Assembly (NCBI GenBank): GCA_002368355.1
Contig: AP018281.1
Span: 2,604,001 to 2,668,000 of the forward strand
Length of the DNA stretch: 64,000 nt
Source: Chondrocystis sp. NIES-4102
GTDB taxonomy: Bacteria > Cyanobacteriota > Cyanobacteriia > Cyanobacteriales > Xenococcaceae
Direction: 5' to 3'
Shown: positions 1-64,000 of the stretch, piece after piece
Layout: every line of letters begins with the position of its first letter
How positions within the stretch are numbered: the first letter of the stretch is position 1
Translations under genes and position numbers: made by a program
Notes under the pieces: generated by a model
Told to the model about the DNA's origin: nothing
The model's database searches: none
Seen by the model: only the letters and a program-made list of their open reading frames with translations

Positions 1-70
1 TGTAAGAAGTACGTCGATCGCTACAATAAAACTAATTGCTAAATATAAATACCTATAGATTCCCAATTTA

Positions 71-814
71 ATGAATACTTTTCCCGAAACTTTAGATATA
101 GCAGTCGAACAGGCAAAAGCAGCAACCAAGCAAGCGATCGCAGATGGTTATAAACTAATACAAGTAGAATTAGTTGTCCCTGAAATTGCTCTTCAATCTG
201 AGTCATTAGCCTTAGAATTTGCCAATCTTTTTACCGAATATGGCAAGGGAGTAAAAGTTCTGTTTCCTGATACAGGTGCAGCAGCTTTAGCCAAGCGTAA
301 TTGGGGCGATAGACCTTTTCAAGTAACTGATTTAGGTAGTCGGTATACTACGGTTGAATCACAAATTTCTGACGAAGATCAGATTTTTATTGTTGCTTGT
401 CCTTCCTCAGTAGAAGTTGAACGTGCTGAGAAACTGAGTCAGTTAGCTGGCGATCGCCCTGTAATCTATTTAATTCCGCAATTAGAAGATGTTGCGATGG
501 TGGGTATTGGTTTAACCGCTCGTAAGCTACGCGATCGCTTTATTAGTAATATTTATTCTTGTTACTATCTACGTCCAATCGACGGTGGAGCTATTTTACG
601 TTGTCATCCTTCTTCTTGGCAAGTTTGGCTACAGAAGGAATCTGGGTATGAATTAGCAACAGAATTATCTACTAAGCCTATGGGTGAAGATTTAGAAAGA
701 TTAATGCTCCAGTTAACTACTTCTGAAGGCGAAACTCAACAAGATCCTCCACAAAGACAAAAACCTAGCTTATTAGGTAACTTACAAAAGTTTCTTAAAG
801 CCTTAAGTCAGTAA
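71..814 (+). CDS. DUF1995 family protein
   Basis: Conserved 247-aa protein of the DUF1995 family, common in cyanobacteria and plastids; a plant relative (LPA3) helps photosystem II accumulate, but no biochemical role is shown here. The protein is soluble, with alternating beta-alpha segments and no signal peptide or membrane span. Recognisable family features are the N-terminal acidic helix, the central 'FIVACPSSVEVERAEKL' segment and the 'CYYLRP' stretch near residue 170. The last 40 residues are polar and Pro/Gln-rich, probably flexible. The ATG start lacks a clear Shine-Dalgarno site, which is common in cyanobacteria. It is a lone gene followed by an oppositely oriented tRNA. The family call is firm and the function is inferred only. 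Confidence 0.82.
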   Translation: MNTFPETLDIAVEQAKAATKQAIADGYKLIQVELVVPEIALQSESLALEFANLFTEYGKGVKVLFPDTGAAALAKRNWGDRPFQVTDLGSRYTTVESQISDEDQIFIVACPSSVEVERAEKLSQLAGDRPVIYLIPQLEDVAMVGIGLTARKLRDRFISNIYSCYYLRPIDGGAILRCHPSSWQVWLQKESGYELATELSTKPMGEDLERLMLQLTTSEGETQQDPPQRQKPSLLGNLQKFLKALSQ

Positions 815-876
815 CTATGGGGAGTTCGATGTATTCTATTATTTGCTTACCCTCTTAGAAATGAGGATTAGATGAA

Positions 877-956
877 TGGGCAAAGAGAGACTCGAACTCT
901 CACGATTTCTCGCCACATTTTGAGTGTGGTGCGTCTACCAATTCCGCCATTTGCCC
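877..956 (-). tRNA. tRNA-Leu(CAA)
   Basis: An 80-nt cloverleaf on the minus strand. The acceptor arm starts GGGCAAA and is closed by TTTGCCC plus discriminator A. The D arm has the leucine-type 'GGAATTGGTAGACGC'. The anticodon stem CCACA/TGTGG encloses loop CTCAAAA, giving anticodon CAA. An extended variable arm is followed by the T arm GAGAG-TTCGAGT-CTCTC. No CCA is encoded, as usual in cyanobacteria. Confidence 0.95.
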
Positions 957-975
957 TTTATTGTGCTGTTTAAGG

Positions 976-1004
976 ATTATAGTGCATTTTTGACTTTGAC
1001 ACAA
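976..1004 (-). promoter_or_regulatory. Sigma-70-type promoter of tRNA-Leu
   Basis: On the minus strand, a TTGTGT hexamer (complement of 999-1004) is separated by 17 bp from a perfect TATAAT (complement of 976-981), ending about 20 bp before the tRNA 5' end. Spacing and position fit a vegetative promoter for the tRNA. Confidence 0.55.
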
Positions 1005-1873
1005 GACAATATTTTTCAATATATATTTTTTTAACTGTAAATAATTAAGGACGTACATTTATATTTTGTTTACTGCTTTTTAAGTTACTAATTTATTACA
1101 AGTGTATTTGTAGATTAAATTAAATATTAAAACTAATCAAGTGGTGACATTTTGTATAGATATTGCCGACACTAAGATTATTACGATTTTTTGGATTAAG
1201 AATTTTTGGTTAACTTTTAAACAAATCTTTGCAGGGTTTTTTGTCATATAGTACTGCATCTTTAATGTCTTGCAGCAATCAATTTAGTATGTTACCTGCT
1301 TTTAAAAACTAATATTTAAAGTGGGCAAATCACTTAATAATTGCCAATTGATAGAAACTTGGATGAAGCAACTAGATTAAACCCTATTATTCCTTACGCA
1401 AGAAGCTATTAAGACCCTACATCAATCTGAGGATATAATTTACCTTAAAAAGTACTGTAAGCCTTGCAAAATATAATTTATAGTAACTCGATAGTAATTT
1501 AAATATCTATCTTTAGATTAATAGCATTTTTACTGAGTTTAAATAATAATAATGTGGTAATTCTTATCCAAGAAAGTCATCTAAAACTGTGTAAATACAG
1601 ACGTGGTAGGATGCCGAAAAGTGAGCGAAATTTAACCGATAAATTGTAGTTACTGATGACTTTTATATTTACCTTGCTATTTTTACAGTTTTAATTAAAT
1701 GAAGTTAATTTACTAAACTTGCTATCAAATTTATATAAATATAAATAAGTTTTTCGGTTATTTGGCATAGTTGGAATTCACCGTACAGAGGCAAGTTAGC
1801 AACAAATATCAACCTTGGTAAGAATATTGCAATTATTAAAGCTAAAACGTTAGACATTTGAGGAATAAATATT
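1005..1873. other. Long AT-rich spacer, no gene recognised
   Basis: About 870 bases with frequent stops in all frames. One short stretch near 1360-1420 could be read as a decayed coding fragment, but it resembles nothing I recognise. No tRNA, repeat array or convincing promoter was found apart from the Shine-Dalgarno GAGGA at about 1860-1864 that belongs to the next gene. Confidence 0.5.
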
Positions 1874-2515
1874 ATGGCTTATACAGATCCTAGTAGAGAC
1901 AGAGTAGTAGAAACATTTGCATTTACTGAAGATAAAGATAGAATCAGATGGGGTCCTATTTTAGCAGGGCTAATGGTGGCGATCGCCAGTCAATTGGTAT
2001 TAAGTGCTTTAGGTGCAGCGATCGGTCTTAGTGCTGGTGCATCTGGTACTGATGCAGGTTCAGTTGGCGTTGGTGTAGGAATATGGGCAATTATTAGTTT
2101 ATTGATTTCTTTATTTCTTGGTAGTTGGGTAGCTACTTCTGGTGCTAGTCCAATGAATAAGAAAACTGCCATGCTACACGGCTTAATTCTTTGGGCGACA
2201 ACTTTAGCTCTTAGTGCGTGGTTACTTGCTAGTGGTGTATCAGGAGCATTTGGTGTTGCTGCTTCTAATGCAGGTGAAGTTATTAATCAAGTACAAACTG
2301 GTAGAGTAGATGTTCCTAATCAAGCTCCTAATGTTACAGATAATGATCTACAGCAGGTAGCAGGGAATTCCGCTAAAGCAGCATGGTCATTCTTAATAGG
2401 TTCACTATTAGGTTTAGCATCATCTTTGGCTGGTGCTTCTGCTGGGGCTAAAAATCCTAAGTTGCGTGCTGGAAGAGTAACTGATGTTCAAAGCCCAGAA
2501 AATTTTGTTAGATAG
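1874..2515 (+). CDS. Gly/Ala-rich multi-span membrane protein (PhnA-like)
   Basis: A 213-aa integral membrane protein of unknown function. An N-terminal charged segment ends in 'DRIRWGPILAG', a signature seen in a loose family of small Gly/Ala-rich membrane proteins often annotated 'PhnA-like'. About four hydrophobic segments can be seen (roughly residues 27-55, 65-90, 100-125 and 168-190), rich in small residues, suggesting tight helix packing. A polar loop lies at residues 130-165. A good Shine-Dalgarno (GAGGA) 9 bases before the ATG supports the start. It stands alone behind a long spacer and converges on the next gene. The function is not known. Confidence 0.7.
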   Translation: MAYTDPSRDRVVETFAFTEDKDRIRWGPILAGLMVAIASQLVLSALGAAIGLSAGASGTDAGSVGVGVGIWAIISLLISLFLGSWVATSGASPMNKKTAMLHGLILWATTLALSAWLLASGVSGAFGVAASNAGEVINQVQTGRVDVPNQAPNVTDNDLQQVAGNSAKAAWSFLIGSLLGLASSLAGASAGAKNPKLRAGRVTDVQSPENFVR

Positions 2516-2535
2516 TTAAATAATTTGTCTAAATA

Positions 2536-2585
2536 TAGTAGGGGAGAAGATTAATCTTAAATTAAAGGTTGATTTTCTCCCTTAC
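2536..2585. terminator. Bidirectional terminator hairpin
   Basis: A long inverted repeat lies between two convergent genes. AGTAGGGGAGAAGATTAATC pairs with GGTTGATTTTCTCCCTTACT through about 20 pairs including several G-U wobbles, with a 10-base AT loop. Its position between the two stop codons suggests it ends transcription from both sides. Confidence 0.7.
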
Positions 2586-2588
2586 TTA

Positions 2589-2963
2589 TTAAGAATTAAT
2601 CCATTTCCATAAAGGATGCTTTACGCCACTAGCCCTAATTTTCTTTACTTGCTTTTCTAATTGGCGTTTTTCTTTGGCTGGTAAACCCCAGATAATATTG
2701 CGACTTTGCCAAATCAATACTGAAAGTGTAGTAGCAATACAAAAAGATAAACTCAAAGTAGGTACAAAATTAAAATGTAATCCATAATATACTGCTGCCC
2801 AAGTGAAATAGTTGAATATAATAGCTATTTCCTCTTTTAAATTCCAAAGGGCATAAGTTCCTAAAGTAAGCCAGCTAAATAGCACCAATACCCAGCGCAA
2901 ATATACGGTGAGTTGATGCAGTCTGGCTACTTGTTGCTGAAATTGAGATTGAGGTTTAGTCAC
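2589..2963 (-). CDS. Conserved cyanobacterial small membrane protein
   Basis: A 124-aa protein with about three hydrophobic segments (near residues 22-42, 48-66 and 70-86). The C-terminal tail is strongly basic (KEKRQLEKQVKKIR) and probably cytoplasmic. I recognise it only as a conserved hypothetical type of cyanobacterial protein. It lies 70 bases downstream of secF on the same strand and could be co-transcribed with secDF, but nothing in its sequence links it to protein export. Confidence 0.6.
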   Translation of the reverse strand: MTKPQSQFQQQVARLHQLTVYLRWVLVLFSWLTLGTYALWNLKEEIAIIFNYFTWAAVYYGLHFNFVPTLSLSFCIATTLSVLIWQSRNIIWGLPAKEKRQLEKQVKKIRASGVKHPLWKWINS

Positions 2964-3031
2964 TATCTCTACTTAAATGTAGAATTATATGGTTATTAAA
3001 AACTCTGTATTTAAAATAAATATAACTACAG

Positions 3032-3991
3032 CTATTTTGAAGTAGAGGCGTGAGGAACTGCAACGGTATTTTTACTTTTAGTTTTATTTCTCCACCAAGC
3101 GAGTAGAGTACTGGCTACAAAAATACTGGAATAAGCACCAGAAACAAAACCAATAATTAATGCCAAAGCAAAGAATTTAAGGGTTTGTCCGCCAAATAGG
3201 AAAATACTAATTAGGGGTAGTAAGGTGGTTAAAGTAGTATTAATCGATCGCCCTAGGGTTTGATTAACGGCATTGTCTACTACTTCATTAATTGATTGAT
3301 CTGGAAAATCGGTAAAGTTTTCTCGAATGCGATCGTAAATAACTACGGTATCATTAACCGAAAAACCGATAATTGTCAGTAAAGACACGAGGAAAAGACT
3401 ATCTATTTCCACACCCATTGTTAAACCTAACAAGGAAAATACACCTGCGGTAATTAGCACATCATGAACTAAAGCTATAATCGCAAATAAGGCATAGTCG
3501 AACTGAAAGCGAAAACTTAAATAGACAATAATGCCAAAAAAGGAAAGTAAAAGAGCAAGTATTCCTGATGTAAATAATTCTTCGCCGACAGTTGCACCCA
3601 CAGAGTCTATTTGTACTGTTTTTGGATCAAACTTGCCGATCGCTTCGCTTAAAGCATTGAGTAATTGACTACGTTGACTACCATCAAGGTTTTGAGTACG
3701 AATAGATAAAGTTTGTTTATCTTCTCCTATTAGTTGTATTGTACTATTAGCTAATCCTTGGGTATCTAAGACGTTTCGGACTTGATTGGTATCGAGAGGG
3801 TTTTGACAATTACTTGCAACAGAACAATCCCTAGATATTTGGATGCGTGTACCGCCTACAAAATCTAACCCAGGACGGATGGGTGCGTTTAAACTCATGT
3901 AGGAAACAACCATCATAATTATACTGGCTAATACAGCGATGCCAGAGATTGCCCACCAGAGGTTTCTTTTTTTAGTAATAGCTAATTTCAT
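3032..3991 (-). CDS. secF: Protein translocase subunit SecF
   Basis: SecF partners with SecD to pull exported proteins through SecYEG using the proton motive force. The 319-aa length fits the family. A first membrane span at residues 12-32 is followed by the conserved 'PGLDFVGGT' motif, a periplasmic domain to about residue 135, and then five membrane spans. The family sequence '[14 protein letters not shown]' is near residue 215. It starts 8 bases after the secD stop, so the two genes form an operon in the order secD-secF. The start is fixed by the short gap and the typical N-terminus. Confidence 0.96.
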
Positions 3992-3999
3992 AATTTATG

Positions 4000-5424
4000 T
4001 TACTGATTACTGGACAGTGAATTAAGGTTGGGGCAAAATAATTCTGGTTTTTGGCGAACTTTAGGTAGGCTCAGGACTAACAAAAGCATTAGAGTACGAC
4101 TACAAGTAATTGCAGTAAACATACTAACGCCAATTCCCACCAAAAGAGTTAGGGCAAAACCTTTAACTAAACCTGAACCCAGCCATAACAAGGCGACACA
4201 AGCGATCGCTGTGGTTACATTACTATCTAAGATACTGGAAAAGGCTCTAAAAAAGCCTGACTCTACGGAACGATAGAGGGTTTTCCCTGCTCTTAATTCT
4301 TCTCTAGTACGTTCAAAAATTAAAACATTAGCATCAACTGCCATACCAATACTTAATATAAAACCTGCAATTCCTGGCAAAGTTAAAGTTACGCCAATCA
4401 AAGCATAAGCAGCCATAGTTAGTAACGCATATATCAGCAGGGAAACATCTGCAATCATTCCTGGTAAACGATAGTAAACTACCATAAACACTAAGACTAA
4501 TACTAAACCTACCAAACCTGCAATAATACTACGACGAATACTATCTTGTCCGAGGGTTGCGCCCACCGTGCGATTTTCTACAACAGCTACAGGAAATGGT
4601 AATGAACCACCTTTTATTTGAATAGCTAAGTCTTTAGCACTTTCTAAATCAAAATTACCTGTAATAACCGCTTTTCCGCCTGCAATTCCTGTACTAGCAA
4701 ATTCAGCCCCAACCACAGGAGAACTAATTAATTCTTCATCTAGGAAGATCCCAATACTACGACCTGTACCTGCCAAATTTTTAGTTAACTCAGCAAATTT
4801 TTTACCGCCAGCATCATCAAAGTTGATCGCCACTTCCCAACGGTTACCAGTAGCATCGGGTTGGGGGCGTGCATCGGTTAGATTTGTCCCCGTTAAACCC
4901 ACTGATTGAAATAAATTCGCGATCGCCTGATTGGATTTTTGTAATGATTCTTTTATTTCCGCTTGTTTTGCTTGATTTTCGGAATTTTTCGCAGCTTGAG
5001 TTAACTGGGCATTTTGTATCTGAAGTTGCTGTTTTACCTGAGATTCAGCGATTAAATTACCTTCAGTACCCTGTTTTTGTTCTTTAAATTCTAGTTTAGC
5101 TGTTCCTTTTAATCTTCTTTCTGCCTCTTCAGGTTCACTTTCTCCTGGTAATTGAATTAATATTTTATCTTCGCCAATAGTTTGGACTGTGGTTTCAGAC
5201 ACACCAAATTCATTGATGCGATTTTCCAATACCCTCTGCACCGCTTTGACATCTTCTAGGGTGGGTTTAACATCAGGCTTTTCTTTATTGGGGTTTACCT
5301 GAATTGTTAATTGCGCCCCACCTCTTAAATCTAAGCCCAACTGGGGAGGAAGGGTAATTAAAATAGCGATCGCACAGGCGACCAAGGTTAAAATTAAAAT
5401 AATATACGCTCTTTGTTTCTGCAT
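4000..5424 (-). CDS. secD: Protein translocase subunit SecD
   Basis: The large partner of SecF. The 474-aa protein has a single N-terminal span (about residues 5-25), the conserved 'LGLDLRGGAQLTI' motif, a periplasmic P1 region to about residue 290, and five C-terminal spans with the typical 'GMAVDANVLIFERTREEL' signature. A Gln/Ala-rich insertion around residues 115-165 looks like a coiled coil, which is usual for cyanobacterial SecD. It is the first gene of the secDF pair; yajC is not adjacent. Confidence 0.96.
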   Translation of the reverse strand: MQKQRAYIILILTLVACAIAILITLPPQLGLDLRGGAQLTIQVNPNKEKPDVKPTLEDVKAVQRVLENRINEFGVSETTVQTIGEDKILIQLPGESEPEEAERRLKGTAKLEFKEQKQGTEGNLIAESQVKQQLQIQNAQLTQAAKNSENQAKQAEIKESLQKSNQAIANLFQSVGLTGTNLTDARPQPDATGNRWEVAINFDDAGGKKFAELTKNLAGTGRSIGIFLDEELISSPVVGAEFASTGIAGGKAVITGNFDLESAKDLAIQIKGGSLPFPVAVVENRTVGATLGQDSIRRSIIAGLVGLVLVLVFMVVYYRLPGMIADVSLLIYALLTMAAYALIGVTLTLPGIAGFILSIGMAVDANVLIFERTREELRAGKTLYRSVESGFFRAFSSILDSNVTTAIACVALLWLGSGLVKGFALTLLVGIGVSMFTAITCSRTLMLLLVLSLPKVRQKPELFCPNLNSLSSNQ

Positions 5425-5685
5425 TTATTCTCACCTGCTGTGGTAAATGCTATGATAAATCTTTTTTGTAATCTTGCGCCCAAGTTAGCTTAAGTCTATG
5501 AAGATTTGTTTTGGATAATTGTTAATAAATAAGTATTTTAAAAACTATATAACTAAAGATAGAGAATTTATGATTATTTCAGGAAAACATCGACATATAG
5601 CTGCATCTTAAGTATTATTTCTGACGAATACTTAAAAATGAAAAGTTATATTAGTTCATAAAGAAGTATTTGTTTTTTACCGATA

Positions 5686-7182
5686 ATGTCACCTGATTTA
5701 ACGTTGCCAAGTATTCAAAACCCAAAAAAAGTTTTGGTAGTTACTGATACATTATTTAATCTTCAATTATTATTTGAATATTTAGGTAAAATAAATTACC
5801 AGTTTTTTATTGCTAAAACAAGCCAACAGGCTAGGGATTTACTAAATTCAATTAGACCTGAGTTTATGATAGTTGACCTTGCTATATTAAGGTTAAATCA
5901 GTTTGATTTTAACCAGCAGTTTGAAATGGCTTTTAAGATTAATGATCATACTATTATTTTTATTAATCCAATTTCAGAATCACAAGCAAAAATACTTCAT
6001 TGCATTAATAATTTTTCAGATGGCATCGATGGGTTAAGAGATTATAAGGAATTACTAATAGGTATCAAAAACTGTTTAACTATTCAAGAGCTTAGTAGAA
6101 GTTTATTTATTGCTAAAAAACAACAACAACTATTAGCTGATTTTATTGAAAATCTTAGTAAATCATTAGATCTAGAAAGCGTTTATAAGAAAATAATTCC
6201 CAGAATTGGTAAATTTTTACAATGCGATCGCCTATCTATAGTTCGTTTAACCAATGCAAATATTGTCGTTGAAGCTGAATTTATTACCCCCAAAGCTAGC
6301 CATATTAATTTTATTGAAGTTAATTTAAGTAACTATGATCAAGTAAGAGGTGAGCGCGAAAAATATTACACGGGCAATATTAAAATAATAGATAAAACCG
6401 ATAATAGTTTCTCCTCAACAATTATTAATAATTTATTTGGCTCACAAATTATTGTACCAATTTTATTACCTCATAGTGAGCTTAAAAGTCATCAATATCA
6501 TCCTTTGTGGGGTTGGTTAATTATAGAACAAACTTGTGAGAGAAAATGGCATCAAGAAGAATTAAGCTTCCTCAGACAATTATCTAATCAATTAGGATTA
6601 ACAATCAAGCATATATTACTTTATCAGCAGTTAGAAAAAAGTAATCAGCAAATGCAAACAGCTAACCTACAACTTAGAGAATTAGCTTTTCATGATCCCT
6701 TAACTCAGGTATCTAATCGTCGTTATTTTGAGAGACAACTAAATATAGAATGGCGTAGACTTAGAAGAATTCCGTCCCCCCTATCGGTAATTTTTTGTGA
6801 TATTGATTGTTTTAAAATTTATAATGATACCTATGGTCATCAGCAAGGAGATAGATGTTTACGGCGAGTAGCCCAAGCCCTTGCCAAAGTAATTAAAAGA
6901 CCTGCTGATCTTTTGGCTCGTTATGGCGGAGAAGAATTTATTGTTATTCTTCCCTACACTCCAGCAGAAGGAGCATTGACTGTAGCGGAGTTGATGAGAG
7001 TAGCAGTAAGAGAATTAAGAATTCCCCACCTCTATTCTGTAGTAGATTCGGTAGTTACTATTAGCGTTGGAGTTGCTACCGCTATTCCTAACTCCGTAGA
7101 TAGTCCATATATGCTAGTAGAATCAGCAGATCAGGCGTTATATAAAGCAAAACAGAATCGTGATTGTGTGGCGGTTTTTTAG
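5686..7182 (+). CDS. REC-like/GAF/GGDEF diguanylate cyclase
   Basis: A 498-aa signalling protein predicted to make cyclic di-GMP from two GTP. Residues 10-125 look like a receiver domain (beta-alpha repeats, 'FMIVDLAI' with a possible phospho-Asp), but the acidic pocket and switch lysine are poorly kept, so phosphorylation is uncertain. Residues about 145-320 form a GAF domain. After a short coiled coil, the GGDEF domain runs from residue 330 with 'DPLTQVSNRR', the metal-binding 'FCDIDCFKIYND' and an intact GGEEF at residues 414-418, so the enzyme should be active. No EAL domain is present. It is a single gene divergent from secDF, with no evident partner. Confidence 0.9.
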   Translation: MSPDLTLPSIQNPKKVLVVTDTLFNLQLLFEYLGKINYQFFIAKTSQQARDLLNSIRPEFMIVDLAILRLNQFDFNQQFEMAFKINDHTIIFINPISESQAKILHCINNFSDGIDGLRDYKELLIGIKNCLTIQELSRSLFIAKKQQQLLADFIENLSKSLDLESVYKKIIPRIGKFLQCDRLSIVRLTNANIVVEAEFITPKASHINFIEVNLSNYDQVRGEREKYYTGNIKIIDKTDNSFSSTIINNLFGSQIIVPILLPHSELKSHQYHPLWGWLIIEQTCERKWHQEELSFLRQLSNQLGLTIKHILLYQQLEKSNQQMQTANLQLRELAFHDPLTQVSNRRYFERQLNIEWRRLRRIPSPLSVIFCDIDCFKIYNDTYGHQQGDRCLRRVAQALAKVIKRPADLLARYGGEEFIVILPYTPAEGALTVAELMRVAVRELRIPHLYSVVDSVVTISVGVATAIPNSVDSPYMLVESADQALYKAKQNRDCVAVF

Positions 7183-7201
7183 TTTTTAGCTTCTTGGTTT
7201 C

Positions 7202-7241
7202 TAGCTTTTAATTGATAAATGATCGATCAATAATTACTGAC
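7202..7241 (+). repeat. Dispersed 40-bp repeat, copy 1
   Basis: It reads TAGCTTTTAATTGATAAATG, then a short variable core, then AATAATTACTGAC. The same blocks occur in reverse complement at 62400-62438 with only the middle few bases altered. In both places it lies beside heptad tandem repeats. Confidence 0.6.
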
Positions 7242-7302
7242 TCGCTACTCTTTACTTCAGGGTGTCTATTTACTACGCTTGTATTCTGTATCCTTTCTCC
7301 AA

Positions 7303-7335
7303 ACTCGCTACTCGTTACTCTTTACTTATTACTTA
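7303..7335. repeat. Degenerate heptad tandem repeat
   Basis: Consecutive 7-mers CTACTCG, TTACTCT, TTACTTA, TTACTTA (7308-7335) follow an ACTCG half unit. Period 7 fits the short tandemly repeated repetitive (STRR) sequences known from cyanobacteria. Confidence 0.5.
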
Positions 7336-7527
7336 TTTGTTTTATCTTATTCTTTAGGACTACCTAAACCCCCTATAAGAATTGGCGAGGTAATTGTAAT
7401 TATCCATGATTAAACTTTTAAACTTGATTCAATAATTGTATAGAAAACCTTTGCGCCTTTGCTCGGTGCGCATTCCCTTGCGGATTAAAAATTCCCCGGG
7501 AGCACACCGCTTTGCGAGAAACTAATA

Positions 7528-10150
<2,623 letters not shown>

Positions 10151-10960
10151 TTGAACTTCAATCCACAAGTATATCAACAAGTTTGGCAGCAACTTAATCA
10201 AAGTCTAATTATCACGCAAAAATTAAATATTACTACACCTATTCCTATACATATTTTTGAAACTATTCCTTCGACAAATACTAAAGTTTGGCAATTAATC
10301 GATAGTGGAATAGAAATGCCCGTTAGCGCGATCGCTCTTACACAAACCGCAGGCAAAGGTCAATGGGGGAATGTTTGGGTTTCGGCAACTGGGGGATTAT
10401 ATTTATCCGTTGGTCTTAAACTAGATTTACCCCTTCATAATTATCCTCATTTAGTAATGGCTACAGTCTGGGGAGTCACTACAGTTTTACAACATTATCA
10501 GTTACCAGTAAAGATTAAATGGTTTAATGATTTGATTTTAAATCAACGCAAGTTAGGAGGGATTAAAATTGAAACTCGTAGTTCTAAAACTCAGATATAT
10601 CAAGCAGTAATTGGAGTCGGAATTAATTGGTATAATTGCGTCCCTGATATTGGTATAAATTTAAAATCATACTATCAACAATATCCCCCAAATAAGATTC
10701 AATCATTAGAAGCCTTAGCAGCAATTACTAATTATGGGATAATCTTAGGATATCAATATTATTTAGCAGTAGGAATTGAGCAATTACTAACTAATTATGC
10801 AGCAAATGTATATAATATAGGGCAAAAAATTATAATTAACAATTGTCCAGGTAAAATAATAGGAATTACCAGTGAAGGAAAAATCCAAATAAAATTGCGA
10901 TCGCCAGGTGCAACTACTGAAATAACTTTCGCCCCTGGAGAAATTACCCTTGGTTATTAA
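10151..10960 (+). CDS. birA: Biotin--[acetyl-CoA-carboxylase] ligase (class I)
   Basis: It activates biotin with ATP and attaches it to the biotin carboxyl carrier protein of acetyl-CoA carboxylase. The 269-aa protein has the ligase core: 'FETIPSTNTKVWQL' (family ST(N/S) motif), the nucleotide/biotin loop 'QTAGKGQWGNVWVSATGGLYLS', 'KIKWFNDLILNQRKLGGI' with the catalytic Lys, and 'GVGINWYN'. A C-terminal SH3-like domain follows. There is no N-terminal DNA-binding domain, so it is a pure ligase rather than a BirA repressor. The start is a TTG with only a weak ribosome site; the first residues are not conserved, so a later start is possible. Confidence 0.9.
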   Translation: MNFNPQVYQQVWQQLNQSLIITQKLNITTPIPIHIFETIPSTNTKVWQLIDSGIEMPVSAIALTQTAGKGQWGNVWVSATGGLYLSVGLKLDLPLHNYPHLVMATVWGVTTVLQHYQLPVKIKWFNDLILNQRKLGGIKIETRSSKTQIYQAVIGVGINWYNCVPDIGINLKSYYQQYPPNKIQSLEALAAITNYGIILGYQYYLAVGIEQLLTNYAANVYNIGQKIIINNCPGKIIGITSEGKIQIKLRSPGATTEITFAPGEITLGY

Positions 10961-10975
10961 TCAATAAATTGATAA

Positions 10976-11386
10976 CTATTTACCACTCCACCAACCCGAT
11001 TCTACTAGAGTGCCATGATATTGTTTAACTTTTTCCGCAGTCATAAAGTATGCCCAAGCTTCACCCAATAATTGATCATCGATATATATAGGAATCAAAT
11101 TACGATAATATAAGTTTAAATCATTATCACGTTCTTCCTGATAATCTTCCAACTGATCCAAACCCTTAAGAATTTCAGATTCAGCAAAAGTAAGCAAGAT
11201 TCCTTTAACCTTATTGTTACCCACCGTCATTGCAGGATAACCAAGGGATAAAGAATATAAATTACCATAAGTATATACAGTTCGTTGTGATTTTACTTTA
11301 CCACCACAATAAATCGGATAATTAACTTCTCCTGGTTTTAAAGTACCATAAACAAAAACCTTCAAACTTGATAATTGCAATTTCAT
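10976..11386 (-). CDS. Gamma-glutamylcyclotransferase-fold protein
   Basis: A 136-aa protein of the GGCT/AIG2-like family. The hallmark substrate-cavity motif 'FVYGTLKPGEVNY' lies at residues 11-23, and a conserved acidic 'LDQLEDYQEE' segment near residue 75 supplies the likely catalytic Glu. Relatives act on gamma-glutamyl amines or peptides, but the substrate here cannot be read from the sequence. It converges on the biotin ligase gene (15 bases apart) and is divergent from xthA. Confidence 0.85.
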   Translation of the reverse strand: MKLQLSSLKVFVYGTLKPGEVNYPIYCGGKVKSQRTVYTYGNLYSLSLGYPAMTVGNNKVKGILLTFAESEILKGLDQLEDYQEERDNDLNLYYRNLIPIYIDDQLLGEAWAYFMTAEKVKQYHGTLVESGWWSGK

Positions 11387-11429
11387 TGGGATAATTAATA
11401 TCTGGAACTAAATAATAAGGATAGAATCA

Positions 11430-12209
11430 TTGAAAATAGCTACCTGGAATGTCAACTCAATTAGGACTCGAATGTCAATTGTAATTGATTGGCTACAACA
11501 ACATCGAGTCGATATACTCTGCTTACAAGAAACCAAAGTACAAGATCAACAATTTCCGCGATCGCTATTTGAGGATTTGGGTTATCATATTTATCTTTCA
11601 GGTCAAAAATCCTATAATGGTGTTGCTATTTTCAGTTTAAAACCTTTAAGTCAAGTAAGCTGTAGCTTTAGTAGCATTGTAGGAGATTTAGCAGCATTTG
11701 ATGCGCAAAAGAGAGTTATTACTGGGGTAGTGGATGACATACGTATTGTTAATGTTTACGTACCAAATGGATCAGCCTTAGATAGCGATAAATATCAATA
11801 CAAACTATCGTGGCTTCAAGTTTTAGAAACCTATCTTCAAACATTACAAAAGGAGGGGAGGGAAATCTGTGTTTGTGGAGATTTCAATATTGCTTTAGAG
11901 GATAAAGATATTTATACCAATAAAGCCAGAGATAAACATATAATGTCTTCCCCACCAGAAAGAGAAGCATTAAGAAGAATATTAGATCTCGGTTTTCAAG
12001 ATGCTTTTCGCAAATTTACAACGGATACAGGATACTATAGCTGGTGGGATTATCGCGCTGCTGGTTTTAATCGTAACCGTGGTTGGCGTATAGATCATCT
12101 GTATCTAACGAGTCAACTTTATAATAGTGTTAGTAAATGTTGGATAGATATCGAACCTAGAAAACAGGAAAAACCAAGCGATCATACCCCTGTAATTATA
12201 GAATTTTAA
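11430..12209 (+). CDS. xthA: Exodeoxyribonuclease III
   Basis: Mg-dependent AP endonuclease and 3'-5' exonuclease of base-excision repair. The 259-aa length is typical. Visible catalytic motifs are 'ATWNVNSIR' at the N-terminus, 'LCLQETKVQD' (metal-binding Glu), 'NVYVPNG', 'CGDFNIA' (Asp and Asn) and 'SDHTPVIIEF' (Asp-His) at the C-terminus. The start is TTG at 11430: the family begins MKIATWN exactly there, and an AAGGA ribosome site lies 8 bases upstream. This is a case where the ribosome site and homology outweigh the rare start codon. Confidence 0.95.
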   Translation: MKIATWNVNSIRTRMSIVIDWLQQHRVDILCLQETKVQDQQFPRSLFEDLGYHIYLSGQKSYNGVAIFSLKPLSQVSCSFSSIVGDLAAFDAQKRVITGVVDDIRIVNVYVPNGSALDSDKYQYKLSWLQVLETYLQTLQKEGREICVCGDFNIALEDKDIYTNKARDKHIMSSPPEREALRRILDLGFQDAFRKFTTDTGYYSWWDYRAAGFNRNRGWRIDHLYLTSQLYNSVSKCWIDIEPRKQEKPSDHTPVIIEF

Positions 12210-12231
12210 CTATTAAAGTAATTGCTGTTGT

Positions 12232-12264
12232 AACGGGAAGATTGTTTTTTATTCCTTCCCAGTT
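12232..12264. terminator. Terminator hairpin between convergent genes
   Basis: AACGGGAAG pairs with CTTCCC(A)GTT around a T-rich loop (one bulged A). It lies just after the xthA stop and just before the end of the MgtC-like gene, so it may serve both strands. The T-rich tract is inside the loop rather than after the stem. Confidence 0.5.
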
Positions 12265-12283
12265 AATATTATTTCTCCCACAA

Positions 12284-13138
12284 TTAATTCTTAGTTATAA
12301 AGTGACGATAATCATCCTGGTTTCCTATACTTATTGGAGAATTTAATTTATCTTCCTGCTGGTTTTTAAATGAAGCCAAAGATAAATATAGCCAATTAGC
12401 AGTGCTTCCCCCTATCTGAGATTTCAAATCACTTAAAATTTGCTGTAATTGTAGAGGATCATTATTACTTTTTTCAATAATAAAATCAATTTCTATTTGT
12501 ACTTGAGATATACCATTTTTATCTACTATATTTTGACTTTTAAGCCCAGTAGGTATTAATTCTTGCTCTCTACTCAATTTTACTAATAAAGCTAAGGCTT
12601 TTACTTCCTCCGTTGGCGAACAAATGAACTGGCAACGATAATACATTGATTGGGAATCAATAAATGCTGAATGATCCACACTATGTTTATTATCAGGATC
12701 AGGTGGTTGCAATTCCTTTTCAAAACTACGAATATTTGGTACAAATTCAGATTCTTCTAGCTTAAAAATCCAGCTACTAATAACAATTGCCAATGTACCC
12801 AAATAAGCAGGCGCAAACAAACCATACCCAACCAAACAACCTACTGATCCAGCACACCATAATTTAATAACGCTATTAAGATTTTGAAAATCAAGTTGTT
12901 TTTGCCACAGAATACTAGCACAAATAATACTCACACCTAAAATCAATTCTGCAATAGCTTCCTGATCTGTGGTTAAGTCAATCAGCATAGCAAACATAGC
13001 TGCTGTTATAGCCATTTGAGTATTAGATTGCAACAGTTTCCTGGTTTTATACCATTTTGCCTCAATAGCTAGACCACTTCCCAGAATACAAGCAAACAAT
13101 AAACGTATTACAATATCCAACCAAGTAATTGTATCCAT
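12284..13138 (-). CDS. MgtC/SapB-like membrane protein
   Basis: A 284-aa protein. The N-terminal half has about four to five membrane spans (residues 8-26, 42-60, 62-80, 90-108 and 110-128). The segment 'RLLFACILGSGLAIEAKW' matches the start of the MgtC fold, where the usual glutamate-arginine ending is partly kept. The soluble C-terminal part (about residues 165-260) resembles the ACT-like tail of MgtC proteins. MgtC relatives affect growth under low magnesium and modulate membrane ATPases; whether this one does so is not known. Family assignment is probable and function uncertain. Confidence 0.7.
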   Translation of the reverse strand: MDTITWLDIVIRLLFACILGSGLAIEAKWYKTRKLLQSNTQMAITAAMFAMLIDLTTDQEAIAELILGVSIICASILWQKQLDFQNLNSVIKLWCAGSVGCLVGYGLFAPAYLGTLAIVISSWIFKLEESEFVPNIRSFEKELQPPDPDNKHSVDHSAFIDSQSMYYRCQFICSPTEEVKALALLVKLSREQELIPTGLKSQNIVDKNGISQVQIEIDFIIEKSNNDPLQLQQILSDLKSQIGGSTANWLYLSLASFKNQQEDKLNSPISIGNQDDYRHFITKN

Positions 13139-13814
13139 CGGTAGGTAATCTCAACCAGTAACTAACAAAATAATTGTTAACTACTATTTTATGCGGTAAT
13201 TCTATAGTTCTCTATCAATTACTTATATACCTTTGATTCAGGTTGTTGGTTATCCCATCATATCGAAGCACTGATTAAATTTAAATAACAAACAGGAATT
13301 ATTTATTAATTTTTTTCCTAATTTATCTAGTGGGAAGATCTCAGGGTTTGGTAGGTTATGTAAAATTGACGTAGTTTTCTTGGGGCTTTATTTGATAAAC
13401 TACCATTTTAAATACGCCAAGGCTAAAAGTAAAATCACAGTTTTATACTTAATAGGTATTAAATATAATTGGTTTATTTAAAAAGCGATCGCGTCTCACT
13501 ATATGACTACTAAATTTCATTTTTACGCTGCAAATATATATTTTAAAATTACTGCGCTTTTCAAATATGTAGACCACAATTATGAATCTAATTTAGTAAG
13601 ACTTATAACTTATAGCTTATAGCAAATTAATTGAAAACGTAGTCCATTCTACTAAAGAGTTGTCTAAGTTGATAGATAAGCAGGAAATTATTAATCAGGC
13701 TTGGGAACTGATTTTAGTACAAAGTAAATAAAAAAGTTTAATTTAAGATTGCAAAGCGTAGCGCGATCGCTTAAAGTCTAGTCAAGTAGGATTTCCTTAA
13801 CGGGATAATTTGCT
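13139..13814. other. Spacer with operator-like palindrome and small ORF remnant
   Basis: This 676-base gap holds two things. At 13443-13468 there is a palindrome nearly identical to the one in front of higB. At 13609-13731 (+) an open stretch of 40 codons without a start ends 'INQAWELILVQSK' and looks coding, but I cannot assign it; it may be the tail of a lost gene. The rest is AT-rich with no recognised feature. Confidence 0.5.
13443..13468. repeat. Operator-like palindrome, duplicate of the higB site
   Basis: TTATACTTAATAG followed by GTATTAAATATAA forms an imperfect 26-bp palindrome. It differs at 4 of 26 positions from the site at 14432-14457. The similarity continues for about 20 bases to the right (TTTAAAAAGCGATC here, CTTAAAAGGCGATC there). 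The two sites flank the higBA pair as direct repeats about 990 bp apart. Confidence 0.55.
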
Positions 13815-14111
13815 TTATGAAGCATAGGGTTGAATTTCTCTTAAAATCTTTCCCAAACTCCGCTTTGCTTCCATAAGTTCATAAGCATTTTGTAATCGCA
13901 AAAAGTATCCTTCTGATAGTCCAAAAAAGCGACATAATCTTAAATCTGTATCGGCTGTGACTCTTCGCGTCCCATTAACAATTGCATGAATACGATTGGA
14001 TGGTACGCTAATAGCTTTGGCTAATGCATTTTGACTCATGCCAATTTCTTCAAGAAACTCTTCTTTCAAAATTTCACCTACTTTTGGGTTGTGTAATAAT
14101 TTTTTATCCAT
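13815..14111 (-). CDS. higA: HigA family antitoxin
   Basis: A 98-aa XRE-type helix-turn-helix antitoxin that should neutralise the neighbouring toxin and repress the pair. The family start 'HNPKVGEILKEEFLEEIGMSQ' is followed by the helix-turn-helix (about residues 25-62, 'NALAKAISVPSNRIHAIVNG') and the conserved 'RVTADTDLRLCRFFGLSEGYFLRLQ'. The gene follows higB by 23 bases on the same strand, the toxin-first order typical of higBA. The palindrome in front of higB is a likely binding site. Confidence 0.92.
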   Translation of the reverse strand: MDKKLLHNPKVGEILKEEFLEEIGMSQNALAKAISVPSNRIHAIVNGTRRVTADTDLRLCRFFGLSEGYFLRLQNAYELMEAKRSLGKILREIQPYAS

Positions 14112-14134
14112 AATCTATTCTTGTTTCTCAATGA

Positions 14135-14416
14135 TTAATGATAATCAACAATTTCAACATCATTAGCTTTGCCGTTGTCCCAAATAAAACAAATTCTCCA
14201 CTGGCGATCAATTCTAATACTATGTTGTCCTTTTCTATCTCCCTTCAATCCTTCTAGCTTATTTCCTGGTGGATTGCATAAATCTGTGAGAGTTTGCGCT
14301 GCATCCAATTGACGCAGTTTTCTCAAGGCTTTATTTTGTATATTATCTGGAAGATTTGACGAACGCCGACCATTCCAAATACGTTTGGTTTCTTTACACT
14401 TAAAAGATTCAATCAC
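14135..14416 (-). CDS. higB: HigB/RelE-family toxin
   Basis: A 93-aa toxin of the HigB plasmid-maintenance killer type, a ribosome-dependent mRNA endonuclease in known relatives. Recognisable features are 'RKLRQLDAAQTLTDLCNPPGN' and the C-terminal 'GQHSIRIDRQWRICFIWDNG' with 'VEIVDYH', the hallmark end of the family with its active-site basic residues and final His. The start codon is GTG (complement of 14414-14416). It is the first gene of the higBA operon. The sequence looks intact, so the toxin is likely functional. Confidence 0.92.
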   Translation of the reverse strand: MIESFKCKETKRIWNGRRSSNLPDNIQNKALRKLRQLDAAQTLTDLCNPPGNKLEGLKGDRKGQHSIRIDRQWRICFIWDNGKANDVEIVDYH

Positions 14417-14431
14417 AGCGAAAAAGCTGTT

Positions 14432-14457
14432 TTATACTTGATACGTACTAAGTATAA
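14432..14457. promoter_or_regulatory. Probable HigA operator upstream of higB
   Basis: A 26-bp near-palindrome (TTATACTTGATAC and its partner GTACTAAGTATAA, two symmetric mismatch pairs) centred about 28 bases before the higB start. Antitoxins of this family bind such palindromes over their own promoter. The second copy at 13443-13468 supports its being a discrete functional unit. Confidence 0.6.
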
Positions 14458-14551
14458 CTGATTGTTCTTAAAAGGCGATCACTTTTAATCTTGGAAGAGT
14501 GCAATTACTCTACCCGTAGCCTTCTGAACACGCAATCAAGTTATTTTATCT

Positions 14552-14665
14552 GTTTATATTCATAGCGATCGCAATTTACGACAGCTTTTAGTGGAAGGAA
14601 GTTTGAGAATAAGAGATTTGGGATTATTGGAATCAGCTTTAGCCTAATCTCAAAAATCTTTTAAG
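14552..14665 (+). pseudogene. Remnant of a Doc/Fic-family toxin gene
   Basis: One frame reads '..LLVEGSLRIRDLGLLESALA' followed by TAA and then 'SQKSF'. Death-on-curing toxins carry the signature IRDxGLLESALAQPxxTF near their N-terminus. The TAA at 14645-14647 falls exactly where the conserved Gln codon (CAA) is expected. No start or remaining Fic motif (HxFxxGNKR) is present, so only an N-terminal scrap survives. It lies beside higBA, suggesting an old cluster of toxin-antitoxin genes. Confidence 0.55.
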
Positions 14666-14810
14666 TCACTGTAACATAGATATTATTCTGGGTATTATAA
14701 ACAATATGTAAAACCCTAATATTATCTAATAATGGAAGCTAATAGTATTACTGCTACTGTAATACTACGAATTAATCGAACAAGGACATCAAATAAAAAA
14801 CTTTATTGGA

Positions 14811-15416
14811 TTGGTAGGAAAAAACCTCACTAAAGTTAAATTTGAAAAAAAGTTCTTTGGTGCTATTAATTTAAATTTATCTAAAACAATATTATCTGAA
14901 CTGGATTTGTCTGAATTTAACTTTGGAACTGCAATACTAAGAGAAGCTAATTTAGATAATTGCGATCTGTATTTAGCAGATTTATCCAGAGTTAATTTTC
15001 AAAATGCTTCTTTAAAAAATGCCGATTTGAGAAAAGCTAATTTATACCAATCCGATCTCAGTGGGGCAAATTTAACGGATGCAAATTTAAGTTATTGCAA
15101 TCTACGTAATGCTAATCTTAGTAATGCAAATTTAAGTAATACTAAATTAGTTAGTGCTAATCTATCTATGGCGTGTTTGAGAAAAGCTAATCTTAATAAT
15201 GCCGATCTGACTAAAGCTAATTTAAGATCTGATACTCCAGAGAAGCAATATAGTCATAATAATCATCAATATAATTTTATAGATCTCAAAGATGCCAACT
15301 TATCGGGAGCAATTTTGAAGGGAACTCTTTACGATGAACACACGCGGTTTCCTATAAAATTTAATCCTCAACAAGCAGGAGCTTATCTAATATCGCCTGG
15401 TGCTTTTTTAGAGTAA
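14811..15416 (+). CDS. Pentapeptide-repeat protein, upstream half of a stop-interrupted gene
   Basis: A 201-aa reading frame of A(D/N)LXX repeats, dense from about residue 25 to 135 and predicted to fold as a right-handed quadrilateral beta helix. It ends at TAA (15414-15416), but the very next codons continue in the same frame as 'ADLSYSDLSGANLAG' through to 15944, so this is probably the first half of one gene with a nonsense codon. The TTG start is weak. Codons upstream (from 14763) read 'YYELIEQGHQIKNF' with no start, and an ATG at 14732 sits in another frame, so the true N-terminus may also be frameshifted. The function of such repeat proteins is generally unknown. Confidence 0.65.
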   Translation: MVGKNLTKVKFEKKFFGAINLNLSKTILSELDLSEFNFGTAILREANLDNCDLYLADLSRVNFQNASLKNADLRKANLYQSDLSGANLTDANLSYCNLRNANLSNANLSNTKLVSANLSMACLRKANLNNADLTKANLRSDTPEKQYSHNNHQYNFIDLKDANLSGAILKGTLYDEHTRFPIKFNPQQAGAYLISPGAFLE

Positions 15417-15944
15417 GCCGACCTAAGCTATAGTGATCTTAGTGGCGCGAACTTAGCTGGCGCAAATCTTTATAAAGCTAATTTAATTGGAGTAAATCTT
15501 AATCAAGCAAACTTATCGGGAGCAAATTTAAGTCAGGCTATAATTATTTTTAAAGATCGCGAACATTTAAAACTTAAATATTTAGTTGGCGGAATAAAAC
15601 TAGAGAGAGCTAATTTGAGTCAAGCAACTCTGATTGGATTTCAACCATATCGTTCTTGTACATATTTAAAAGGCGTAAATTTTCAAGAAGCGATGCTTAG
15701 TGATATATCTTTTGAATACGCTGAACTGATGGGTGCTAATTTCTCTAATATGAACCTTAATGGCGTAAATTTTCAAGATGCAAAACTAACTGGTGCTAAT
15801 TTTTCTAACTGTAACTTGAGAGGGGCAAATTTTTATGGTGCTATCTTACACGGAGTAAACTTTAAAGGCGCAGATTTAAGTGGCGTAACTTTACAAGATT
15901 ATCAAATTAAAGATGCCATTATGCCAGATAATTTTAATAGCTGA
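15417..15944 (+). CDS. Pentapeptide-repeat protein, downstream half of the interrupted gene
   Basis: This is in frame with the preceding ORF, directly after its TAA. Codons 15417-15614 encode more A(D/N)LXX units ('NLYKANLIGVNLNQANL'), a short non-repeat insertion ('IIFKDREHLKLKYLVGG'), and then repeats to the end, closing with 'DAIMPDNF', a typical C-terminal cap ending (compare 'DAIMPDGSRFEG' in the protein at 21097). The first usable start inside is the TTG at 15615 (109 aa). Without readthrough this half is probably not made in full. Single-base change of TAA to CAA or GAA would restore a protein of about 377 residues. Confidence 0.6.
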   Translation, partial: ADLSYSDLSGANLAGANLYKANLIGVNLNQANLSGANLSQAIIIFKDREHLKLKYLVGGIKLERANLSQATLIGFQPYRSCTYLKGVNFQEAMLSDISFEYAELMGANFSNMNLNGVNFQDAKLTGANFSNCNLRGANFYGAILHGVNFKGADLSGVTLQDYQIKDAIMPDNFNS

Positions 15945-16344
15945 TACAGTTTTTAGAAAATGGTAGGGTGGGCATCTCGAATGATTAGGATGAAAAAATA
16001 TTATTTTGTTAATGCCCACGGATGATTTAATTTCGATGATGGTGGTAAAATTTCTCTATTGAAATGTTGTTATCCACAGTTATTTTTTTGACCCATCCTA
16101 CAGTTTACTATATATTAGTTGATTACTTATTATTTTTATAATTAATGCTTCGCAAAAATACGATATTTTTTATATATTTAATTCTTCTATACTCATAATT
16201 TATTCACCACTCCACAAAATTATCTCCTAAAGGCTAATCGTCAACTTAAAATTTCGGTAATCCCAACCTGTATAATGCTGCAATAGGGATAGAGAAAGCG
16301 TTAGGGTAAAAAGATATAAATACAAGCACCCATTATCTATTTAC
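15945..16344. other. Spacer with inverted-repeat element
   Basis: This 400-base gap holds the inverted-repeat element at 15963-16101. A TATAAT at 16271-16276, 69 bases before the oligopeptidase start, could be its promoter -10 box, although no good -35 box is visible. Nothing else was recognised. Confidence 0.5.
15963..16101. repeat. GTAGGGTGGGCAT-type inverted-repeat element
   Basis: The left end GTAGGGTGGGC is matched by an inverted GACCCATCCTAC at the right end (16090-16101). An inner GTGGGCAT (15968-15975) is matched by ATGCCCAC at 16012-16019. Intergenic elements with this 'TAGGGTGGGCAATGCCCACC' flavour are widespread in cyanobacterial genomes. It is probably a non-autonomous palindromic element. 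Confidence 0.5.
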
Positions 16345-18429
16345 ATGACAGACGCAACTATTACTAAAAATCCATTATTAATTGGTAAAGGACTACCCCC
16401 CTTCGATAAGATAGAGGTAGAACAAGTAGTTCCTGCAATGACGCAACTATTAGAGGAATTAGAGGGTGAAGTTAGCAAACTAGAAGCAAATGTTACCCCT
16501 ACTTGGGCTGGTTTAGTTGAACCCCTAACAGCAATTGAAGAACGTTTAGGCTGGAGTTGGGGAATTGTTGGACATTTGATGAGTGTTAAAAATAGCCCCG
16601 AGTTGCGTCAAGCGTATGAAACAATGCAGCCAGGGATCGTTAAGTTTTATAATAAGTTGAGTCAAAGTAAGCCATTATACGAGGCTTTTAAAGGAATTAA
16701 AGAGGGTGCAGAGTGGTATAAATTAGAACCTGCACAGCAAAGAATTATTAATTCTTCAATTCGTGATTTTGAATTATCTGGGGTTGGGTTAGAAGGCGAA
16801 GCCAAGGAAAGATTTAATCAAATTCAATTGGAGTCGGCGGAACTTTCTACTAAGTTTTCTAATAATGTTTTGGATGCGACTAAGGCTTTTAAATTAAAGC
16901 TAACTGAAGCTAAAGATGTAGAAGGTTTACCCCCTAGTGCTTTGGGCTTGATGGCGCAAACGGCTAAAGCTGAGGGCGAGGAATCCGCTACTCCAGAAAA
17001 GGGCCCTTGGGTGGTAACTTTAGATTATCCTAGTTATGTTCCTTTCCTCAAATATGCCACTAATCGAGAATTACGGGAGAAATTATATAAAGCTTTTATA
17101 TCCCGTGCTGCTAGTGGAGAATTAGATAATCGTGGTAATATTGATCGCATCCTCGCATTAAGAAAAGAACAAGCTAATCTCCTCGGTTTTGATAATTATG
17201 CCCAATTAAGTTTGGCGCGTAAAATGGCACCTGATGTTGATGCGGTACAACAGTTACAGGAAGAATTAAGAGTTGCTAGTTATGATGCAGCCATGCAGGA
17301 ATTTGAGGAATTAAAAGCCTTTGCAGGTACAGAAGATCTTAAGCATTGGGATACTAGTTATTGGGCAGAAAAGCAAAGAGAAGCGAAATTTGACTTTAAT
17401 GAGGAGGAATTACGCCCTTATTTCTCCCTACCTAAAGTTTTGGATGGTTTATTTAGTCTAGCTAGTCGTATCTTTGGGATAACTATTACCGCAGCCGATG
17501 GACAAGTACCAGTATGGCATGAGGATGTACGTTATTTCCAAATTGCTGATGAATCTGGCGAAGCTATTGCATTCTTTTATTTAGATCCCTATTCTCGTCC
17601 AGCCGAAAAACGCGGTGGTGCGTGGATGAATGACTGTGTTGGTCGGGCTAAAATGACAGTGGAAAATAAAACTGAAACTCGTCTACCAGTTGCTTATTTG
17701 ATTTGTAACCAGACTCCCCCAGTGGAAGATAAACCCAGCTTGATGACCTTTGGAGAAGTAACTACTTTATTCCACGAATTCGGTCACGGTCTACAGCATA
17801 TGTTAACTACTATTGACTATGTTGGGGCAGCAGGTATTAACAATGTGGAATGGGATGCGGTAGAATTACCAAGTCAGTTTATGGAAAACTGGTGTTATGA
17901 TCGCCCCACTCTCTTCGGTATGGCAAAACACTATCAAACTGGCGAAACTTTACCAGAAGAATATTATCAAAAACTAGTAGCAGCTAAAAACTATATGAGT
18001 GGTTCTGCTATGCTACGTCAGTTACACTTTGGAATGTTGGATATGGAACTCCATTCTAATTATCAACCAGGTGGTCAAGAAACTCCTAATGATGTTCGCG
18101 ATCGCTTGGCTAAAAATACTAGTGTGTTGCAACCTCTAGATGAAGATAATTTCCTTTGTTCTTTTGGGCATATTTTCGCAGGTGGATATGCAGCAGGATA
18201 TTATAGCTATAAATGGGCGGAAGTATTAAGTGCTGATGCTTTTGCAGCTTTTGAGGAGGCGGGTTTAGACAACGAAGAGGCGGTTAAATCTGTCGGTAAA
18301 CGTTTCCGTGATACAGTGCTTTCTCTTGGCGGTAGTTTGCATCCTATGGAAGTATTCCAGGCTTTCCGTGGTAGACAGCCTAAAACTGAACCCTTGTTAA
18401 GACATAGTGGTTTACTTGCTACTGCTTAA
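16345..18429 (+). CDS. prlC: M3-family oligopeptidase A (PrlC-like)
   Basis: A cytoplasmic zinc metallopeptidase that degrades short peptides, including cleaved signal peptides. The 694-aa length fits. The zinc site HEFGH is at residues 477-481, with the conserved 'VELPSQFMENW' downstream supplying the third ligand (likely Glu507). Other family segments are 'FFYLDPYSRPAEKRGGAWM' and the C-terminal 'FGHIFAGGYAAGYYSYKWAEV', including the substrate-binding Gly-rich loop and tyrosines. No signal peptide is present. A single gene, followed by a stem-loop. Confidence 0.95.
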   Translation: MTDATITKNPLLIGKGLPPFDKIEVEQVVPAMTQLLEELEGEVSKLEANVTPTWAGLVEPLTAIEERLGWSWGIVGHLMSVKNSPELRQAYETMQPGIVKFYNKLSQSKPLYEAFKGIKEGAEWYKLEPAQQRIINSSIRDFELSGVGLEGEAKERFNQIQLESAELSTKFSNNVLDATKAFKLKLTEAKDVEGLPPSALGLMAQTAKAEGEESATPEKGPWVVTLDYPSYVPFLKYATNRELREKLYKAFISRAASGELDNRGNIDRILALRKEQANLLGFDNYAQLSLARKMAPDVDAVQQLQEELRVASYDAAMQEFEELKAFAGTEDLKHWDTSYWAEKQREAKFDFNEEELRPYFSLPKVLDGLFSLASRIFGITITAADGQVPVWHEDVRYFQIADESGEAIAFFYLDPYSRPAEKRGGAWMNDCVGRAKMTVENKTETRLPVAYLICNQTPPVEDKPSLMTFGEVTTLFHEFGHGLQHMLTTIDYVGAAGINNVEWDAVELPSQFMENWCYDRPTLFGMAKHYQTGETLPEEYYQKLVAAKNYMSGSAMLRQLHFGMLDMELHSNYQPGGQETPNDVRDRLAKNTSVLQPLDEDNFLCSFGHIFAGGYAAGYYSYKWAEVLSADAFAAFEEAGLDNEEAVKSVGKRFRDTVLSLGGSLHPMEVFQAFRGRQPKTEPLLRHSGLLATA

Positions 18430-18442
18430 ATATTAATTACTT

Positions 18443-18495
18443 AGGTAAGCTATAGGAAAGAGTGATTGATTGATCTTTTTCCCTCTGGCTTACCT
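18443..18495 (+). terminator. Stem-loop after the oligopeptidase gene
   Basis: AGGTAAGC pairs perfectly with GCTTACCT, with an inner GGAAA/TTTCC pairing. It lies 14 bases after the stop codon. There is no T tract after the stem, so it may be an RNA-stabilising or factor-dependent end. Confidence 0.5.
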
Positions 18496-18614
18496 CTGTG
18501 CATATTAAGTGAAGACTATACGTAATTAAATATTAGGACGTTGGTAGATAGAAATATAATTTTAAAAAGCTAAAACCAGCTAATTATCAAACCCTAATTA
18601 TTTAATATAACCTC

Positions 18615-19025
18615 ATGTCTCATAAACTATTTTCCCTCTCTTTAGCATTTGGTATTCTTATTCCTAATGTGGTTTTAGCCGAACAAGTAATTATCCAACA
18701 AGGTAGCACAGCAGCGATCGCCGTCGGTAATAATAATCATGCTGCTAGTACTGTTAATCAAACTGCAACCCAAAATCAGAATAGTTATTTTAATCCTTCA
18801 CAACAAGCTATCACCCAACAAGGACAAAGTAATGCTATTGCCAACGGTCAAAATAATACTGTAATTAGTAATATTGAACAAAATACTGTGCAAAATCAAT
18901 CTGGAGTACCTAGTAATCAATTAGGTGTCCAAAATGCTACCAGCAATTCAACTGCGATCGGTAGCGATAATTTAATTATTAGTGAGACTGGGCAATATAA
19001 TCAGCAAAATCAATGGAGTTATTAA
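18615..19025 (+). CDS. Secreted Gln/Asn-rich repeat protein, curlin-like
   Basis: A 136-aa protein with an N-terminal signal peptide (hydrophobic residues 5-20, cleavage likely after 'VVLA'). The mature part has three repeats of about 35-40 residues: 'QQGSTAAIAVGNNN', 'QQGQSNAIANGQNN' and the weaker 'NSTAIGSDN', each followed by a Ser/Thr/Gln stretch ending QNQ. The spacing of G, A, N and Q resembles curlin-type beta-solenoid repeats that form surface amyloid, but no other csg genes are nearby. Low complexity means the similarity could be convergent. It converges on the kinase gene with only 5 bases between the stops. Confidence 0.65.
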   Translation: MSHKLFSLSLAFGILIPNVVLAEQVIIQQGSTAAIAVGNNNHAASTVNQTATQNQNSYFNPSQQAITQQGQSNAIANGQNNTVISNIEQNTVQNQSGVPSNQLGVQNATSNSTAIGSDNLIISETGQYNQQNQWSY

Positions 19026-19030
19026 TTACT

Positions 19031-20863
19031 TTATAAATTTTCGCTAATCTCACAAGTAAAAGAAATTATAAAAGTCGTCCTTTGTTCACAACTTTCTAGT
19101 TCAATTGTTCCATTTAATAACTCAACCAAACTTTTAACCAAAGCAAGCCCAATACCTGTTCCCCCAAATTGCCAAGGATCTTGACTGGGAATACGATAAA
19201 ACTTATCAAATACTAATTTTTGTTCGGCTGGTGGTATTTCAACTCCTGTATTACTGACGATAAATATAATACCTTGATGACTAGTGTCAGCAGTAATAGC
19301 AATAGTCTCGCCTATGGGGGTATATTTACAAGCATTATTGAGTAATTCTACCAAAATCCTTTTAATAGTCGAAATATCGGACTTAAATAGCGGAAAATTA
19401 GCATCTAGATTAATAACTAATTCCTGTTTTTGTTGATTAATTCGTTCGATAAAAGGTTCAATAATTTGTGGTAGCCATACCCCAAACTCAATCCACTGCA
19501 TAGTTAGGGTTTCTTTTTTTACATCTGTATAGCAAAGAGTTAATAAATCATCGACTAATTGATTTTGTCTTTTACAAGCAGCACGAAAAATATCCAAAAC
19601 CTTGATAAAAGTAGTAGATTTCTTAGTACCTATTTCATGTTCTAATAGTGTTTCTAAGGTTTCTGAGGCGAGTATAATACTACTCATGGGCGTTCTCAAC
19701 TCATGGGAGATAGTGCGCAGAAAATCATCTTTAATCACATTTAATTTAGCCAGTTCATTAATCTGTGTTTGAGATTGTTGATATAGTCGCGCCTGACGAA
19801 TAGCGATCGCGCATTGATTGGCTACTTGTTCGACTAAACTAATTTCTGATATTTCAAAATATTCGTCACGAGGGCGTAATAACCACAGATTACCCAAAAC
19901 TCCTTGATTATCAAAAATTGGACATACTAATCTAGTAGCTTGAATATTGAGAGGGCTAAGTTCGGGTACTTGTTCGACAAACTGAAGAGATTGTTTTTTT
20001 AATAATTGCTGGTAAAGTTCCCCAAAATCTGCAACTCGCCTGGTGGTATTTTGACAAGTGGGAGAATTAACTGTGTATTCGTAGGCAATGGTTGCTGTAG
20101 TATGATTATAATTATAAAGCTCGATTTTACAGCGATCGATACTTAAAACTTCCCCAATTTCCTGGGTTACCGTATGTAGAATTTGTGGTTCATCTAAGCT
20201 ATCTCTAACTTTTTCGGTGACTTTACGAATTAAAGTTTCAAAACGAACTGCATTTTGTAAGATAGCGGTGCGCTGTTTAACTTTTAGTTCTAGATAAGTA
20301 TTAAAACTTTGAACTTGTTGATATAATTCTGCCTGTTGTACGGCTATTCCTAACTGTATTGCTAATTGCTTAAGTATGGTTATTTCCGCCACTTCCCATT
20401 GACGAGGAGAATTACATTGATGAGCGACTAAAAGCCCCCATAACTGTTCGCTAGCAATAATTGGAACAATTAAATTTGCTTTAACTCCAAATGAGCTTAA
20501 TATTTCCTGATAACAAGAGGGTAATTTAGCTGTGGTGGTATCATTGATTGCTTGAATTTTACCATGCTTATATTCTTCTATATGCTTTGTTGCAAAACAA
20601 AAATCTTTAACTCTATACCCGACTACGGTGTGATCATTTTTAACAGATTCAGTAACGATTACACCACTCCAATCAGGTTCAAAACGATAAAGTAGTACCC
20701 GATCCGTTTGTAAAAATTCCCTAACCTCTACTACAGCTTGATGAAGAATTACGTTTAAATCTAATGACTGGCGAATTCGTAACGCGATCGCAGCCACTAT
20801 ATTTTCTTTCTCTTTGCTAGTTGCAAAATTTAGAGAATTGTTATCAGGTTTGGCTTGAGACAA
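19031..20863 (-). CDS. GAF-GAF sensor histidine kinase
   Basis: A 610-aa soluble kinase. GAF1 is at residues 25-178 and GAF2 at about 215-355. A HisKA domain has the phospho-acceptor His387 in 'TISHELRTP', and the HATPase domain has the N box 'LVELLNNACKYTP', 'FIVSNTGVEIP' and the G box 'GGTGIGLALVKSLVELL'. GAF1 is of the type shared with phytochromes and cyanobacteriochromes. It has a Cys-Tyr pair (Cys117-Tyr118) where bilin-binding domains carry Cys-His, so chromophore binding is possible but unproven. No response regulator lies next to it. It autophosphorylates by family inference. Confidence 0.92.
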   Translation of the reverse strand: MSQAKPDNNSLNFATSKEKENIVAAIALRIRQSLDLNVILHQAVVEVREFLQTDRVLLYRFEPDWSGVIVTESVKNDHTVVGYRVKDFCFATKHIEEYKHGKIQAINDTTTAKLPSCYQEILSSFGVKANLIVPIIASEQLWGLLVAHQCNSPRQWEVAEITILKQLAIQLGIAVQQAELYQQVQSFNTYLELKVKQRTAILQNAVRFETLIRKVTEKVRDSLDEPQILHTVTQEIGEVLSIDRCKIELYNYNHTTATIAYEYTVNSPTCQNTTRRVADFGELYQQLLKKQSLQFVEQVPELSPLNIQATRLVCPIFDNQGVLGNLWLLRPRDEYFEISEISLVEQVANQCAIAIRQARLYQQSQTQINELAKLNVIKDDFLRTISHELRTPMSSIILASETLETLLEHEIGTKKSTTFIKVLDIFRAACKRQNQLVDDLLTLCYTDVKKETLTMQWIEFGVWLPQIIEPFIERINQQKQELVINLDANFPLFKSDISTIKRILVELLNNACKYTPIGETIAITADTSHQGIIFIVSNTGVEIPPAEQKLVFDKFYRIPSQDPWQFGGTGIGLALVKSLVELLNGTIELESCEQRTTFIISFTCEISENL

Positions 20864-21096
20864 AAATGTTTTTCCTATATAAAATTATTGCCTATCTTTT
20901 AAATCTTAATGTTTTTTAAAGATTATAGGGGCAACATGAATAATTTCTTACAAATATCAATAATCGTCAACTATTTAAATCTTAATTCATCATTAATCTA
21001 GGTATTTAAACTTAGAAAATCTGCTAGTTTTTATTAACAAATATTAAGCTAATTTCTTTAATTAAATTATATAGTTAGCAATTCTAATCAGAAAGT
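20864..21096. other. Divergent promoter region
   Basis: These 233 AT-rich bases separate the kinase gene from the pentapeptide gene, which are transcribed away from each other. Promoters for both must lie here, but no unambiguous -35/-10 pair or regulator site can be picked out. Confidence 0.3.
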
Positions 21097-21654
21097 ATGA
21101 ATGCAGTAGAGCTATTGAGACAATATCAAGCTGGAGTTAGAAATTTTCAACAGGTTGATCTGGCTCAGGTAATTCTCAAAAACGTCCACCTCCCTTATAT
21201 TAACTTTAGTCAAGCAGTATTGACCGAAGCTGACTTTAGCCAAGCAAACTTGGAAGCAGCCATTTTCTACCAAGCATCTTTAGATATAAGTAATTTTAGT
21301 CAAGCTATTTTAACAGGTGCAGATCTAAGGCGAGCTTCTTTAAAGTCTGCACTATTATATAAAGCTTCTTTAAATCAAGCAAAGTTACAAAAAGCAAATC
21401 TAAGGGGTGCGATTATTCAAAGAACGTTTTTAAAGCAAGCAGATTTAACTGGCGCAAATTTAGTTACTGCAAATCTTCAGCAAGCAAATTTAATTGATGC
21501 TAATTTAACTGGTGCAGATTTAACTGGCGCAAATCTGGATAATGCCTTTTTACAATCTGCTAACTTATTTCAAGCCTGTTTAGATGGTGTAGATCTAAGT
21601 CAAACTATTTTAACTGATGCAATTATGCCTGATGGCAGTAGGTTTGAGGGATGA
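21097..21654 (+). CDS. Pentapeptide-repeat protein
   Basis: A 185-aa protein starting with 'MNAVELLRQYQAGVRNF', the capping helix often found ahead of these beta helices. Almost all the rest is A(D/N)LXX or close variants (about 30 repeats), ending 'DAIMPDGSRF'. There is no signal peptide or membrane span, so it is likely cytoplasmic. The repeats form a highly regular beta helix that can mimic DNA or bind proteins in some relatives, but there is no evidence for that here. Confidence 0.88.
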   Translation: MNAVELLRQYQAGVRNFQQVDLAQVILKNVHLPYINFSQAVLTEADFSQANLEAAIFYQASLDISNFSQAILTGADLRRASLKSALLYKASLNQAKLQKANLRGAIIQRTFLKQADLTGANLVTANLQQANLIDANLTGADLTGANLDNAFLQSANLFQACLDGVDLSQTILTDAIMPDGSRFEG

Positions 21655-21963
21655 GGAAAGGGGAAAGCAGGTAGAAAGCAGGAGACAGTGACAAGTGATA
21701 GAAAATGTCTTCAATCCCAACTTCTGCACCTCAAGATGTAGTAAAAAGGAGTCAAAAAAATTTTCAAGCTTATCAGAAATAAAAAGTATAAATATTTAAA
21801 GAAGTCGGAGAAAGAGAGGGACAATACTGGAAAGTGGCAAAAATCAACTGGTCAAGATTATTTATAAACCAGTTAAAAAATCTAGATTATTAGTAAAAAA
21901 ACTTTAAAAATAGCAAGGAAGAGTCTATTAAATCGAATAAATGCTGAAACCATTGTAATGACG
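21655..21963. other. Spacer, degenerate sequence
   Basis: About 300 bases after the pentapeptide gene. A short open stretch near 21803-21892 (+) reads 'GQYWKVAKINWSRLFINQL' and could be a coding scrap, but it has no start and no relative that I recognise. The purine-rich first 50 bases repeat AGCAGG/GCAGGAG motifs. Confidence 0.4.
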
Positions 21964-22140
21964 TTAATTTTGACGGTAGGCTTTGGGAGTAATTCCTGTC
22001 AATTGAAGAAAATATTTCCCCAAATGGCTCTGACTGCTAAAACCACAGTCTAAAGCGATCGCAGATATCGCTCTATTTTCTTTTTTTAGTAAGCGTTTAG
22101 CTAGTTCGATTCTTTGCTCTATTATGTATTGATGGGGAGT
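21964..22140 (-). pseudogene. AraC-family regulator, C-terminal remnant
   Basis: On the minus strand, 59 codons read 'TPHQYIIEQRIELAKRLL' and then 'ISAIALDCGFSSQSHLGKYF', ending 'GITPKAYRQN' and a stop. This is the end of an AraC-type DNA-binding domain: the linker helix, the second helix-turn-helix and the family signature. Its upstream side is cut off exactly where the small repeat at 22144-22270 begins, and no N-terminal half is found beyond it. It is therefore a dead fragment. Confidence 0.75.
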
Positions 22141-22143
22141 TTT

Positions 22144-22270
22144 ATACTAAATCCTGTTTAGATACAATATTTAAAAGTTGAATGAAGGCAGGAGGCAGGA
22201 GGCAGAAGGATTTTAGCTTAATTTAATATTATTACCCGAAAGTATACTTTCGTAATCGGATTTAGTTTTA
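22144..22270 (+). repeat. Small palindrome-cored element, copy B
   Basis: It begins ATACTAAATCCTGTTTAGAT and ends TAATCGGATTTAGTTTTAG, so the ends ACTAAATCC and GGATTTAGT are exact inverted repeats. The core holds a perfect palindrome CGAAAGTATACTTTCG (22237-22252), different from that of copy A. A heptad run GGCAGGA (three units, 22187-22208) is embedded. It borders the truncated araC fragment. Confidence 0.65.
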
Positions 22271-22295
22271 GATATTAAGAATTGGAAAGATACTA

Positions 22296-22898
22296 ATGTT
22301 AAAAATTTCTCAAGCTGAAATTCCATTGGCAGCAAAGATTCTAGCTCGTGGATTTTTTGACGATCCTATGTTGTCATTCATTTTTTTAGAAAGAGAGAAC
22401 AGACTAGATGCTTTGACAGCATTTTTTCAGGTTTTTCTTGCAGATACTGTTCGGCGTGGTGAAGTTCTAATTGCGCCAAATGAAGCAGGTGCGATCGCAT
22501 GGTATCCAACTGGCATTCGATTATTTGACGATTGCTTTAATGAAGTTTTAGCTAAACTTACTGAAATCATCACAACTTTCGGCGGGTTACTAGCAGCAGA
22601 GCGATTCGAGCAAATTGCAAGTCAGGCTGAGAAGTTTGAGCCAAAACAAGTTCATTGTGAAGTCATGTGGATAGCACTTATTCCTGAAGCACGAGGGAAA
22701 GGTATTGGCAGAGATTTGTTATCTCCAGTCTTGAATCATGCTGACGAACAGCAAGTAAGTTGTTATCTTGTCTCCTCCAATCTAAAAAATATTTCATTTT
22801 ACGAGGGACATGGTTTTCGACAGATATTCTCGATTCCAATCAATTCTCAACTTTCTCTAACTGGAATGTGGCGAGATGCGGTTAATAAAATTAATTAG
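22296..22898 (+). CDS. GNAT family N-acetyltransferase
   Basis: A 200-aa acetyltransferase. The acetyl-CoA motif A is 'ALIPEARGKGIGRDLLSPVL' (about residues 128-147, Q/RxxGxG/A form), followed by 'CYLVSSNLKNISFYEGHGF', the typical motif B. The N-terminal 'AKILARGFFDDPMLSFIF' matches the subgroup often annotated as small-molecule acetyltransferases. The substrate is unknown. No ribosome site is evident. Its promoter may lie in or next to the small repeat just upstream. Confidence 0.88.
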   Translation: MLKISQAEIPLAAKILARGFFDDPMLSFIFLERENRLDALTAFFQVFLADTVRRGEVLIAPNEAGAIAWYPTGIRLFDDCFNEVLAKLTEIITTFGGLLAAERFEQIASQAEKFEPKQVHCEVMWIALIPEARGKGIGRDLLSPVLNHADEQQVSCYLVSSNLKNISFYEGHGFRQIFSIPINSQLSLTGMWRDAVNKIN

Positions 22899-22925
22899 TA
22901 TAATATCATCTCGCTTGACGGGACA

Positions 22926-22953
22926 ACTAGAAACTAATAACTAGTGACTAATG
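22926..22953. repeat. Four degenerate heptads
   Basis: Tandem 7-mers ACTAGAA, ACTAATA, ACTAGTG, ACTAATG lie between the GNAT gene and the CNNM-family gene. This is another short period-7 tract like those at 7.3, 28.2, 46.5 and 62.3 kb. Confidence 0.45.
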
Positions 22954-22989
22954 ACAAACAATACACAGCCTGAACTTATCACCAATATT

Positions 22990-24309
22990 CTAACGATGTA
23001 TAAGAATTTGATACAGACGGTTACTATCAGCAGAAGTTACAGTAAAGCCCAGGTTCTCATATTCTAGCTTTTCACCTTGATGGGGAATTTTCTGCCATTG
23101 TTCTAGTAGAAATCCTCCCAGGGTATTGTAATTATCTGTTAGGGGCAAATCTAATTCTAGTTGTTCGTTAACCTCTTCAAGATTTATTTGGGCTGAAACC
23201 AAAAAAGTATTTTCATCTATTTGTTGGATCGCTTCAATACCTGTTTCGAGATCATAGGCTGCATCCCCCACAATTTCAGCAATCAGATCATGTAAGGTAA
23301 TTAAGCCTGCTGTACCACCAAATTCATCAATTACGATCGCCATTTTTTGCTGGGATCGCTGCATCGAAGGTAATAATTCATTTAAAGATGTAGACTCAGG
23401 AATAAAACTAGCTGATTCTACCCAAGGAGCGATCGCCGAATCTTTGGTTATTTCTCCCTTGGCTAAAGGGGCAGAAAGTTTTTTATAGTGTATAATTCCG
23501 CGAATATCGTCTATAGATTCACCAATTACGGGATATCCTGAATATCCTGTCTCAGCCACAGTTTCTAATAATTCGCCAAAAGTGGTAGAAAGGGAAAGAG
23601 AGATAATATCCGTTCGAGGAATCATAACCTCTTCTGCTATATCATCTCGAAATTCAAAAACATTTTTGAGTAACTGTCTTTCATCGGCTTCTAAACCAAT
23701 TGATTCTTTTTCAGTCGCAATAATTAATTGTAGTTCCTCTGACGTTACTTGCTCATACCAACCCAAACCACTATATTCAATACCCAGAAATTTCAATAAT
23801 AAACGGGTAGAAAAATTTAAAATTGCCACGAAAGGACGAAAAATACGCGCAATTACTAAACTTGGAGGGCCGAAAAACCTTGCAAGTTGCTCAGGATACA
23901 TTAATGCTACAGACTTAGGACAAAGTTCGCCTAAGACAATCTGAAGATATGCCAAGCAGATGAAGGCTAGAGGTAAAGCCAGGGAATGGGCGATCGCGTC
24001 GGATAAATAGTTAGGAAAAGAAAAACGTTTGATAATAACAACTAAGGAAACCGCCATAGTTTTTTCTCCAACCCATCCCAAAGCCAAGCTGGAAAGAGTA
24101 ATGCCTAATTGGGTGGTGGATAAAAGACGATCAATACTTCTTTGAAGAGATTGTACGGTTTGAGCCTGAAGATCCCCTTGTCTAACTAATTGACTAATAC
24201 GAGATCGACGAACCGAAACAATGGAAAATTCTGCGCTAACGAAAAAGGCATTAATCGCAATTAATAAAAATACACCTAGAAAAGTTAACAGTAAATTATG
24301 CTCAACCAT
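22990..24309 (-). CDS. CNNM/CorC (hemolysin-type) membrane transporter
   Basis: A 439-aa protein with the layout of magnesium-linked CNNM/CorC exporters. The DUF21 domain has four membrane spans (about residues 5-27, 60-80, 95-120 and 135-155). Two CBS domains follow (about residues 205-330, including 'VMIPRTDIISL' and 'MAIVIDEFGGTAGLITLHD'), and then the CorC_HlyC domain (about residues 345-430). The old name 'hemolysin' does not imply toxicity. The substrate is inferred from the family to be a divalent cation such as Mg2+. The 94-aa gene lies 60 bases upstream on the same strand. Confidence 0.9.
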   Translation of the reverse strand: MVEHNLLLTFLGVFLLIAINAFFVSAEFSIVSVRRSRISQLVRQGDLQAQTVQSLQRSIDRLLSTTQLGITLSSLALGWVGEKTMAVSLVVIIKRFSFPNYLSDAIAHSLALPLAFICLAYLQIVLGELCPKSVALMYPEQLARFFGPPSLVIARIFRPFVAILNFSTRLLLKFLGIEYSGLGWYEQVTSEELQLIIATEKESIGLEADERQLLKNVFEFRDDIAEEVMIPRTDIISLSLSTTFGELLETVAETGYSGYPVIGESIDDIRGIIHYKKLSAPLAKGEITKDSAIAPWVESASFIPESTSLNELLPSMQRSQQKMAIVIDEFGGTAGLITLHDLIAEIVGDAAYDLETGIEAIQQIDENTFLVSAQINLEEVNEQLELDLPLTDNYNTLGGFLLEQWQKIPHQGEKLEYENLGFTVTSADSNRLYQILIHR

Positions 24310-24369
24310 CGATAGAAAGTGGGATAACTAACTGTATAAAGTCTGGCGGGGTCGTCAATTGCGTGATCA

Positions 24370-24654
24370 TTAGTTTTTAGCGTTAACTATGTTATACATT
24401 TGTACTAAGATATCCTGTTCCTTAATAATTTTTAAACCTTTGTGTTCACCTCTAACAGGTTTCTGATTTTTGGTATTATTATCAAAGTTGATATCAGGTT
24501 GAGTAACCACCTTAAGTGCTTCTCTACCCATGAAGTAACCCATACAGGTACTAGCGATGCCAGCTAATACCATCATCACAAATAAAAAAATTGTCAACCA
24601 CAAATTAACTCTTATTTTCATATATTCGTAATTATTTTCGACAGGTATTGTCAA
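24370..24654 (-). CDS. Conserved small single-span membrane protein
   Basis: A 94-aa protein with one clear membrane span (about residues 16-42, 'LTIFLFVMMVLAGIASTCMGYFMG') and a hydrophilic C-terminal tail. It resembles small cyanobacterial hypothetical proteins conserved across the phylum. It lies just upstream of the CNNM-type transporter and may be co-transcribed. An alternative start at Met12 would place the span nearer the N-terminus. The function is unknown. Confidence 0.55.
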   Translation of the reverse strand: MTIPVENNYEYMKIRVNLWLTIFLFVMMVLAGIASTCMGYFMGREALKVVTQPDINFDNNTKNQKPVRGEHKGLKIIKEQDILVQMYNIVNAKN

Positions 24655-24678
24655 AGATACTAGATTTACTCATATAAT
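24648..24678 (+). promoter_or_regulatory. Probable promoter of tRNA-Ile
   Basis: TTGTCA (24648-24653) and a perfect TATAAT (24673-24678) are 19 bp apart, 28 bp before the tRNA 5' end. Spacing is slightly long. The region overlaps the start of the divergent 94-aa gene. Confidence 0.4.
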
Positions 24679-24706
24679 GGTGTACTGAAAGAAAAAAAAA
24701 CAATAA

Positions 24707-24779
24707 CCAGGGTTGGCCGAGCGGTTGAGGCAACAAACTCATAATTTGTGCAAGGCAGGTTCAACTCCTGCACCCTGGA
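24707..24779 (+). tRNA. tRNA-Ile2(CAU)
   Basis: A 73-nt cloverleaf: acceptor CCAGGGT/ACCCTGG with discriminator A, anticodon stem ACAAA/TTTGT, loop CTCATAA (anticodon CAT), and T arm GCAGG-TTCAACT-CCTGC. The loop CTCATAA and the D-arm 'TGGCCGAGCGGTTGAGGC' resemble chloroplast trnI-CAU rather than initiator or elongator Met. The C34 would be modified to lysidine to read AUA. Automated tools may label it tRNA-Met. Confidence 0.85.
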
Positions 24780-24860
24780 TACAAATATCTCCCAACAGTT
24801 AATTACAAATTATAAGCAAGCTTTTTGATAAGCTTCCAGATTTTAGACATATTACTTTGC

Positions 24861-25775
24861 CTATGCTTCTCCAGCATGGTAAGAACTACGCACTAGGGGG
24901 GCAGAGCGTACCTGTTTAAATCCTAATTCTTGGGCAATTTCACCCAAACGAGTAAACTCTTCAGGAGTCCAGTATTTCTCGACGGGTAAGTGTTCTAGGG
25001 AAGGACGCATATACTGCCCTAAAGTCAAGCGATCGCAATTGATCGATCTTAAATCATGTAGTGTTTGAATAATTTCTGCTTCTGTTTCCCCCAAACCTAA
25101 CATTAAGCCTGATTTAGTTGGAATAGTTGGATCTAATTCTTTTACTAAGCGTAGAACATTGAGAGAGCGATCGTATTTTGCCCCTCTTCTAACTGGTGCT
25201 TGTAGACGTTCAACGGTTTCCAAATTATGGTTATAACAAGCAGGTTTAGCTCCAACTACGGTTGCCACCCTATCTTTTTGACTAGTTACCGCTTCCTTAC
25301 CACTCCAAAAATCAGGAGTCAGAACTTCTATCTGTGTATCGGGGTTTTTGCTTCTAACTGCTTTGATCACCTTAACAAACCAAGCAGCACCGCCATCAGC
25401 TAAATCATCTCGCGCCACAGAAGTTAGCACCACGTAGCGTAAACCTAAAGATTCAACAGCATCAGCCACCTTTTGAGGCTCATCAGGATCTAAAAGCATT
25501 GGTGCATGACCCTTTTCTACCTGACAAAAAGCACAAGCACGAGTACAAGTTTGCCCCATCAGTAAAAAAGTAGCAGTTAGATTAGCGTAACATTCCCCGC
25601 GATTAGGACATCTGCCTTCTTCACAGATTGTATATATCTGTTTTTGTTTAATAATTCGCTGCACAGTAGATAATTCACTGGCTTTGCCAATTGGTCTTTT
25701 TAACCATGCAGGTAAGGATGTTACTTCTTCGCGCCACTTATTTTTAGTTAAGTCACTTGCTTGACTTGAATTCAT
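24861..25775 (-). CDS. lipA: Lipoyl synthase
   Basis: A radical SAM enzyme that inserts two sulfurs into octanoyl groups on carrier proteins such as the E2 subunits and glycine cleavage H protein. The 304-aa protein has both iron-sulfur sites: the auxiliary-cluster '[12 protein letters not shown]' and the radical SAM 'CTRACAFC'. The '[13 protein letters not shown]', '[11 protein letters not shown]' and C-terminal '[10 protein letters not shown]' (with the RSSY motif) are all intact. It is a single gene following the tRNA on the opposite strand. Many cyanobacteria carry two lipA copies; this may be one of them. Confidence 0.96.
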
Positions 25776-25878
25776 TTTGATTGATTTAGATGGTATATAT
25801 TGGGATTACCAGCATTTTATAATGGGATACTGGTAATATTTATTTACGGAAATTAAATTAATTTAATATTTATCTTCA

Positions 25879-26883
25879 ATGACTTTGATTCGTATTCCAA
25901 AGTCCTGGGAAATCTCTGAAAATCAGATTACACCCCCTAGGCTTTATTATAATCGTCGTAGCTTTATTAAAACCTTAGTTGGTGCAGGTATTACCGCTAG
26001 TCTGCTACCTTTAACTGGCTGTCAAGCAGGGGCATCGGGGGTAGGTAAATCCGCCTCAGCAATGGCTTTAGAAAAAAGTATTGATTTGCCGAAAATTAAA
26101 TCTTATACAACTAATCCTAATTTTAGCCAGGTAGATAGAGCGATCGCTGAAGAAAAAATTGCAGCACAGTATAATAATTTCTATGAGTATGGCGGAACTA
26201 AGAAAATTTGGTTAGAAGCGCAAAAACTGCCTACGGAAAATTGGCAAGTAGAAGTAGCAGGACTGGTTAAAAATCCCCGTACCTACGATCTAGATCAGTT
26301 AAAACAAAAGTTTCCTCTAGAAGAAAGAATATATAGATTTCGCTGTGTAGAAGCCTGGTCGATGGTCTTACCCTGGTTGGGATTTCCTATGAAAGCATTA
26401 TTAAAGGATGTTGAACCAACCGCCGAAGCTAAATATGTCCGCTTTACTTCTTTCTATGATCCTGAGATTACTAAGGGCCCAGGTTTCCATATAGGTTCTC
26501 TTCCTTGGCCCTATACCGAAGGGTTGAGAATTGAAGAAATGGCAAACGATCTAGCTTTCTTTGCTGTAGGTATTTACGGTCACGACTTACCAAAACAACA
26601 TGGCGCACCCTTGAGAATGGTTACTCCTTGGAAATATGGGTTTAAGGGGGCAAAATCTATTGTAAAAATTGAATTTGTTGCCCAGCAACCTGCAACCTAC
26701 TGGAATACTATCGCCCCAAACGAATATAAGTTTGAAGCCAATGTAAACCCCACTGTGCCTCATCCTCGTTGGTCACAAGCGACAGAAAAGTTTATTAGTT
26801 CTGGCCCTGGTTTGACTTGGGAAATTAAAGAAACCCTACCTTATAACGGTTATGGTGAGTATGTAGCAGATTTGTATACCTAG
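25879..26883 (+). CDS. msrP: MsrP (YedY-type) molybdopterin methionine-sulfoxide reductase
   Basis: A 334-aa catalytic subunit of the system that repairs oxidised methionines in exported proteins. A Tat signal is present at residues 25-48 ('NRRSFIKTLVGAG'), so the folded protein is exported with its cofactor. Cys156 in 'YRFRCVEAWSMVLPW' is the molybdenum ligand. The sequence to the end ('GYGEYVADLYT') matches the whole family domain. The usual heme partner gene msrQ is not next to it, so the electron donor must be encoded elsewhere. Confidence 0.93.
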   Translation: MTLIRIPKSWEISENQITPPRLYYNRRSFIKTLVGAGITASLLPLTGCQAGASGVGKSASAMALEKSIDLPKIKSYTTNPNFSQVDRAIAEEKIAAQYNNFYEYGGTKKIWLEAQKLPTENWQVEVAGLVKNPRTYDLDQLKQKFPLEERIYRFRCVEAWSMVLPWLGFPMKALLKDVEPTAEAKYVRFTSFYDPEITKGPGFHIGSLPWPYTEGLRIEEMANDLAFFAVGIYGHDLPKQHGAPLRMVTPWKYGFKGAKSIVKIEFVAQQPATYWNTIAPNEYKFEANVNPTVPHPRWSQATEKFISSGPGLTWEIKETLPYNGYGEYVADLYT

Positions 26884-27437
26884 TCTTATATTGGGGATGG
26901 GTCAGCAAAGGTTTTGTGTCTTAAATATCCTAGCTAAAACTATTAGTAAATTTAAGACAGGCTTTCTACCTCATCAAAATAATTAAGATTTAAATAGCGG
27001 TGTCCTTCGGGTGTTTGCTCAAATATATCAACAAAACGATGATCAAAGAAAATATCATTAGCACCATAAGTATAGCGAGCATGAAGGGAATGATAGACAG
27101 TTTCATCAATGCCATTGAGAGAAACAACTAAGTTAGCTCTACTACTAACTAAAGATTCTAGGGTAGCTTGCCATAAAGGACTGGTTTGGTCGATGGCGTG
27201 CATAATTGTCCAGCTAAGAGTTAATCTGGGGGTGCGATCGCGTATTAATTTGAGTAAATGAAATCGACGTATAAATTCCCCTTCCCTAGTAATTTCATCC
27301 CTCATTAAATAGACTTACACTTGTGCTTCTAAAATTTGATTGTAGCGTTGATTAGCAGCCCTAAACATCAATGTTGGTATACCATCATGGTTAGTAATCA
27401 CTGCCACCTTACTAAACATTACCTTGGCTGTTGGCTG

Positions 27438-27489
27438 TGACGCGACTAGGGGATGTGAAATCCCGTAGCTTCCGTCACTCTTGCACGAG
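27438..27489 (-). repeat. 52-bp hairpin element, copy 2
   Basis: On the minus strand it runs from CTCGTGCAAGAGTGACGG to TAGTCGCGTCA. TGACG pairs with CGTCA, and CTACGGGA pairs with the TCCCCTAG side, forming a hairpin with loop TTTCACA. It sits between the codons for 'FAKFS' and 'QPTAKVMF' of the channel gene; a flanking TCA could be a 3-bp target duplication. It differs from copy 1 at two positions. Confidence 0.8.
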
Positions 27490-27770
27490 TGAAAACTTGG
27501 CAAATGCTAAACCTGTCATCAAAGCCATCCCCACAGTGCCAAGTAAGGCTTGGATCGTCACTAAGATATTACTATAAAGACAAGTTGGGTTCATAACTCC
27601 ATAACCAATGGAAGCTATAGTTTGAACACTAAAGAAAAAGGCATCACTAAAAGATCCAGATTTAGCAGCAGCAATACAATCTCCTCCCAGCAGATAAGCA
27701 GCAGCAAAAATCGAGTTGATAGTAAAATAAGCGATCGCACTTAAAAGAAAAAATCCCCACCAAGGTACAG

Positions 27771-27822
27771 TGACGCGACTACGAGATGTGAAATCCCGTA
27801 GCTTCCGTCACTCTTGCACGAG
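27771..27822 (-). repeat. 52-bp hairpin element, copy 1
   Basis: Exactly the same length and orientation as the copy at 27438-27489, 50 of 52 bases identical. It sits between 'YYLMLT' and 'VPWWGF' of the channel gene; removing it restores one open frame. Its hairpin is CTACGGGA against TCTCGTAG (one wobble pair) within the TGACG/CGTCA outer stem. Confidence 0.8.
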
Positions 27823-27961
27823 TCAACATCAGATAATAAGGCTCTCGCCAGTGAGTTTGCCATTTATTGATATTGGGTGCTTCTAAGCGTCCATTATTAA
27901 AATTAATTTTTAGTTTTTTATGACGGCGTTTTTTACGTCTAGAACCAGAGGAAGGTAACAT

Positions 27962-28589
27962 AATTGTGCGAAGTTATTTTAAACACATTGTTTTTGTTTT
28001 ATAGCAATACGAGATAACTCACGGGACATTTTTAGATTATGAGCTACTAGCTTTGGGCTTCTTGCTAGCCTTCCAATAATACCTATTACCGCACTTAAGC
28101 TTCCTATTGTGTAAATTATCGCAAGCTCAAATGATAGCCTTCCAATAAAACCTACTACCTATTACCTACTACCTATTACCTACTACCTATTACCTACTAC
28201 CTACTACCTACTACCTATTACCTACTATCGTCACGTTCGCGCTTTGGTCGCCTCAAGAGCGTGCGTGACGACGCTTTCCGCGCCTACTACCTACTACCTA
28301 CTACCTAAATCCTGTCTCCCCCCTTCCATATTGCAAAAATGCGATTTGCCCTTATTTTAAATCTCAACAGCTTGCAATAAGATATCGCCAAACCCAGTTA
28401 AATAGGACATCACAGCGATTGAGTGCATAAAAAACTTATTTGTAACCTATCCAATTATTAAGGATGACATTGAAGTTTTAATTTACGCAGATGTAAATTT
28501 ACCTTAATCTTATTTACCCGATCTAACTTTCAATTTATTTTTATTTAATTCATCCTATATAACCAATTCGATAATTTTAGGAGACAACT
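27962..28589. other. Spacer with heptad repeats and an inserted hairpin
   Basis: This 628-base gap contains a duplicated 'TAGCCTTCCAATAA' motif (near 28066 and 28136), the heptad array at 28151-28307, and AT-rich sequence leading to the next gene's AGGAGA ribosome site. No intact gene is present. Confidence 0.55.
28151..28307. repeat. Heptad (CTACCTA) tandem repeat array, interrupted
   Basis: About eleven 7-mers of CTACCTA/TTACCTA run from 28151 to 28227, and about four more lie at 28282-28307. Between them a GC-rich palindromic block (28228-28281; CGTCACG pairing with CGTGACG) interrupts the array. Its reverse complement type (GGTAGTA) recurs at 62281-62361 and a degenerate form at 46469-46524. 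This matches the STRR class of cyanobacterial heptanucleotide repeats. Confidence 0.75.
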
Positions 28590-28982
28590 ATGAAATTTTC
28601 TGCACCTTTAGCTTTAATATCCATCACTACCCTATTACCTTTATTACCTTCCTTTACCCCTTCAGTTAAAGCTTGCACTATCGTTGATGCCACCACTCAA
28701 GTAGCAATTCATGGATCTCGTACTCCTGCACAACAACAGAATACTGTAACCACTGCCAGCGATAACAATTGTTTCAATAACACTGCGGTAGGAACTACTA
28801 CACAAGTAGGAGTAAGCTCAGGTCAAGTAAAGCAATCTAATCAAGCAAGTTATTATGTAGGTGGTGGCGATCTTAATAATACTGGTTTAACAACTCCTAA
28901 TGTTACAGTCACACCCCAAACCCAGGTAGATATCTACAGTCCTGCTCATGATCCTGAGTTTCTTAAAGATTTGCGCCCATAA
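28590..28982 (+). CDS. Small secreted Thr/Gln/Asn-rich protein
   Basis: A 130-aa protein with a clear signal peptide (hydrophobic residues 5-24, cleavage probably near 'SVKA'). The mature part is rich in Thr, Gln, Asn and Val ('TTQVGVSSGQVKQSNQASY') with two cysteines (in 'KACTIV' and 'DNNCFNN') that could form a disulfide. The sequence looks like a secreted surface or fibre protein, loosely reminiscent of the curlin-like protein at 18615, but I do not recognise a family. A good ribosome site (AGGAGA) supports the start. Confidence 0.6.
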   Translation: MKFSAPLALISITTLLPLLPSFTPSVKACTIVDATTQVAIHGSRTPAQQQNTVTTASDNNCFNNTAVGTTTQVGVSSGQVKQSNQASYYVGGGDLNNTGLTTPNVTVTPQTQVDIYSPAHDPEFLKDLRP

Positions 28983-29081
28983 GCTTAAAAATCAATAGCT
29001 AAAAGATTATTTAAGGTGCAAGGAATAATAGATTAAAACTGCTATTTGCCTATACCTTCACCTTATATACCAACCCGTATA

Positions 29082-32000
29082 TTAACTAATACACTGTCGA
29101 GACGGATAATTATCTGTCTTTTCTACTGAGTTTAGGGCATCATCAATTTTTTGAGTCAGTATTTCAGCTATTTTAGGCTCAAGCAAAATAGTAGTGTGAT
29201 CGCCAGGAACTATATGTACATCTACTCCTTCCTCAGCTAGTCCTCCCCAACCTCCATAAGGGTCATGATAACCTTTAACATCCCTAACTTGAGCGCGTAG
29301 TAAGGTTATTTTTTGTCCGTATGCTTTAGGAATGTATTTAAGCATCAACTGATAATTATCTAAACGTTTGGGAGATGATGCTTTTTTGGGGAATAGTCGC
29401 TGATTTAATTGCGATAATTTCTCTATAATTGATCTGAATATTTTTTGTTTGAATAAGTAATCTATCTTATTTAGAAAATAAAAATAGGCTCTAACTGGCG
29501 ATAACTGGGACAAATTATACAAATGAAGCTGCATTCTCTGGGGAAAAGTCGATTTATCGATATAATTAGGGCCTAAACAGTCGATTAGGGCGACAAGTCC
29601 CACTTTTTCTCCTTGTTGTTCTAGTTGTCTTGCCATTTCATAAGCTACAAAACCACCGAAAGAATATCCGCCTAGGAAGTATGGGCCGTGTGGTTGAACA
29701 AGTTGTATTTCTTGGATATAGTCGTTGGCAATTTCTTCTAGGGATGTGGCTGTCCTAGGAGTACCATCTAAACCACGGGCTTGTAAACCATAAAAGGGGT
29801 AATCTTTACCAAAAGCTGCTGCTAAAGGTCGATAGCACAGGATATTACCATTAACTGGGTGGATACAAAAGAAAGGTGGTTTACTACCCTGGGGTTTAAT
29901 ACTAACTAGAGATGACCAAGGTGCTGACCATCCTTGATCCACCATTAAGCTTGCTAATTGAGCGATTGTGGGGGCGGTAAATAGAGTTGCTAGAGGTAAC
30001 TTTACTCCCAAGGTTGCGTGAATTTTCTCAAATAGACGTAGTGCTAAAAGGGAGTTACCACCTAGATCAAAGAAGTTATCATCACGAGCGATCGCTCTGG
30101 TATTGAGGACTTGTGACCAAATTTTGCTCAATTGCACTTCTAAAGGATTTTCTAATAGCTTTCGGTCTTGTTGCTTGGTTAGGTGTTGAGGAGGGGTTTG
30201 AGATAGGGCTTTGAGATCTACTTTGCCATTGGGGGTTAGGGGAAAACTATCGAGGAAAATAAAACTTGCAGGGATAACTGAGTCTGGAAGTTTGGTTTTT
30301 AATAAGTTGCGTAACTGCTGACTAGTTATCTTGGAATTGGGTTTTAAAATGGAGTAGGCAACTAAACTTAGTCCCTGGGTATTATAGGAATTTACTGTAA
30401 CAACTGTTTCTTGGATATCTGGGCATTGCAGTAGGGTAGCTTCTATTTCTCCCAATTCAATTCTGACACCATTGATTTTTACTTGGTTGTCTATTCTACC
30501 TAGAAATTCGATATTGCCATCTTCTAAATAACGTCCTAAATCTCCTGTTTTATATAAACGAGCGGTAGGTAAACTACTAAACGGATCTGCAATAAATTTA
30601 CAGGCGTTTAATTCTGGGCGATGTAGATATTCACGGGCGACACCCACACCACCTATATATAGTTCACCTGTGACCCCGATCGGTACTAATTTGGCTTGTG
30701 GATCTAAAATATAAAAGGACTGGTTAGTAAGAGGACGACCATAGGGAATGGTTTTACCTGCTGTCCAATTTTCGGGTATGGGGTAGTAAATAGACCAAAT
30801 TGAGGCTTCTGTTGCTCCACCTAAACTAATGATTTGCAGTTTTGGGTTGAGATTTTGTAGTTGGGTGATTAAATTGGGATTAATGCGATCGCCACTGAGG
30901 AGAATCAAACGCAATGAGGATGGTAATTGTTTTTTATATGCTATTAGATCGTTAATCAGTAATTCTAAAAGCGCAGGGGCAGAATTCCAAATTGTAATTT
31001 GTTTTTTGGTGATTAATTCTAACCAGTGTTCTGGTTCTGGACAAGTAGCAGGTTGAGGTAAAATTGCTGTACCTCCTGAACCTAAAACCCCAAATAAATC
31101 ATACACTGATAAATCGAAGCTTAATGAGGAGACGGCTAATACCCGATCTTGCTCTGTTACCTTAAAACGCTGCTCCATATCGTATAAGGTATTAACTGCA
31201 CTATGATGTTCTATGGCTACACCTTTGGGATTTCCTGTAGATCCAGATGTATAGATGACATAGGCTAAGTTGTGGCTATTTACCGAGCTTATGGGGTTTG
31301 TGTCTTCTTCTGTTGTTTGCCAGTTTTGATCTAGACAAATAATTTTCGCCGTGGTGGCTGGAAGTTGTTCTAGTAGTTTTGTTTGCGTTAGTAAGACACT
31401 TACTTGTGCATCTTCTAGAAGATAGTTTAATCTGGCAGCAGGATAATTGGGGTCTAATGGTACATAAGCACCACCTGCTTTTAGCACCGCAAATATAGCG
31501 ATCGCCATTTCTACAGATCTCTCTAAACTTACTCCTACTAGGCTTTCTGCCCCTATTCCTAGTTTTTGGAGATGGTGCGCTAATTGATTGGCTTTGGTAT
31601 TTAATTCGCCCCTAGTTAATGATTTTTCTTGACAAATAACCGCTATTGCTTCGCTATCTTCAACGACTCTAGCCTCAAATAACTGATGTATACATAGATG
31701 TTGTGGATAATCTTGCTCAGTTTTATTCCAGGCTAATATACGCTTGGTTTCTTCTAAAGATATTAGGGGATGTTGGCAAGGAGTATCTGGGTTATCTGCA
31801 ATTGCTTCTGTCAGACTCTTCCATTGCTCAATCATGGTTGTTATTTGCACCTTTGAAAATCTTGCGTCATTGTACAACCAAATGTAATGTGAGGCAAATA
31901 TACCTAGAGTCAAGTCTCCAGACACCGTTTCAATGTTATCGGTGATGGTAACTGTAAATTCAGGTGGATTTATGGCTAATTGGGGATATCTGGCTACTAT

Positions 32001-33383
32001 ATCTGTAGTATATGTTGTATGATGTTGATGATCTTTGATTTTTTGTGCGATCGCTTCAACGATACTAGTAAGATGTTGCTGTGGGTTGATATTGATATTT
32101 ACTGGTACACAACTGGCAAAATAGGGATCATTATCTGTTTTGTTTAAATATCCTTCCAAGCCTATACTAAGTTCTTGATTTCCACTTAAACGGGCTAGAT
32201 ATACGGCAAACAAGGCAATAATAACCTCTGATTTTCTTTCTACACCATAGGTTTGTTCAATAAAATTAATTACTTTTTGACTTATGGGTAATTCCGCTTG
32301 CTGATATTTGGCTATCTTCGTGGGGGCAGGTTTTTTAATTCCAGGTAAGGTTAAAGATTGCCATTGGGTTAATTGTTTATACCAATATTTTTCCTTTGGG
32401 GCTAGTTTATTTGCTAGGTTGACGATTTCGTTAGCAGTCTCTGGAGTAATATTTGGTAATTGTTGCCCTGCCTTTAATTGATACTCTACTGCTAGTTGTT
32501 CTATCGAAATTGTTTCACCCAACTTATCACTAATAGTTTGCACGGCTAGATCTTCACTATTAGTTGCCACTATTAACTGTTGAGGTTGAATTGCAATAAT
32601 TGTTCCTGGTGGTTTATTAGATTTGGTAGAAAGCTTTTGTACCCTGGTAACAATTACATAATGAAGATCTATCCCCGATCGCAATACTAATTTAGCTGTG
32701 GTTAGGGTGTTGGGATATTTACCAAAATTTAAACCTCGCACTAAATTATCAATTTTGGCTGCTGAAGATTGGAAATTAATTATACCCAGGGTTGATGGCT
32801 TTTGATGACGACTATAATAACTACGCTTATTTAAATTCTGTGAGGTTGCTATTACTTGTCTTGTAGCTAATTGAGTAATTAATTCTTCAAAAGAAGCGAT
32901 CGCAGCTTGATAACATTTAGTATTAAGGGTTAAAGTTGTATCCGTTGCTTCTATCGGAATTTTTACCTGTTTAAGTATTTTGCCAGTATCGATTTCCCCC
33001 GTCATTTCATGCCAGGTAATGCCGTGTTGTTGTTCACCGTTGATAATTGCCCAAGCAGTCGCATTAATTCCTGCATAGCTAGGTAGAAGGGCATCGTGAT
33101 AGTTAATTGCTTTACCTACTAAATTAATAATTTCTAGTGGCAATATGTTTTGATTAACAATACTAAAAAGATAATCGCACGGTGTCGTTTTTAAATATTC
33201 CAACAACTCTTGAGGCTTTTGCAGATTTATGATTTTCTGTTTATTTGCCCAGTTTTTAACTGTCAGATCTGAGGAAACTATTACTTTTATTTTATGCCCT
33301 TTTTTCTCCAGTATTTCAGCACATTCTATAAGTAAATTACTTTCTCCGATTAGACAGCAACTGAATAAATGTTTTTCTATCAT
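29082..33383 (-). CDS. Single-module NRPS: formyltransferase / half-C / A(Cys) / PCP / TE
   Basis: A 1433-aa nonribosomal peptide synthetase. Residues 1-310 form a complete methionyl-tRNA formyltransferase-like domain with the catalytic Asn94, His96 ('AINYHDALLP') and Asp132 ('EIDTGKIL') plus the C-terminal OB-like part. Residues about 335-555 look like only the C-terminal lobe of a condensation domain; the HHxxxDG motif is missing. The adenylation domain (about 565-1065) has 'YTSGSTGNPKGVAIEHH' and specificity positions reading D-L-Y-N-L-S-L-I-W, the known cysteine code. The carrier domain has 'FFDLGGNSLLALR' (Ser near 1111), and the thioesterase has 'GGYSFGGFVAYEM' and a late His ('GDHTTILLE'). 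The expected product is a released N-formylated cysteine or its derivative, by inference. No other biosynthetic genes flank it. Confidence 0.9.
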   Translation of the reverse strand: MIEKHLFSCCLIGESNLLIECAEILEKKGHKIKVIVSSDLTVKNWANKQKIINLQKPQELLEYLKTTPCDYLFSIVNQNILPLEIINLVGKAINYHDALLPSYAGINATAWAIINGEQQHGITWHEMTGEIDTGKILKQVKIPIEATDTTLTLNTKCYQAAIASFEELITQLATRQVIATSQNLNKRSYYSRHQKPSTLGIINFQSSAAKIDNLVRGLNFGKYPNTLTTAKLVLRSGIDLHYVIVTRVQKLSTKSNKPPGTIIAIQPQQLIVATNSEDLAVQTISDKLGETISIEQLAVEYQLKAGQQLPNITPETANEIVNLANKLAPKEKYWYKQLTQWQSLTLPGIKKPAPTKIAKYQQAELPISQKVINFIEQTYGVERKSEVIIALFAVYLARLSGNQELSIGLEGYLNKTDNDPYFASCVPVNININPQQHLTSIVEAIAQKIKDHQHHTTYTTDIVARYPQLAINPPEFTVTITDNIETVSGDLTLGIFASHYIWLYNDARFSKVQITTMIEQWKSLTEAIADNPDTPCQHPLISLEETKRILAWNKTEQDYPQHLCIHQLFEARVVEDSEAIAVICQEKSLTRGELNTKANQLAHHLQKLGIGAESLVGVSLERSVEMAIAIFAVLKAGGAYVPLDPNYPAARLNYLLEDAQVSVLLTQTKLLEQLPATTAKIICLDQNWQTTEEDTNPISSVNSHNLAYVIYTSGSTGNPKGVAIEHHSAVNTLYDMEQRFKVTEQDRVLAVSSLSFDLSVYDLFGVLGSGGTAILPQPATCPEPEHWLELITKKQITIWNSAPALLELLINDLIAYKKQLPSSLRLILLSGDRINPNLITQLQNLNPKLQIISLGGATEASIWSIYYPIPENWTAGKTIPYGRPLTNQSFYILDPQAKLVPIGVTGELYIGGVGVAREYLHRPELNACKFIADPFSSLPTARLYKTGDLGRYLEDGNIEFLGRIDNQVKINGVRIELGEIEATLLQCPDIQETVVTVNSYNTQGLSLVAYSILKPNSKITSQQLRNLLKTKLPDSVIPASFIFLDSFPLTPNGKVDLKALSQTPPQHLTKQQDRKLLENPLEVQLSKIWSQVLNTRAIARDDNFFDLGGNSLLALRLFEKIHATLGVKLPLATLFTAPTIAQLASLMVDQGWSAPWSSLVSIKPQGSKPPFFCIHPVNGNILCYRPLAAAFGKDYPFYGLQARGLDGTPRTATSLEEIANDYIQEIQLVQPHGPYFLGGYSFGGFVAYEMARQLEQQGEKVGLVALIDCLGPNYIDKSTFPQRMQLHLYNLSQLSPVRAYFYFLNKIDYLFKQKIFRSIIEKLSQLNQRLFPKKASSPKRLDNYQLMLKYIPKAYGQKITLLRAQVRDVKGYHDPYGGWGGLAEEGVDVHIVPGDHTTILLEPKIAEILTQKIDDALNSVEKTDNYPSRQCIS

Positions 33384-34144
33384 ACTTCTACTATGGCTTT
33401 AATTATTAATTTCTTTTTTTGGCAATTTTTTAGATCTTTATCTTTGTCAAAATTAGAAACTTTGAACATTTATAAGGGTTTTCTTTTTTAAATCTGGCAG
33501 ATTAAGGATAGATTAAAACCTCTGGTATTTTTCAATGTGATAATTATTTATATAGGGCGACAAATTGAGTCATCTAAAAATTTAATTAATTTAAAACTTT
33601 AATATGTTTAATAATTTCTTGCAAGTAGCTATTGATTATTTTTTTCAATTGTGAATAATAATCTATTTTTACCAGTTAAAATACTACTTATTAATCGCTT
33701 TAAATGTTAAGTTTTATTAAGATTATAATAATTAATTATTATGGGGATATTTTATCGTTTCTTCAAATGCTAGCCTCACTTCTTTATCATATCTTCATCT
33801 AAAATTTGTTCATAACTATAAAATTTGTGCAATATAATATCCTTTAACTTAAGATGAGGTAGATATAGATTAATAACTAGCTCAAGAATTTTGTAGCGTT
33901 TTCCAATCTTAATAAATAAAAGATAACTGTCATCTGCGATACATTTTTCTGATAATAAATAGTAAAAAAACTTATCAACCATCTGCTCAATTAAGTAGGA
34001 AGTTATTGTTAATTAAAATTGCTAATTTGCCATTTCCTACTGCATCTTAGTTATTGTAAGTAAATAATTAATAACAGATAGATATAAACGTAGATTGAAA
34101 CCTATACACTACTTATAATTTCCCTAAACATCAGGTTATAGTAA
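33384..34144. other. Divergent spacer, possible small ORF
   Basis: This 761-base AT-rich gap lies between the NRPS gene and the ankyrin gene, which diverge. A 68-codon minus-strand ORF (33776-33982) exists, but it has no ribosome site, a composition like the surrounding AT-rich DNA, and no family that I recognise, so I do not call it a gene. The NRPS promoter should lie near 33384-33600, but no clear boxes are seen. Confidence 0.45.
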
Positions 34145-34963
34145 GTGAGTTGGGTTATTTTCGATGTTGCACATAGGTTAGAAACCTATTCCCAGAGACA
34201 AGAATTAAAATTAGCGCAAGCAGTATGTAGTAATCAACTGATTATTGTAAAAAGATTACTACAGAAGGGAGTAGATCCCGATATAAAAATAGTAGGCAAA
34301 AAATATGAACCTTTGATTTTTCTGGTTTTTAGTAAAAATTGGTTTACCCTTCCTTCTAAAAGACTTGGCGATCGCCCGCAACGATCCTATAATATTACTG
34401 CTAAACAAGAGTGTTTACGTCTGCTGTTAGAATATGGGGCTTCACCCAACCTTAAAGATAGTCTGGGTAGAACAGTTTTAGAAATAGCAATACTTTGGTG
34501 TTTACCCCAAACAGTCAAATTACTATTACTTTATGGTGCAGATCCCCAAGTGCGATCCCCTAACAACCAAACTTACCTAATGAAAGCAGCTATTTTAGGT
34601 ATAGAAGATGCGCGTCCAATGACTGATAAACTACAAATTATCATACATCTAATCGATGCTGGGGCTAATCTCGATGCTCAAACTTCAGATGGTAAGACGG
34701 CGTTAATGTATGCGGTGAGTAATAGTAGGATGGAGATTGTACAACTATTAGTTAGTAGTGGTGCGTCTGTAGAAATTAGAGATAATCAGGGTAATAAAGC
34801 CATAGATCTAATCAATCAAGGGGCGACAAAACAACAAAAAAGCCAATTAAAACAAATTCTTACCCAGCCACAGACAACTAAACCCAAATATCAACAATAT
34901 ATCCCTGAAGGCGATCGCCTGTTAGATCCTATTTTGGATTGCGCCCGTAAAACCTTATTATAA
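34145..34963 (+). CDS. Ankyrin-repeat protein
   Basis: A 272-aa protein with about five ankyrin repeats between residues 25 and 235. Clear units are 'LLLEYGASPNLKDSLGRTVLEIAI', split as 'LLLEYGASPNLKDSLGRT' and its helix, 'LLLYGADPQVRSPNNQTYLM', 'LIDAGANLDAQTSDGKTALM' and 'LLVSSGASVEIRDNQGNKA'. The repeats mediate protein binding; there is no enzymatic domain. The start is a GTG. No signal peptide is present. Convergent with the debranching enzyme gene (2-base gap). Confidence 0.88.
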   Translation: MSWVIFDVAHRLETYSQRQELKLAQAVCSNQLIIVKRLLQKGVDPDIKIVGKKYEPLIFLVFSKNWFTLPSKRLGDRPQRSYNITAKQECLRLLLEYGASPNLKDSLGRTVLEIAILWCLPQTVKLLLLYGADPQVRSPNNQTYLMKAAILGIEDARPMTDKLQIIIHLIDAGANLDAQTSDGKTALMYAVSNSRMEIVQLLVSSGASVEIRDNQGNKAIDLINQGATKQQKSQLKQILTQPQTTKPKYQQYIPEGDRLLDPILDCARKTLL

Positions 34964-34965
34964 AT

Positions 34966-36993
34966 TTAGTCAAATTCATCACTAATTAACTGCCAACTTC
35001 TAAGTACTTCAGCCACACTCCAAGCTTGAGCAAAACAACCCCTGGGGGTAAAAGGCGGATCAGCATCAAAGATTTCGCCAATTGTACCAACACAACCTGT
35101 CTTCAAATGCTGTGCCATAGGAAATAAAAAATCCTTAGCTACTTGAGGTTGTTGATATACCTTCAAATGTGCCTGAATAAAATGACCAATTAACCAAGCC
35201 CAAACAGTACCCTGGTGATATGCTCCATCCCGTTGACGGCGATCGCCACCGTAAGTACCATGATAATTAGGATGGTTGGGGGATAGGGAACGTAGACCGT
35301 AGGGCGTTAGTAATTCTTTGGTGACAATATTAACTATATTTTGGCGTTGCTTCATAGTTAATAAAGAGGGAATTTGTTTACTCGAAGGTAGAGAAACTGC
35401 GAAAATTTGGTTAGGGCGTAGAGAATCATCATTGCCATCGGGGGTATCAATCACATCGTAACAATAACCCAATTTATGATTCCAAAACTTATAAAAACCC
35501 TTTTCCACAATACTCGCCAAATCAAAATATTTAGATCCAGGTTTATCTAAAATTTGCGCCAATTGCCTCATAATTACCAAAGCATTATACCAAAGGGCAT
35601 TAATTTCCACAGGTTTACCAATTCTAGGAGTAACCACCCAATCATCCACCTTGGCATCCATCCAAGTTAATTGCACTCCTGTTTCACCTGCGTATAACAA
35701 CCCGTCGGAGTCTTGATGAATGTTATAGCGAGTACCCCGACAATACCCCTCAATAATCGATTCTAAAATTGGGAAAATCTCTTGAATTAAACTTTTATCG
35801 CCAGTGTTTTGATAATAGGCATAAATAGCTTCAAAGTACCATAAGGTAGCATCGACGGTGTTATAGTTTGGTGCTTCTCCCCCATCAGGAAAAACATTAG
35901 GTAACATAGCGCGATCGACATATTTAGCAAACGTACGTAAAATAGAACGAGCGATGCTAGGACGACCAGTTGCTAGAGTCAAACCAGGTAAACTAATCAT
36001 AGTATCCCTACCCCAGTCACTAAACCAAGGATAACCAGCAATGATCGTTTTACCTTGAGGGAATAAGTTAGTAGGGCGATCGACAATAAATTGATTGGCT
36101 GCTAATACTAATTCATTAATCCATTGAGGAGTTGGTATATTTAACTTAGAACTTTGAGATTTAATTCTCCAAGATTTAGTTAGCAATTCTTGTTCGTAAC
36201 GATATCTTGCTTGCCAAGCAGAATCACAATTTAAATTAGGATTAGGTTGAGTGGTAGCGACAATTGTCAGGGATTGGTTAGGATTGAGAGTAACTTTGCA
36301 AGTACCAGCCAGTAAATGATCTTCACAGTGAATCAAACCTCGATACTTTTCTATTGCTAGAGAAAAATTATGTTGCCAAAGATGCTGTGGTTTCCAAGAA
36401 ATAGAATTGTAGTGACTAGATCTTGCCAAAAGATATAAATTAGTAGCGTCGGGAGTAGCTTTGATCCTAAGCCCTGTATCGATCGCCTCTATCTCCATCT
36501 GCCAGTTATTACTATGGGTGTCGCCATGATAATCGCGATAATTAACCAAAGCATCTAAAGATAAAGTTATAGGAGCATTGCCACGCTTATAGGTATAACG
36601 AATATAGGTAGTATTTTCCCCTTGCTGCATCCAAATACGCTTTTCCAAAAGAGCATCGGTTAACTTATATACCCAGACTGGGGTTGTACCTACTAAAAAA
36701 AACTTATCAATATGAGAGTAACCCTGGGGGAAAACTGTTTCATCCGCAAAGCGATCGCTATACAAATCGTAATTTAAATTATTATAAGTAGCAGTCTCAT
36801 TTAGCTTAGAGAGCATTAAAGTTCTAGCTAGAGGCGGTTGGAGGGCAGCTATTAATAACCCATGATAACGTCGTGTTAAAATCTGTGCGATCGTTCCTGC
36901 ACCATAACCACCAATTCCATTAGTAATTAACCATTCGCGCTTTTCGGATGTGGCTAAATTCTGACAAATACCCGAACCAAATCTGATACTCAT
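34966..36993 (-). CDS. Glycogen debranching enzyme (amylo-alpha-1,6-glucosidase type)
   Basis: A 675-aa enzyme of the bacterial/archaeal GDE family that hydrolyses alpha-1,6 branches during glycogen breakdown. The N-terminal domain (about residues 15-260) begins 'REWLITNGIGGYGAGTIAQI', a signature of the family. The C-terminal (alpha/alpha)6 catalytic domain (about 285-660) has 'AGYPWFSDWGRDTMISLPGL', 'LWYFEAIYAY' and 'YHQGTVWAWLIG', which include the acidic catalytic residues. No signal peptide, so cytoplasmic, as needed for storage glycogen. A single gene divergent from the HIT gene. Confidence 0.92.
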   Translation of the reverse strand: MSIRFGSGICQNLATSEKREWLITNGIGGYGAGTIAQILTRRYHGLLIAALQPPLARTLMLSKLNETATYNNLNYDLYSDRFADETVFPQGYSHIDKFFLVGTTPVWVYKLTDALLEKRIWMQQGENTTYIRYTYKRGNAPITLSLDALVNYRDYHGDTHSNNWQMEIEAIDTGLRIKATPDATNLYLLARSSHYNSISWKPQHLWQHNFSLAIEKYRGLIHCEDHLLAGTCKVTLNPNQSLTIVATTQPNPNLNCDSAWQARYRYEQELLTKSWRIKSQSSKLNIPTPQWINELVLAANQFIVDRPTNLFPQGKTIIAGYPWFSDWGRDTMISLPGLTLATGRPSIARSILRTFAKYVDRAMLPNVFPDGGEAPNYNTVDATLWYFEAIYAYYQNTGDKSLIQEIFPILESIIEGYCRGTRYNIHQDSDGLLYAGETGVQLTWMDAKVDDWVVTPRIGKPVEINALWYNALVIMRQLAQILDKPGSKYFDLASIVEKGFYKFWNHKLGYCYDVIDTPDGNDDSLRPNQIFAVSLPSSKQIPSLLTMKQRQNIVNIVTKELLTPYGLRSLSPNHPNYHGTYGGDRRQRDGAYHQGTVWAWLIGHFIQAHLKVYQQPQVAKDFLFPMAQHLKTGCVGTIGEIFDADPPFTPRGCFAQAWSVAEVLRSWQLISDEFD

Positions 36994-37077
36994 ACAAGAA
37001 AGATAAAGATTATTTGAGGCATAAAATAATACTATAGTTGTTGATACAATTGACCATCATTACCAGTAGATTGAATC

Positions 37078-37419
37078 ATGAGCGATACCATTTTTGGCAA
37101 AATTATTCGTCGTGAAATTCCTGCCGATATCGTCTATGAAGATGATTTAGCTTTAGCTTTTAGAGATGTTAATCCCCAAGCACCAACCCATATTTTAGTA
37201 ATTCCCAAAAAACCTATTCCGCGTCTTTCAGATTCTGAAGCTGAGGATACTGCTTTAATGGGACACTTACTAATGACGGTAAAAAAAGTTGCGACTCTGG
37301 TAAATCTGGATAATGGATATCGGGTAGTAATCAATAACGGTAAAGATGCTGGACAAACTGTAGATCATTTACATCTACATATTTTAGGCGATCGCTCGTT
37401 GGCTTGGCCTCCAGGGTAA
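37078..37419 (+). CDS. HIT-family (HinT-like) nucleotide hydrolase
   Basis: A 113-aa protein typical of HinT purine-nucleoside phosphoramidases. The histidine triad 'DHLHLHILG' is near the C-terminus, and the sequence starts 'DTIFGKIIRREIPADIVYED', standard for the group. 'FRDVNPQAPTHILVIPKKPI' is the second signature. The natural substrate is not known. A single short gene. Confidence 0.94.
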   Translation: MSDTIFGKIIRREIPADIVYEDDLALAFRDVNPQAPTHILVIPKKPIPRLSDSEAEDTALMGHLLMTVKKVATLVNLDNGYRVVINNGKDAGQTVDHLHLHILGDRSLAWPPG

Positions 37420-37455
37420 ATAAATATTAAATATTAATTATTACAAAAATATTGT

Positions 37456-38010
37456 TTAGGGAGTAGGTGGTGCAGGAGGATTTTGCAAGGGATTAATGCT
37501 ACTAGGTAAGCCTGGTAGGGCAGGATTTACCCCTGGAGTAGGTGGTATTCTTTGAGGCGTAGAACCTGCGGGGAGTGTTGCTAAAGCCACGCGAGCGCCC
37601 CCAACTTCCCGTAAAATATCTAAGACTTCTACTACCTCTCTATAGGTGGAATTTTTAGCAGCATAAAGAGTCATTAAACCCCCAGGATTTGCTTGATTGT
37701 ATTTCTTTATTTCCCAAGCTAAATCACTGCGAGTAACTATCTTTTTATCTACATACAATTGCCCAATATCGTCAATGGTGACAATTAAAATATTCTGCAT
37801 CTGAGGCGCACCTGTTTTAGCCTGGGGTAAGTCTAAACTAATGGCTTGTTGGCGAGAAAAATTAAGGGCAGCCAAAATAAAAAAAGTCAGAATGCAAAAG
37901 ATCACATCAATTAAAGGGATAATCTCGATTGTAGCCCCAGTTGATTGACTATCATCTTGCCAAAGATTCATCTGCTGAATTGGCTTAGGTTGATATTTTT
38001 TTCTGTTCAT
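37456..38010 (-). CDS. exbD: ExbD/TolR-family biopolymer transport protein
   Basis: A 184-aa subunit of a proton-driven inner membrane motor. A single N-terminal span (residues 30-50) includes 'PLIDVIFCILTFFILA', where the conserved Asp is the proton carrier. A periplasmic domain follows, and the end (from about residue 150) is a Pro-rich tail. It lies 30 bases downstream of exbB, and the pair should form one operon. The usual TonB and outer-membrane receptor genes are not here, so the powered transporter or other output is unknown. Confidence 0.88.
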   Translation of the reverse strand: MNRKKYQPKPIQQMNLWQDDSQSTGATIEIIPLIDVIFCILTFFILAALNFSRQQAISLDLPQAKTGAPQMQNILIVTIDDIGQLYVDKKIVTRSDLAWEIKKYNQANPGGLMTLYAAKNSTYREVVEVLDILREVGGARVALATLPAGSTPQRIPPTPGVNPALPGLPSSINPLQNPPAPPTP

Positions 38011-38040
38011 AAAATTTAATATAATGCTGGGTTTTAGCTT

Positions 38041-38760
38041 TTACTGTTCACTAGTGTATTGTTCACGACCAGGCTGTTTAATATTGACAAAAGAATATTC
38101 ATCATTATTAACTACCATAGCTGCATCATCAGATTCCAAATTCATCCAGCGATCGCGATACATTACTTCCAAACGGCTACCAGTACGTCGTAAAACCCTA
38201 ACTTGATTTGCCCAAAAAGCCTGAAACAGACGATAGAAAGCCAAACTAACAATTGCGACTAATAAACCTGTTGCGGTGGAAATTAAAGACTCACCAATAC
38301 CTAAAGTTACTCCAGAAGAATCTGCTGTACCCAAATCACTAATTTTAATCGAACTAAGAGCCTTAATTAACCCCCAAACCGTCCCAAATAAGCCTAATAA
38401 AGGGGAAAGAGCAATTATTGCTTCTAAAATTTTATCTCCCTTACGCATCCGCGCTAATTCTTCTTCTGCTGCCGATTCCAAGGCAATATGGAACATATCA
38501 GGGTCAGGGTTGGCAAGTTTAAAAGGCGAATAAACAAAATTCCCTAGGGGATGATGAATATGCTCTAGAGCAATTTTACTGACTAAATCCCAATTACGTT
38601 CGGCAGCCTCCATAATTTGATTAAATATTTTTTTCTCTTTAAAAACCACTCGCGACCAAAACCATAAACGCTCTAAAATTGTGGCGATGGATAAGACCGA
38701 AAGAAATAGCAAGGGATACATCGAAATTCCGCCCTTATCAATAATTTCTAAAAGATTCAC
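38041..38760 (-). CDS. exbB: ExbB/TolQ/MotA-family proton channel protein
   Basis: A 239-aa membrane protein with a span near residues 12-32, a large cytoplasmic loop, and two further spans near residues 115-140 and 155-180. The C-terminal 'LGLFGTVWGLIKALSSI' and 'LISTATGLLVAIVSLAFYRLF' are the family hallmarks of the proton-conducting complex. Its partner exbD follows 30 bases later. Members of the family also drive gliding or Tol functions, so the exact role is open. Confidence 0.9.
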   Translation of the reverse strand: MNLLEIIDKGGISMYPLLFLSVLSIATILERLWFWSRVVFKEKKIFNQIMEAAERNWDLVSKIALEHIHHPLGNFVYSPFKLANPDPDMFHIALESAAEEELARMRKGDKILEAIIALSPLLGLFGTVWGLIKALSSIKISDLGTADSSGVTLGIGESLISTATGLLVAIVSLAFYRLFQAFWANQVRVLRRTGSRLEVMYRDRWMNLESDDAAMVVNNDEYSFVNIKQPGREQYTSEQ

Positions 38761-38987
38761 GGTCGCTAATTACCTCCAATAGCTAGTTTTAGATAAAATC
38801 AAATTTCAACCTTATTTATAGGTTGTTTCAATCTCAATATTTCAAGTTGCATAGATCATAGATAACATAAGTTACAGCAAAATCTAAGTTAATGATTAAT
38901 GAGTTTGTAGCATGGGTTTTAATTGATGTCTAGAAATTGAGAAAATAATCTTAGTGGGGTTAGTATGTATCTTAATTTGTAAATTTT

Positions 38988-40259
38988 GTGGTAGAAAACC
39001 AAAATATAATTTTGAAAATTGTTATTACATTCCTTGTAAGTTTGATAGGAATAATATCTTTAGGGGGAAACCACTTATTTACTCCCTCATCAGAGGTAAT
39101 AGCAGCCGAAAGCACTACACCAACCAAGATAAGTAAAGTAGTCGCTGCTCAATTACGTTTTGGGTTCAATTTATTTCAACAAATACAAACGTATCCCACA
39201 GCAGCTAATCAAAACCTAGTTATTGCCCCTTATAGTATTGCCCAATCTCTAGCAATGATGAGAAATGCAACTAGTAGCTCAACTTTAGAAGAAATCAATA
39301 AAACTTTAAACTTGAGTGATTTAGAACCAAGCACCATCGATAATAGTTATCAAAAACTGCTAAATACCCTCAAAACATCCGAGGCAGATGTCCAAATAGC
39401 GATCGCCACTTCTGTTTGGCTCAATCAAAATATCACCCTCAAACAGCAGTTTGTTAACGATGCTCAAAAATATTATCAAGCTCAAGTCACTAATTTAAAT
39501 TTTGCCAACCCCACAGCCAAAAATATTATTAACAAATGGGTAGAACAACAGACGGTTAATAAGATTCCTCAAATTGTCGATCAAATATCTCCAAACGATG
39601 CAGTTTATCTAATCAACGCCATCTATTTTAAAGGCAACTGGACAAAACAATTCGATCCAACAATAACTAAACCACAACCTTTTTACTCTCAACCCAATCT
39701 TCCTAAACCCCAACCAATGATGCAGAATACGGGGAAATATCGTTACTACGATCATCAACAGTTTCAAGCTATACGGCTACCCTATGGCGAAAATGCCGAA
39801 TTGGGAATGTATATTTTTCTGCCCAAAGAAACTAGTAACCTAAAAAAGTTTAATCAGCAGTTAAACGGGGATAATTGGCACGAATGGCTAAGTCAAATGC
39901 GATCGCGCCAGGGAACTATTATTTTACCTCGGTTTGAGTTGGAGTCTGAAATTCAACTTAAGGATATTTTAAAAGGGTTGGGAATTAAAGAGGCATTTGA
40001 CCCCCAAAAAGCCGACTTTTCCCCCATGACTTCTACCCCAGTCGCCATAGATAATATCAAGCATAAGGCGGTAATTGAAGTCAGCGAACAAGGAACAGAG
40101 GCAGCAGGGGTTACTTCTATAGGTATTAGTATTACTTCTGCTATGCCCAAGGCAACACCACCCTTTACTATGAATGTTAATCGTCCTTTCTTTTTTGCTA
40201 TTTGTGACGATGTGACTGAAACTATATTATTTATGGGTAATGTAGTTGATCCTCAATAG
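38988..40259 (+). CDS. Serpin-family protease inhibitor
   Basis: A 423-aa serpin with an N-terminal hydrophobic signal segment (about residues 8-30), so probably exported. The serpin fold is clear: 'NLVIAPYSIAQSLAMMRNATS', 'YLINAIYFKGNWTKQFDP', 'HKAVIEVSEQGTEAAGVTS' (hinge) and 'NVNRPFFFAICDD'. The hinge EQGTEAAG has small residues needed for loop insertion, so it should be inhibitory. The reactive loop between the hinge and 'NVNRPF' is a few residues longer than in alpha-1-antitrypsin, so the P1 residue cannot be assigned safely. The start GTG at 38988 gives the complete signal segment. Confidence 0.93.
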   Translation: MVENQNIILKIVITFLVSLIGIISLGGNHLFTPSSEVIAAESTTPTKISKVVAAQLRFGFNLFQQIQTYPTAANQNLVIAPYSIAQSLAMMRNATSSSTLEEINKTLNLSDLEPSTIDNSYQKLLNTLKTSEADVQIAIATSVWLNQNITLKQQFVNDAQKYYQAQVTNLNFANPTAKNIINKWVEQQTVNKIPQIVDQISPNDAVYLINAIYFKGNWTKQFDPTITKPQPFYSQPNLPKPQPMMQNTGKYRYYDHQQFQAIRLPYGENAELGMYIFLPKETSNLKKFNQQLNGDNWHEWLSQMRSRQGTIILPRFELESEIQLKDILKGLGIKEAFDPQKADFSPMTSTPVAIDNIKHKAVIEVSEQGTEAAGVTSIGISITSAMPKATPPFTMNVNRPFFFAICDDVTETILFMGNVVDPQ

Positions 40260-40541
40260 TTATGGAAATTAATGTCTTTTAAGCTTGATGTTTTTGAGTT
40301 TTTAAGACAGCTATCACTCTAGTTGCTTAACTTCTTCTACCATTAATTAATTGGCAAGATCCAAAATATAAATTAAGTTAAATAAAAAGCTAAAAGATCA
40401 ATCCGTCCTAAGTCTCTCGTTATTTCCGCGCCCTTAGTGTAAGTAGTGTAATTACCACCAGATTAAAAAAATAATACTGGCTCTTGAGTTGGTATTATCG
40501 ATAAACTGGTAAAAATAATTAGGTTCATTTACTCTGACACA
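40260..40541. other. Spacer before ftsY
   Basis: These 282 bases hold no gene. A segment 40360-40425 weakly resembles 56800-56860 (AAGTTAA..AAAGCTAAA..ATC..CCTAAGT), but the match is too broken to call a repeat. Confidence 0.3.
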
Positions 40542-41993
40542 ATGTTTAATTGGTTTCGCCGTAACGAGAAAGCGCAGCAAAGCGAATTATCAAAAGAAGT
40601 ACAACCAGAAGTCACCACTGCTTCTACAGACTCATCGGAGAATGCAGTAGCAGAACCAGACTATCTTGCTTTTGCTAAAGCTGCTTATCAGAATATTCAG
40701 CAACGTAAAGGTCAAAATGAGTCTGTTGAGGAGAAAGCCGAACCTGAAGCAAGCACGAGTGAACCTACAGAATTAAATGTTGAGACAGAAGTATCTCCGC
40801 CCCTACCAGAAATAACGCCAACTCAAGACACCCAAGACCCAGAATTAGAATCATCCCCTACAGTGGAGGAAACCCCAGCAACACCAACCGCTAATGTTCC
40901 TGCTTGGATGAGGAAATCCCAGGGTTTGGAAAAACTTAAAGAAACTGCCCTCGAAGATGAGGTTATACCAGATACAGCAGGCGTAGAATTAGATGAGGAT
41001 TTTGTTTGGTCATCCCAAGTACTGGCTAAAAGCGGTAGAACAGCCGATGATGTTTCGGAAGAAGAAATTAATTGGCTTAGTAAATTACGTCAAAGTTTGG
41101 GTAAAACCCGTATTGGGTTAATCAATCAACTCAAATCAATTGTAGGTAAAGGCCCTCTTAATGATGATGCCGTAACGCAAATTGAAACCTTGTTATTGCA
41201 AGCAGATGTGGGTATTGAAGCAACAGACTATATTATTGAAACCCTACAGGCTAAACTCAAACAAGAAGCTTTACCACCAGAAAAAGCGATCGCTTATTTG
41301 AAAACAATTTTACAAGCTATTTTGGATAAACCCCTAGAAGGTAAGGAAGATAACGCCTTTGTTCCAGAAGTTGGGGAATTTAATATTTGGCTTTTGACAG
41401 GAGTTAATGGGGCTGGGAAAACTACTACCATTGGTAAATTGGCAAATCTTGGGCAAAAATCAGGGTATAGTTGTATGATTGCTGCTGCTGATACCTTTCG
41501 TGCTGCTGCGGTACAACAGGTTAAAGTTTGGGGAGAACGCGCTAATACCCCTGTAATTGCTAACCCTGGTCAAAATACTGACCCTGCTGCGGTGGTATAC
41601 GATGCGATCGCTGCTGCTGAGTCGAAAAATATAGAATTGCTTTTGGTAGATACCGCAGGTAGACTGCAAAATAAACAAAACTTAATGGCAGAATTATCTA
41701 AAATCCGCCGTATTATTGATAAAAAAGCTCCACAAGCTAAAGTAGAATCTCTCTTAGTATTAGATGCAACTCTGGGACAAAACGGTCTACGTCAAGCTCA
41801 AGTGTTTTCTGAAGCTGCTCAATTGAGTGGCGTAGTATTAACTAAACTTGATGGTAGTGCAAAGGGTGGTGTGGCTTTAGCAGTAACTCAACAACTAAAT
41901 TTACCTATACGCTTTATTGGTGCAGGGGAAGGGATTGAAGATTTAAGACCTTTTTCTAGTTATGAGTTTGTGGAAGCTTTACTTAATGGTTAA
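40542..41993 (+). CDS. ftsY: Signal recognition particle receptor FtsY
   Basis: A GTPase that docks ribosome-SRP complexes at the membrane. The 483-aa protein starts with a long acidic A region (residues 1-175), usual for FtsY. It then has the NG domain: 'LLTGVNGAGKTTTIGKLA' (P loop, about residues 285-302), 'AADTFRAAAVQQ', 'LLVDTAGRLQNK' and 'VVLTKLDGSAKGG', all canonical. The conserved C-terminal 'FIGAGEGIEDLRPF' closes the domain. No membrane span. Start ATG is well placed. A single gene. Confidence 0.96.
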   Translation: MFNWFRRNEKAQQSELSKEVQPEVTTASTDSSENAVAEPDYLAFAKAAYQNIQQRKGQNESVEEKAEPEASTSEPTELNVETEVSPPLPEITPTQDTQDPELESSPTVEETPATPTANVPAWMRKSQGLEKLKETALEDEVIPDTAGVELDEDFVWSSQVLAKSGRTADDVSEEEINWLSKLRQSLGKTRIGLINQLKSIVGKGPLNDDAVTQIETLLLQADVGIEATDYIIETLQAKLKQEALPPEKAIAYLKTILQAILDKPLEGKEDNAFVPEVGEFNIWLLTGVNGAGKTTTIGKLANLGQKSGYSCMIAAADTFRAAAVQQVKVWGERANTPVIANPGQNTDPAAVVYDAIAAAESKNIELLLVDTAGRLQNKQNLMAELSKIRRIIDKKAPQAKVESLLVLDATLGQNGLRQAQVFSEAAQLSGVVLTKLDGSAKGGVALAVTQQLNLPIRFIGAGEGIEDLRPFSSYEFVEALLNG

Positions 41994-42490
41994 ACAAAAG
42001 ATAAGTTTCTTTACTTCGCCTTTTTTAAGGATTTATTATTAAGTTTAATGTTTTTTCTTTAATTCCTTGGCGTATTTGCTAATTCAGGTTATCATAAATC
42101 AACTTAATATCTTAATCAGCAAAATATTAAGAATTATCTTTGATTAATTTGTTATTAGGTTAGCCATTAATTGCTATCAATCGCCAAATATTTGGGTAAG
42201 ATAATTTACTCAACTGAGTAAAATAGAGCAAAACATATAACTAATATTGACAATAAATTATTAAAAATCCTATAAACCTTCGCAAGACGGAAAAAGGGTA
42301 TTTTCAAGGGGTAATAAGATGTTAACTATGGTAGAAATAATACTCTGCTTGTCTATCAAACCGAGTGCTAGATAACTATTGGTAGAGATTCCACTTATCC
42401 GTTGTAAAAATTAGAAATACGATATTTCAATTAAGTTTTGTAGAACGATCGCACTTTAATTATATTTTTAACTGATGAATTGAAAAACTA
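41994..42490. other. Spacer, nothing recognised
   Basis: These 497 bases are AT-rich. Neither strand shows a coding stretch, tRNA, strong hairpin or repeat shared with other parts of the window. A HIP1-like GATCGC site lies near 42448. Confidence 0.4.
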
Positions 42491-43942
42491 ATGTCTAAAT
42501 TTGTAGAGGCAATGACTGTTACACCATCTCATAGCCATCCCTCTCAAGAAAGTAATAGTATTAGCCCACCTTTAACAGAGGATGCTAATCCTATTGTGGC
42601 ACTAAAAGAATTAGTGGCTAATCTTCAAAGAGAACAAAACAAAATTCAAGATTTATTAAGCTCATTAGGGTTTGCTTTACGTAGTTTTAGTAATCTCAAT
42701 CAGTTTTTAGAATTGACCCCGTTAATGGCAGCAAGAGTGACGGATGCTATTGGGGGTGCTTTGGTTTTATATAAGGGAAATAAAGTACATTTAGAACAGA
42801 TTCATTGTCAAGATAGTAAAATTGGGTTAGAGATGCACCGTGTCTTTGATCAGGTAAACTATCAAATTAATCAAGCTGCTATAGTCCAACAAGCGAGTGA
42901 GAATAATTTTCGACTTTCAGAAGTTATTGATCAACAAATAAGTAAGACATTAGAATCAGAAATTCAGTTTTTTGGGACTCCAATTTTAGTTAGAAATATC
43001 GAACAAGGTCGTCTTTACGTTTTTACCACAGAATCTGATTACGTTTGGACATCAACTAGAAGAAAACTGACTCAGTTAGTAGCAGATCAAACGGCAGTGG
43101 CGATCGCTAATCATGATTTAACTGTAGAATTACGTTCCAAAGAAAGACAGGATCGTGAATTAGAAATAGCTTCAGAAATTCAACTCCGTCTACTGCCGAG
43201 CAAATGTCCCCAAATTCGAGGGGTATCTATTGCAGCTAAATGTGAAACGGCTAACCGTGTGGGGGGAGATTATTATGATTTTATTCCCACTAATTATGAT
43301 CGTCTGCAACATCATCAAGCAGAAGTGGCTTCTGATGTTCCCTGGAGTATTGTAATTGGGGATGTGATGGGTAAAGGTGTTCCCGCAGGTTTAATTATGA
43401 CTATGACCAGGGGAATGTTACGAGCAGAAGTTTTAAATCGTCATACCCCAGCGCAGATTATGAGTCACCTTAACCGTGTGATGTATGCTGATCTGGAAAA
43501 TTCCCACCGCTTTGTGAGTATGTTCTATTCGGAATATGATCCTCAAAAGCAAACCCTATCCTTTACTAATGCTGCCCATAATCCACCTTTGTTATGGAGA
43601 AAAGCAACAGAAACCATAGAGAAATTAGATAGTTGGGGAATGCTGATCGGTTTGGATATGGAATCAGAATATGAAGATGCCACAGTACAATTAGCCCCTG
43701 GGGATACAATTATCTACTATACGGATGGCTTTACCGATGCTGCTAATGATCAAGGCGATCGCTTTGATGAAGAAAACCTGTGTCTTTGTTTTAAATGGGC
43801 TTGTCAACATTTAGATACCCCACAAGAAATTTTAGATCATGTTTTTGGACAGGTTAAACAATTTAGCGGTTCTAATAATAAATGTATTGATGATATGACT
43901 TCTATTGTGATGCAAATTCAATCAAATGTTATTGATGATTAA
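42491..43942 (+). CDS. GAF / RsbU-type PP2C serine phosphatase
   Basis: A 483-aa regulatory phosphatase. A coiled-coil region (about residues 35-60) leads into a GAF domain (about 60-215). The SpoIIE-type PP2C domain (about 225-478) has the metal-binding motifs 'ANRVGGDYYDF', 'VIGDVMGKGVPAGLIMT', 'IIYYTDGFTDAAND' and 'IDDMTSIVMQI', all Asp residues present. In known systems such enzymes dephosphorylate anti-sigma-antagonist proteins. No such partner (STAS or anti-sigma kinase) is adjacent, so the target is unknown. Confidence 0.92.
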   Translation: MSKFVEAMTVTPSHSHPSQESNSISPPLTEDANPIVALKELVANLQREQNKIQDLLSSLGFALRSFSNLNQFLELTPLMAARVTDAIGGALVLYKGNKVHLEQIHCQDSKIGLEMHRVFDQVNYQINQAAIVQQASENNFRLSEVIDQQISKTLESEIQFFGTPILVRNIEQGRLYVFTTESDYVWTSTRRKLTQLVADQTAVAIANHDLTVELRSKERQDRELEIASEIQLRLLPSKCPQIRGVSIAAKCETANRVGGDYYDFIPTNYDRLQHHQAEVASDVPWSIVIGDVMGKGVPAGLIMTMTRGMLRAEVLNRHTPAQIMSHLNRVMYADLENSHRFVSMFYSEYDPQKQTLSFTNAAHNPPLLWRKATETIEKLDSWGMLIGLDMESEYEDATVQLAPGDTIIYYTDGFTDAANDQGDRFDEENLCLCFKWACQHLDTPQEILDHVFGQVKQFSGSNNKCIDDMTSIVMQIQSNVIDD

Positions 43943-44011
43943 TTGCTAGTGGCGGTTTAGATTGAGTAGGATTAAATTAGTTGCAGATTTTATTATTTAA
44001 ACTGTAGCTCT

Positions 44012-44230
44012 ATGGAAATTCTATTTAATGGGCAGTTTCTCTCAATAATGATAGAGATTCATCACAATTATTTTTTGCCTGTTTCTAGTTTACTTGCACA
44101 GCAATTTGAAGATCCTGATATTTTAGGGCAGATGCAAGCTGCTTGGCAAAATTTTATCGTCACAGGGCAAGTATGGGCATTACTAATTGGTGTATTTTTT
44201 GGGTATATGTTTAAAGGTTTTACAGGCTAA
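44012..44230 (+). CDS. Small conserved membrane protein upstream of argH
   Basis: A 72-aa protein with one C-terminal membrane span (about residues 52-70, 'GQVWALLIGVFFGYMFKGFTG') and a preceding acidic amphipathic helix. Small cyanobacterial proteins of this type exist as conserved hypotheticals. A later start at Met13 ('MIEIHHNYFLPV') would shorten it. It sits 43 bases ahead of argH on the same strand, but has no functional tie to arginine synthesis. Confidence 0.5.
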   Translation: MEILFNGQFLSIMIEIHHNYFLPVSSLLAQQFEDPDILGQMQAAWQNFIVTGQVWALLIGVFFGYMFKGFTG

Positions 44231-44273
44231 TCGATTTACAATAATTTAGTCGTTTAATTGTCAATTTTCTATT

Positions 44274-45659
44274 GTGAGTAAGCAAACTACTTGGAGCGAT
44301 CGCTTTGAATCAGCCCTAAATCCAGCGATCGCTATTTTTAATGCCAGTATTGGCTTTGATATAGAATTAATTGAATACGATCTAACAGGTTCAATTGCTC
44401 ATGCCAAAATGCTCGCCAAAACGGGGATTATCTCCGATGGTGAGGCACAACAATTAGTAGCAGGCTTAGAACAAATTCGCACTGAGTATCAACAGGGAAA
44501 TTTTCAACCAGGCGTAGAAGCTGAAGATGTACATTTTGCCGTCGAAAAAAGACTAACTGAGATTGTTGGTGATGTGGGGAAAAAACTACATACAGCGCGA
44601 TCGCGTAATGATCAAGTAGGTACGGATATTAGATTATATCTTCGCAGCGAAATTAAACAAATACAGCAACAATTAAGAGAATTTCAAACCGCTTTACTGG
44701 CTCACAGCGAAAATCATGTTGAAACTTTAATTCCAGGTTACACTCACCTTCAAAGAGCGCAGCCTATTAGTCTTGCCCATCACCTGTTGGCTTACTTTCA
44801 AATGGCACAACGAGATTGGTTAAGATTAGAAGATGTATATAAACGTACTAATATATCTCCCCTAGGTTGTGGCGCACTAGCAGGAACAACTTTTCCCATT
44901 GATCGACAATATACAGCCGAATTATTAGGCTTTGAAGACATTTATCAAAATAGTTTAGATGGAGTAAGCGATCGCGACTTCGCTATAGAATTCCTTTGTG
45001 CTGCTAGCTTGATTATGGTGCATTTAAGTCGTTTGAGTGAGGAGATGATTCTCTGGGCATCCCAGGAGTTTAGTTTTATTACTCTTAAAGATACTTGTGC
45101 CACAGGTTCAAGCATTATGCCCCAGAAAAAAAATCCTGATGTGCCAGAATTAATTAGAGGTAAAACAGGCAGGGTGTTTGGGCATCTTCAAGCCTTGCTA
45201 GTGATTATGAAAGCCTTGCCCTTAGCATACAATAAAGATTTACAAGAAGATAAAGAAGGAATCTTTGATGCCGTTAAAACTGTAAAAGCTTGTTTAGAGG
45301 CAATGACAATTTTACTAAATCAAGGAATAGAATTCAAAACCGCCAGATTAGCAGATGCAGTAACTGAAGACTTTTCCAATGCTACAGATGTTGCTGATTA
45401 TTTAGCTTCTAAAGACGTTCCCTTTCGTGAGGCTTATAATTTGGTAGGAAAAGTAGTAAAAACTAGCTTGGCTGCTGGCAAACTACTAAAAGATCTAACA
45501 TTAGAAGAGTGGCAACAACTGCATCCTGCAATTGAAGCTGATATCTATGAAGCGATCGCCCCCAAACAGGTAGTTTCTGCCCGTAATAGTTATGGTGGTA
45601 CTGGTTTTGACCAAATTCATCAAGCGATCGCTGTTGGAAAATCTTTGCTTGAAACCTGA
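44274..45659 (+). CDS. argH: Argininosuccinate lyase
   Basis: It splits argininosuccinate into arginine and fumarate, the last step of arginine synthesis. The 461-aa length is normal. The N-terminal '[20 protein letters not shown]' and the signature '[19 protein letters not shown]' are intact, as are '[13 protein letters not shown]' and '[10 protein letters not shown]', which form the active site. The start is GTG. A NUDIX gene follows by 38 bases and could be co-transcribed. Confidence 0.97.
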
Positions 45660-45697
45660 TGCTTAATTAACATTTATTTTTAATTGGTTTTTACTTT

Positions 45698-46153
45698 ATG
45701 AGTCGTTATTGGCGATTTATTTCTACTGTATTGGGCGTTATCTTCCGTCATCCTGTAACTGGTACAACTATTATTCCTGTTTTGCCTGATGGACGTATTG
45801 TTTTGATTCAGCGTAGTGATTCGGGCAAATGGGGTTTACCTGGAGGATTAATCGACTGGGGAGAGGATATTCCCCGTGCTGCTTGTCGTGAATTAGAGGA
45901 GGAAACGGGTTTGAAACTTACTAAAATCAGACGTTTACGAGGTGTTTATTCTGATCCTCAGCGAGATCCACGAATACATTCTATTTCTATTTTATTAGAA
46001 GTTGAAGCAGAAGGAGAATTAAATCCTCAAGATACCTTAGAAGTGCTACAAGTAAAAGCATTTGCCAAGGATGAATTACCTATGGGTGAACTTAGTCACG
46101 ATCATGATCGGCAATTACAGGATTATTTTGCTGATGCAATTGTTGTTTCTTAG
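45698..46153 (+). CDS. NUDIX hydrolase
   Basis: A 151-aa pyrophosphohydrolase. The Nudix box G-x5-E-x7-R-E-x2-E-E-x-G is complete (about residues 48-70, 'GGLIDWGEDIPRAACRELEE' then 'ETGL'). The sequence 'VTGTTIIPVLPDGRIVLIQRS' forms the first strands. The metal-binding Glu residues are all present. The substrate cannot be read. An unusual hydrophobic start 'SRYWRFISTVLGVIFRHPV' precedes the domain. Confidence 0.9.
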   Translation: MSRYWRFISTVLGVIFRHPVTGTTIIPVLPDGRIVLIQRSDSGKWGLPGGLIDWGEDIPRAACRELEEETGLKLTKIRRLRGVYSDPQRDPRIHSISILLEVEAEGELNPQDTLEVLQVKAFAKDELPMGELSHDHDRQLQDYFADAIVVS

Positions 46154-46397
46154 TTATTGTGGAAATGTTTTATATTACTGATTAATAGGTAATCAGTGAT
46201 TGGGCAAGGAACAAGTCTTTTTAAAAGCTTAATTTTTTTAATTTAAACGGCTATTGCTATACATTAGTTGGATTTGATCAATTATTAATAATTTAAAATT
46301 AAAATCTGCAAATTAGCTTAATGTATTTTCAATTGTTCGCCATCTATTTACCTATGATTTTTTTATTTGAGTAATTGTTGTAATCTATTAGCTTTCA

Positions 46398-46465
46398 CTT
46401 GATTATTTAACTGGTTTGGCACAATAAGTTATATGAATCTTTCTTGGTTTTATACTCTTTTTCAG
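46398..46465 (+). repeat. Direct repeat, copy 1
   Basis: It contains CTTGATTATTTAACTGGTTT, then GGCACAATAAGTTA, and ends TTTTATACTCTTTTTCAGC. The second copy at 46528-46596 keeps the same blocks with about ten changes. A heptad tract lies between the two copies, suggesting slippage or recombination at the tract. Confidence 0.6.
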
Positions 46466-46468
46466 CCA

Positions 46469-46524
46469 GTACCTACTACCTACTACCCACTACCCAAACC
46501 CCCACTACCTAATAATAGCTACCC
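46469..46524. repeat. Degenerate heptad repeat (CTACCTA/CTACCCA)
   Basis: A short run of CTACCTA and CTACCCA units, the second tract of the same heptad type as 28151-28307. It is placed between two copies of a 69-base direct repeat. Confidence 0.6.
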
Positions 46525-46527
46525 ACT

Positions 46528-46596
46528 CTTGATTATTTAATTGGTTTGGCACAATAAGTTAGAGAAATGTTTCTTTATTTTATACTCTTTTTTAGC
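46528..46596 (+). repeat. Direct repeat, copy 2
   Basis: It contains CTTGATTATTTAATTGGTTT, GGCACAATAAGTTAGAG and TTTTATACTCTTTTTTAGC, matching copy 1 block by block. It lies upstream of the stop end of the CCA-adding fusion gene. Confidence 0.6.
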
Positions 46597-46662
46597 TGTG
46601 ATCTTTATAGCCACTATGTATTGCTTTGATCGCTATAACACCTTTAACTCCTTTTATCTATC

Positions 46663-49368
46663 TTAATACTTAGCCAAAACATATTCCTTCGCACTATCAA
46701 AATCATTAACTTTACCATCAAGATAAGCTGCGAAAACATCATCTAAGATTTGTTTATATAAAGCTCCAGGGGAATAGCCAAAACTCTTTAAATCATTTCC
46801 ATTTAATAAAGGTTTTACTGATACTAATTTAGTTAAATATTGCCAAACTAAACGACGAACATCTCTATTACTACGAGCAGCAAATAAAATTAAGGTTAAA
46901 GACTTATAAGGGCGTAATAACTGATAAATTTCACTAGGAGAACTACATTCAACCAACTTATCAGCCACTTCAGTTTCTAAAGTTTCTAACTGTTCAATTC
47001 TTTGTAGACTATCTTTAGGTAATTGCAGGTAGGTAGCAACTGTCAACCGATCTATATTATTAAGATGAGCAATTAATAACTCTAACCTAATTAACCAATG
47101 TTGCGACTGAGATTGCGCCTCAAGACAGCATAACCATTTAGATAGATAACCTAATTGAAATAATAAATTAGGAGTTAAAACTAAATCCTGATGTAAACAA
47201 CTTAAAGCATTTAATTGCGCTAATAATTTTAAGGCTCTTTGCCAATAGGATGCTTGTAAAATATATTTTAATTCTGCCCGTAATCTAGTAGTTAAAGCAG
47301 GGGCTTGACGTTCGCCGATACGTAATTGTTCGTATACCCCACTTTTTATGGCATAGTGAATATATTCTTCGGTTTGCGGTTCAATAATAAAACCTAAACG
47401 CACAGCAAACCTAACGGCGCGATATATACGGGTTGGATCTTCGATAAAACTATTGGGATGAAGCACCCTAATTTGACGGGATTTTAAATCTAATAAACCG
47501 CCAAAAAAGTCTAGTAAATCGCCTTTACGGGAAAATTCGCCCCTTTTTGGGGGAGTTAAGCGCACTGCCAAAGCATTAATCGTAAAATCTCGACGATATA
47601 AATCCTGGCGGATAGAACTGGCTTCTACTTGGGGATTAGCTGCGGGATAAGGATAAAATTCAGTACGCGCAGTAGCAATATCAATTAATAAGTTACCTAG
47701 GATAGGATCTTTATGCCAAGCTAAAGCTGCGGTTTGAAACTCTCCATGAATTGAGACGCTTACTTGGGGATACATGGCTTGAATTGTTGCAGCTAATTCT
47801 ACTCCAGCCCGATCATCTTGAGAACGATGGTATCCATCTACCACTAAGTCTATATCCTGTAGCAGTAAAGATTCAGTTCCATCATTAAGTAAGACATCCC
47901 TAACTCCACCCCCTACTAAATAAAGATTCCAGCCCCTTTGTTGTGCTGCTTGAGTTACTGCTAATAGTAATTGCCAAATGGCAGGTTGTAGGCGATTCTG
48001 TAGGGTGGGTAATAATTGGGAAGTTAAAGTAAGTTTGGTAGTATCATTACTTTGCAACTCCTGACGTTGATCATGTAGCTGTCTTAGTACATCAGTACGG
48101 GTAACAATGCCAATCAATTCTCCAGATTTCAAAACAGGTAATCTACCGACATCGTAAGTCACCATTAAAGATTCAATTTCGCTAATAGTAGTTTCAGGTT
48201 CAATAGTTTTGAGGTTACGACTCATATAACCTTTAACGGGAGAATGACTAAAACCGTGATGCAAAGCCAAATCGAGATCGCGACGAGAAATAATTCCCAC
48301 CAAGCGATCGCTCTCGTCAACTACCGATAATCCCGAATGACCATAGCGAAATAAAATTCTTTGTGCCTGTTCGATGGTAGTATCGGGGCGAATAGTTCTT
48401 ACAGGGGAAGACATTAAATCTTGGGCGGTGGGAGGATGGGGAATCTGTGTTTCTAATTCATCTAATAATTGCCCAAATAGTTGTTCGGGTTGGTCTGTTT
48501 GCATAGACATTGAGGCTGCTTGTGCATGACCCCCACCCCCAAAGGGCAAAAACAATTGATTAAGATTAGTTTCACTTAAACGCGATCGCCCTATCACTAC
48601 TAATTTCGGATTGTTGCTTTTCTGATACTGATGTCCTAATAGCAATACATCACTTTTTGTCAGATCCATAAATCTGGAGGCTAGGGAAGATAAACCAGCA
48701 ACAAAGTTATCCGTTTGCAATAAAACCGAAGTAACAGTATATCCTCGTATTATCGTCTGATTTTTTTGATCCAAAGCAGTTTTAAGTAAGTCTTGTAGCT
48801 GAGGAGATAAACCAGGTTCGAGATATTCGGCAATAATTGCCACATTTGCCCCCATCTCCATCAAATAAGCGATCGCTTTAGCATCACGGGGAGTAGTTTG
48901 ATCAAAAGTCAAAGATCCCGTATCCACATGAATACCCAATGCCATCGCTGTAGCTTCAACAGGAGTAATAGTAATTGCTTGTTGTTGTAACAATTCAGTA
49001 ATGTAGGTGGTAATTGCCCCAACAGGTTCAATATGAAACTTGGCTTGAGGTAAATCCGACTCAAGATCTAAATGATGATCGTAAACTTCCAAACGTTCGA
49101 TGTTGGGTAAACTAAGCCATGCTGCTGCTTGTCCCAGGCGATCGCTCTTTTGGGTATCGACTATATATATACCAGTTAAAACTTCTGGTTTAATATTGCG
49201 TATCTCCACCAAATCAAATTCATCTCGATATAAAGCCAGGAAATTCTTAACCGTTGGATGCGCCCCACCAGTTAAAATAATTTTTGCCCCCGACTGCAAG
49301 CGAGATAAACCAATAGCTGCACCCAAAGCGTCGAAGTCGACAGTTTGATGACATAGGATGATTTCCAT
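46663..49368 (-). CDS. DHH phosphoesterase / CBS / CCA-adding tRNA nucleotidyltransferase fusion
   Basis: A 901-aa three-part protein. Residues about 5-300 are a DHH/DHHA1 phosphoesterase domain ('DFDALGAAIGLSRL', 'VYDHHLDLES', 'FGGGGHAQAAS'). Two CBS domains follow (about 318-375 and 380-435). The C-terminal part (about 465-890) is the polymerase-beta-type tRNA nucleotidyltransferase, with 'YLVGGGVRDVLL', 'DIDLVVDGYHR', 'RRDFTINALAV' and 'EDPTRIYRAVRFAVRLGF'. Since cyanobacterial tRNA genes here do not encode CCA, this or a related enzyme is needed to add it; some fusions of this type add only part of CCA. The three-domain architecture is known from cyanobacteria and some other bacteria. Confidence 0.93.
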   Translation of the reverse strand: MEIILCHQTVDFDALGAAIGLSRLQSGAKIILTGGAHPTVKNFLALYRDEFDLVEIRNIKPEVLTGIYIVDTQKSDRLGQAAAWLSLPNIERLEVYDHHLDLESDLPQAKFHIEPVGAITTYITELLQQQAITITPVEATAMALGIHVDTGSLTFDQTTPRDAKAIAYLMEMGANVAIIAEYLEPGLSPQLQDLLKTALDQKNQTIIRGYTVTSVLLQTDNFVAGLSSLASRFMDLTKSDVLLLGHQYQKSNNPKLVVIGRSRLSETNLNQLFLPFGGGGHAQAASMSMQTDQPEQLFGQLLDELETQIPHPPTAQDLMSSPVRTIRPDTTIEQAQRILFRYGHSGLSVVDESDRLVGIISRRDLDLALHHGFSHSPVKGYMSRNLKTIEPETTISEIESLMVTYDVGRLPVLKSGELIGIVTRTDVLRQLHDQRQELQSNDTTKLTLTSQLLPTLQNRLQPAIWQLLLAVTQAAQQRGWNLYLVGGGVRDVLLNDGTESLLLQDIDLVVDGYHRSQDDRAGVELAATIQAMYPQVSVSIHGEFQTAALAWHKDPILGNLLIDIATARTEFYPYPAANPQVEASSIRQDLYRRDFTINALAVRLTPPKRGEFSRKGDLLDFFGGLLDLKSRQIRVLHPNSFIEDPTRIYRAVRFAVRLGFIIEPQTEEYIHYAIKSGVYEQLRIGERQAPALTTRLRAELKYILQASYWQRALKLLAQLNALSCLHQDLVLTPNLLFQLGYLSKWLCCLEAQSQSQHWLIRLELLIAHLNNIDRLTVATYLQLPKDSLQRIEQLETLETEVADKLVECSSPSEIYQLLRPYKSLTLILFAARSNRDVRRLVWQYLTKLVSVKPLLNGNDLKSFGYSPGALYKQILDDVFAAYLDGKVNDFDSAKEYVLAKY

Positions 49369-49505
49369 TTAGACGTTGGTAATTTGAATCTATAAACTGA
49401 TACTAATACTATTAGCTGCTTAAAATATTAATAATCTATTTACTTATGGGGTCTATTTTTTAATAAGATTTTCTTGTAAGGCAAAAAATATAAAGATACA
49501 GAAAA

Positions 49506-50015
49506 ATGAAATTCAATATTAAATATTCACTACCATCAGTTGCCAACAATCTAACTATTTTAATTATTGCGATCATTATCACAGTCTCATTGCAAGTCCT
49601 GCCTGCTTGGAGTGCCGACTATAATAAACAAGTATGGACTGATGCTGATTTTTCCCATCAAGATTTAACCGATGCTAGTTTCGATCATACCAATTTACGA
49701 GGTAGTGACCTTAGTTTTGTTAAGGCTTCGGGAGTTCGTTTTTTTGGGGCTAATATGTCTAGAGTTAATTTAGAAGGTGCTGATTTACGTTTTGCAAGCT
49801 TAGAATCAACTCGTTTAACTCGCGCTAATCTAACTAATGCCAATTTGGAAGGGGCATATCTAACTAATGCAATGTTGCAGGAAGCTACAATTACAGGGGC
49901 AGACTTTACAGACGCATTACTCAATCCTACAACCGAAAAACAACTATGTGAAGTAGCTAACGGTACTAATCCTACTACAGGTAGAAATACTAAGGATACT
50001 TTATATTGTGAATAG
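49506..50015 (+). CDS. Exported pentapeptide-repeat protein
   Basis: A 169-aa protein with an N-terminal signal peptide (residues 14-35 hydrophobic, cleavage after 'LPAWSA'). About 18 pentapeptide units follow (from 'DADFSHQDLTDASFDHTNL' to 'EATITGADFTDALL') and then a short C-terminal tail with two cysteines ('KQLCEVA', 'TLYCE') that probably form a disulfide. This layout matches lumenal or periplasmic pentapeptide proteins of cyanobacteria and the plant thylakoid lumen. No enzymatic role is known. Confidence 0.9.
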   Translation: MKFNIKYSLPSVANNLTILIIAIIITVSLQVLPAWSADYNKQVWTDADFSHQDLTDASFDHTNLRGSDLSFVKASGVRFFGANMSRVNLEGADLRFASLESTRLTRANLTNANLEGAYLTNAMLQEATITGADFTDALLNPTTEKQLCEVANGTNPTTGRNTKDTLYCE

Positions 50016-50460
50016 ATAATTAAATCCAAGCAATATATTCTCTTTAAGCCATCTAAATATCAATTCTTAAATGGGGGAGAATTAAGACAGATTTAGATCA
50101 CGATCGCATTCGTCATGCACTGGAAATAGATATTTCAGCCTTGCGATTAACTTAATGTAATCTTTCTTATCTCTCTAACTATTGCTTAAGAATTGATCTA
50201 ATCAACCGTCTTGATTGTTTTTAATAGCATGGCTTAATAAGTTTCATAAACCTATAATCAATATATCTATTATTAATAGACTGTAACCAAATAGCAGTAG
50301 ATCAAATGCGAAATTTTCATTTTTTATTAAGCCAAGATTTATAGGACTATTTATAAATATATATAGTTCTTGTTATTGGTTTGCAAGTGGATAATAGGAG
50401 ATTTGCTTACGTTTAAGCTAATAATGCGAGAGCTTCACAATTAATGTTAAGACTAACGTT
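50016..50460. other. Spacer, one unassigned coding-like fragment
   Basis: These 445 bases hold no complete gene. The stretch 50081-50155 (+) reads 'LDHDRIRHALEIDISALRLT' then stop, coding-like but without a start or a family that I recognise. The rest is AT-rich. Confidence 0.4.
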
Positions 50461-51012
50461 GTGGAAATGCTGGTTATGGGTAAATGGTGTAGAGTAAAAT
50501 GCAACTATATTAATCGAGCTCCGCTTCCAAAGACTGGGATCTTTGATGAACCTTATAGTAAAAGCAAGAGATTAACTATTCAAGAGCAGATCGAGAGAGA
50601 TAACTGGCGTAAAAATATTAAAGGAATGTTCGCCTGCGGTCATCGAAATGGGGTAATAATTGAATTATGTCCAGCAGAGCTATTGGTAATAGGCAATAAT
50701 ATAAATAAAATTTATAAATATCAAGATAATTGTTTTGAAGTTTTTAGCAATATTTCTAATTGGCGCAATTATACCAGTGAATATTTAGCCCTTTTACGAG
50801 ACGAAGTAATACTATGGCAATTAGAAATTGAACAACTGCAATGCTATTTATGTCAAGAAGAATATATTGGTTGGCATCAATATAAGGTATTAAATAGTTG
50901 CTTGGATAATTCAACTCAATTTAACAATTCACTACCAGAAATACTCGAAAATGGATTAGCTTTGTGTATAGCAAGTGAAAAGACAGGTAATCCTATTGAA
51001 TTTTTCTGGTAA
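50461..51012 (+). CDS. Unknown 183-aa protein, cyanobacterial hypothetical type
   Basis: A soluble protein with a starting GTG; ATGs 2 and 5 codons later are equally possible. It carries about seven cysteines (for example 'MGKWCRVKCNYIN', 'KGMFACGHRNG' and 'EQLQCYLCQEEY'), with one CxxC pair, and several Trp and Tyr residues. I do not recognise a domain. The cysteine content might mean a metal or redox site, which is a guess. The C-terminal 'GLALCIASEKTGNPIEFFW' looks like a conserved ending. It converges on the ferritin-fold gene. Confidence 0.55.
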   Translation: MEMLVMGKWCRVKCNYINRAPLPKTGIFDEPYSKSKRLTIQEQIERDNWRKNIKGMFACGHRNGVIIELCPAELLVIGNNINKIYKYQDNCFEVFSNISNWRNYTSEYLALLRDEVILWQLEIEQLQCYLCQEEYIGWHQYKVLNSCLDNSTQFNNSLPEILENGLALCIASEKTGNPIEFFW

Positions 51013-51119
51013 AGTGAGAACCGATAAAAGACTCATCAAAAGATTGAGTAAAATATCGCTTGTTTCTAAAACCCTGAACTTTTAAGAAATTACTATTAAA
51101 TTAATCTAACCACAGATAC

Positions 51120-52415
51120 TTACTTAGAGGGAATAGGGAACTTTTTAGCAAGTTTATCCAATTTTGTAGCGATCGCACTCATCCCAGAAGATCCTTTCAT
51201 TTTTCTAGCCCCAGCAGCTAATTGGGTTAAGCGTTCAACAATTAAGGTTTTTTCCACAACTCCACCTATAAAAGGTTCAATACTATCAAGCATGGTAAAA
51301 GTAATACCAGCGTGAACATCTGAATTTTTCTTACTTGCAGGTAGTTTAACCAATTCCTTAGCAGCCTTATCCAGGACGTGCATCATTTCAATAGCTGCAT
51401 TGACTAATAGCTTTTTCTCACGCTGTTCAGTACCCGACTTAGTATAACTTTGCACTAAAAACCGTAACAACATCCCATAACTTGCATTGGCAAAATCTAA
51501 CACCATAGCAGCAGGATGAGCATCAATAAACACCTTCCCTTCAGCTTCTGCTGGCATTCGCATCACTGGATTTTCCGCAACAGGATAGACAGCATCAAAC
51601 TCTGGATTTACTTCCATCAGCTTAATATACTCCTCTTTCATCCCCTGAAACTTATGATAGTGAGAATCCGCGCGATCGCTTGGTGAACCTTCTCCTTGCT
51701 CCACAATGCTATCAATTGCTTTCATAGCCGAATCAAGATCGCTAATACAGCCCACCCCATCCATTTTAATAATCTCTGACCCAATTTGACCGCCTTCGGG
51801 TCCAATAAAGACCATTTCAGGACTAGTGCGATCGCAAAAAGCTTGTAAATTTAATCGCAAGGCTTCATAAAGATGACTAACAGTACTGTAATCTTGACTA
51901 TTGGGCATCAATCCTTGATAAGCTTGTTTTCTAGAGCTACTATCACCCTCAAAACCTTCACCATCTGCTTCTTCAATTCCTGTTGGTCGTTCAATAAAGA
52001 TAAAATGATCTAAAGTTTCTAAGGAAAAAGGGGTTAATCTTAAGACTAAATCTGAGGGAAAATAACCAGAACTAACAGGAAAATTTGGTCTAGTAAAATG
52101 AGGTTGTCCACCTAAAGCAACAATTAAATTACTAACACTTAATAGGTGTCCCATTTCTTCTATTGCCACACCTAAAATTACCTTATACCAATCTTTGACC
52201 GCTTCTGCCTCTTGGACTGAAAAATTAGGATCTTCAACTTTTAAACTAAAGGCTGCATAAAGATAACTGCACATTAAAGTATGCTCAATTTCTGCTGCCT
52301 CCGCCAAAAGATGGAAAATCTGCTCACGAGAACCAATAATAATATCAGGCTCGTTTTTCGCCTCCGTCTCCTGCAATTGTGATGTGGCTAGGGTATCAAT
52401 ATTTTTAAGATTCAT
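51120..52415 (-). CDS. Ferritin-like protein of the VioB/iminophenyl-pyruvate dimer synthase type
   Basis: A 431-aa protein. The N-terminal helical domain (about residues 28-260) has the family pattern 'HLLAEAAEIEHTLMCSYLYAA' and 'VILGVAIEEMGHLLSVSNLI', giving the E...ExxH di-metal ligands of the ferritin fold. The C-terminal helical part (about 270-420) is typical of the longer members. Relatives in the violacein and rebeccamycin pathways couple aromatic iminopyruvates, but most family members in other bacteria stand outside such clusters, as here (no vio/reb partners). The true reaction is not known. Confidence 0.82.
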   Translation of the reverse strand: MNLKNIDTLATSQLQETEAKNEPDIIIGSREQIFHLLAEAAEIEHTLMCSYLYAAFSLKVEDPNFSVQEAEAVKDWYKVILGVAIEEMGHLLSVSNLIVALGGQPHFTRPNFPVSSGYFPSDLVLRLTPFSLETLDHFIFIERPTGIEEADGEGFEGDSSSRKQAYQGLMPNSQDYSTVSHLYEALRLNLQAFCDRTSPEMVFIGPEGGQIGSEIIKMDGVGCISDLDSAMKAIDSIVEQGEGSPSDRADSHYHKFQGMKEEYIKLMEVNPEFDAVYPVAENPVMRMPAEAEGKVFIDAHPAAMVLDFANASYGMLLRFLVQSYTKSGTEQREKKLLVNAAIEMMHVLDKAAKELVKLPASKKNSDVHAGITFTMLDSIEPFIGGVVEKTLIVERLTQLAAGARKMKGSSGMSAIATKLDKLAKKFPIPSK

Positions 52416-52637
52416 TTATAAGGTAGAGTGGCTGATTAATGTATGTAGCTTTATCTTAGAAGCTTTTTTATTAAAAAGTTGATTTTGCAGAAGATTGATA
52501 AAAATTGAATTTATCCTAATACTATCGGATTATTAAATAATTAGGTTTTAGACAAGTTATAACTTTAGCAATAATGTCACAATAGAAGTAATTCAATAAG
52601 ATCATTGTGACCCTGAGTCTAATTTATAGTACCGCCT

Positions 52638-55547
52638 GTGAATCTAATCGCTTCTACTTCTGAGTTAAATATACAAGAATTATTTCCTTTTGAACTCGAT
52701 AAATTTCAAAAAAAGGCAATCTTAGCCCTTGCAGCAGGGAAATCGGTAGTTATATGCGCTCCAACAGGTTCAGGTAAAACTTTAATTGGCGAATATGCTA
52801 TCTATCGCGCCCTAGCTCACGGAAAGCGGGTTTTCTATACCACACCGCTAAAAGCTCTATCTAATCAAAAGTTTCGGGATTTTCAAGAACAATTTGGCGC
52901 AGGGGATGCTCAAAAAATCGGTTTACTGACTGGGGATATTATTATTAACCCTAACGCTTCGGTAGTAGTTATGACTACAGAAATATTTCGTAATATGCTC
53001 TATGAAACCCCCATAGGGCAATTAGGGACAACATTAGAGAATGTAGAAACAGTAGTATTAGATGAGTGCCATTACATTAGCGATCGCTTTCGGGGTACAG
53101 TTTGGGAAGAATCGATCATCTATTGTCCGCCACAAATTCAGTTAGTAGCCCTTTCTGCTACTATTGGAAACCCAGAAGAATTGACAGAATGGATCACTCA
53201 AGTTCGTAATTCCCATCCCCATAGACAACAAAGATACGAATGTGAATTAATAAATTCTAATTTTCGTCCTGTACCCTTAAGATATTACTTTTGCGATCGC
53301 CGAGGTATCCAGCGACTTTTAAATCAAAACAACACACAAATTAATCCCCAACTCAAACCTAAAGGACAAAAACCCAAACGCCTAAAAATTAAAGATTGTC
53401 CAAAAATCTACCAGGTAGTACAGCAATTACAAGAAAAAGATATGCTACCTGCAATTTACATTATCTTTAGTCGTCGTGCTTGCGATCAGGCGGTGGATAC
53501 CTTAGATGGTTTAGATTTAGTTACCCCCGAAGAAGGACAACAAATAGAAAATCTTCTGCTTTATTTCTTTTTAGCGGAGAATATCGAGTTACAAGGCGCA
53601 CTAATTCAACATTTTACTAGCAGTAACACCCAATTAACCACACTATTACGAGATTACCTAGCAGCCAATGAGGAAGCGGAAACACTATTAGCCCAATATT
53701 TAACTGCAAACCCCAATCAAAAATATCTCCTCTGGCAATTTCTCTGTAATAACTCCCATATTGCTAAAATTGAGCAAATCGAGCCATTAATGAGGGGAAT
53801 TGCTGCCCATCATGCAGGCTTATTACCAGCTTGGAAAGAACTAGTAGAAAGACTATTTGAATTAGGATTAGTTAAAGTAGTGTTTGCAACTGCTACCTTA
53901 GCTGCGGGAATTAATATGCCAGCACGCACCACCGTTATGTCTGCCCTTTCCAAACGTACCGATGGCGGACATAGTATGCTGAGTCCTTCAGAATTTTTGC
54001 AGATATCTGGTAGGGCTGGAAGACGAGGGAAAGATAAAGTAGGTCATGTAGTTACAGTGCAAACTCCTTTTGAGGGGGCAAAAGAGGCAGCATTTTTAGC
54101 AACTTCCGAAGCCGAACCCTTGAGAAGTTGGTTTACTCCTTCCTATGGAATGGTGTTAAATCTATTGCAAAAATACAGTTTACCTGAAGTTAAAGAACTA
54201 TTAGAGAGAAGTTTTGCCGAATACCTATCCCAAAAAAGATTAGCCCCAGAACAAGTAGCGATCGCCGAAATAACTACGGAATTAGCCAAGTTAGATATTG
54301 CTTTAGCTGCCATCTCCCCTGCACAGTTAGCTAGTTACGAAAAGTTACGAGAAAGGGCGAGGGAAGAACAACGGTTATTAGATATCTTAGAACAACAAGC
54401 CGAAGCCTCTTATAAAATTTCCATCAAACCATTAATTGCAGAACTTGCACCAGGTAGAATTATTGGTTTAAAAGGCAAACACATTCGGGTTAATTCCCCA
54501 ATAGCAGCAGTCTTAATAGCCCTAATTCCAGTTTCCAATAAAGTATCTAATTTTCTTTGTTTAGGGATAGATAACCATTGGTATCTTGCAGATCATAGCG
54601 ATGTTACTCAAATTAACGAGGGAACTATTCCCTTAGCTAATTTAAAGGCAATTCCTCAACCTGCTTTAGATAATGTGCAGTTAGGGAAATGGATCGCTGG
54701 GGATGAAATTACTGCACCCGTAGTTAAGCAAATTACTAATTATTTAATACCCCCGAACCCTATCCCCGAAATAGTTGATCAACAAAGAAGACTAGAACAA
54801 GTTCAACAACAAATTGCCGAACATCCCATTCAACAAGTAAGTAACCCTAACCGTTTACTCAAAAAACATACCCAACGTCTGCAACTAAGGGAAAAACTCA
54901 ATAAAACCCAAATAAAATATCAAAAACAAAAACTAAATCAATCCTACTATTGGGAAGAATTCCTCAATTTAATTGCTGTATTACAAGATTTTGCAGCTTT
55001 AGAAGAATATACCCCCACCTTTTTAGGACAAGCTGCTGCTACCATTCGAGGTGATAATGAACTTTGGTTAGCCCTAGTCTTTGTTTCGGGAGAATTAGAA
55101 CATCTAGAACCCCAGCACTTAGCAGCTACCATTTGCGCCCTAATTACCGAAACCCCACGCGCCGATGTTTGGTGTGATTTCCCTCCACCCAAAGAAGTAT
55201 TAGAGGCTTTAGGTGTCAAAAAACGCGATGATGATCCCTCGGAAGCAACTACATCTTCCCCTCTAAGAGAAATTCGCACTCGTCTATTTCAAGTACAACG
55301 CCGTCATGAAGTAGGTTTACCAGTTTGGCGGGAATACGAGTTGATAGGACTATGTGAACAGTGGGCGTTAGGTATGGACTGGAATGATCTATGTGAGGGG
55401 GTGAGTTTAGCAGAAGGCGATGTAGTTAGAATGTTGCGTCGTACTGTTGATGTTCTCGCTCAAATTCCCCAAATTCCCAATATATCCTCAACCTTGTCTA
55501 ATAATGCTAGAGAAGCTAGTCGTATGATGAAACGATTTCCTATTTAG
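52638..55547 (+). CDS. Ski2/Mtr4-like DEVH RNA helicase
   Basis: A 969-aa superfamily-2 helicase related to Ski2, Mtr4 and plant chloroplast ISE2. Domain 1 has 'VVICAPTGSGKTLIGEYA' (motif I), 'VVLDECHYISD' (DEVH-type box as DECH) and 'VALSATIGNPEEL' (motif III). Domain 2 has 'GIAAHHAGLLPAWKELVE', 'FATATLAAGINMPARTTV' and 'QISGRAGRRGKDKVGHV' (motif VI). A long C-terminal region has the DSHCT-like end 'LPVWREYELIGLCEQWALG'. It is thought to unwind RNA during processing or decay. The start is GTG. Its 3' end overlaps the next convergent gene by 4 bases. Confidence 0.94.
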   Translation: MNLIASTSELNIQELFPFELDKFQKKAILALAAGKSVVICAPTGSGKTLIGEYAIYRALAHGKRVFYTTPLKALSNQKFRDFQEQFGAGDAQKIGLLTGDIIINPNASVVVMTTEIFRNMLYETPIGQLGTTLENVETVVLDECHYISDRFRGTVWEESIIYCPPQIQLVALSATIGNPEELTEWITQVRNSHPHRQQRYECELINSNFRPVPLRYYFCDRRGIQRLLNQNNTQINPQLKPKGQKPKRLKIKDCPKIYQVVQQLQEKDMLPAIYIIFSRRACDQAVDTLDGLDLVTPEEGQQIENLLLYFFLAENIELQGALIQHFTSSNTQLTTLLRDYLAANEEAETLLAQYLTANPNQKYLLWQFLCNNSHIAKIEQIEPLMRGIAAHHAGLLPAWKELVERLFELGLVKVVFATATLAAGINMPARTTVMSALSKRTDGGHSMLSPSEFLQISGRAGRRGKDKVGHVVTVQTPFEGAKEAAFLATSEAEPLRSWFTPSYGMVLNLLQKYSLPEVKELLERSFAEYLSQKRLAPEQVAIAEITTELAKLDIALAAISPAQLASYEKLRERAREEQRLLDILEQQAEASYKISIKPLIAELAPGRIIGLKGKHIRVNSPIAAVLIALIPVSNKVSNFLCLGIDNHWYLADHSDVTQINEGTIPLANLKAIPQPALDNVQLGKWIAGDEITAPVVKQITNYLIPPNPIPEIVDQQRRLEQVQQQIAEHPIQQVSNPNRLLKKHTQRLQLREKLNKTQIKYQKQKLNQSYYWEEFLNLIAVLQDFAALEEYTPTFLGQAAATIRGDNELWLALVFVSGELEHLEPQHLAATICALITETPRADVWCDFPPPKEVLEALGVKKRDDDPSEATTSSPLREIRTRLFQVQRRHEVGLPVWREYELIGLCEQWALGMDWNDLCEGVSLAEGDVVRMLRRTVDVLAQIPQIPNISSTLSNNAREASRMMKRFPI

Positions 55548-56317
55548 TTAAGACTAAACTCATCAAATTTAACCACTGCCGAATTAGGTTGGCGAGTATC
55601 ATAACGGTAACTGCTAACTATGCCAGTTTGAGTGTCAAAAATACTAAAAACGGTAATTTCGTTACTGGCGATATAAGGTAGAGGTTGTCCAGCAGTATCA
55701 GTCAACGGGTCTAAAGTAGGTACAATTGGATCTAAACCATTAGGATCACCCGTAAGGGCATAATTTTCTGGGCTATAAGGAGGTATTGGTCTATTATTGT
55801 CTCCTAAATGCGCCCCATAACTATTGCCAACATTAGATGATTCTAAAAAGTGCATTCCCCCAGGACTTTGAAAACGATTCCATAAATGGGAATGTCCGTA
55901 ATATACTAACTGTACTCCTGCCGACTCCAACAAAGGTATGACATCGCGAATTAGATAGTCATCTTGGATGGGATATTCATAATAACGTGACTCTATTTCT
56001 CCCTTATCTGTGTAATTAACTTTAGGCTGAGGATCAGTATAAGGCGGAACAATATTACCTCCTAATGTATGGGGGGGATGATGCAACATCACTATTTTAT
56101 ATTTCGCTTGTTTAAAAGCTTCACTTTGCAATTGTTGTTCTAACCACTGATACTGGGGGCTACCTTGATCGATTCTTTCAAAAATATGTTGTCCATAACC
56201 CCAAGCATAAGCTGGATGTGATTTAATTTCTTCGGCATTAGGTTTAACTGGGATACGGACATTTAAAATCCCTATAATAGCTATTATTACTACAACTATA
56301 ATTATGTATTTGTTCAT
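55544..56317 (-). CDS. Metallophosphatase, C-terminal half
   Basis: A 257-aa protein with an N-terminal hydrophobic anchor (residues 4-20). It carries only the late motifs of a calcineurin-type phosphoesterase: 'VMLHHPPHTLGG' (His79-His80) and 'YYGHSHLWNR' (His142, His144). The earlier motifs (the first Asp, GD, GNHE) are missing, and they are found in the 406-aa ORF at 58323-59543, 2 kb upstream on the same strand. The segment 'AYAWGYGQHIFERIDQGSPQ' reads as the continuation of that ORF. It is most likely a separated half. Activity alone is unlikely because the di-metal site would be incomplete. Confidence 0.75.
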   Translation of the reverse strand: MNKYIIIVVVIIAIIGILNVRIPVKPNAEEIKSHPAYAWGYGQHIFERIDQGSPQYQWLEQQLQSEAFKQAKYKIVMLHHPPHTLGGNIVPPYTDPQPKVNYTDKGEIESRYYEYPIQDDYLIRDVIPLLESAGVQLVYYGHSHLWNRFQSPGGMHFLESSNVGNSYGAHLGDNNRPIPPYSPENYALTGDPNGLDPIVPTLDPLTDTAGQPLPYIASNEITVFSIFDTQTGIVSSYRYDTRQPNSAVVKFDEFSLN

Positions 56318-57021
56318 TGATCAAGATATAGTTTATTGTGGTTTTATTTCGCTGCTAAACTTACCACTAATAATACTAAATAGTAATAAAAGTTAGAGTA
56401 AATTCTTGAGAAGCGATCGCCCTAGATGGCTTTTGATATTTATAGCAATTTTCAACCCAAGCTAAGAAGATAAAGTATTTAAAACATCTTGCCCCCCAGT
56501 CTAAAAATAATTAATATTTACGACTGATAAATTTAAAATAATAGTTAGCTTAAGCATTAACAGAATTAAGCCCAAGCCAGACAAACAAAACCTGTTTAAT
56601 TTCTATTTCCAAACAGCTAAAGAATTATTATTATTAAAAAAAGAGCGATCGCTATTCCGTCACGTTATTAATCTGACACAACAGTTTTTATTCTTTAATT
56701 TTGTATGTGTAAGCAGGATAATCTTTAGATCATTTAAGAAAAAGGCATCGGCTACTAATTTAGCTAATAACAACTCTTAAAAGTAGCTGGAAAGAGCAAC
56801 AATATATATTAAGTTAATCAAAAATCTCAAAGCTAAATCTATCCTAAGTATCTTGTCACTTTCAGACCCTAGATATAGGATACTAAACTCTAATTTCTAA
56901 AACTTCTTGATAACTTTATACAAAAGTAACACAATTTCATACAAATATTATTATCATGTATTACGGTCAAGATTTTCAAGAAATATAATAGTAGTTAATA
57001 ATTTATTGGTAACTACATATT
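56318..57021. other. Spacer inside the split phosphatase region
   Basis: This 704-base AT-rich gap holds scattered HIP1 sites and no recognisable gene. On the minus strand it lies just ahead of the C-terminal phosphatase half. The phosphatase insertion or rearrangement must involve this DNA, but no insertion-sequence ends were visible. Confidence 0.5.
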
Positions 57022-57582
57022 ATGCCTAAAGGAGATCATATCTACGTTTATACAAACGGTAACCTTATTACTCATCATGGTATCAGTTGCGGTGACGGCA
57101 CTGTAATTCATTACCAAAAAACAGCAGCAGGATTCAGAATTAATAGAACTTCCTACAAAACATTTGCCAAGGGATCAGACGTTTACATTAAGAAATATCC
57201 TTATATATATTCACCTGATGAAATAGTTAGAAGGGCGATGAGAAGAATAGGCGAAACAAATTACCATGTAAGATATAATAATTGCGAACACTTTGCTAGA
57301 TATTGTACTTCAGGTGCACCAGATAGTGTTCTAGTCACAGAGAGTATTCAAGTCAAAAACGGTGAAAAGGCTTTACAAGCTGCTGGGCTTGCTGCTGCTG
57401 GATTAACAGCCGTAGAAACAACTGTTGCTGCTCCAGGTATATTAGGTGCTATCGGCTTAACGACTACAGTAGGGTTACCAGTTGCAGCTATAGTTGGAGG
57501 TGCTGCTTTAGTTGGGGGCGCATTGTGGGGAATTGGCACAATACTTTCAAACTCAGATGATACAAGGTATGAAAACCGTTAA
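57022..57582 (+). CDS. LRAT/NlpC-P60-like lecithin retinol acyltransferase-domain protein
   Basis: A 186-aa protein with the LRAT fold. The His dyad region 'LITHHGISCGDGTVIHY' (His19 as the likely active His) and the later 'YNNCEHFARYC' (Cys88 nucleophile) are the family hallmarks. A C-terminal Gly/Ala-rich hydrophobic segment (about residues 116-178) would anchor it to a membrane, as in eukaryotic relatives. Bacterial members are uncharacterised; the thiol chemistry suggests acyl transfer or hydrolysis. It lies on the opposite strand between the two halves of the split metallophosphatase. Confidence 0.8.
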   Translation: MPKGDHIYVYTNGNLITHHGISCGDGTVIHYQKTAAGFRINRTSYKTFAKGSDVYIKKYPYIYSPDEIVRRAMRRIGETNYHVRYNNCEHFARYCTSGAPDSVLVTESIQVKNGEKALQAAGLAAAGLTAVETTVAAPGILGAIGLTTTVGLPVAAIVGGAALVGGALWGIGTILSNSDDTRYENR

Positions 57583-57737
57583 TTAGATGATAATAAAGAT
57601 AAATCTATAATTGGTTGATAATCTTTACCAGAAAAAGGAACAAATTGCTTATCTGATTGTAAAATCATCTTGCACAATAAGCGTAACTGCATTGGTGTTG
57701 GTGCAGGATTGATTTTTTCAATAAATAGTTTTTTCAT
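57579..57737 (-). CDS. Possible small protein, 52 aa
   Basis: An ATG-initiated frame reading 'MKKLFIEKINPAPTPMQLRL' and ending 'DYQPIIDLSLLSSN'. Codon use looks coding, but there is no clear ribosome site and I recognise no family. It overlaps the end of the LRAT gene by 4 bases. It could be a real small gene or the tail of a lost one; a fragment nearby (58093-58197) looks like a similar scrap. Confidence 0.35.
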   Translation of the reverse strand: MKKLFIEKINPAPTPMQLRLLCKMILQSDKQFVPFSGKDYQPIIDLSLLSSN

Positions 57738-58322
57738 AGATTATCGTTACCCAACTTGAATAATTTATTTTGAGCAATTTTTATCCAAGCATCTAATAAT
57801 CAATATTTAATATATAGCTATACTGCTGTTTTAATTCTTATTAACGAAATCCGATTGTGAGGTAAGTCAATTGAATTACTAGTTAAAAATATTATGGCAA
57901 GTATGTTGAGACAAATTATCAATATTTGTGCCAATATCTTATTTCTAGTAATTTAATTATTATCTTTAGGTAAAAATATCTGTAAATTGTATTTTGTAAT
58001 TATAAAATAATGTTAATTCGTTTGAGAATTAGGTATTTTAACAAGCTCATATAATTTAGATGCAATTTTTCATACCAATCTTCACCCATATTTTATCTAG
58101 CTTTTCTATAAAACCATAATTTTTCTTTAATCCCCATAGCTTCATATTCTGCTGGTGCTTCTAAAGAAATGCTAACAATCGAAAATTTTTCAATCACGTA
58201 GTTAAGAGATTATTTTTTTAGTAGGTAATGATAAACTGTTGATTATTTAATTTTTTATTTAAAACAATGCTGATGGTATTGATAACCTTAAAAATATAAT
58301 GACCTCCAAAAAACTCATCTAT
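57738..58322. other. Spacer with coding-like scrap
   Basis: A 585-base AT-rich gap. The minus-strand stretch 58093-58197 reads 'VIEKFSIVSISLEAPAEYEA' and 'MGIKEKLWFYRKAR', then stop. It is coding-like but lacks the rest of any domain. This adds to the signs of gene decay between the two phosphatase halves. Confidence 0.45.
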
Positions 58323-59543
58323 CTATTTATTCTTAGATGAGATACTTTTTAACCTCTCTAAAATCACCTTCCAAATAGGTTTATAAATACGCAATTTAGA
58401 TAGATCTTGATAAACACTTTCCTTACCATCACCAGCCCACATATTAGGATTATTTAAATCCTTGACACTTTCCTTATACCTACCTTGTGTTTCCGCCTCC
58501 ATACCAGGGCTGCGCCAAATATTAGTAGCATAGAGGGAGATTAAGTGAATATCTCCAAAAGTAGTAGCATAATATCGCTTACCACCCGTCGAACTTTGGG
58601 GTAAACTAAAAATCTCTTCATAAGTATCAGTATTAAAAGAATTATTTTTAATCCAATCTTGTTCTAGTTGAGGATCATTTGTCGGGTTTATTTCAAATGC
58701 AAGCTGTTGATAAAATTCTTTGGCTACCTGGCGCGGTTTAGAATTAGCAAATTCCTGTTTGAGAGTATTATTAGCATCTAATCTACCCATCACCTCATGA
58801 TTACCTAAAGCGGTAAATAAAGGGGCGTGCTGGATAATTTCCCCACCGTGGTAAATAGTTTTAATTCCATCATGTTCTAATTCATAATTACCCCTTCCTT
58901 GCAAACTAGGAAAAAAAGCCCCACCCCGCAGATCGTCAAACCATTCCGAAGCCCGATCTGGGATATTAACCAAATCTCCTGCACAAAATACTGCATCAAT
59001 CTGATCTATAGTGTTGACAACCTGGGATAAATTAGCTGTTGTCATCGGCATTAACTGATGATCGGAGGTTAAGAGAATTTTTAACGCGCTGTTGGCTGAG
59101 GGTTGACTAGCTAGGGTAAAAACTTTACTGCTGATCTTCTGTTTTCCTTCAATACTTACCACCTGATAAGGTACACGTTGATTAGGAATTAAACCCGTAG
59201 CGATCGCTTCATGTCGCCAGATATTCCTAGGGGTAGATTGATTAGGAGGTGTATTTATATACGACTGTTGATCTTCACGCACACGACTTAATTTTGTAGT
59301 CTTAGCTATTACTTGTTGCTCTAGTTTTTGACCATATTTAATATAATGCTCAGTACCTGCAAACTCTGTAAACCAAACGATATTAACAGTATTTTCAGTA
59401 GGTGCTTGTAGAAAAGGATCGCTTAATAATGAGTCGGTTGGAGGGTTTTTTGGCTGTTTTCCTAAAGCAAAAGTCATAGGTATAACAAAAGCAATTAGTA
59501 TAAAGATGACAAGATTCGTCAATATTAGTTTACCTATTTTCAT
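58323..59543 (-). CDS. Metallophosphatase, N-terminal half
   Basis: A 406-aa exported protein (hydrophobic signal segment, residues 8-27). Residues about 45-145 form a fibronectin/purple-acid-phosphatase-like N-terminal domain. The catalytic domain starts at 'ILLTSDHQLM' (Asp161), followed by 'FCAGDLVNIP' (Gly189-Asp190) and 'ALGNHEVMGR' (247-250). Motifs IV and V (HHPP and GHxH) are absent and lie instead in the 257-aa ORF at 55544-56317. After 'DLNNPNMWAGDGK' the last 35 residues are basic and unlike the family. It appears truncated by the event that separated the halves. Confidence 0.78.
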   Translation of the reverse strand: MKIGKLILTNLVIFILIAFVIPMTFALGKQPKNPPTDSLLSDPFLQAPTENTVNIVWFTEFAGTEHYIKYGQKLEQQVIAKTTKLSRVREDQQSYINTPPNQSTPRNIWRHEAIATGLIPNQRVPYQVVSIEGKQKISSKVFTLASQPSANSALKILLTSDHQLMPMTTANLSQVVNTIDQIDAVFCAGDLVNIPDRASEWFDDLRGGAFFPSLQGRGNYELEHDGIKTIYHGGEIIQHAPLFTALGNHEVMGRLDANNTLKQEFANSKPRQVAKEFYQQLAFEINPTNDPQLEQDWIKNNSFNTDTYEEIFSLPQSSTGGKRYYATTFGDIHLISLYATNIWRSPGMEAETQGRYKESVKDLNNPNMWAGDGKESVYQDLSKLRIYKPIWKVILERLKSISSKNK

Positions 59544-60269
59544 TGATTTGGTAAATTTAAATTCTTGCTGTTATTTTCTCTTTTCTTTGGGTAATTAACG
59601 GCAAAACTGTTATTTACTAATGTATCTAGGTTTTAGGTTTGATAATTAATAGTCGCCAAGTTAGGTTCTATAGCGATCTTGCTCTAGTTTATTAAAAACA
59701 TTTTTATTTCTTGCTCATCCCCAAATAGCTATCTTGAAACGAAAATATACCAGCTTAATTTGATTATATTTATTCTCTGTCTTAATTAAGTTAAGCTCAA
59801 TATATAAGTAGGGTAAATTTAGATTAATTAGTTGTTATCACTGAATTGACAACCTATTGTGCTGTAACAATCTTAGATTAATCATACTCTTATTTAAGCT
59901 TGATATTTAGTTTGACACTTTTGAGATATTATGCCAAATTAAGTAGATTTACAGTAATTAAAATCAATTTTTCTTAAAGCTAAAACCTTGTTTTTTAATG
60001 ATTTGATGAATCTTCCAAAATCAGACTAGATATTTCTAACTAAATATGATTATAATAGAAAGCAAGTTAAGAGTAATTCTACTGGGTAAGATAATTTAAA
60101 AAATATAAAAAATATTATAAGTATTGCTTTAATTTCGGCAATTTTAGCTATCTTTGATTACCTGTAAATTATTATATTTGTGTTTTTGTGGTATCCTTCT
60201 TTTTACGATCCCATTGCTTACAAAATAAGTGATGGGATTCTTCCTATTTAGCTGAAATCACTGAGCATC
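59544..60269. other. Divergent spacer with hairpin
   Basis: 726 AT-rich bases. The only structure of note is the 13-bp stem hairpin at 60208-60238. No gene, tRNA or shared repeat is present. Confidence 0.5.
60208..60238 (+). promoter_or_regulatory. Hairpin in the 5' leader of the nuclease gene
   Basis: ATCCCATTGCTTA pairs with TAAGTGATGGGAT (13 pairs, two of them G-U) around loop CAAAA. It ends 31 bases before the start codon of the RecB-like gene. No T tract follows on either strand, so a terminator is unlikely; it may stabilise or regulate the leader RNA. Confidence 0.4.
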
Positions 60270-61067
60270 ATGGAAAAACCAGATTTAATTCGGCTATCCC
60301 AAAGTCATCTAAATCTTCTAAGTATTTGTCCCCCTAAATTTCAACAAGTATACTTAGATGGTTTAGGGTCAATTCCTGACAGCAAGCAACAAGAAAGTAT
60401 GCAGTGGGGTAGTCGATTTCACCTACTCATGCAACAGAGAGAATTAACCCTACCAATTGCCTCACTATTAGAAACAGATTCAGAACTCGATCGCTCTTTT
60501 AAGGGTTTGATTGAGGCTTCTCCCTACCTTTTAGAACAAAATAATGATCTTTGGCGTGAAGCGGAACATTATCGCACCTTAATCAAAGATCAATTTTTAT
60601 TTACCGTTATTTATGATTTATTAATTTTAAAACAGGAACAAGCCATTATTTTAGATTGGAAAACCTACAGTCAACCTGTTAAACTCAGAGATTTAGCTAA
60701 TAATTGGCAAACCCGTCTTTATCTCTACGTATTAGCTAATACCTCAGATTATTCTCCCGAACAAATTCAGATGACTTATTGGTTTGTTAAAGCTGATAAA
60801 CCTCAAAGTCGCACCATTAATTATACTCAGGCAAAACATCGCCAAACAGAAAAAGATTTAAACCACTTACTATCTAATTTAATCACCTATTGGGAGAATT
60901 ATCTGCAACTTCAAACTAGGCATACATCATCATCTACAGAAGAAATATGCGCCTTTCCACATCGCTTAGATTGTCAAGAAAAATGCCCTTACCGTCAAAT
61001 ACAGCTAGAAGATAAGCAGCAAAAATGGCAGAAATCAATGGATGAAATCGAAGAAATTGTAATTTAA
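60270..61067 (+). CDS. PD-(D/E)XK (RecB-like) nuclease with four cysteines
   Basis: A 265-aa protein of the RecB/Cas4 nuclease superfamily. The catalytic core includes Asp129-Trp130-Lys131 in 'IILDWKTYSQ'. Four cysteines, Cys20 ('LLSICPPKF'), Cys227, Cys235 and Cys239 ('EEICAFPHRLDCQEKCPYR'), are placed as in the Fe-S cluster of Cas4 and AddB enzymes. The function would be exonuclease action on DNA. No cas genes or recombinase subunits are nearby, so it is an orphan nuclease. An iron-sulfur cluster is inferred from spacing. Confidence 0.8.
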   Translation: MEKPDLIRLSQSHLNLLSICPPKFQQVYLDGLGSIPDSKQQESMQWGSRFHLLMQQRELTLPIASLLETDSELDRSFKGLIEASPYLLEQNNDLWREAEHYRTLIKDQFLFTVIYDLLILKQEQAIILDWKTYSQPVKLRDLANNWQTRLYLYVLANTSDYSPEQIQMTYWFVKADKPQSRTINYTQAKHRQTEKDLNHLLSNLITYWENYLQLQTRHTSSSTEEICAFPHRLDCQEKCPYRQIQLEDKQQKWQKSMDEIEEIVI

Positions 61068-61181
61068 AGATTGCGTGTGATTTAAATCTTTAATTTCAAG
61101 GTTATAAAGTCACGGTGAAGTAATTGTAAAGCTTTTATAAAGAGTAATTAAGTTAAATCTCTTTAAATATAAAAGCAATTT

Positions 61182-62264
61182 ATGACTTCTAATTATATAA
61201 CTAACTCAATTTTTAATACTAATGCCTACGTTTCAGAAGCTTGGTATGGAGGATACAAACTAGAAGTAGATATTACCACCAAATCTTTAGCCTCAGATTG
61301 GTCAATAGACTTCAAACTTCCCTACAATATTCGAGATGCTTACGGTGTAAATCTAACTAAAAATAGCAATGGCGGTTATAGTTTTAGTGGTCAAGGCGAC
61401 TGGGAAGACTTACAACCTGGAGAAAAAGCCAAAGCTATCTTTATTATCGATAACAAGGGACAAAAACCTTTTGTTCCCGAATTCATTCCGCAAGATTATA
61501 AAATTCCTTCTTCCCCTGCAATTAAAGTAGGATTTGAACAGCACGCTGATAATACAATTTATAATACCCAGATGCAGAATAAAGACTGGAAAGTCAACTG
61601 GTCTAATAATATGTATAAATTCGCCACTGTTGTTGATGATTCTCCTCATTCTGGCGGTAAATCCTTAAAAATTAGCTATCCTGCCAATCAACAAGCAGAC
61701 ACGGGTGCAGCTTGGTTAGTCCCTAGTCAAAAAGAGTATTATCTTTCCTACTGGGTAAAATTTGAGCAAAATTTCGATTTCAATGGCTCTAAATTAAGCG
61801 GAGGAAAACTACCTGGAATGGGTTCAGGAGACTTATGTTCTGGGGGACAACCCTGCACTGGAACTAATGGGTTTACCTCACGCTATATGTGGCGAGAAGA
61901 CGGCAAGGCAACTCTCTATTTATACCATATGGGTAACACAGGAAAATATGGCGAGGATTTCGATTTTCAAGGAAGTGATGGAAGAGATAAATATTTCCAA
62001 CCAGGTAAATGGCACAATTTAGTCCAAAGAGTCAAAATCAATGACGGAACTCTATCCAATGGTGAAATAGATGTTTGGATGGATAAAGAACAAGTACTAA
62101 ATCTAGATAACCTTAAATTTGTTACTAATAATGATGGTGTTGACTCCTTATACTTTAGTAGTTTCCACGGTGGTAATGGTAGCGAGTGGTGGCCAGAACG
62201 TGATGTTAGTGCTTACTTTGATGATTTTGTAGTTTCAACTAATGCTAGTGACGTGGGACTATAA
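61182..62264 (+). CDS. CBM2 plus PL14-type polysaccharide lyase protein
   Basis: A 360-aa protein. Residues about 18-98 look like a carbohydrate-binding module of family 2 ('GGYKLEVDITTKSLASDW' and 'GQGDWEDLQPGEKAKAIF'). Residues about 115-355 match the polysaccharide lyase 14 type domain, with 'YWVKFEQNFDFNGSKLSGG', 'KLPGMGSGDL' and 'WHNLVQRVKINDG'. Such lyases cleave alginate or glucuronan by beta-elimination. No signal peptide is visible, so the protein may be exported by another route or act inside the cell. The start fits the domain well. Confidence 0.78.
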   Translation: MTSNYITNSIFNTNAYVSEAWYGGYKLEVDITTKSLASDWSIDFKLPYNIRDAYGVNLTKNSNGGYSFSGQGDWEDLQPGEKAKAIFIIDNKGQKPFVPEFIPQDYKIPSSPAIKVGFEQHADNTIYNTQMQNKDWKVNWSNNMYKFATVVDDSPHSGGKSLKISYPANQQADTGAAWLVPSQKEYYLSYWVKFEQNFDFNGSKLSGGKLPGMGSGDLCSGGQPCTGTNGFTSRYMWREDGKATLYLYHMGNTGKYGEDFDFQGSDGRDKYFQPGKWHNLVQRVKINDGTLSNGEIDVWMDKEQVLNLDNLKFVTNNDGVDSLYFSSFHGGNGSEWWPERDVSAYFDDFVVSTNASDVGL

Positions 62265-62280
62265 AATATAGCTTATGGGT

Positions 62281-62361
62281 GGTAGTAGGTAGTAGGTAGT
62301 AGGTAGTAGGTAGCCCTAAAGGATAAGCTGCGCAAATAGGTAGTAGGTAGTAGGTAGTAGG
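62281..62361. repeat. Heptad (GGTAGTA) tandem repeat array, interrupted
   Basis: About five GGTAGTA units (62281-62313), then a 22-base unrelated insertion (CCCTAAAGGATAAGCTGCGC..), then about three and a half units to 62361. It is the reverse complement type of the arrays at 28.2 and 46.5 kb. Confidence 0.75.
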
Positions 62362-62399
62362 GGTTGAGTAATCCCACAAGGGGACAATGTAGGTAATAA

Positions 62400-62438
62400 G
62401 TCAGTAATTATTAATGGTCATTTATCAATTAAAAGCTA
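62400..62438 (-). repeat. Dispersed 40-bp repeat, copy 2
   Basis: It reads in reverse complement as TAGCTTTTAATTGATAAATG then ..AATAATTACTGAC, matching 7202-7241 apart from a few core bases. It again lies next to heptad repeats. Confidence 0.6.
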
Positions 62439-62562
62439 TCAAACATAGATTAGCGAAGCCTCAAAGCCAAAAGCTAAATATCTCCCATTACTATAGTTAA
62501 CTGGGCAAACTAAGAGAGTTTTAGCTTAACATTATTGATAATCACTCAATAGATCAAGCCAA

Positions 62563-64000
62563 ATGCTCAACCCCAAATGGCAACTACTCTCTAGCGTCAA
62601 AGCACCCCCAGAATTTGTTACAGGAGTACAAGCAATTACTGGTAAATCTAAATATTGCGCTCAATTACTGTGGCAAAGAGGAATTCAAAATTTAGAAAGC
62701 CTACCAGGATTCTTAAATCCAGATTTATATCAACCTGCTTCCCCGTTTGCTTTTGGAGAAGAGATGATCTGGGCAATTGAGCGTTTAATTCAAGCACGCG
62801 ATCGCTCTGAGAAGGTTACTATCTGGGGTGATTTTGATGCGGATGGCATTACCTCTACTAGTGTGTTGTGGGAAGGGTTGGGACAGTTTTTTCCTCAATA
62901 TTTACAGCTAGATTATTATATTCCCAATCGTTTGACTGAATCTCATGGTTTAAATAACTCTGGAATTGCTAAATTGGCAGAAAATGGTACAAAATTACTG
63001 GTTACTTGTGATACTGGCAGTACTAATTTAGAAGAGATTAAATACGCCCAAGAATTGGGTATAGATATTATCGTTACCGATCACCATACTTTACCCGAAT
63101 CTCGCCCTGATGTTGTAGCTATTATTAACCCACGCTATTTAGCAACGGATCATCCTTTATTTAGTCTTTCTGGGGTAGCAGTGGCTTATAAATTAGTTGA
63201 AGCACTCTATACAAAGCTTCCGACTGTACCTCAACAACCTTTAGAAAATTTATTAGATTTAGTTGCTATAGGTTTAATTGCAGATTTAGTAGAATTAAAA
63301 GCTGATTGTCGCTATCTTGCCCAAATAGGTATCAAACAGCTACAAAAACAAGTTGAACCTACTACTACAACTCGTCCTGGGGTGGCAAAACTCCTTAATT
63401 TATGTCGTCGTAATGGCGATCGCCCTACGGATATTTCCTATGGTTTGGGGCCAAGAATTAACGCCGTAAGCCGTATTTATGGTGATGCTAGTTTTTGTGT
63501 CGAATTACTTACCAGTCGCGATCAGCAACGTTGTCAACAGTTGGCAGAAGAAGCGGAATTAGCTAATACCCGTCGCAAGTCTCTACAAAAAGAAACCATA
63601 AAACAAATTGAGCGCAAAGTTCAACAAATAGATCTCTCTACAACTGCCGTAATTGTTATCGAAGATCCCCAATGGCAAGGTGGAGTATTAGGTCTTGCTG
63701 CTGGACAGATTGCCCAAGAATACGGTCGTCCTACAATCTTATTAAGTAGTGGTGATCATCAAAATTCCCAGGAGGTAATGGCAAGGGGATCGGCACGCTC
63801 GGTAAACGGTATAGATTTATACCAGTTAGTCAAATCCCAAGCCAATTTATTACATCGTTTTGGTGGACATCCATTTGCTGCGGGGTTGAGTTTACCTTTA
63901 GCTAATTTAGAATTATTCAAAGAAAGTATTAATCAACAATTGCGCCAGAGTGGGAGCGATAAGACAAATCTGACCCTTGATGTAGATTTAGAGGTAACAG
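62563..64000 (+). CDS. recJ: Single-stranded-DNA exonuclease RecJ (partial)
   Basis: An open frame of 479 codons from ATG at 62563 that runs past the right edge of the window. It starts 'MLNPKWQLLSSVKAPPEF', typical of RecJ. The DHH phosphoesterase motifs are present: 'TIWGDFDADGITSTSVLWEG', 'LVTCDTGSTN' and 'IIVTDHHTLPESRPDVVAI'. Also 'LGPRINAVSRI' and the DHHA1 part 'HRFGGHPFAAGLSL' are seen. RecJ is a 5'-3' single-strand exonuclease in recombination and mismatch repair. The C-terminal OB domain is not yet reached. It is the only gene that leaves the window. Confidence 0.95.
   Translation, partial: MLNPKWQLLSSVKAPPEFVTGVQAITGKSKYCAQLLWQRGIQNLESLPGFLNPDLYQPASPFAFGEEMIWAIERLIQARDRSEKVTIWGDFDADGITSTSVLWEGLGQFFPQYLQLDYYIPNRLTESHGLNNSGIAKLAENGTKLLVTCDTGSTNLEEIKYAQELGIDIIVTDHHTLPESRPDVVAIINPRYLATDHPLFSLSGVAVAYKLVEALYTKLPTVPQQPLENLLDLVAIGLIADLVELKADCRYLAQIGIKQLQKQVEPTTTTRPGVAKLLNLCRRNGDRPTDISYGLGPRINAVSRIYGDASFCVELLTSRDQQRCQQLAEEAELANTRRKSLQKETIKQIERKVQQIDLSTTAVIVIEDPQWQGGVLGLAAGQIAQEYGRPTILLSSGDHQNSQEVMARGSARSVNGIDLYQLVKSQANLLHRFGGHPFAAGLSLPLANLELFKESINQQLRQSGSDKTNLTLDVDLEVT

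Follow-up and report, generated by a model that had tools for sequence, protein, structure and literature searches.

A single open reading frame on the reverse strand of the window (here meaning the whole 64-kb stretch of DNA that was analyzed) begins with ATG and encodes a 1433-aa, single-module NRPS of the form F-C′-A-PCP-TE, where C′ stands for a condensation-domain C-lobe that lacks HHxxxDG (Table 1). An earlier note on this DNA had described formyltransferase, C-lobe-only condensation, adenylation, carrier, and thioesterase domains in one ORF, and Pfam gives the same order.

Table 1. The F-C′-A-PCP-TE gene and its domains (positions in the window).
Feature	Position	Strand	Pfam match
Whole gene	29082..33383	-	
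Formyltransferase (F) domain, aa 1-310	32454..33383	-	Formyl_trans_N 5.5e-21, Formyl_trans_C 2.1e-10
C′ (condensation C-lobe without HHxxxDG), about aa 321-548	31740..32423	-	Condensation 4.7e-12
Adenylation (A) domain, aa 556-1066	30186..31718	-	AMP-binding 4.9e-91, AMP-binding_C 4.9e-10
Peptidyl carrier (PCP) domain, Ser1111	29928..30149	-	PP-binding 3.7e-15
Type I thioesterase (TE), Ser1241/Asp1268/His1396	29139..29903	-	Thioesterase 6.3e-31

The F domain has both N- and C-terminal subdomains, and the residues that the note had called intact (Asn94, His96, and Asp132) were re-found there, all in place. Among solved structures it comes closest to a sugar N-formyltransferase (3e-22) and to ArnA (1e-18 to 1e-16), and the F domain of LgrA scores only 3e-6. 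The C′ segment covers only positions 147-330 of the 456 in the Pfam Condensation profile; the HHILLDG of L165, whose C domain is complete, lies at residue 151, by arithmetic near profile position 138, so the window C′ begins downstream of the catalytic motif. A structure prediction for F-C′ (545 aa, 4 sequences) gave a mean pLDDT of 54.5 and a pTM of 0.35, and was set aside. The TE triad was assigned from motif and spacing, and the solved relatives of this domain are mixed: an NRPS TE (7crn, 9e-25), 4zxh (2e-22), and the thioesterases of FAS and EntF. The genome has one match to the 4′-phosphopantetheinyl-transferase superfamily.

Five homologous genes, 56-63% identical, are found in four of the 12 other species of this Pleurocapsa-like genus, a patchy distribution (5 of 13 species in all), and one homologue, 42% identical, belongs to another family of the same class (G223). 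A contig scan, limited by its two short patterns, yielded four loci, of which one, a Vibrio record matching over just 80 residues, was left out. All six genus genes keep open frames and catalytic residues, and across all five domains dN/dS is 0.05-0.42 in two close pairs. More widely, the Asn, His, and Asp of the F domain are retained in 43, 43, and 42, respectively, of 45 F domains.

The A-domain pocket, re-derived from the sequence, is DLYNLSLIW, identical to the earlier reading. The note's claim that this code specifies cysteine agrees with excerpts of PMC12283262, in which DLYNLSLIWK and DLYNMSLIWK are signatures of cysteine-activating domains, and all six genus genes, like the G223 gene, have DLYN[LM]SLIW. 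Codes of this kind are predictive, not proof, and further solitary F-C′-A-PCP-TE genes have quite different ones, which would suit an A domain loading some other amino acid, with a different formyl-amino acid as the product; but the nine residues here equal a listed cysteine signature, and the other six F-C′ Cys genes examined either share all nine or differ by an L-to-M change alone, making this reading improbable.

The earlier note also saw in the half condensation domain a hint of a larger synthetase that had evolved down. This part of it was not supported: C′ comes after F in 43 of the 45 F proteins that an F-C′ query gathered, in starters of multi-module lines and in internal modules too, the F-C′ junction is the same in relatives, and the best-scoring A-domain relatives outside the genus are mostly solitary single-module Cys genes that carry a normal C domain (HHxxxDG) where F-C′ would be. 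By its dN/dS (0.25-0.28 in two pairs), C′ is under purifying selection, and it was rejected as a sign of decay. The idea that the whole gene is a decaying relic draws on the missing catalytic motif and on C′ being the least conserved domain among the genus genes (37-46% identity to that of the window), but is opposed by the co-occurrence of C′ with F, by this dN/dS, and by the intact catalytic residues and open frames of the six genus genes; we consider it very improbable.

The Pleurocapsa genes and that of G223 were rejected as simple vertical orthologues. A single clade for both F-C′ lineages is rejected in the A-PCP-TE tree (AU p 6.6e-15), the A-only tree (AU p 6.2e-4), and the PCP-TE-only tree (AU p 8.9e-5), the last of which shows long branches, low support, and a non-monophyletic outgroup. 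The G223 A-PCP-TE nests among solitary genes of the C type (starred 100/99 and 96/97). With A alone, the Pleurocapsa genes have as weakly supported neighbors L174 and L175, two Cys A domains that come from multi-gene NRPS loci (82/76). A single clade is not rejected when only the F domain is used (AU p 0.0645), so it is on the basis of the A-PCP-TE trees that the F-C′-A(Cys)-PCP-TE architecture was probably assembled twice. The F-C′ cassette would have joined stand-alone Cys A-PCP-TE enzymes once in the Pleurocapsa-like genus and once in the G223 lineage, apparently displacing a C domain. All 12 solitary Cys genes as a single clade are not rejected (AU p 0.133), so F-C′ may instead be the older form of the gene, replaced later by C in some lineages.

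The note's description of the gene as solitary was borne out. Searched with six NRPS segments, the 64-kb window gives no second match for any of them; elsewhere in the genome, C-domain matches begin more than 600 kb away, and six of the seven F-C′ Cys loci have no second NRPS gene within the stretches read; the homologues do not, then, always sit in multi-gene clusters, which the note had named as evidence that would count against it. Pfam scans of five flanking ORFs gave, respectively, no match, ankyrin, a K-channel C-domain, GNAT, and Oxidored_molyb; the remainder were judged by eye. The debranching-HIT pair of the neighboring flank is kept in G005, G004, and G008, the first two of which also keep ExbD-ExbB; the corresponding stretches of all three showed no ankyrin ORF and no NRPS, which places the NRPS gene at a synteny break. 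Of the two things that the note suggested seeking in other genomes, the same domain order was found (in the genus and in G223), but the surroundings of the F-C′ Cys genes differ from species to species.

At the seventh locus (G006 contig C197), a separate one-module NRPS gene with the code DAEDIGTVV is found ~12 kb from the F-C′ gene, with intervening genes, and is a possible partner of it. This arrangement, together with larger NRPS loci in the window's own genome (around 727-732 kb and 976-1007 kb), raises the prospect that formyl-cysteine is passed in trans to another NRPS or to an amine or thiol acceptor, much as MysE reportedly passes serine to mycosporine-glycine. The six loci without a second NRPS gene and the varying neighborhoods speak against such a transfer, as does the formylated amine, which would block MysE-type chemistry at nitrogen, and we regard it as unlikely.

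Several known systems share parts of this architecture. The solved initiation module of LgrA (F-A-PCP, linear gramicidin), which formylates the aminoacyl-PCP in cis, resembles the window gene in having F in cis before A-PCP, with the formyltransferase Asn/His/Asp, and in the A-PCP itself (6e-112 to 5es5). In LgrA, however, F is joined directly to A (the 5es5 match covers query 547-1151 and starts at residue 188), while the window gene has C′ between them; LgrA starts a long line, whereas the window gene ends in its own TE; and the F domains are only distantly related, that of the window gene carrying a second subdomain. EntF and 4zxh (ABBFA_003403), both C-A-PCP-TE, have the A-PCP-TE body in common with it, but the complete HHxxxDG C domain of the EntF-like type is lacking in the window gene, which has C′ only. 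The cyanobacterial C-A(Cys)-PCP-TE genes L165-L168 and L136 share its Cys code and A-PCP-TE and likewise show no further NRPS gene over the sequence read around them, differing in the complete C domain (HHxxxDG) where the window gene has F-C′; with its Cys code, PCP, TE, and absence of an NRPS neighbor, the window gene belongs with the solitary Cys A-PCP-TE genes of cyanobacteria, a set defined here. MysE-like proteins, which we take to be stand-alone Ser-specific A-PCP-TE enzymes of the mys cluster for mycosporine-like amino acids, without a formyltransferase, are also one-module and cyanobacterial, but differ in both substrate code and formyltransferase, and no mys cluster was found among the neighbors of the window gene (five ORFs by Pfam, the rest by eye).

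F domains in cis before A, as here, also occur in the initiation modules of anabaenopeptilide and kolossin (PMC8949500) and in formyl loading modules predicted for discodermin and calyxamide (PMC12858407), but these are described as multi-module lines. N-formylcysteine itself appears elsewhere with no NRPS involved: PMC4703394 describes B. subtilis defB as an N-formylcysteine deformylase, and in PMC9814826 the compound arises in mammals from formaldehyde and cysteine.

On balance, we favor a self-contained one-step NRPS that would load L-cysteine, N-formylate it, and release N-formyl-cysteine, with F-C′ probably acquired twice. The A domain would activate L-cysteine and load it onto the PCP; the F domain would formylate the alpha-amine of Cys-S-PCP, the donor most likely being N10-formyl-tetrahydrofolate; C′, lying between F and A, would be a platform with no catalytic role; and the TE would free the product, by the simplest route through hydrolysis to N-formyl-L-cysteine. 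Substrate, formyl donor, order of steps, and hydrolytic release are all ones we infer from the sequence.

With the same loading and formylation, the TE might instead cyclize or oligomerize, giving either the thiolactone of formyl-Cys or, as EntF does in making enterobactin, a cyclic oligomer, here an oligo-thiolactone. The cysteine thiol would be a free nucleophile, the TE matches those of EntF and other type I enzymes, and single-module TEs of the EntF kind are said to be able to oligomerize. No oligomerization-specific residue or motif was found in this TE, however, and its best-matching solved relatives are mixed; we give cyclization a small chance.

As of 2022, F domains had been described in three NRPs only, always in initiation modules (PMC8949500), to which predicted F loading modules were added in 2025 (PMC12858407); among the titles and abstract openings listed by searches of open-access literature, none names a stand-alone formyl-cysteine NRPS. 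An enzyme that combines an F domain with its own TE in one gene would amount to a dedicated N-formyl-amino-acid synthetase and, being a one-gene system, is directly testable. The repeated assembly of the same parts argues for a useful product, and what is seemingly the same enzyme, built from other parts in a distant lineage, hints at an unrecognized small sulfur metabolite. More tentatively, two cyanobacterial lineages may independently have built a one-gene pathway that formylates cysteine and sets it free, either as formyl-Cys or in the form of a cyclic thiolactone, within a wider set of solitary single-module “acyl-Cys” synthetases yielding a class of small thiols that would have gone unrecognized because the genes have no gene cluster around them.

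Pfam matches and residues re-derived from the window gene confirm the parts described in an earlier note: a formyltransferase domain (F) with Asn94, His96 and Asp132 present; a condensation domain reduced to its C-lobe (C′; only the part of the profile past HHxxxDG, the motif position being taken from L165, a solitary cyanobacterial NRPS gene with a complete C domain); an adenylation domain (A); a carrier domain (PCP, carrier residue Ser1111); and a thioesterase (TE, triad Ser1241/Asp1268/His1396, assigned from motif and spacing). The re-derived A pocket is the DLYNLSLIW that the note took to specify cysteine, and the signatures DLYNLSLIWK and DLYNMSLIWK are named under cysteine in PMC12283262. 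One match to the 4′-phosphopantetheinyl-transferase superfamily was found in the window's own genome.

The synthetase would load Cys, N-formylate the loaded residue, and release the formylated product; loading, formylation and release are all predicted, the observed basis being the parts list. N-formylcysteine is a known compound: Bacillus subtilis defB is described as an N-formylcysteine deformylase (PMC4703394), and in mammals formaldehyde and cysteine give N-formylcysteine (PMC9814826). No paper on an NRPS route to it turned up in the open-access literature searched.

Features with coordinates or single-module codes (coordinates after a locus handle are those of the locus)
Feature	Coordinates	Strand	Content
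Window gene	29082-33383	minus	single-module NRPS ORF, 1433 aa; F (N and C subdomains), C′, A, PCP, TE (Pfam)
L202 (G006 C197)	4658-8218		separate one-module gene, 1186 aa; partial C, A with DAEDIGTVV, PCP, TE
L039 (G007)	5559-7331		group II intron reverse transcriptase with HNH, adjoining the homologous gene
L044 (window's own genome)	4651-8094		second paralogue, C′-A-PCP-TE
L127	8949-10658		formyltransferase-C′ protein, 569 aa
L111			solitary F-C′-A-PCP-TE; A code DIESLGTVS
L124, L128			solitary F-C′-A-PCP-TE; A code DVESIGAIS
L079			solitary F-C′-A-PCP-TE; A code DIEVAGQIT (or GIT, alignment-dependent)
L081			solitary F-C′-A-PCP-TE; A code DMESLGTVD

The genome belongs to a Pleurocapsa-like cyanobacterium, with Pleurocapsa sp. 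CCALA 161 and a Hyellaceae MAG among the relatives that carry names. The gene is present in five of 13 genus genomes (G000, G002, G003, G006 with two copies, and G007); the eight without it include two only 81-82% complete. The other five copies are 56-63% identical to the window gene, and all six retain DLYN[LM]SLIW. The five occupy three neighbourhoods, all unlike the window's: the first is common to G002, G003 and one G006 copy, the second belongs to G007, and the third, in G006 (C197), lies where a contig starts. The stand-alone setting proposed earlier holds for the window, where an NRPS segment search detected no further segments in 64 kb, and for four of the five other copies, around which no second NRPS gene was seen in the stretches read (~28 kb each side in G007 and G002, the whole 48 kb of G006 C123, and base 6100 to the contig end in G003); near the G002 copy there is a single short formyltransferase-like match. 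It does not hold for G006 C197, where the one-module gene L202 lies ~12 kb downstream with other genes intervening, and the contig ends upstream of the F-C′ gene. The C′-A-PCP-TE paralogue occurs in four species of the genus (also L046, L047, L048); three copies were read, and their pockets (IVRDAGIGV, IVRRAGIGV) are missing the usual Asp235, so that the substrate may be something other than an ordinary amino acid.

Outside the genus, the only gene read with this architecture and code is in G223 (L070, 1481 aa, 42% identical), with no other NRPS segments in ~28 kb each side. Homologues are thus not confined to multi-gene peptide clusters. L070 adjoins a Rubisco operon (judged by eye) and Rubisco activase; L167, of a different family, likewise is a solitary Cys NRPS a few kb from rbcL-rbcX-rbcS (also by eye), perhaps by chance.

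An A-domain search (E <= 1e-146) matched 10 genomes of the class draw and 15 of the order draw (388 genomes each), and 13 further loci were opened (G497 and G484 were left out). Four of these (G385, G321, G251, G215), together with G379, carry solitary C-A-PCP-TE genes with Cys-type codes (DLYN[LM]SLIW; DLFNLSLIW in G251) and HHILLDG or HHLLLDG in the C domain, with no second NRPS gene nearby in the stretches read; in G251 a contig end cuts the TE, and in G379 the contig is 10.7 kb and the frame broken in two. These solitary C-A(Cys)-PCP-TE genes (L165, L166, L167, L168 and L136) have C domains of active type; a phosphopantetheinyl transferase lies ~6 kb from L165. The remaining opened loci have Cys-like codes (DLYN or DLYD) within larger genes or clusters of NRPS or NRPS-PKS type, except G480 C74, which yielded no code of this kind.

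In a tree of A-PCP-TE (20 rows), G223 falls inside these C-type genes, with support values of 100/99 and 96/97; the six Pleurocapsa genes group together in a separate clade. A common origin of both F-C′ lineages is rejected on A-PCP-TE (AU p 6.6e-15), on A alone (6.2e-4) and on PCP-TE alone (8.9e-5, from a weak tree: its branches are long, starred forks are few, the outgroup does not form a single group and one row is only 30% filled). The F tree points in the same direction without reaching rejection (AU p 0.0645), and a single clade uniting all 12 solitary genes is not rejected either (AU p 0.133). On the simplest reading, F-C′ was probably joined to a Cys A-PCP-TE twice, in G223 by replacement of the C domain; several gains of C are a possible alternative.

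The earlier note saw in the half condensation domain the remnant of a larger synthetase. An F-C′ query was searched against two overlapping draws of 388 genomes, each including the window genome, and at E <= 1e-40 matched 15 genomes in the draw from the class and 44 in that from the order; 10 of the 46 places listed for the order were left out of reading. In the 45 F proteins read (the window's, five from the genus, 36 encoded at other loci that were fetched, and three among 92 matching plasmid records, from Mycetohabitans, Rhizobium and Bradyrhizobium), C′ follows F in frame in 43, a share biased upward by the C′ in the query; the exceptions, L069 and L077, are broken or short frames. In L081 and L113 C′ was detected only at a laxer limit (1e-3), and L081 and L111 have no Condensation match in Pfam. 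The F residues N, H and D are retained in 43, 43 and 42 of the 45. The cassette occurs in varied contexts: in multi-module starters, in internal C-F-C′-A-T modules, in single modules, and as F-C′-A whose A domain contains an insert. F-C′ is thus a cassette of general use rather than a scar peculiar to the window gene. For two close pairs (L041-L043 and L041-L042), pairwise dN/dS is 0.05-0.42 across every domain and 0.25-0.28 for C′; in these pairs neither C′ nor any other domain therefore shows signs of decay. The earlier interpretation is partly supported: for the parts list, cysteine code and solitary setting, but not for C′ as a leftover.

The cassette also lies within elongation modules (C-F-C′-A-T: L071, L072, L082, L083, L114-L118, L121, L123, L130), with A codes like DAEDIGTVV, which we take to be Lys/Orn-like; the L123 frame has no A domain. 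This placement, with these codes, suggests side-chain formylation in cis. F domains are stated in PMC8949500 to be known from three NRPs, always in the initiation module, in contrast to the elongation modules here; formyl loading modules are predicted in further peptides (PMC12858407). Five loci (L073, L075, L076, L078, L080) have F-C′-A followed by PCP, without TE, with a DILQM-type (Gly-like) code and a stretch of ~330-400 aa inside the A domain; they resemble exopolysaccharide clusters (families by eye from translations). In L127, A, PCP and TE are absent from the frame and from the fetched stretch.

Five further F-C′-A-PCP-TE loci have non-Cys codes and no other NRPS segment in the fetched stretch. 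In L081 the Formyl_trans_N match is weak, the Asn94 and Asp132 positions are E and G, and the C′ match is marginal. The architecture of a solitary formyl-aminoacyl synthetase thus appears to recur. For the predicted formyl-Cys synthetase, the probable double assembly and its direct testability make the finding more interesting.
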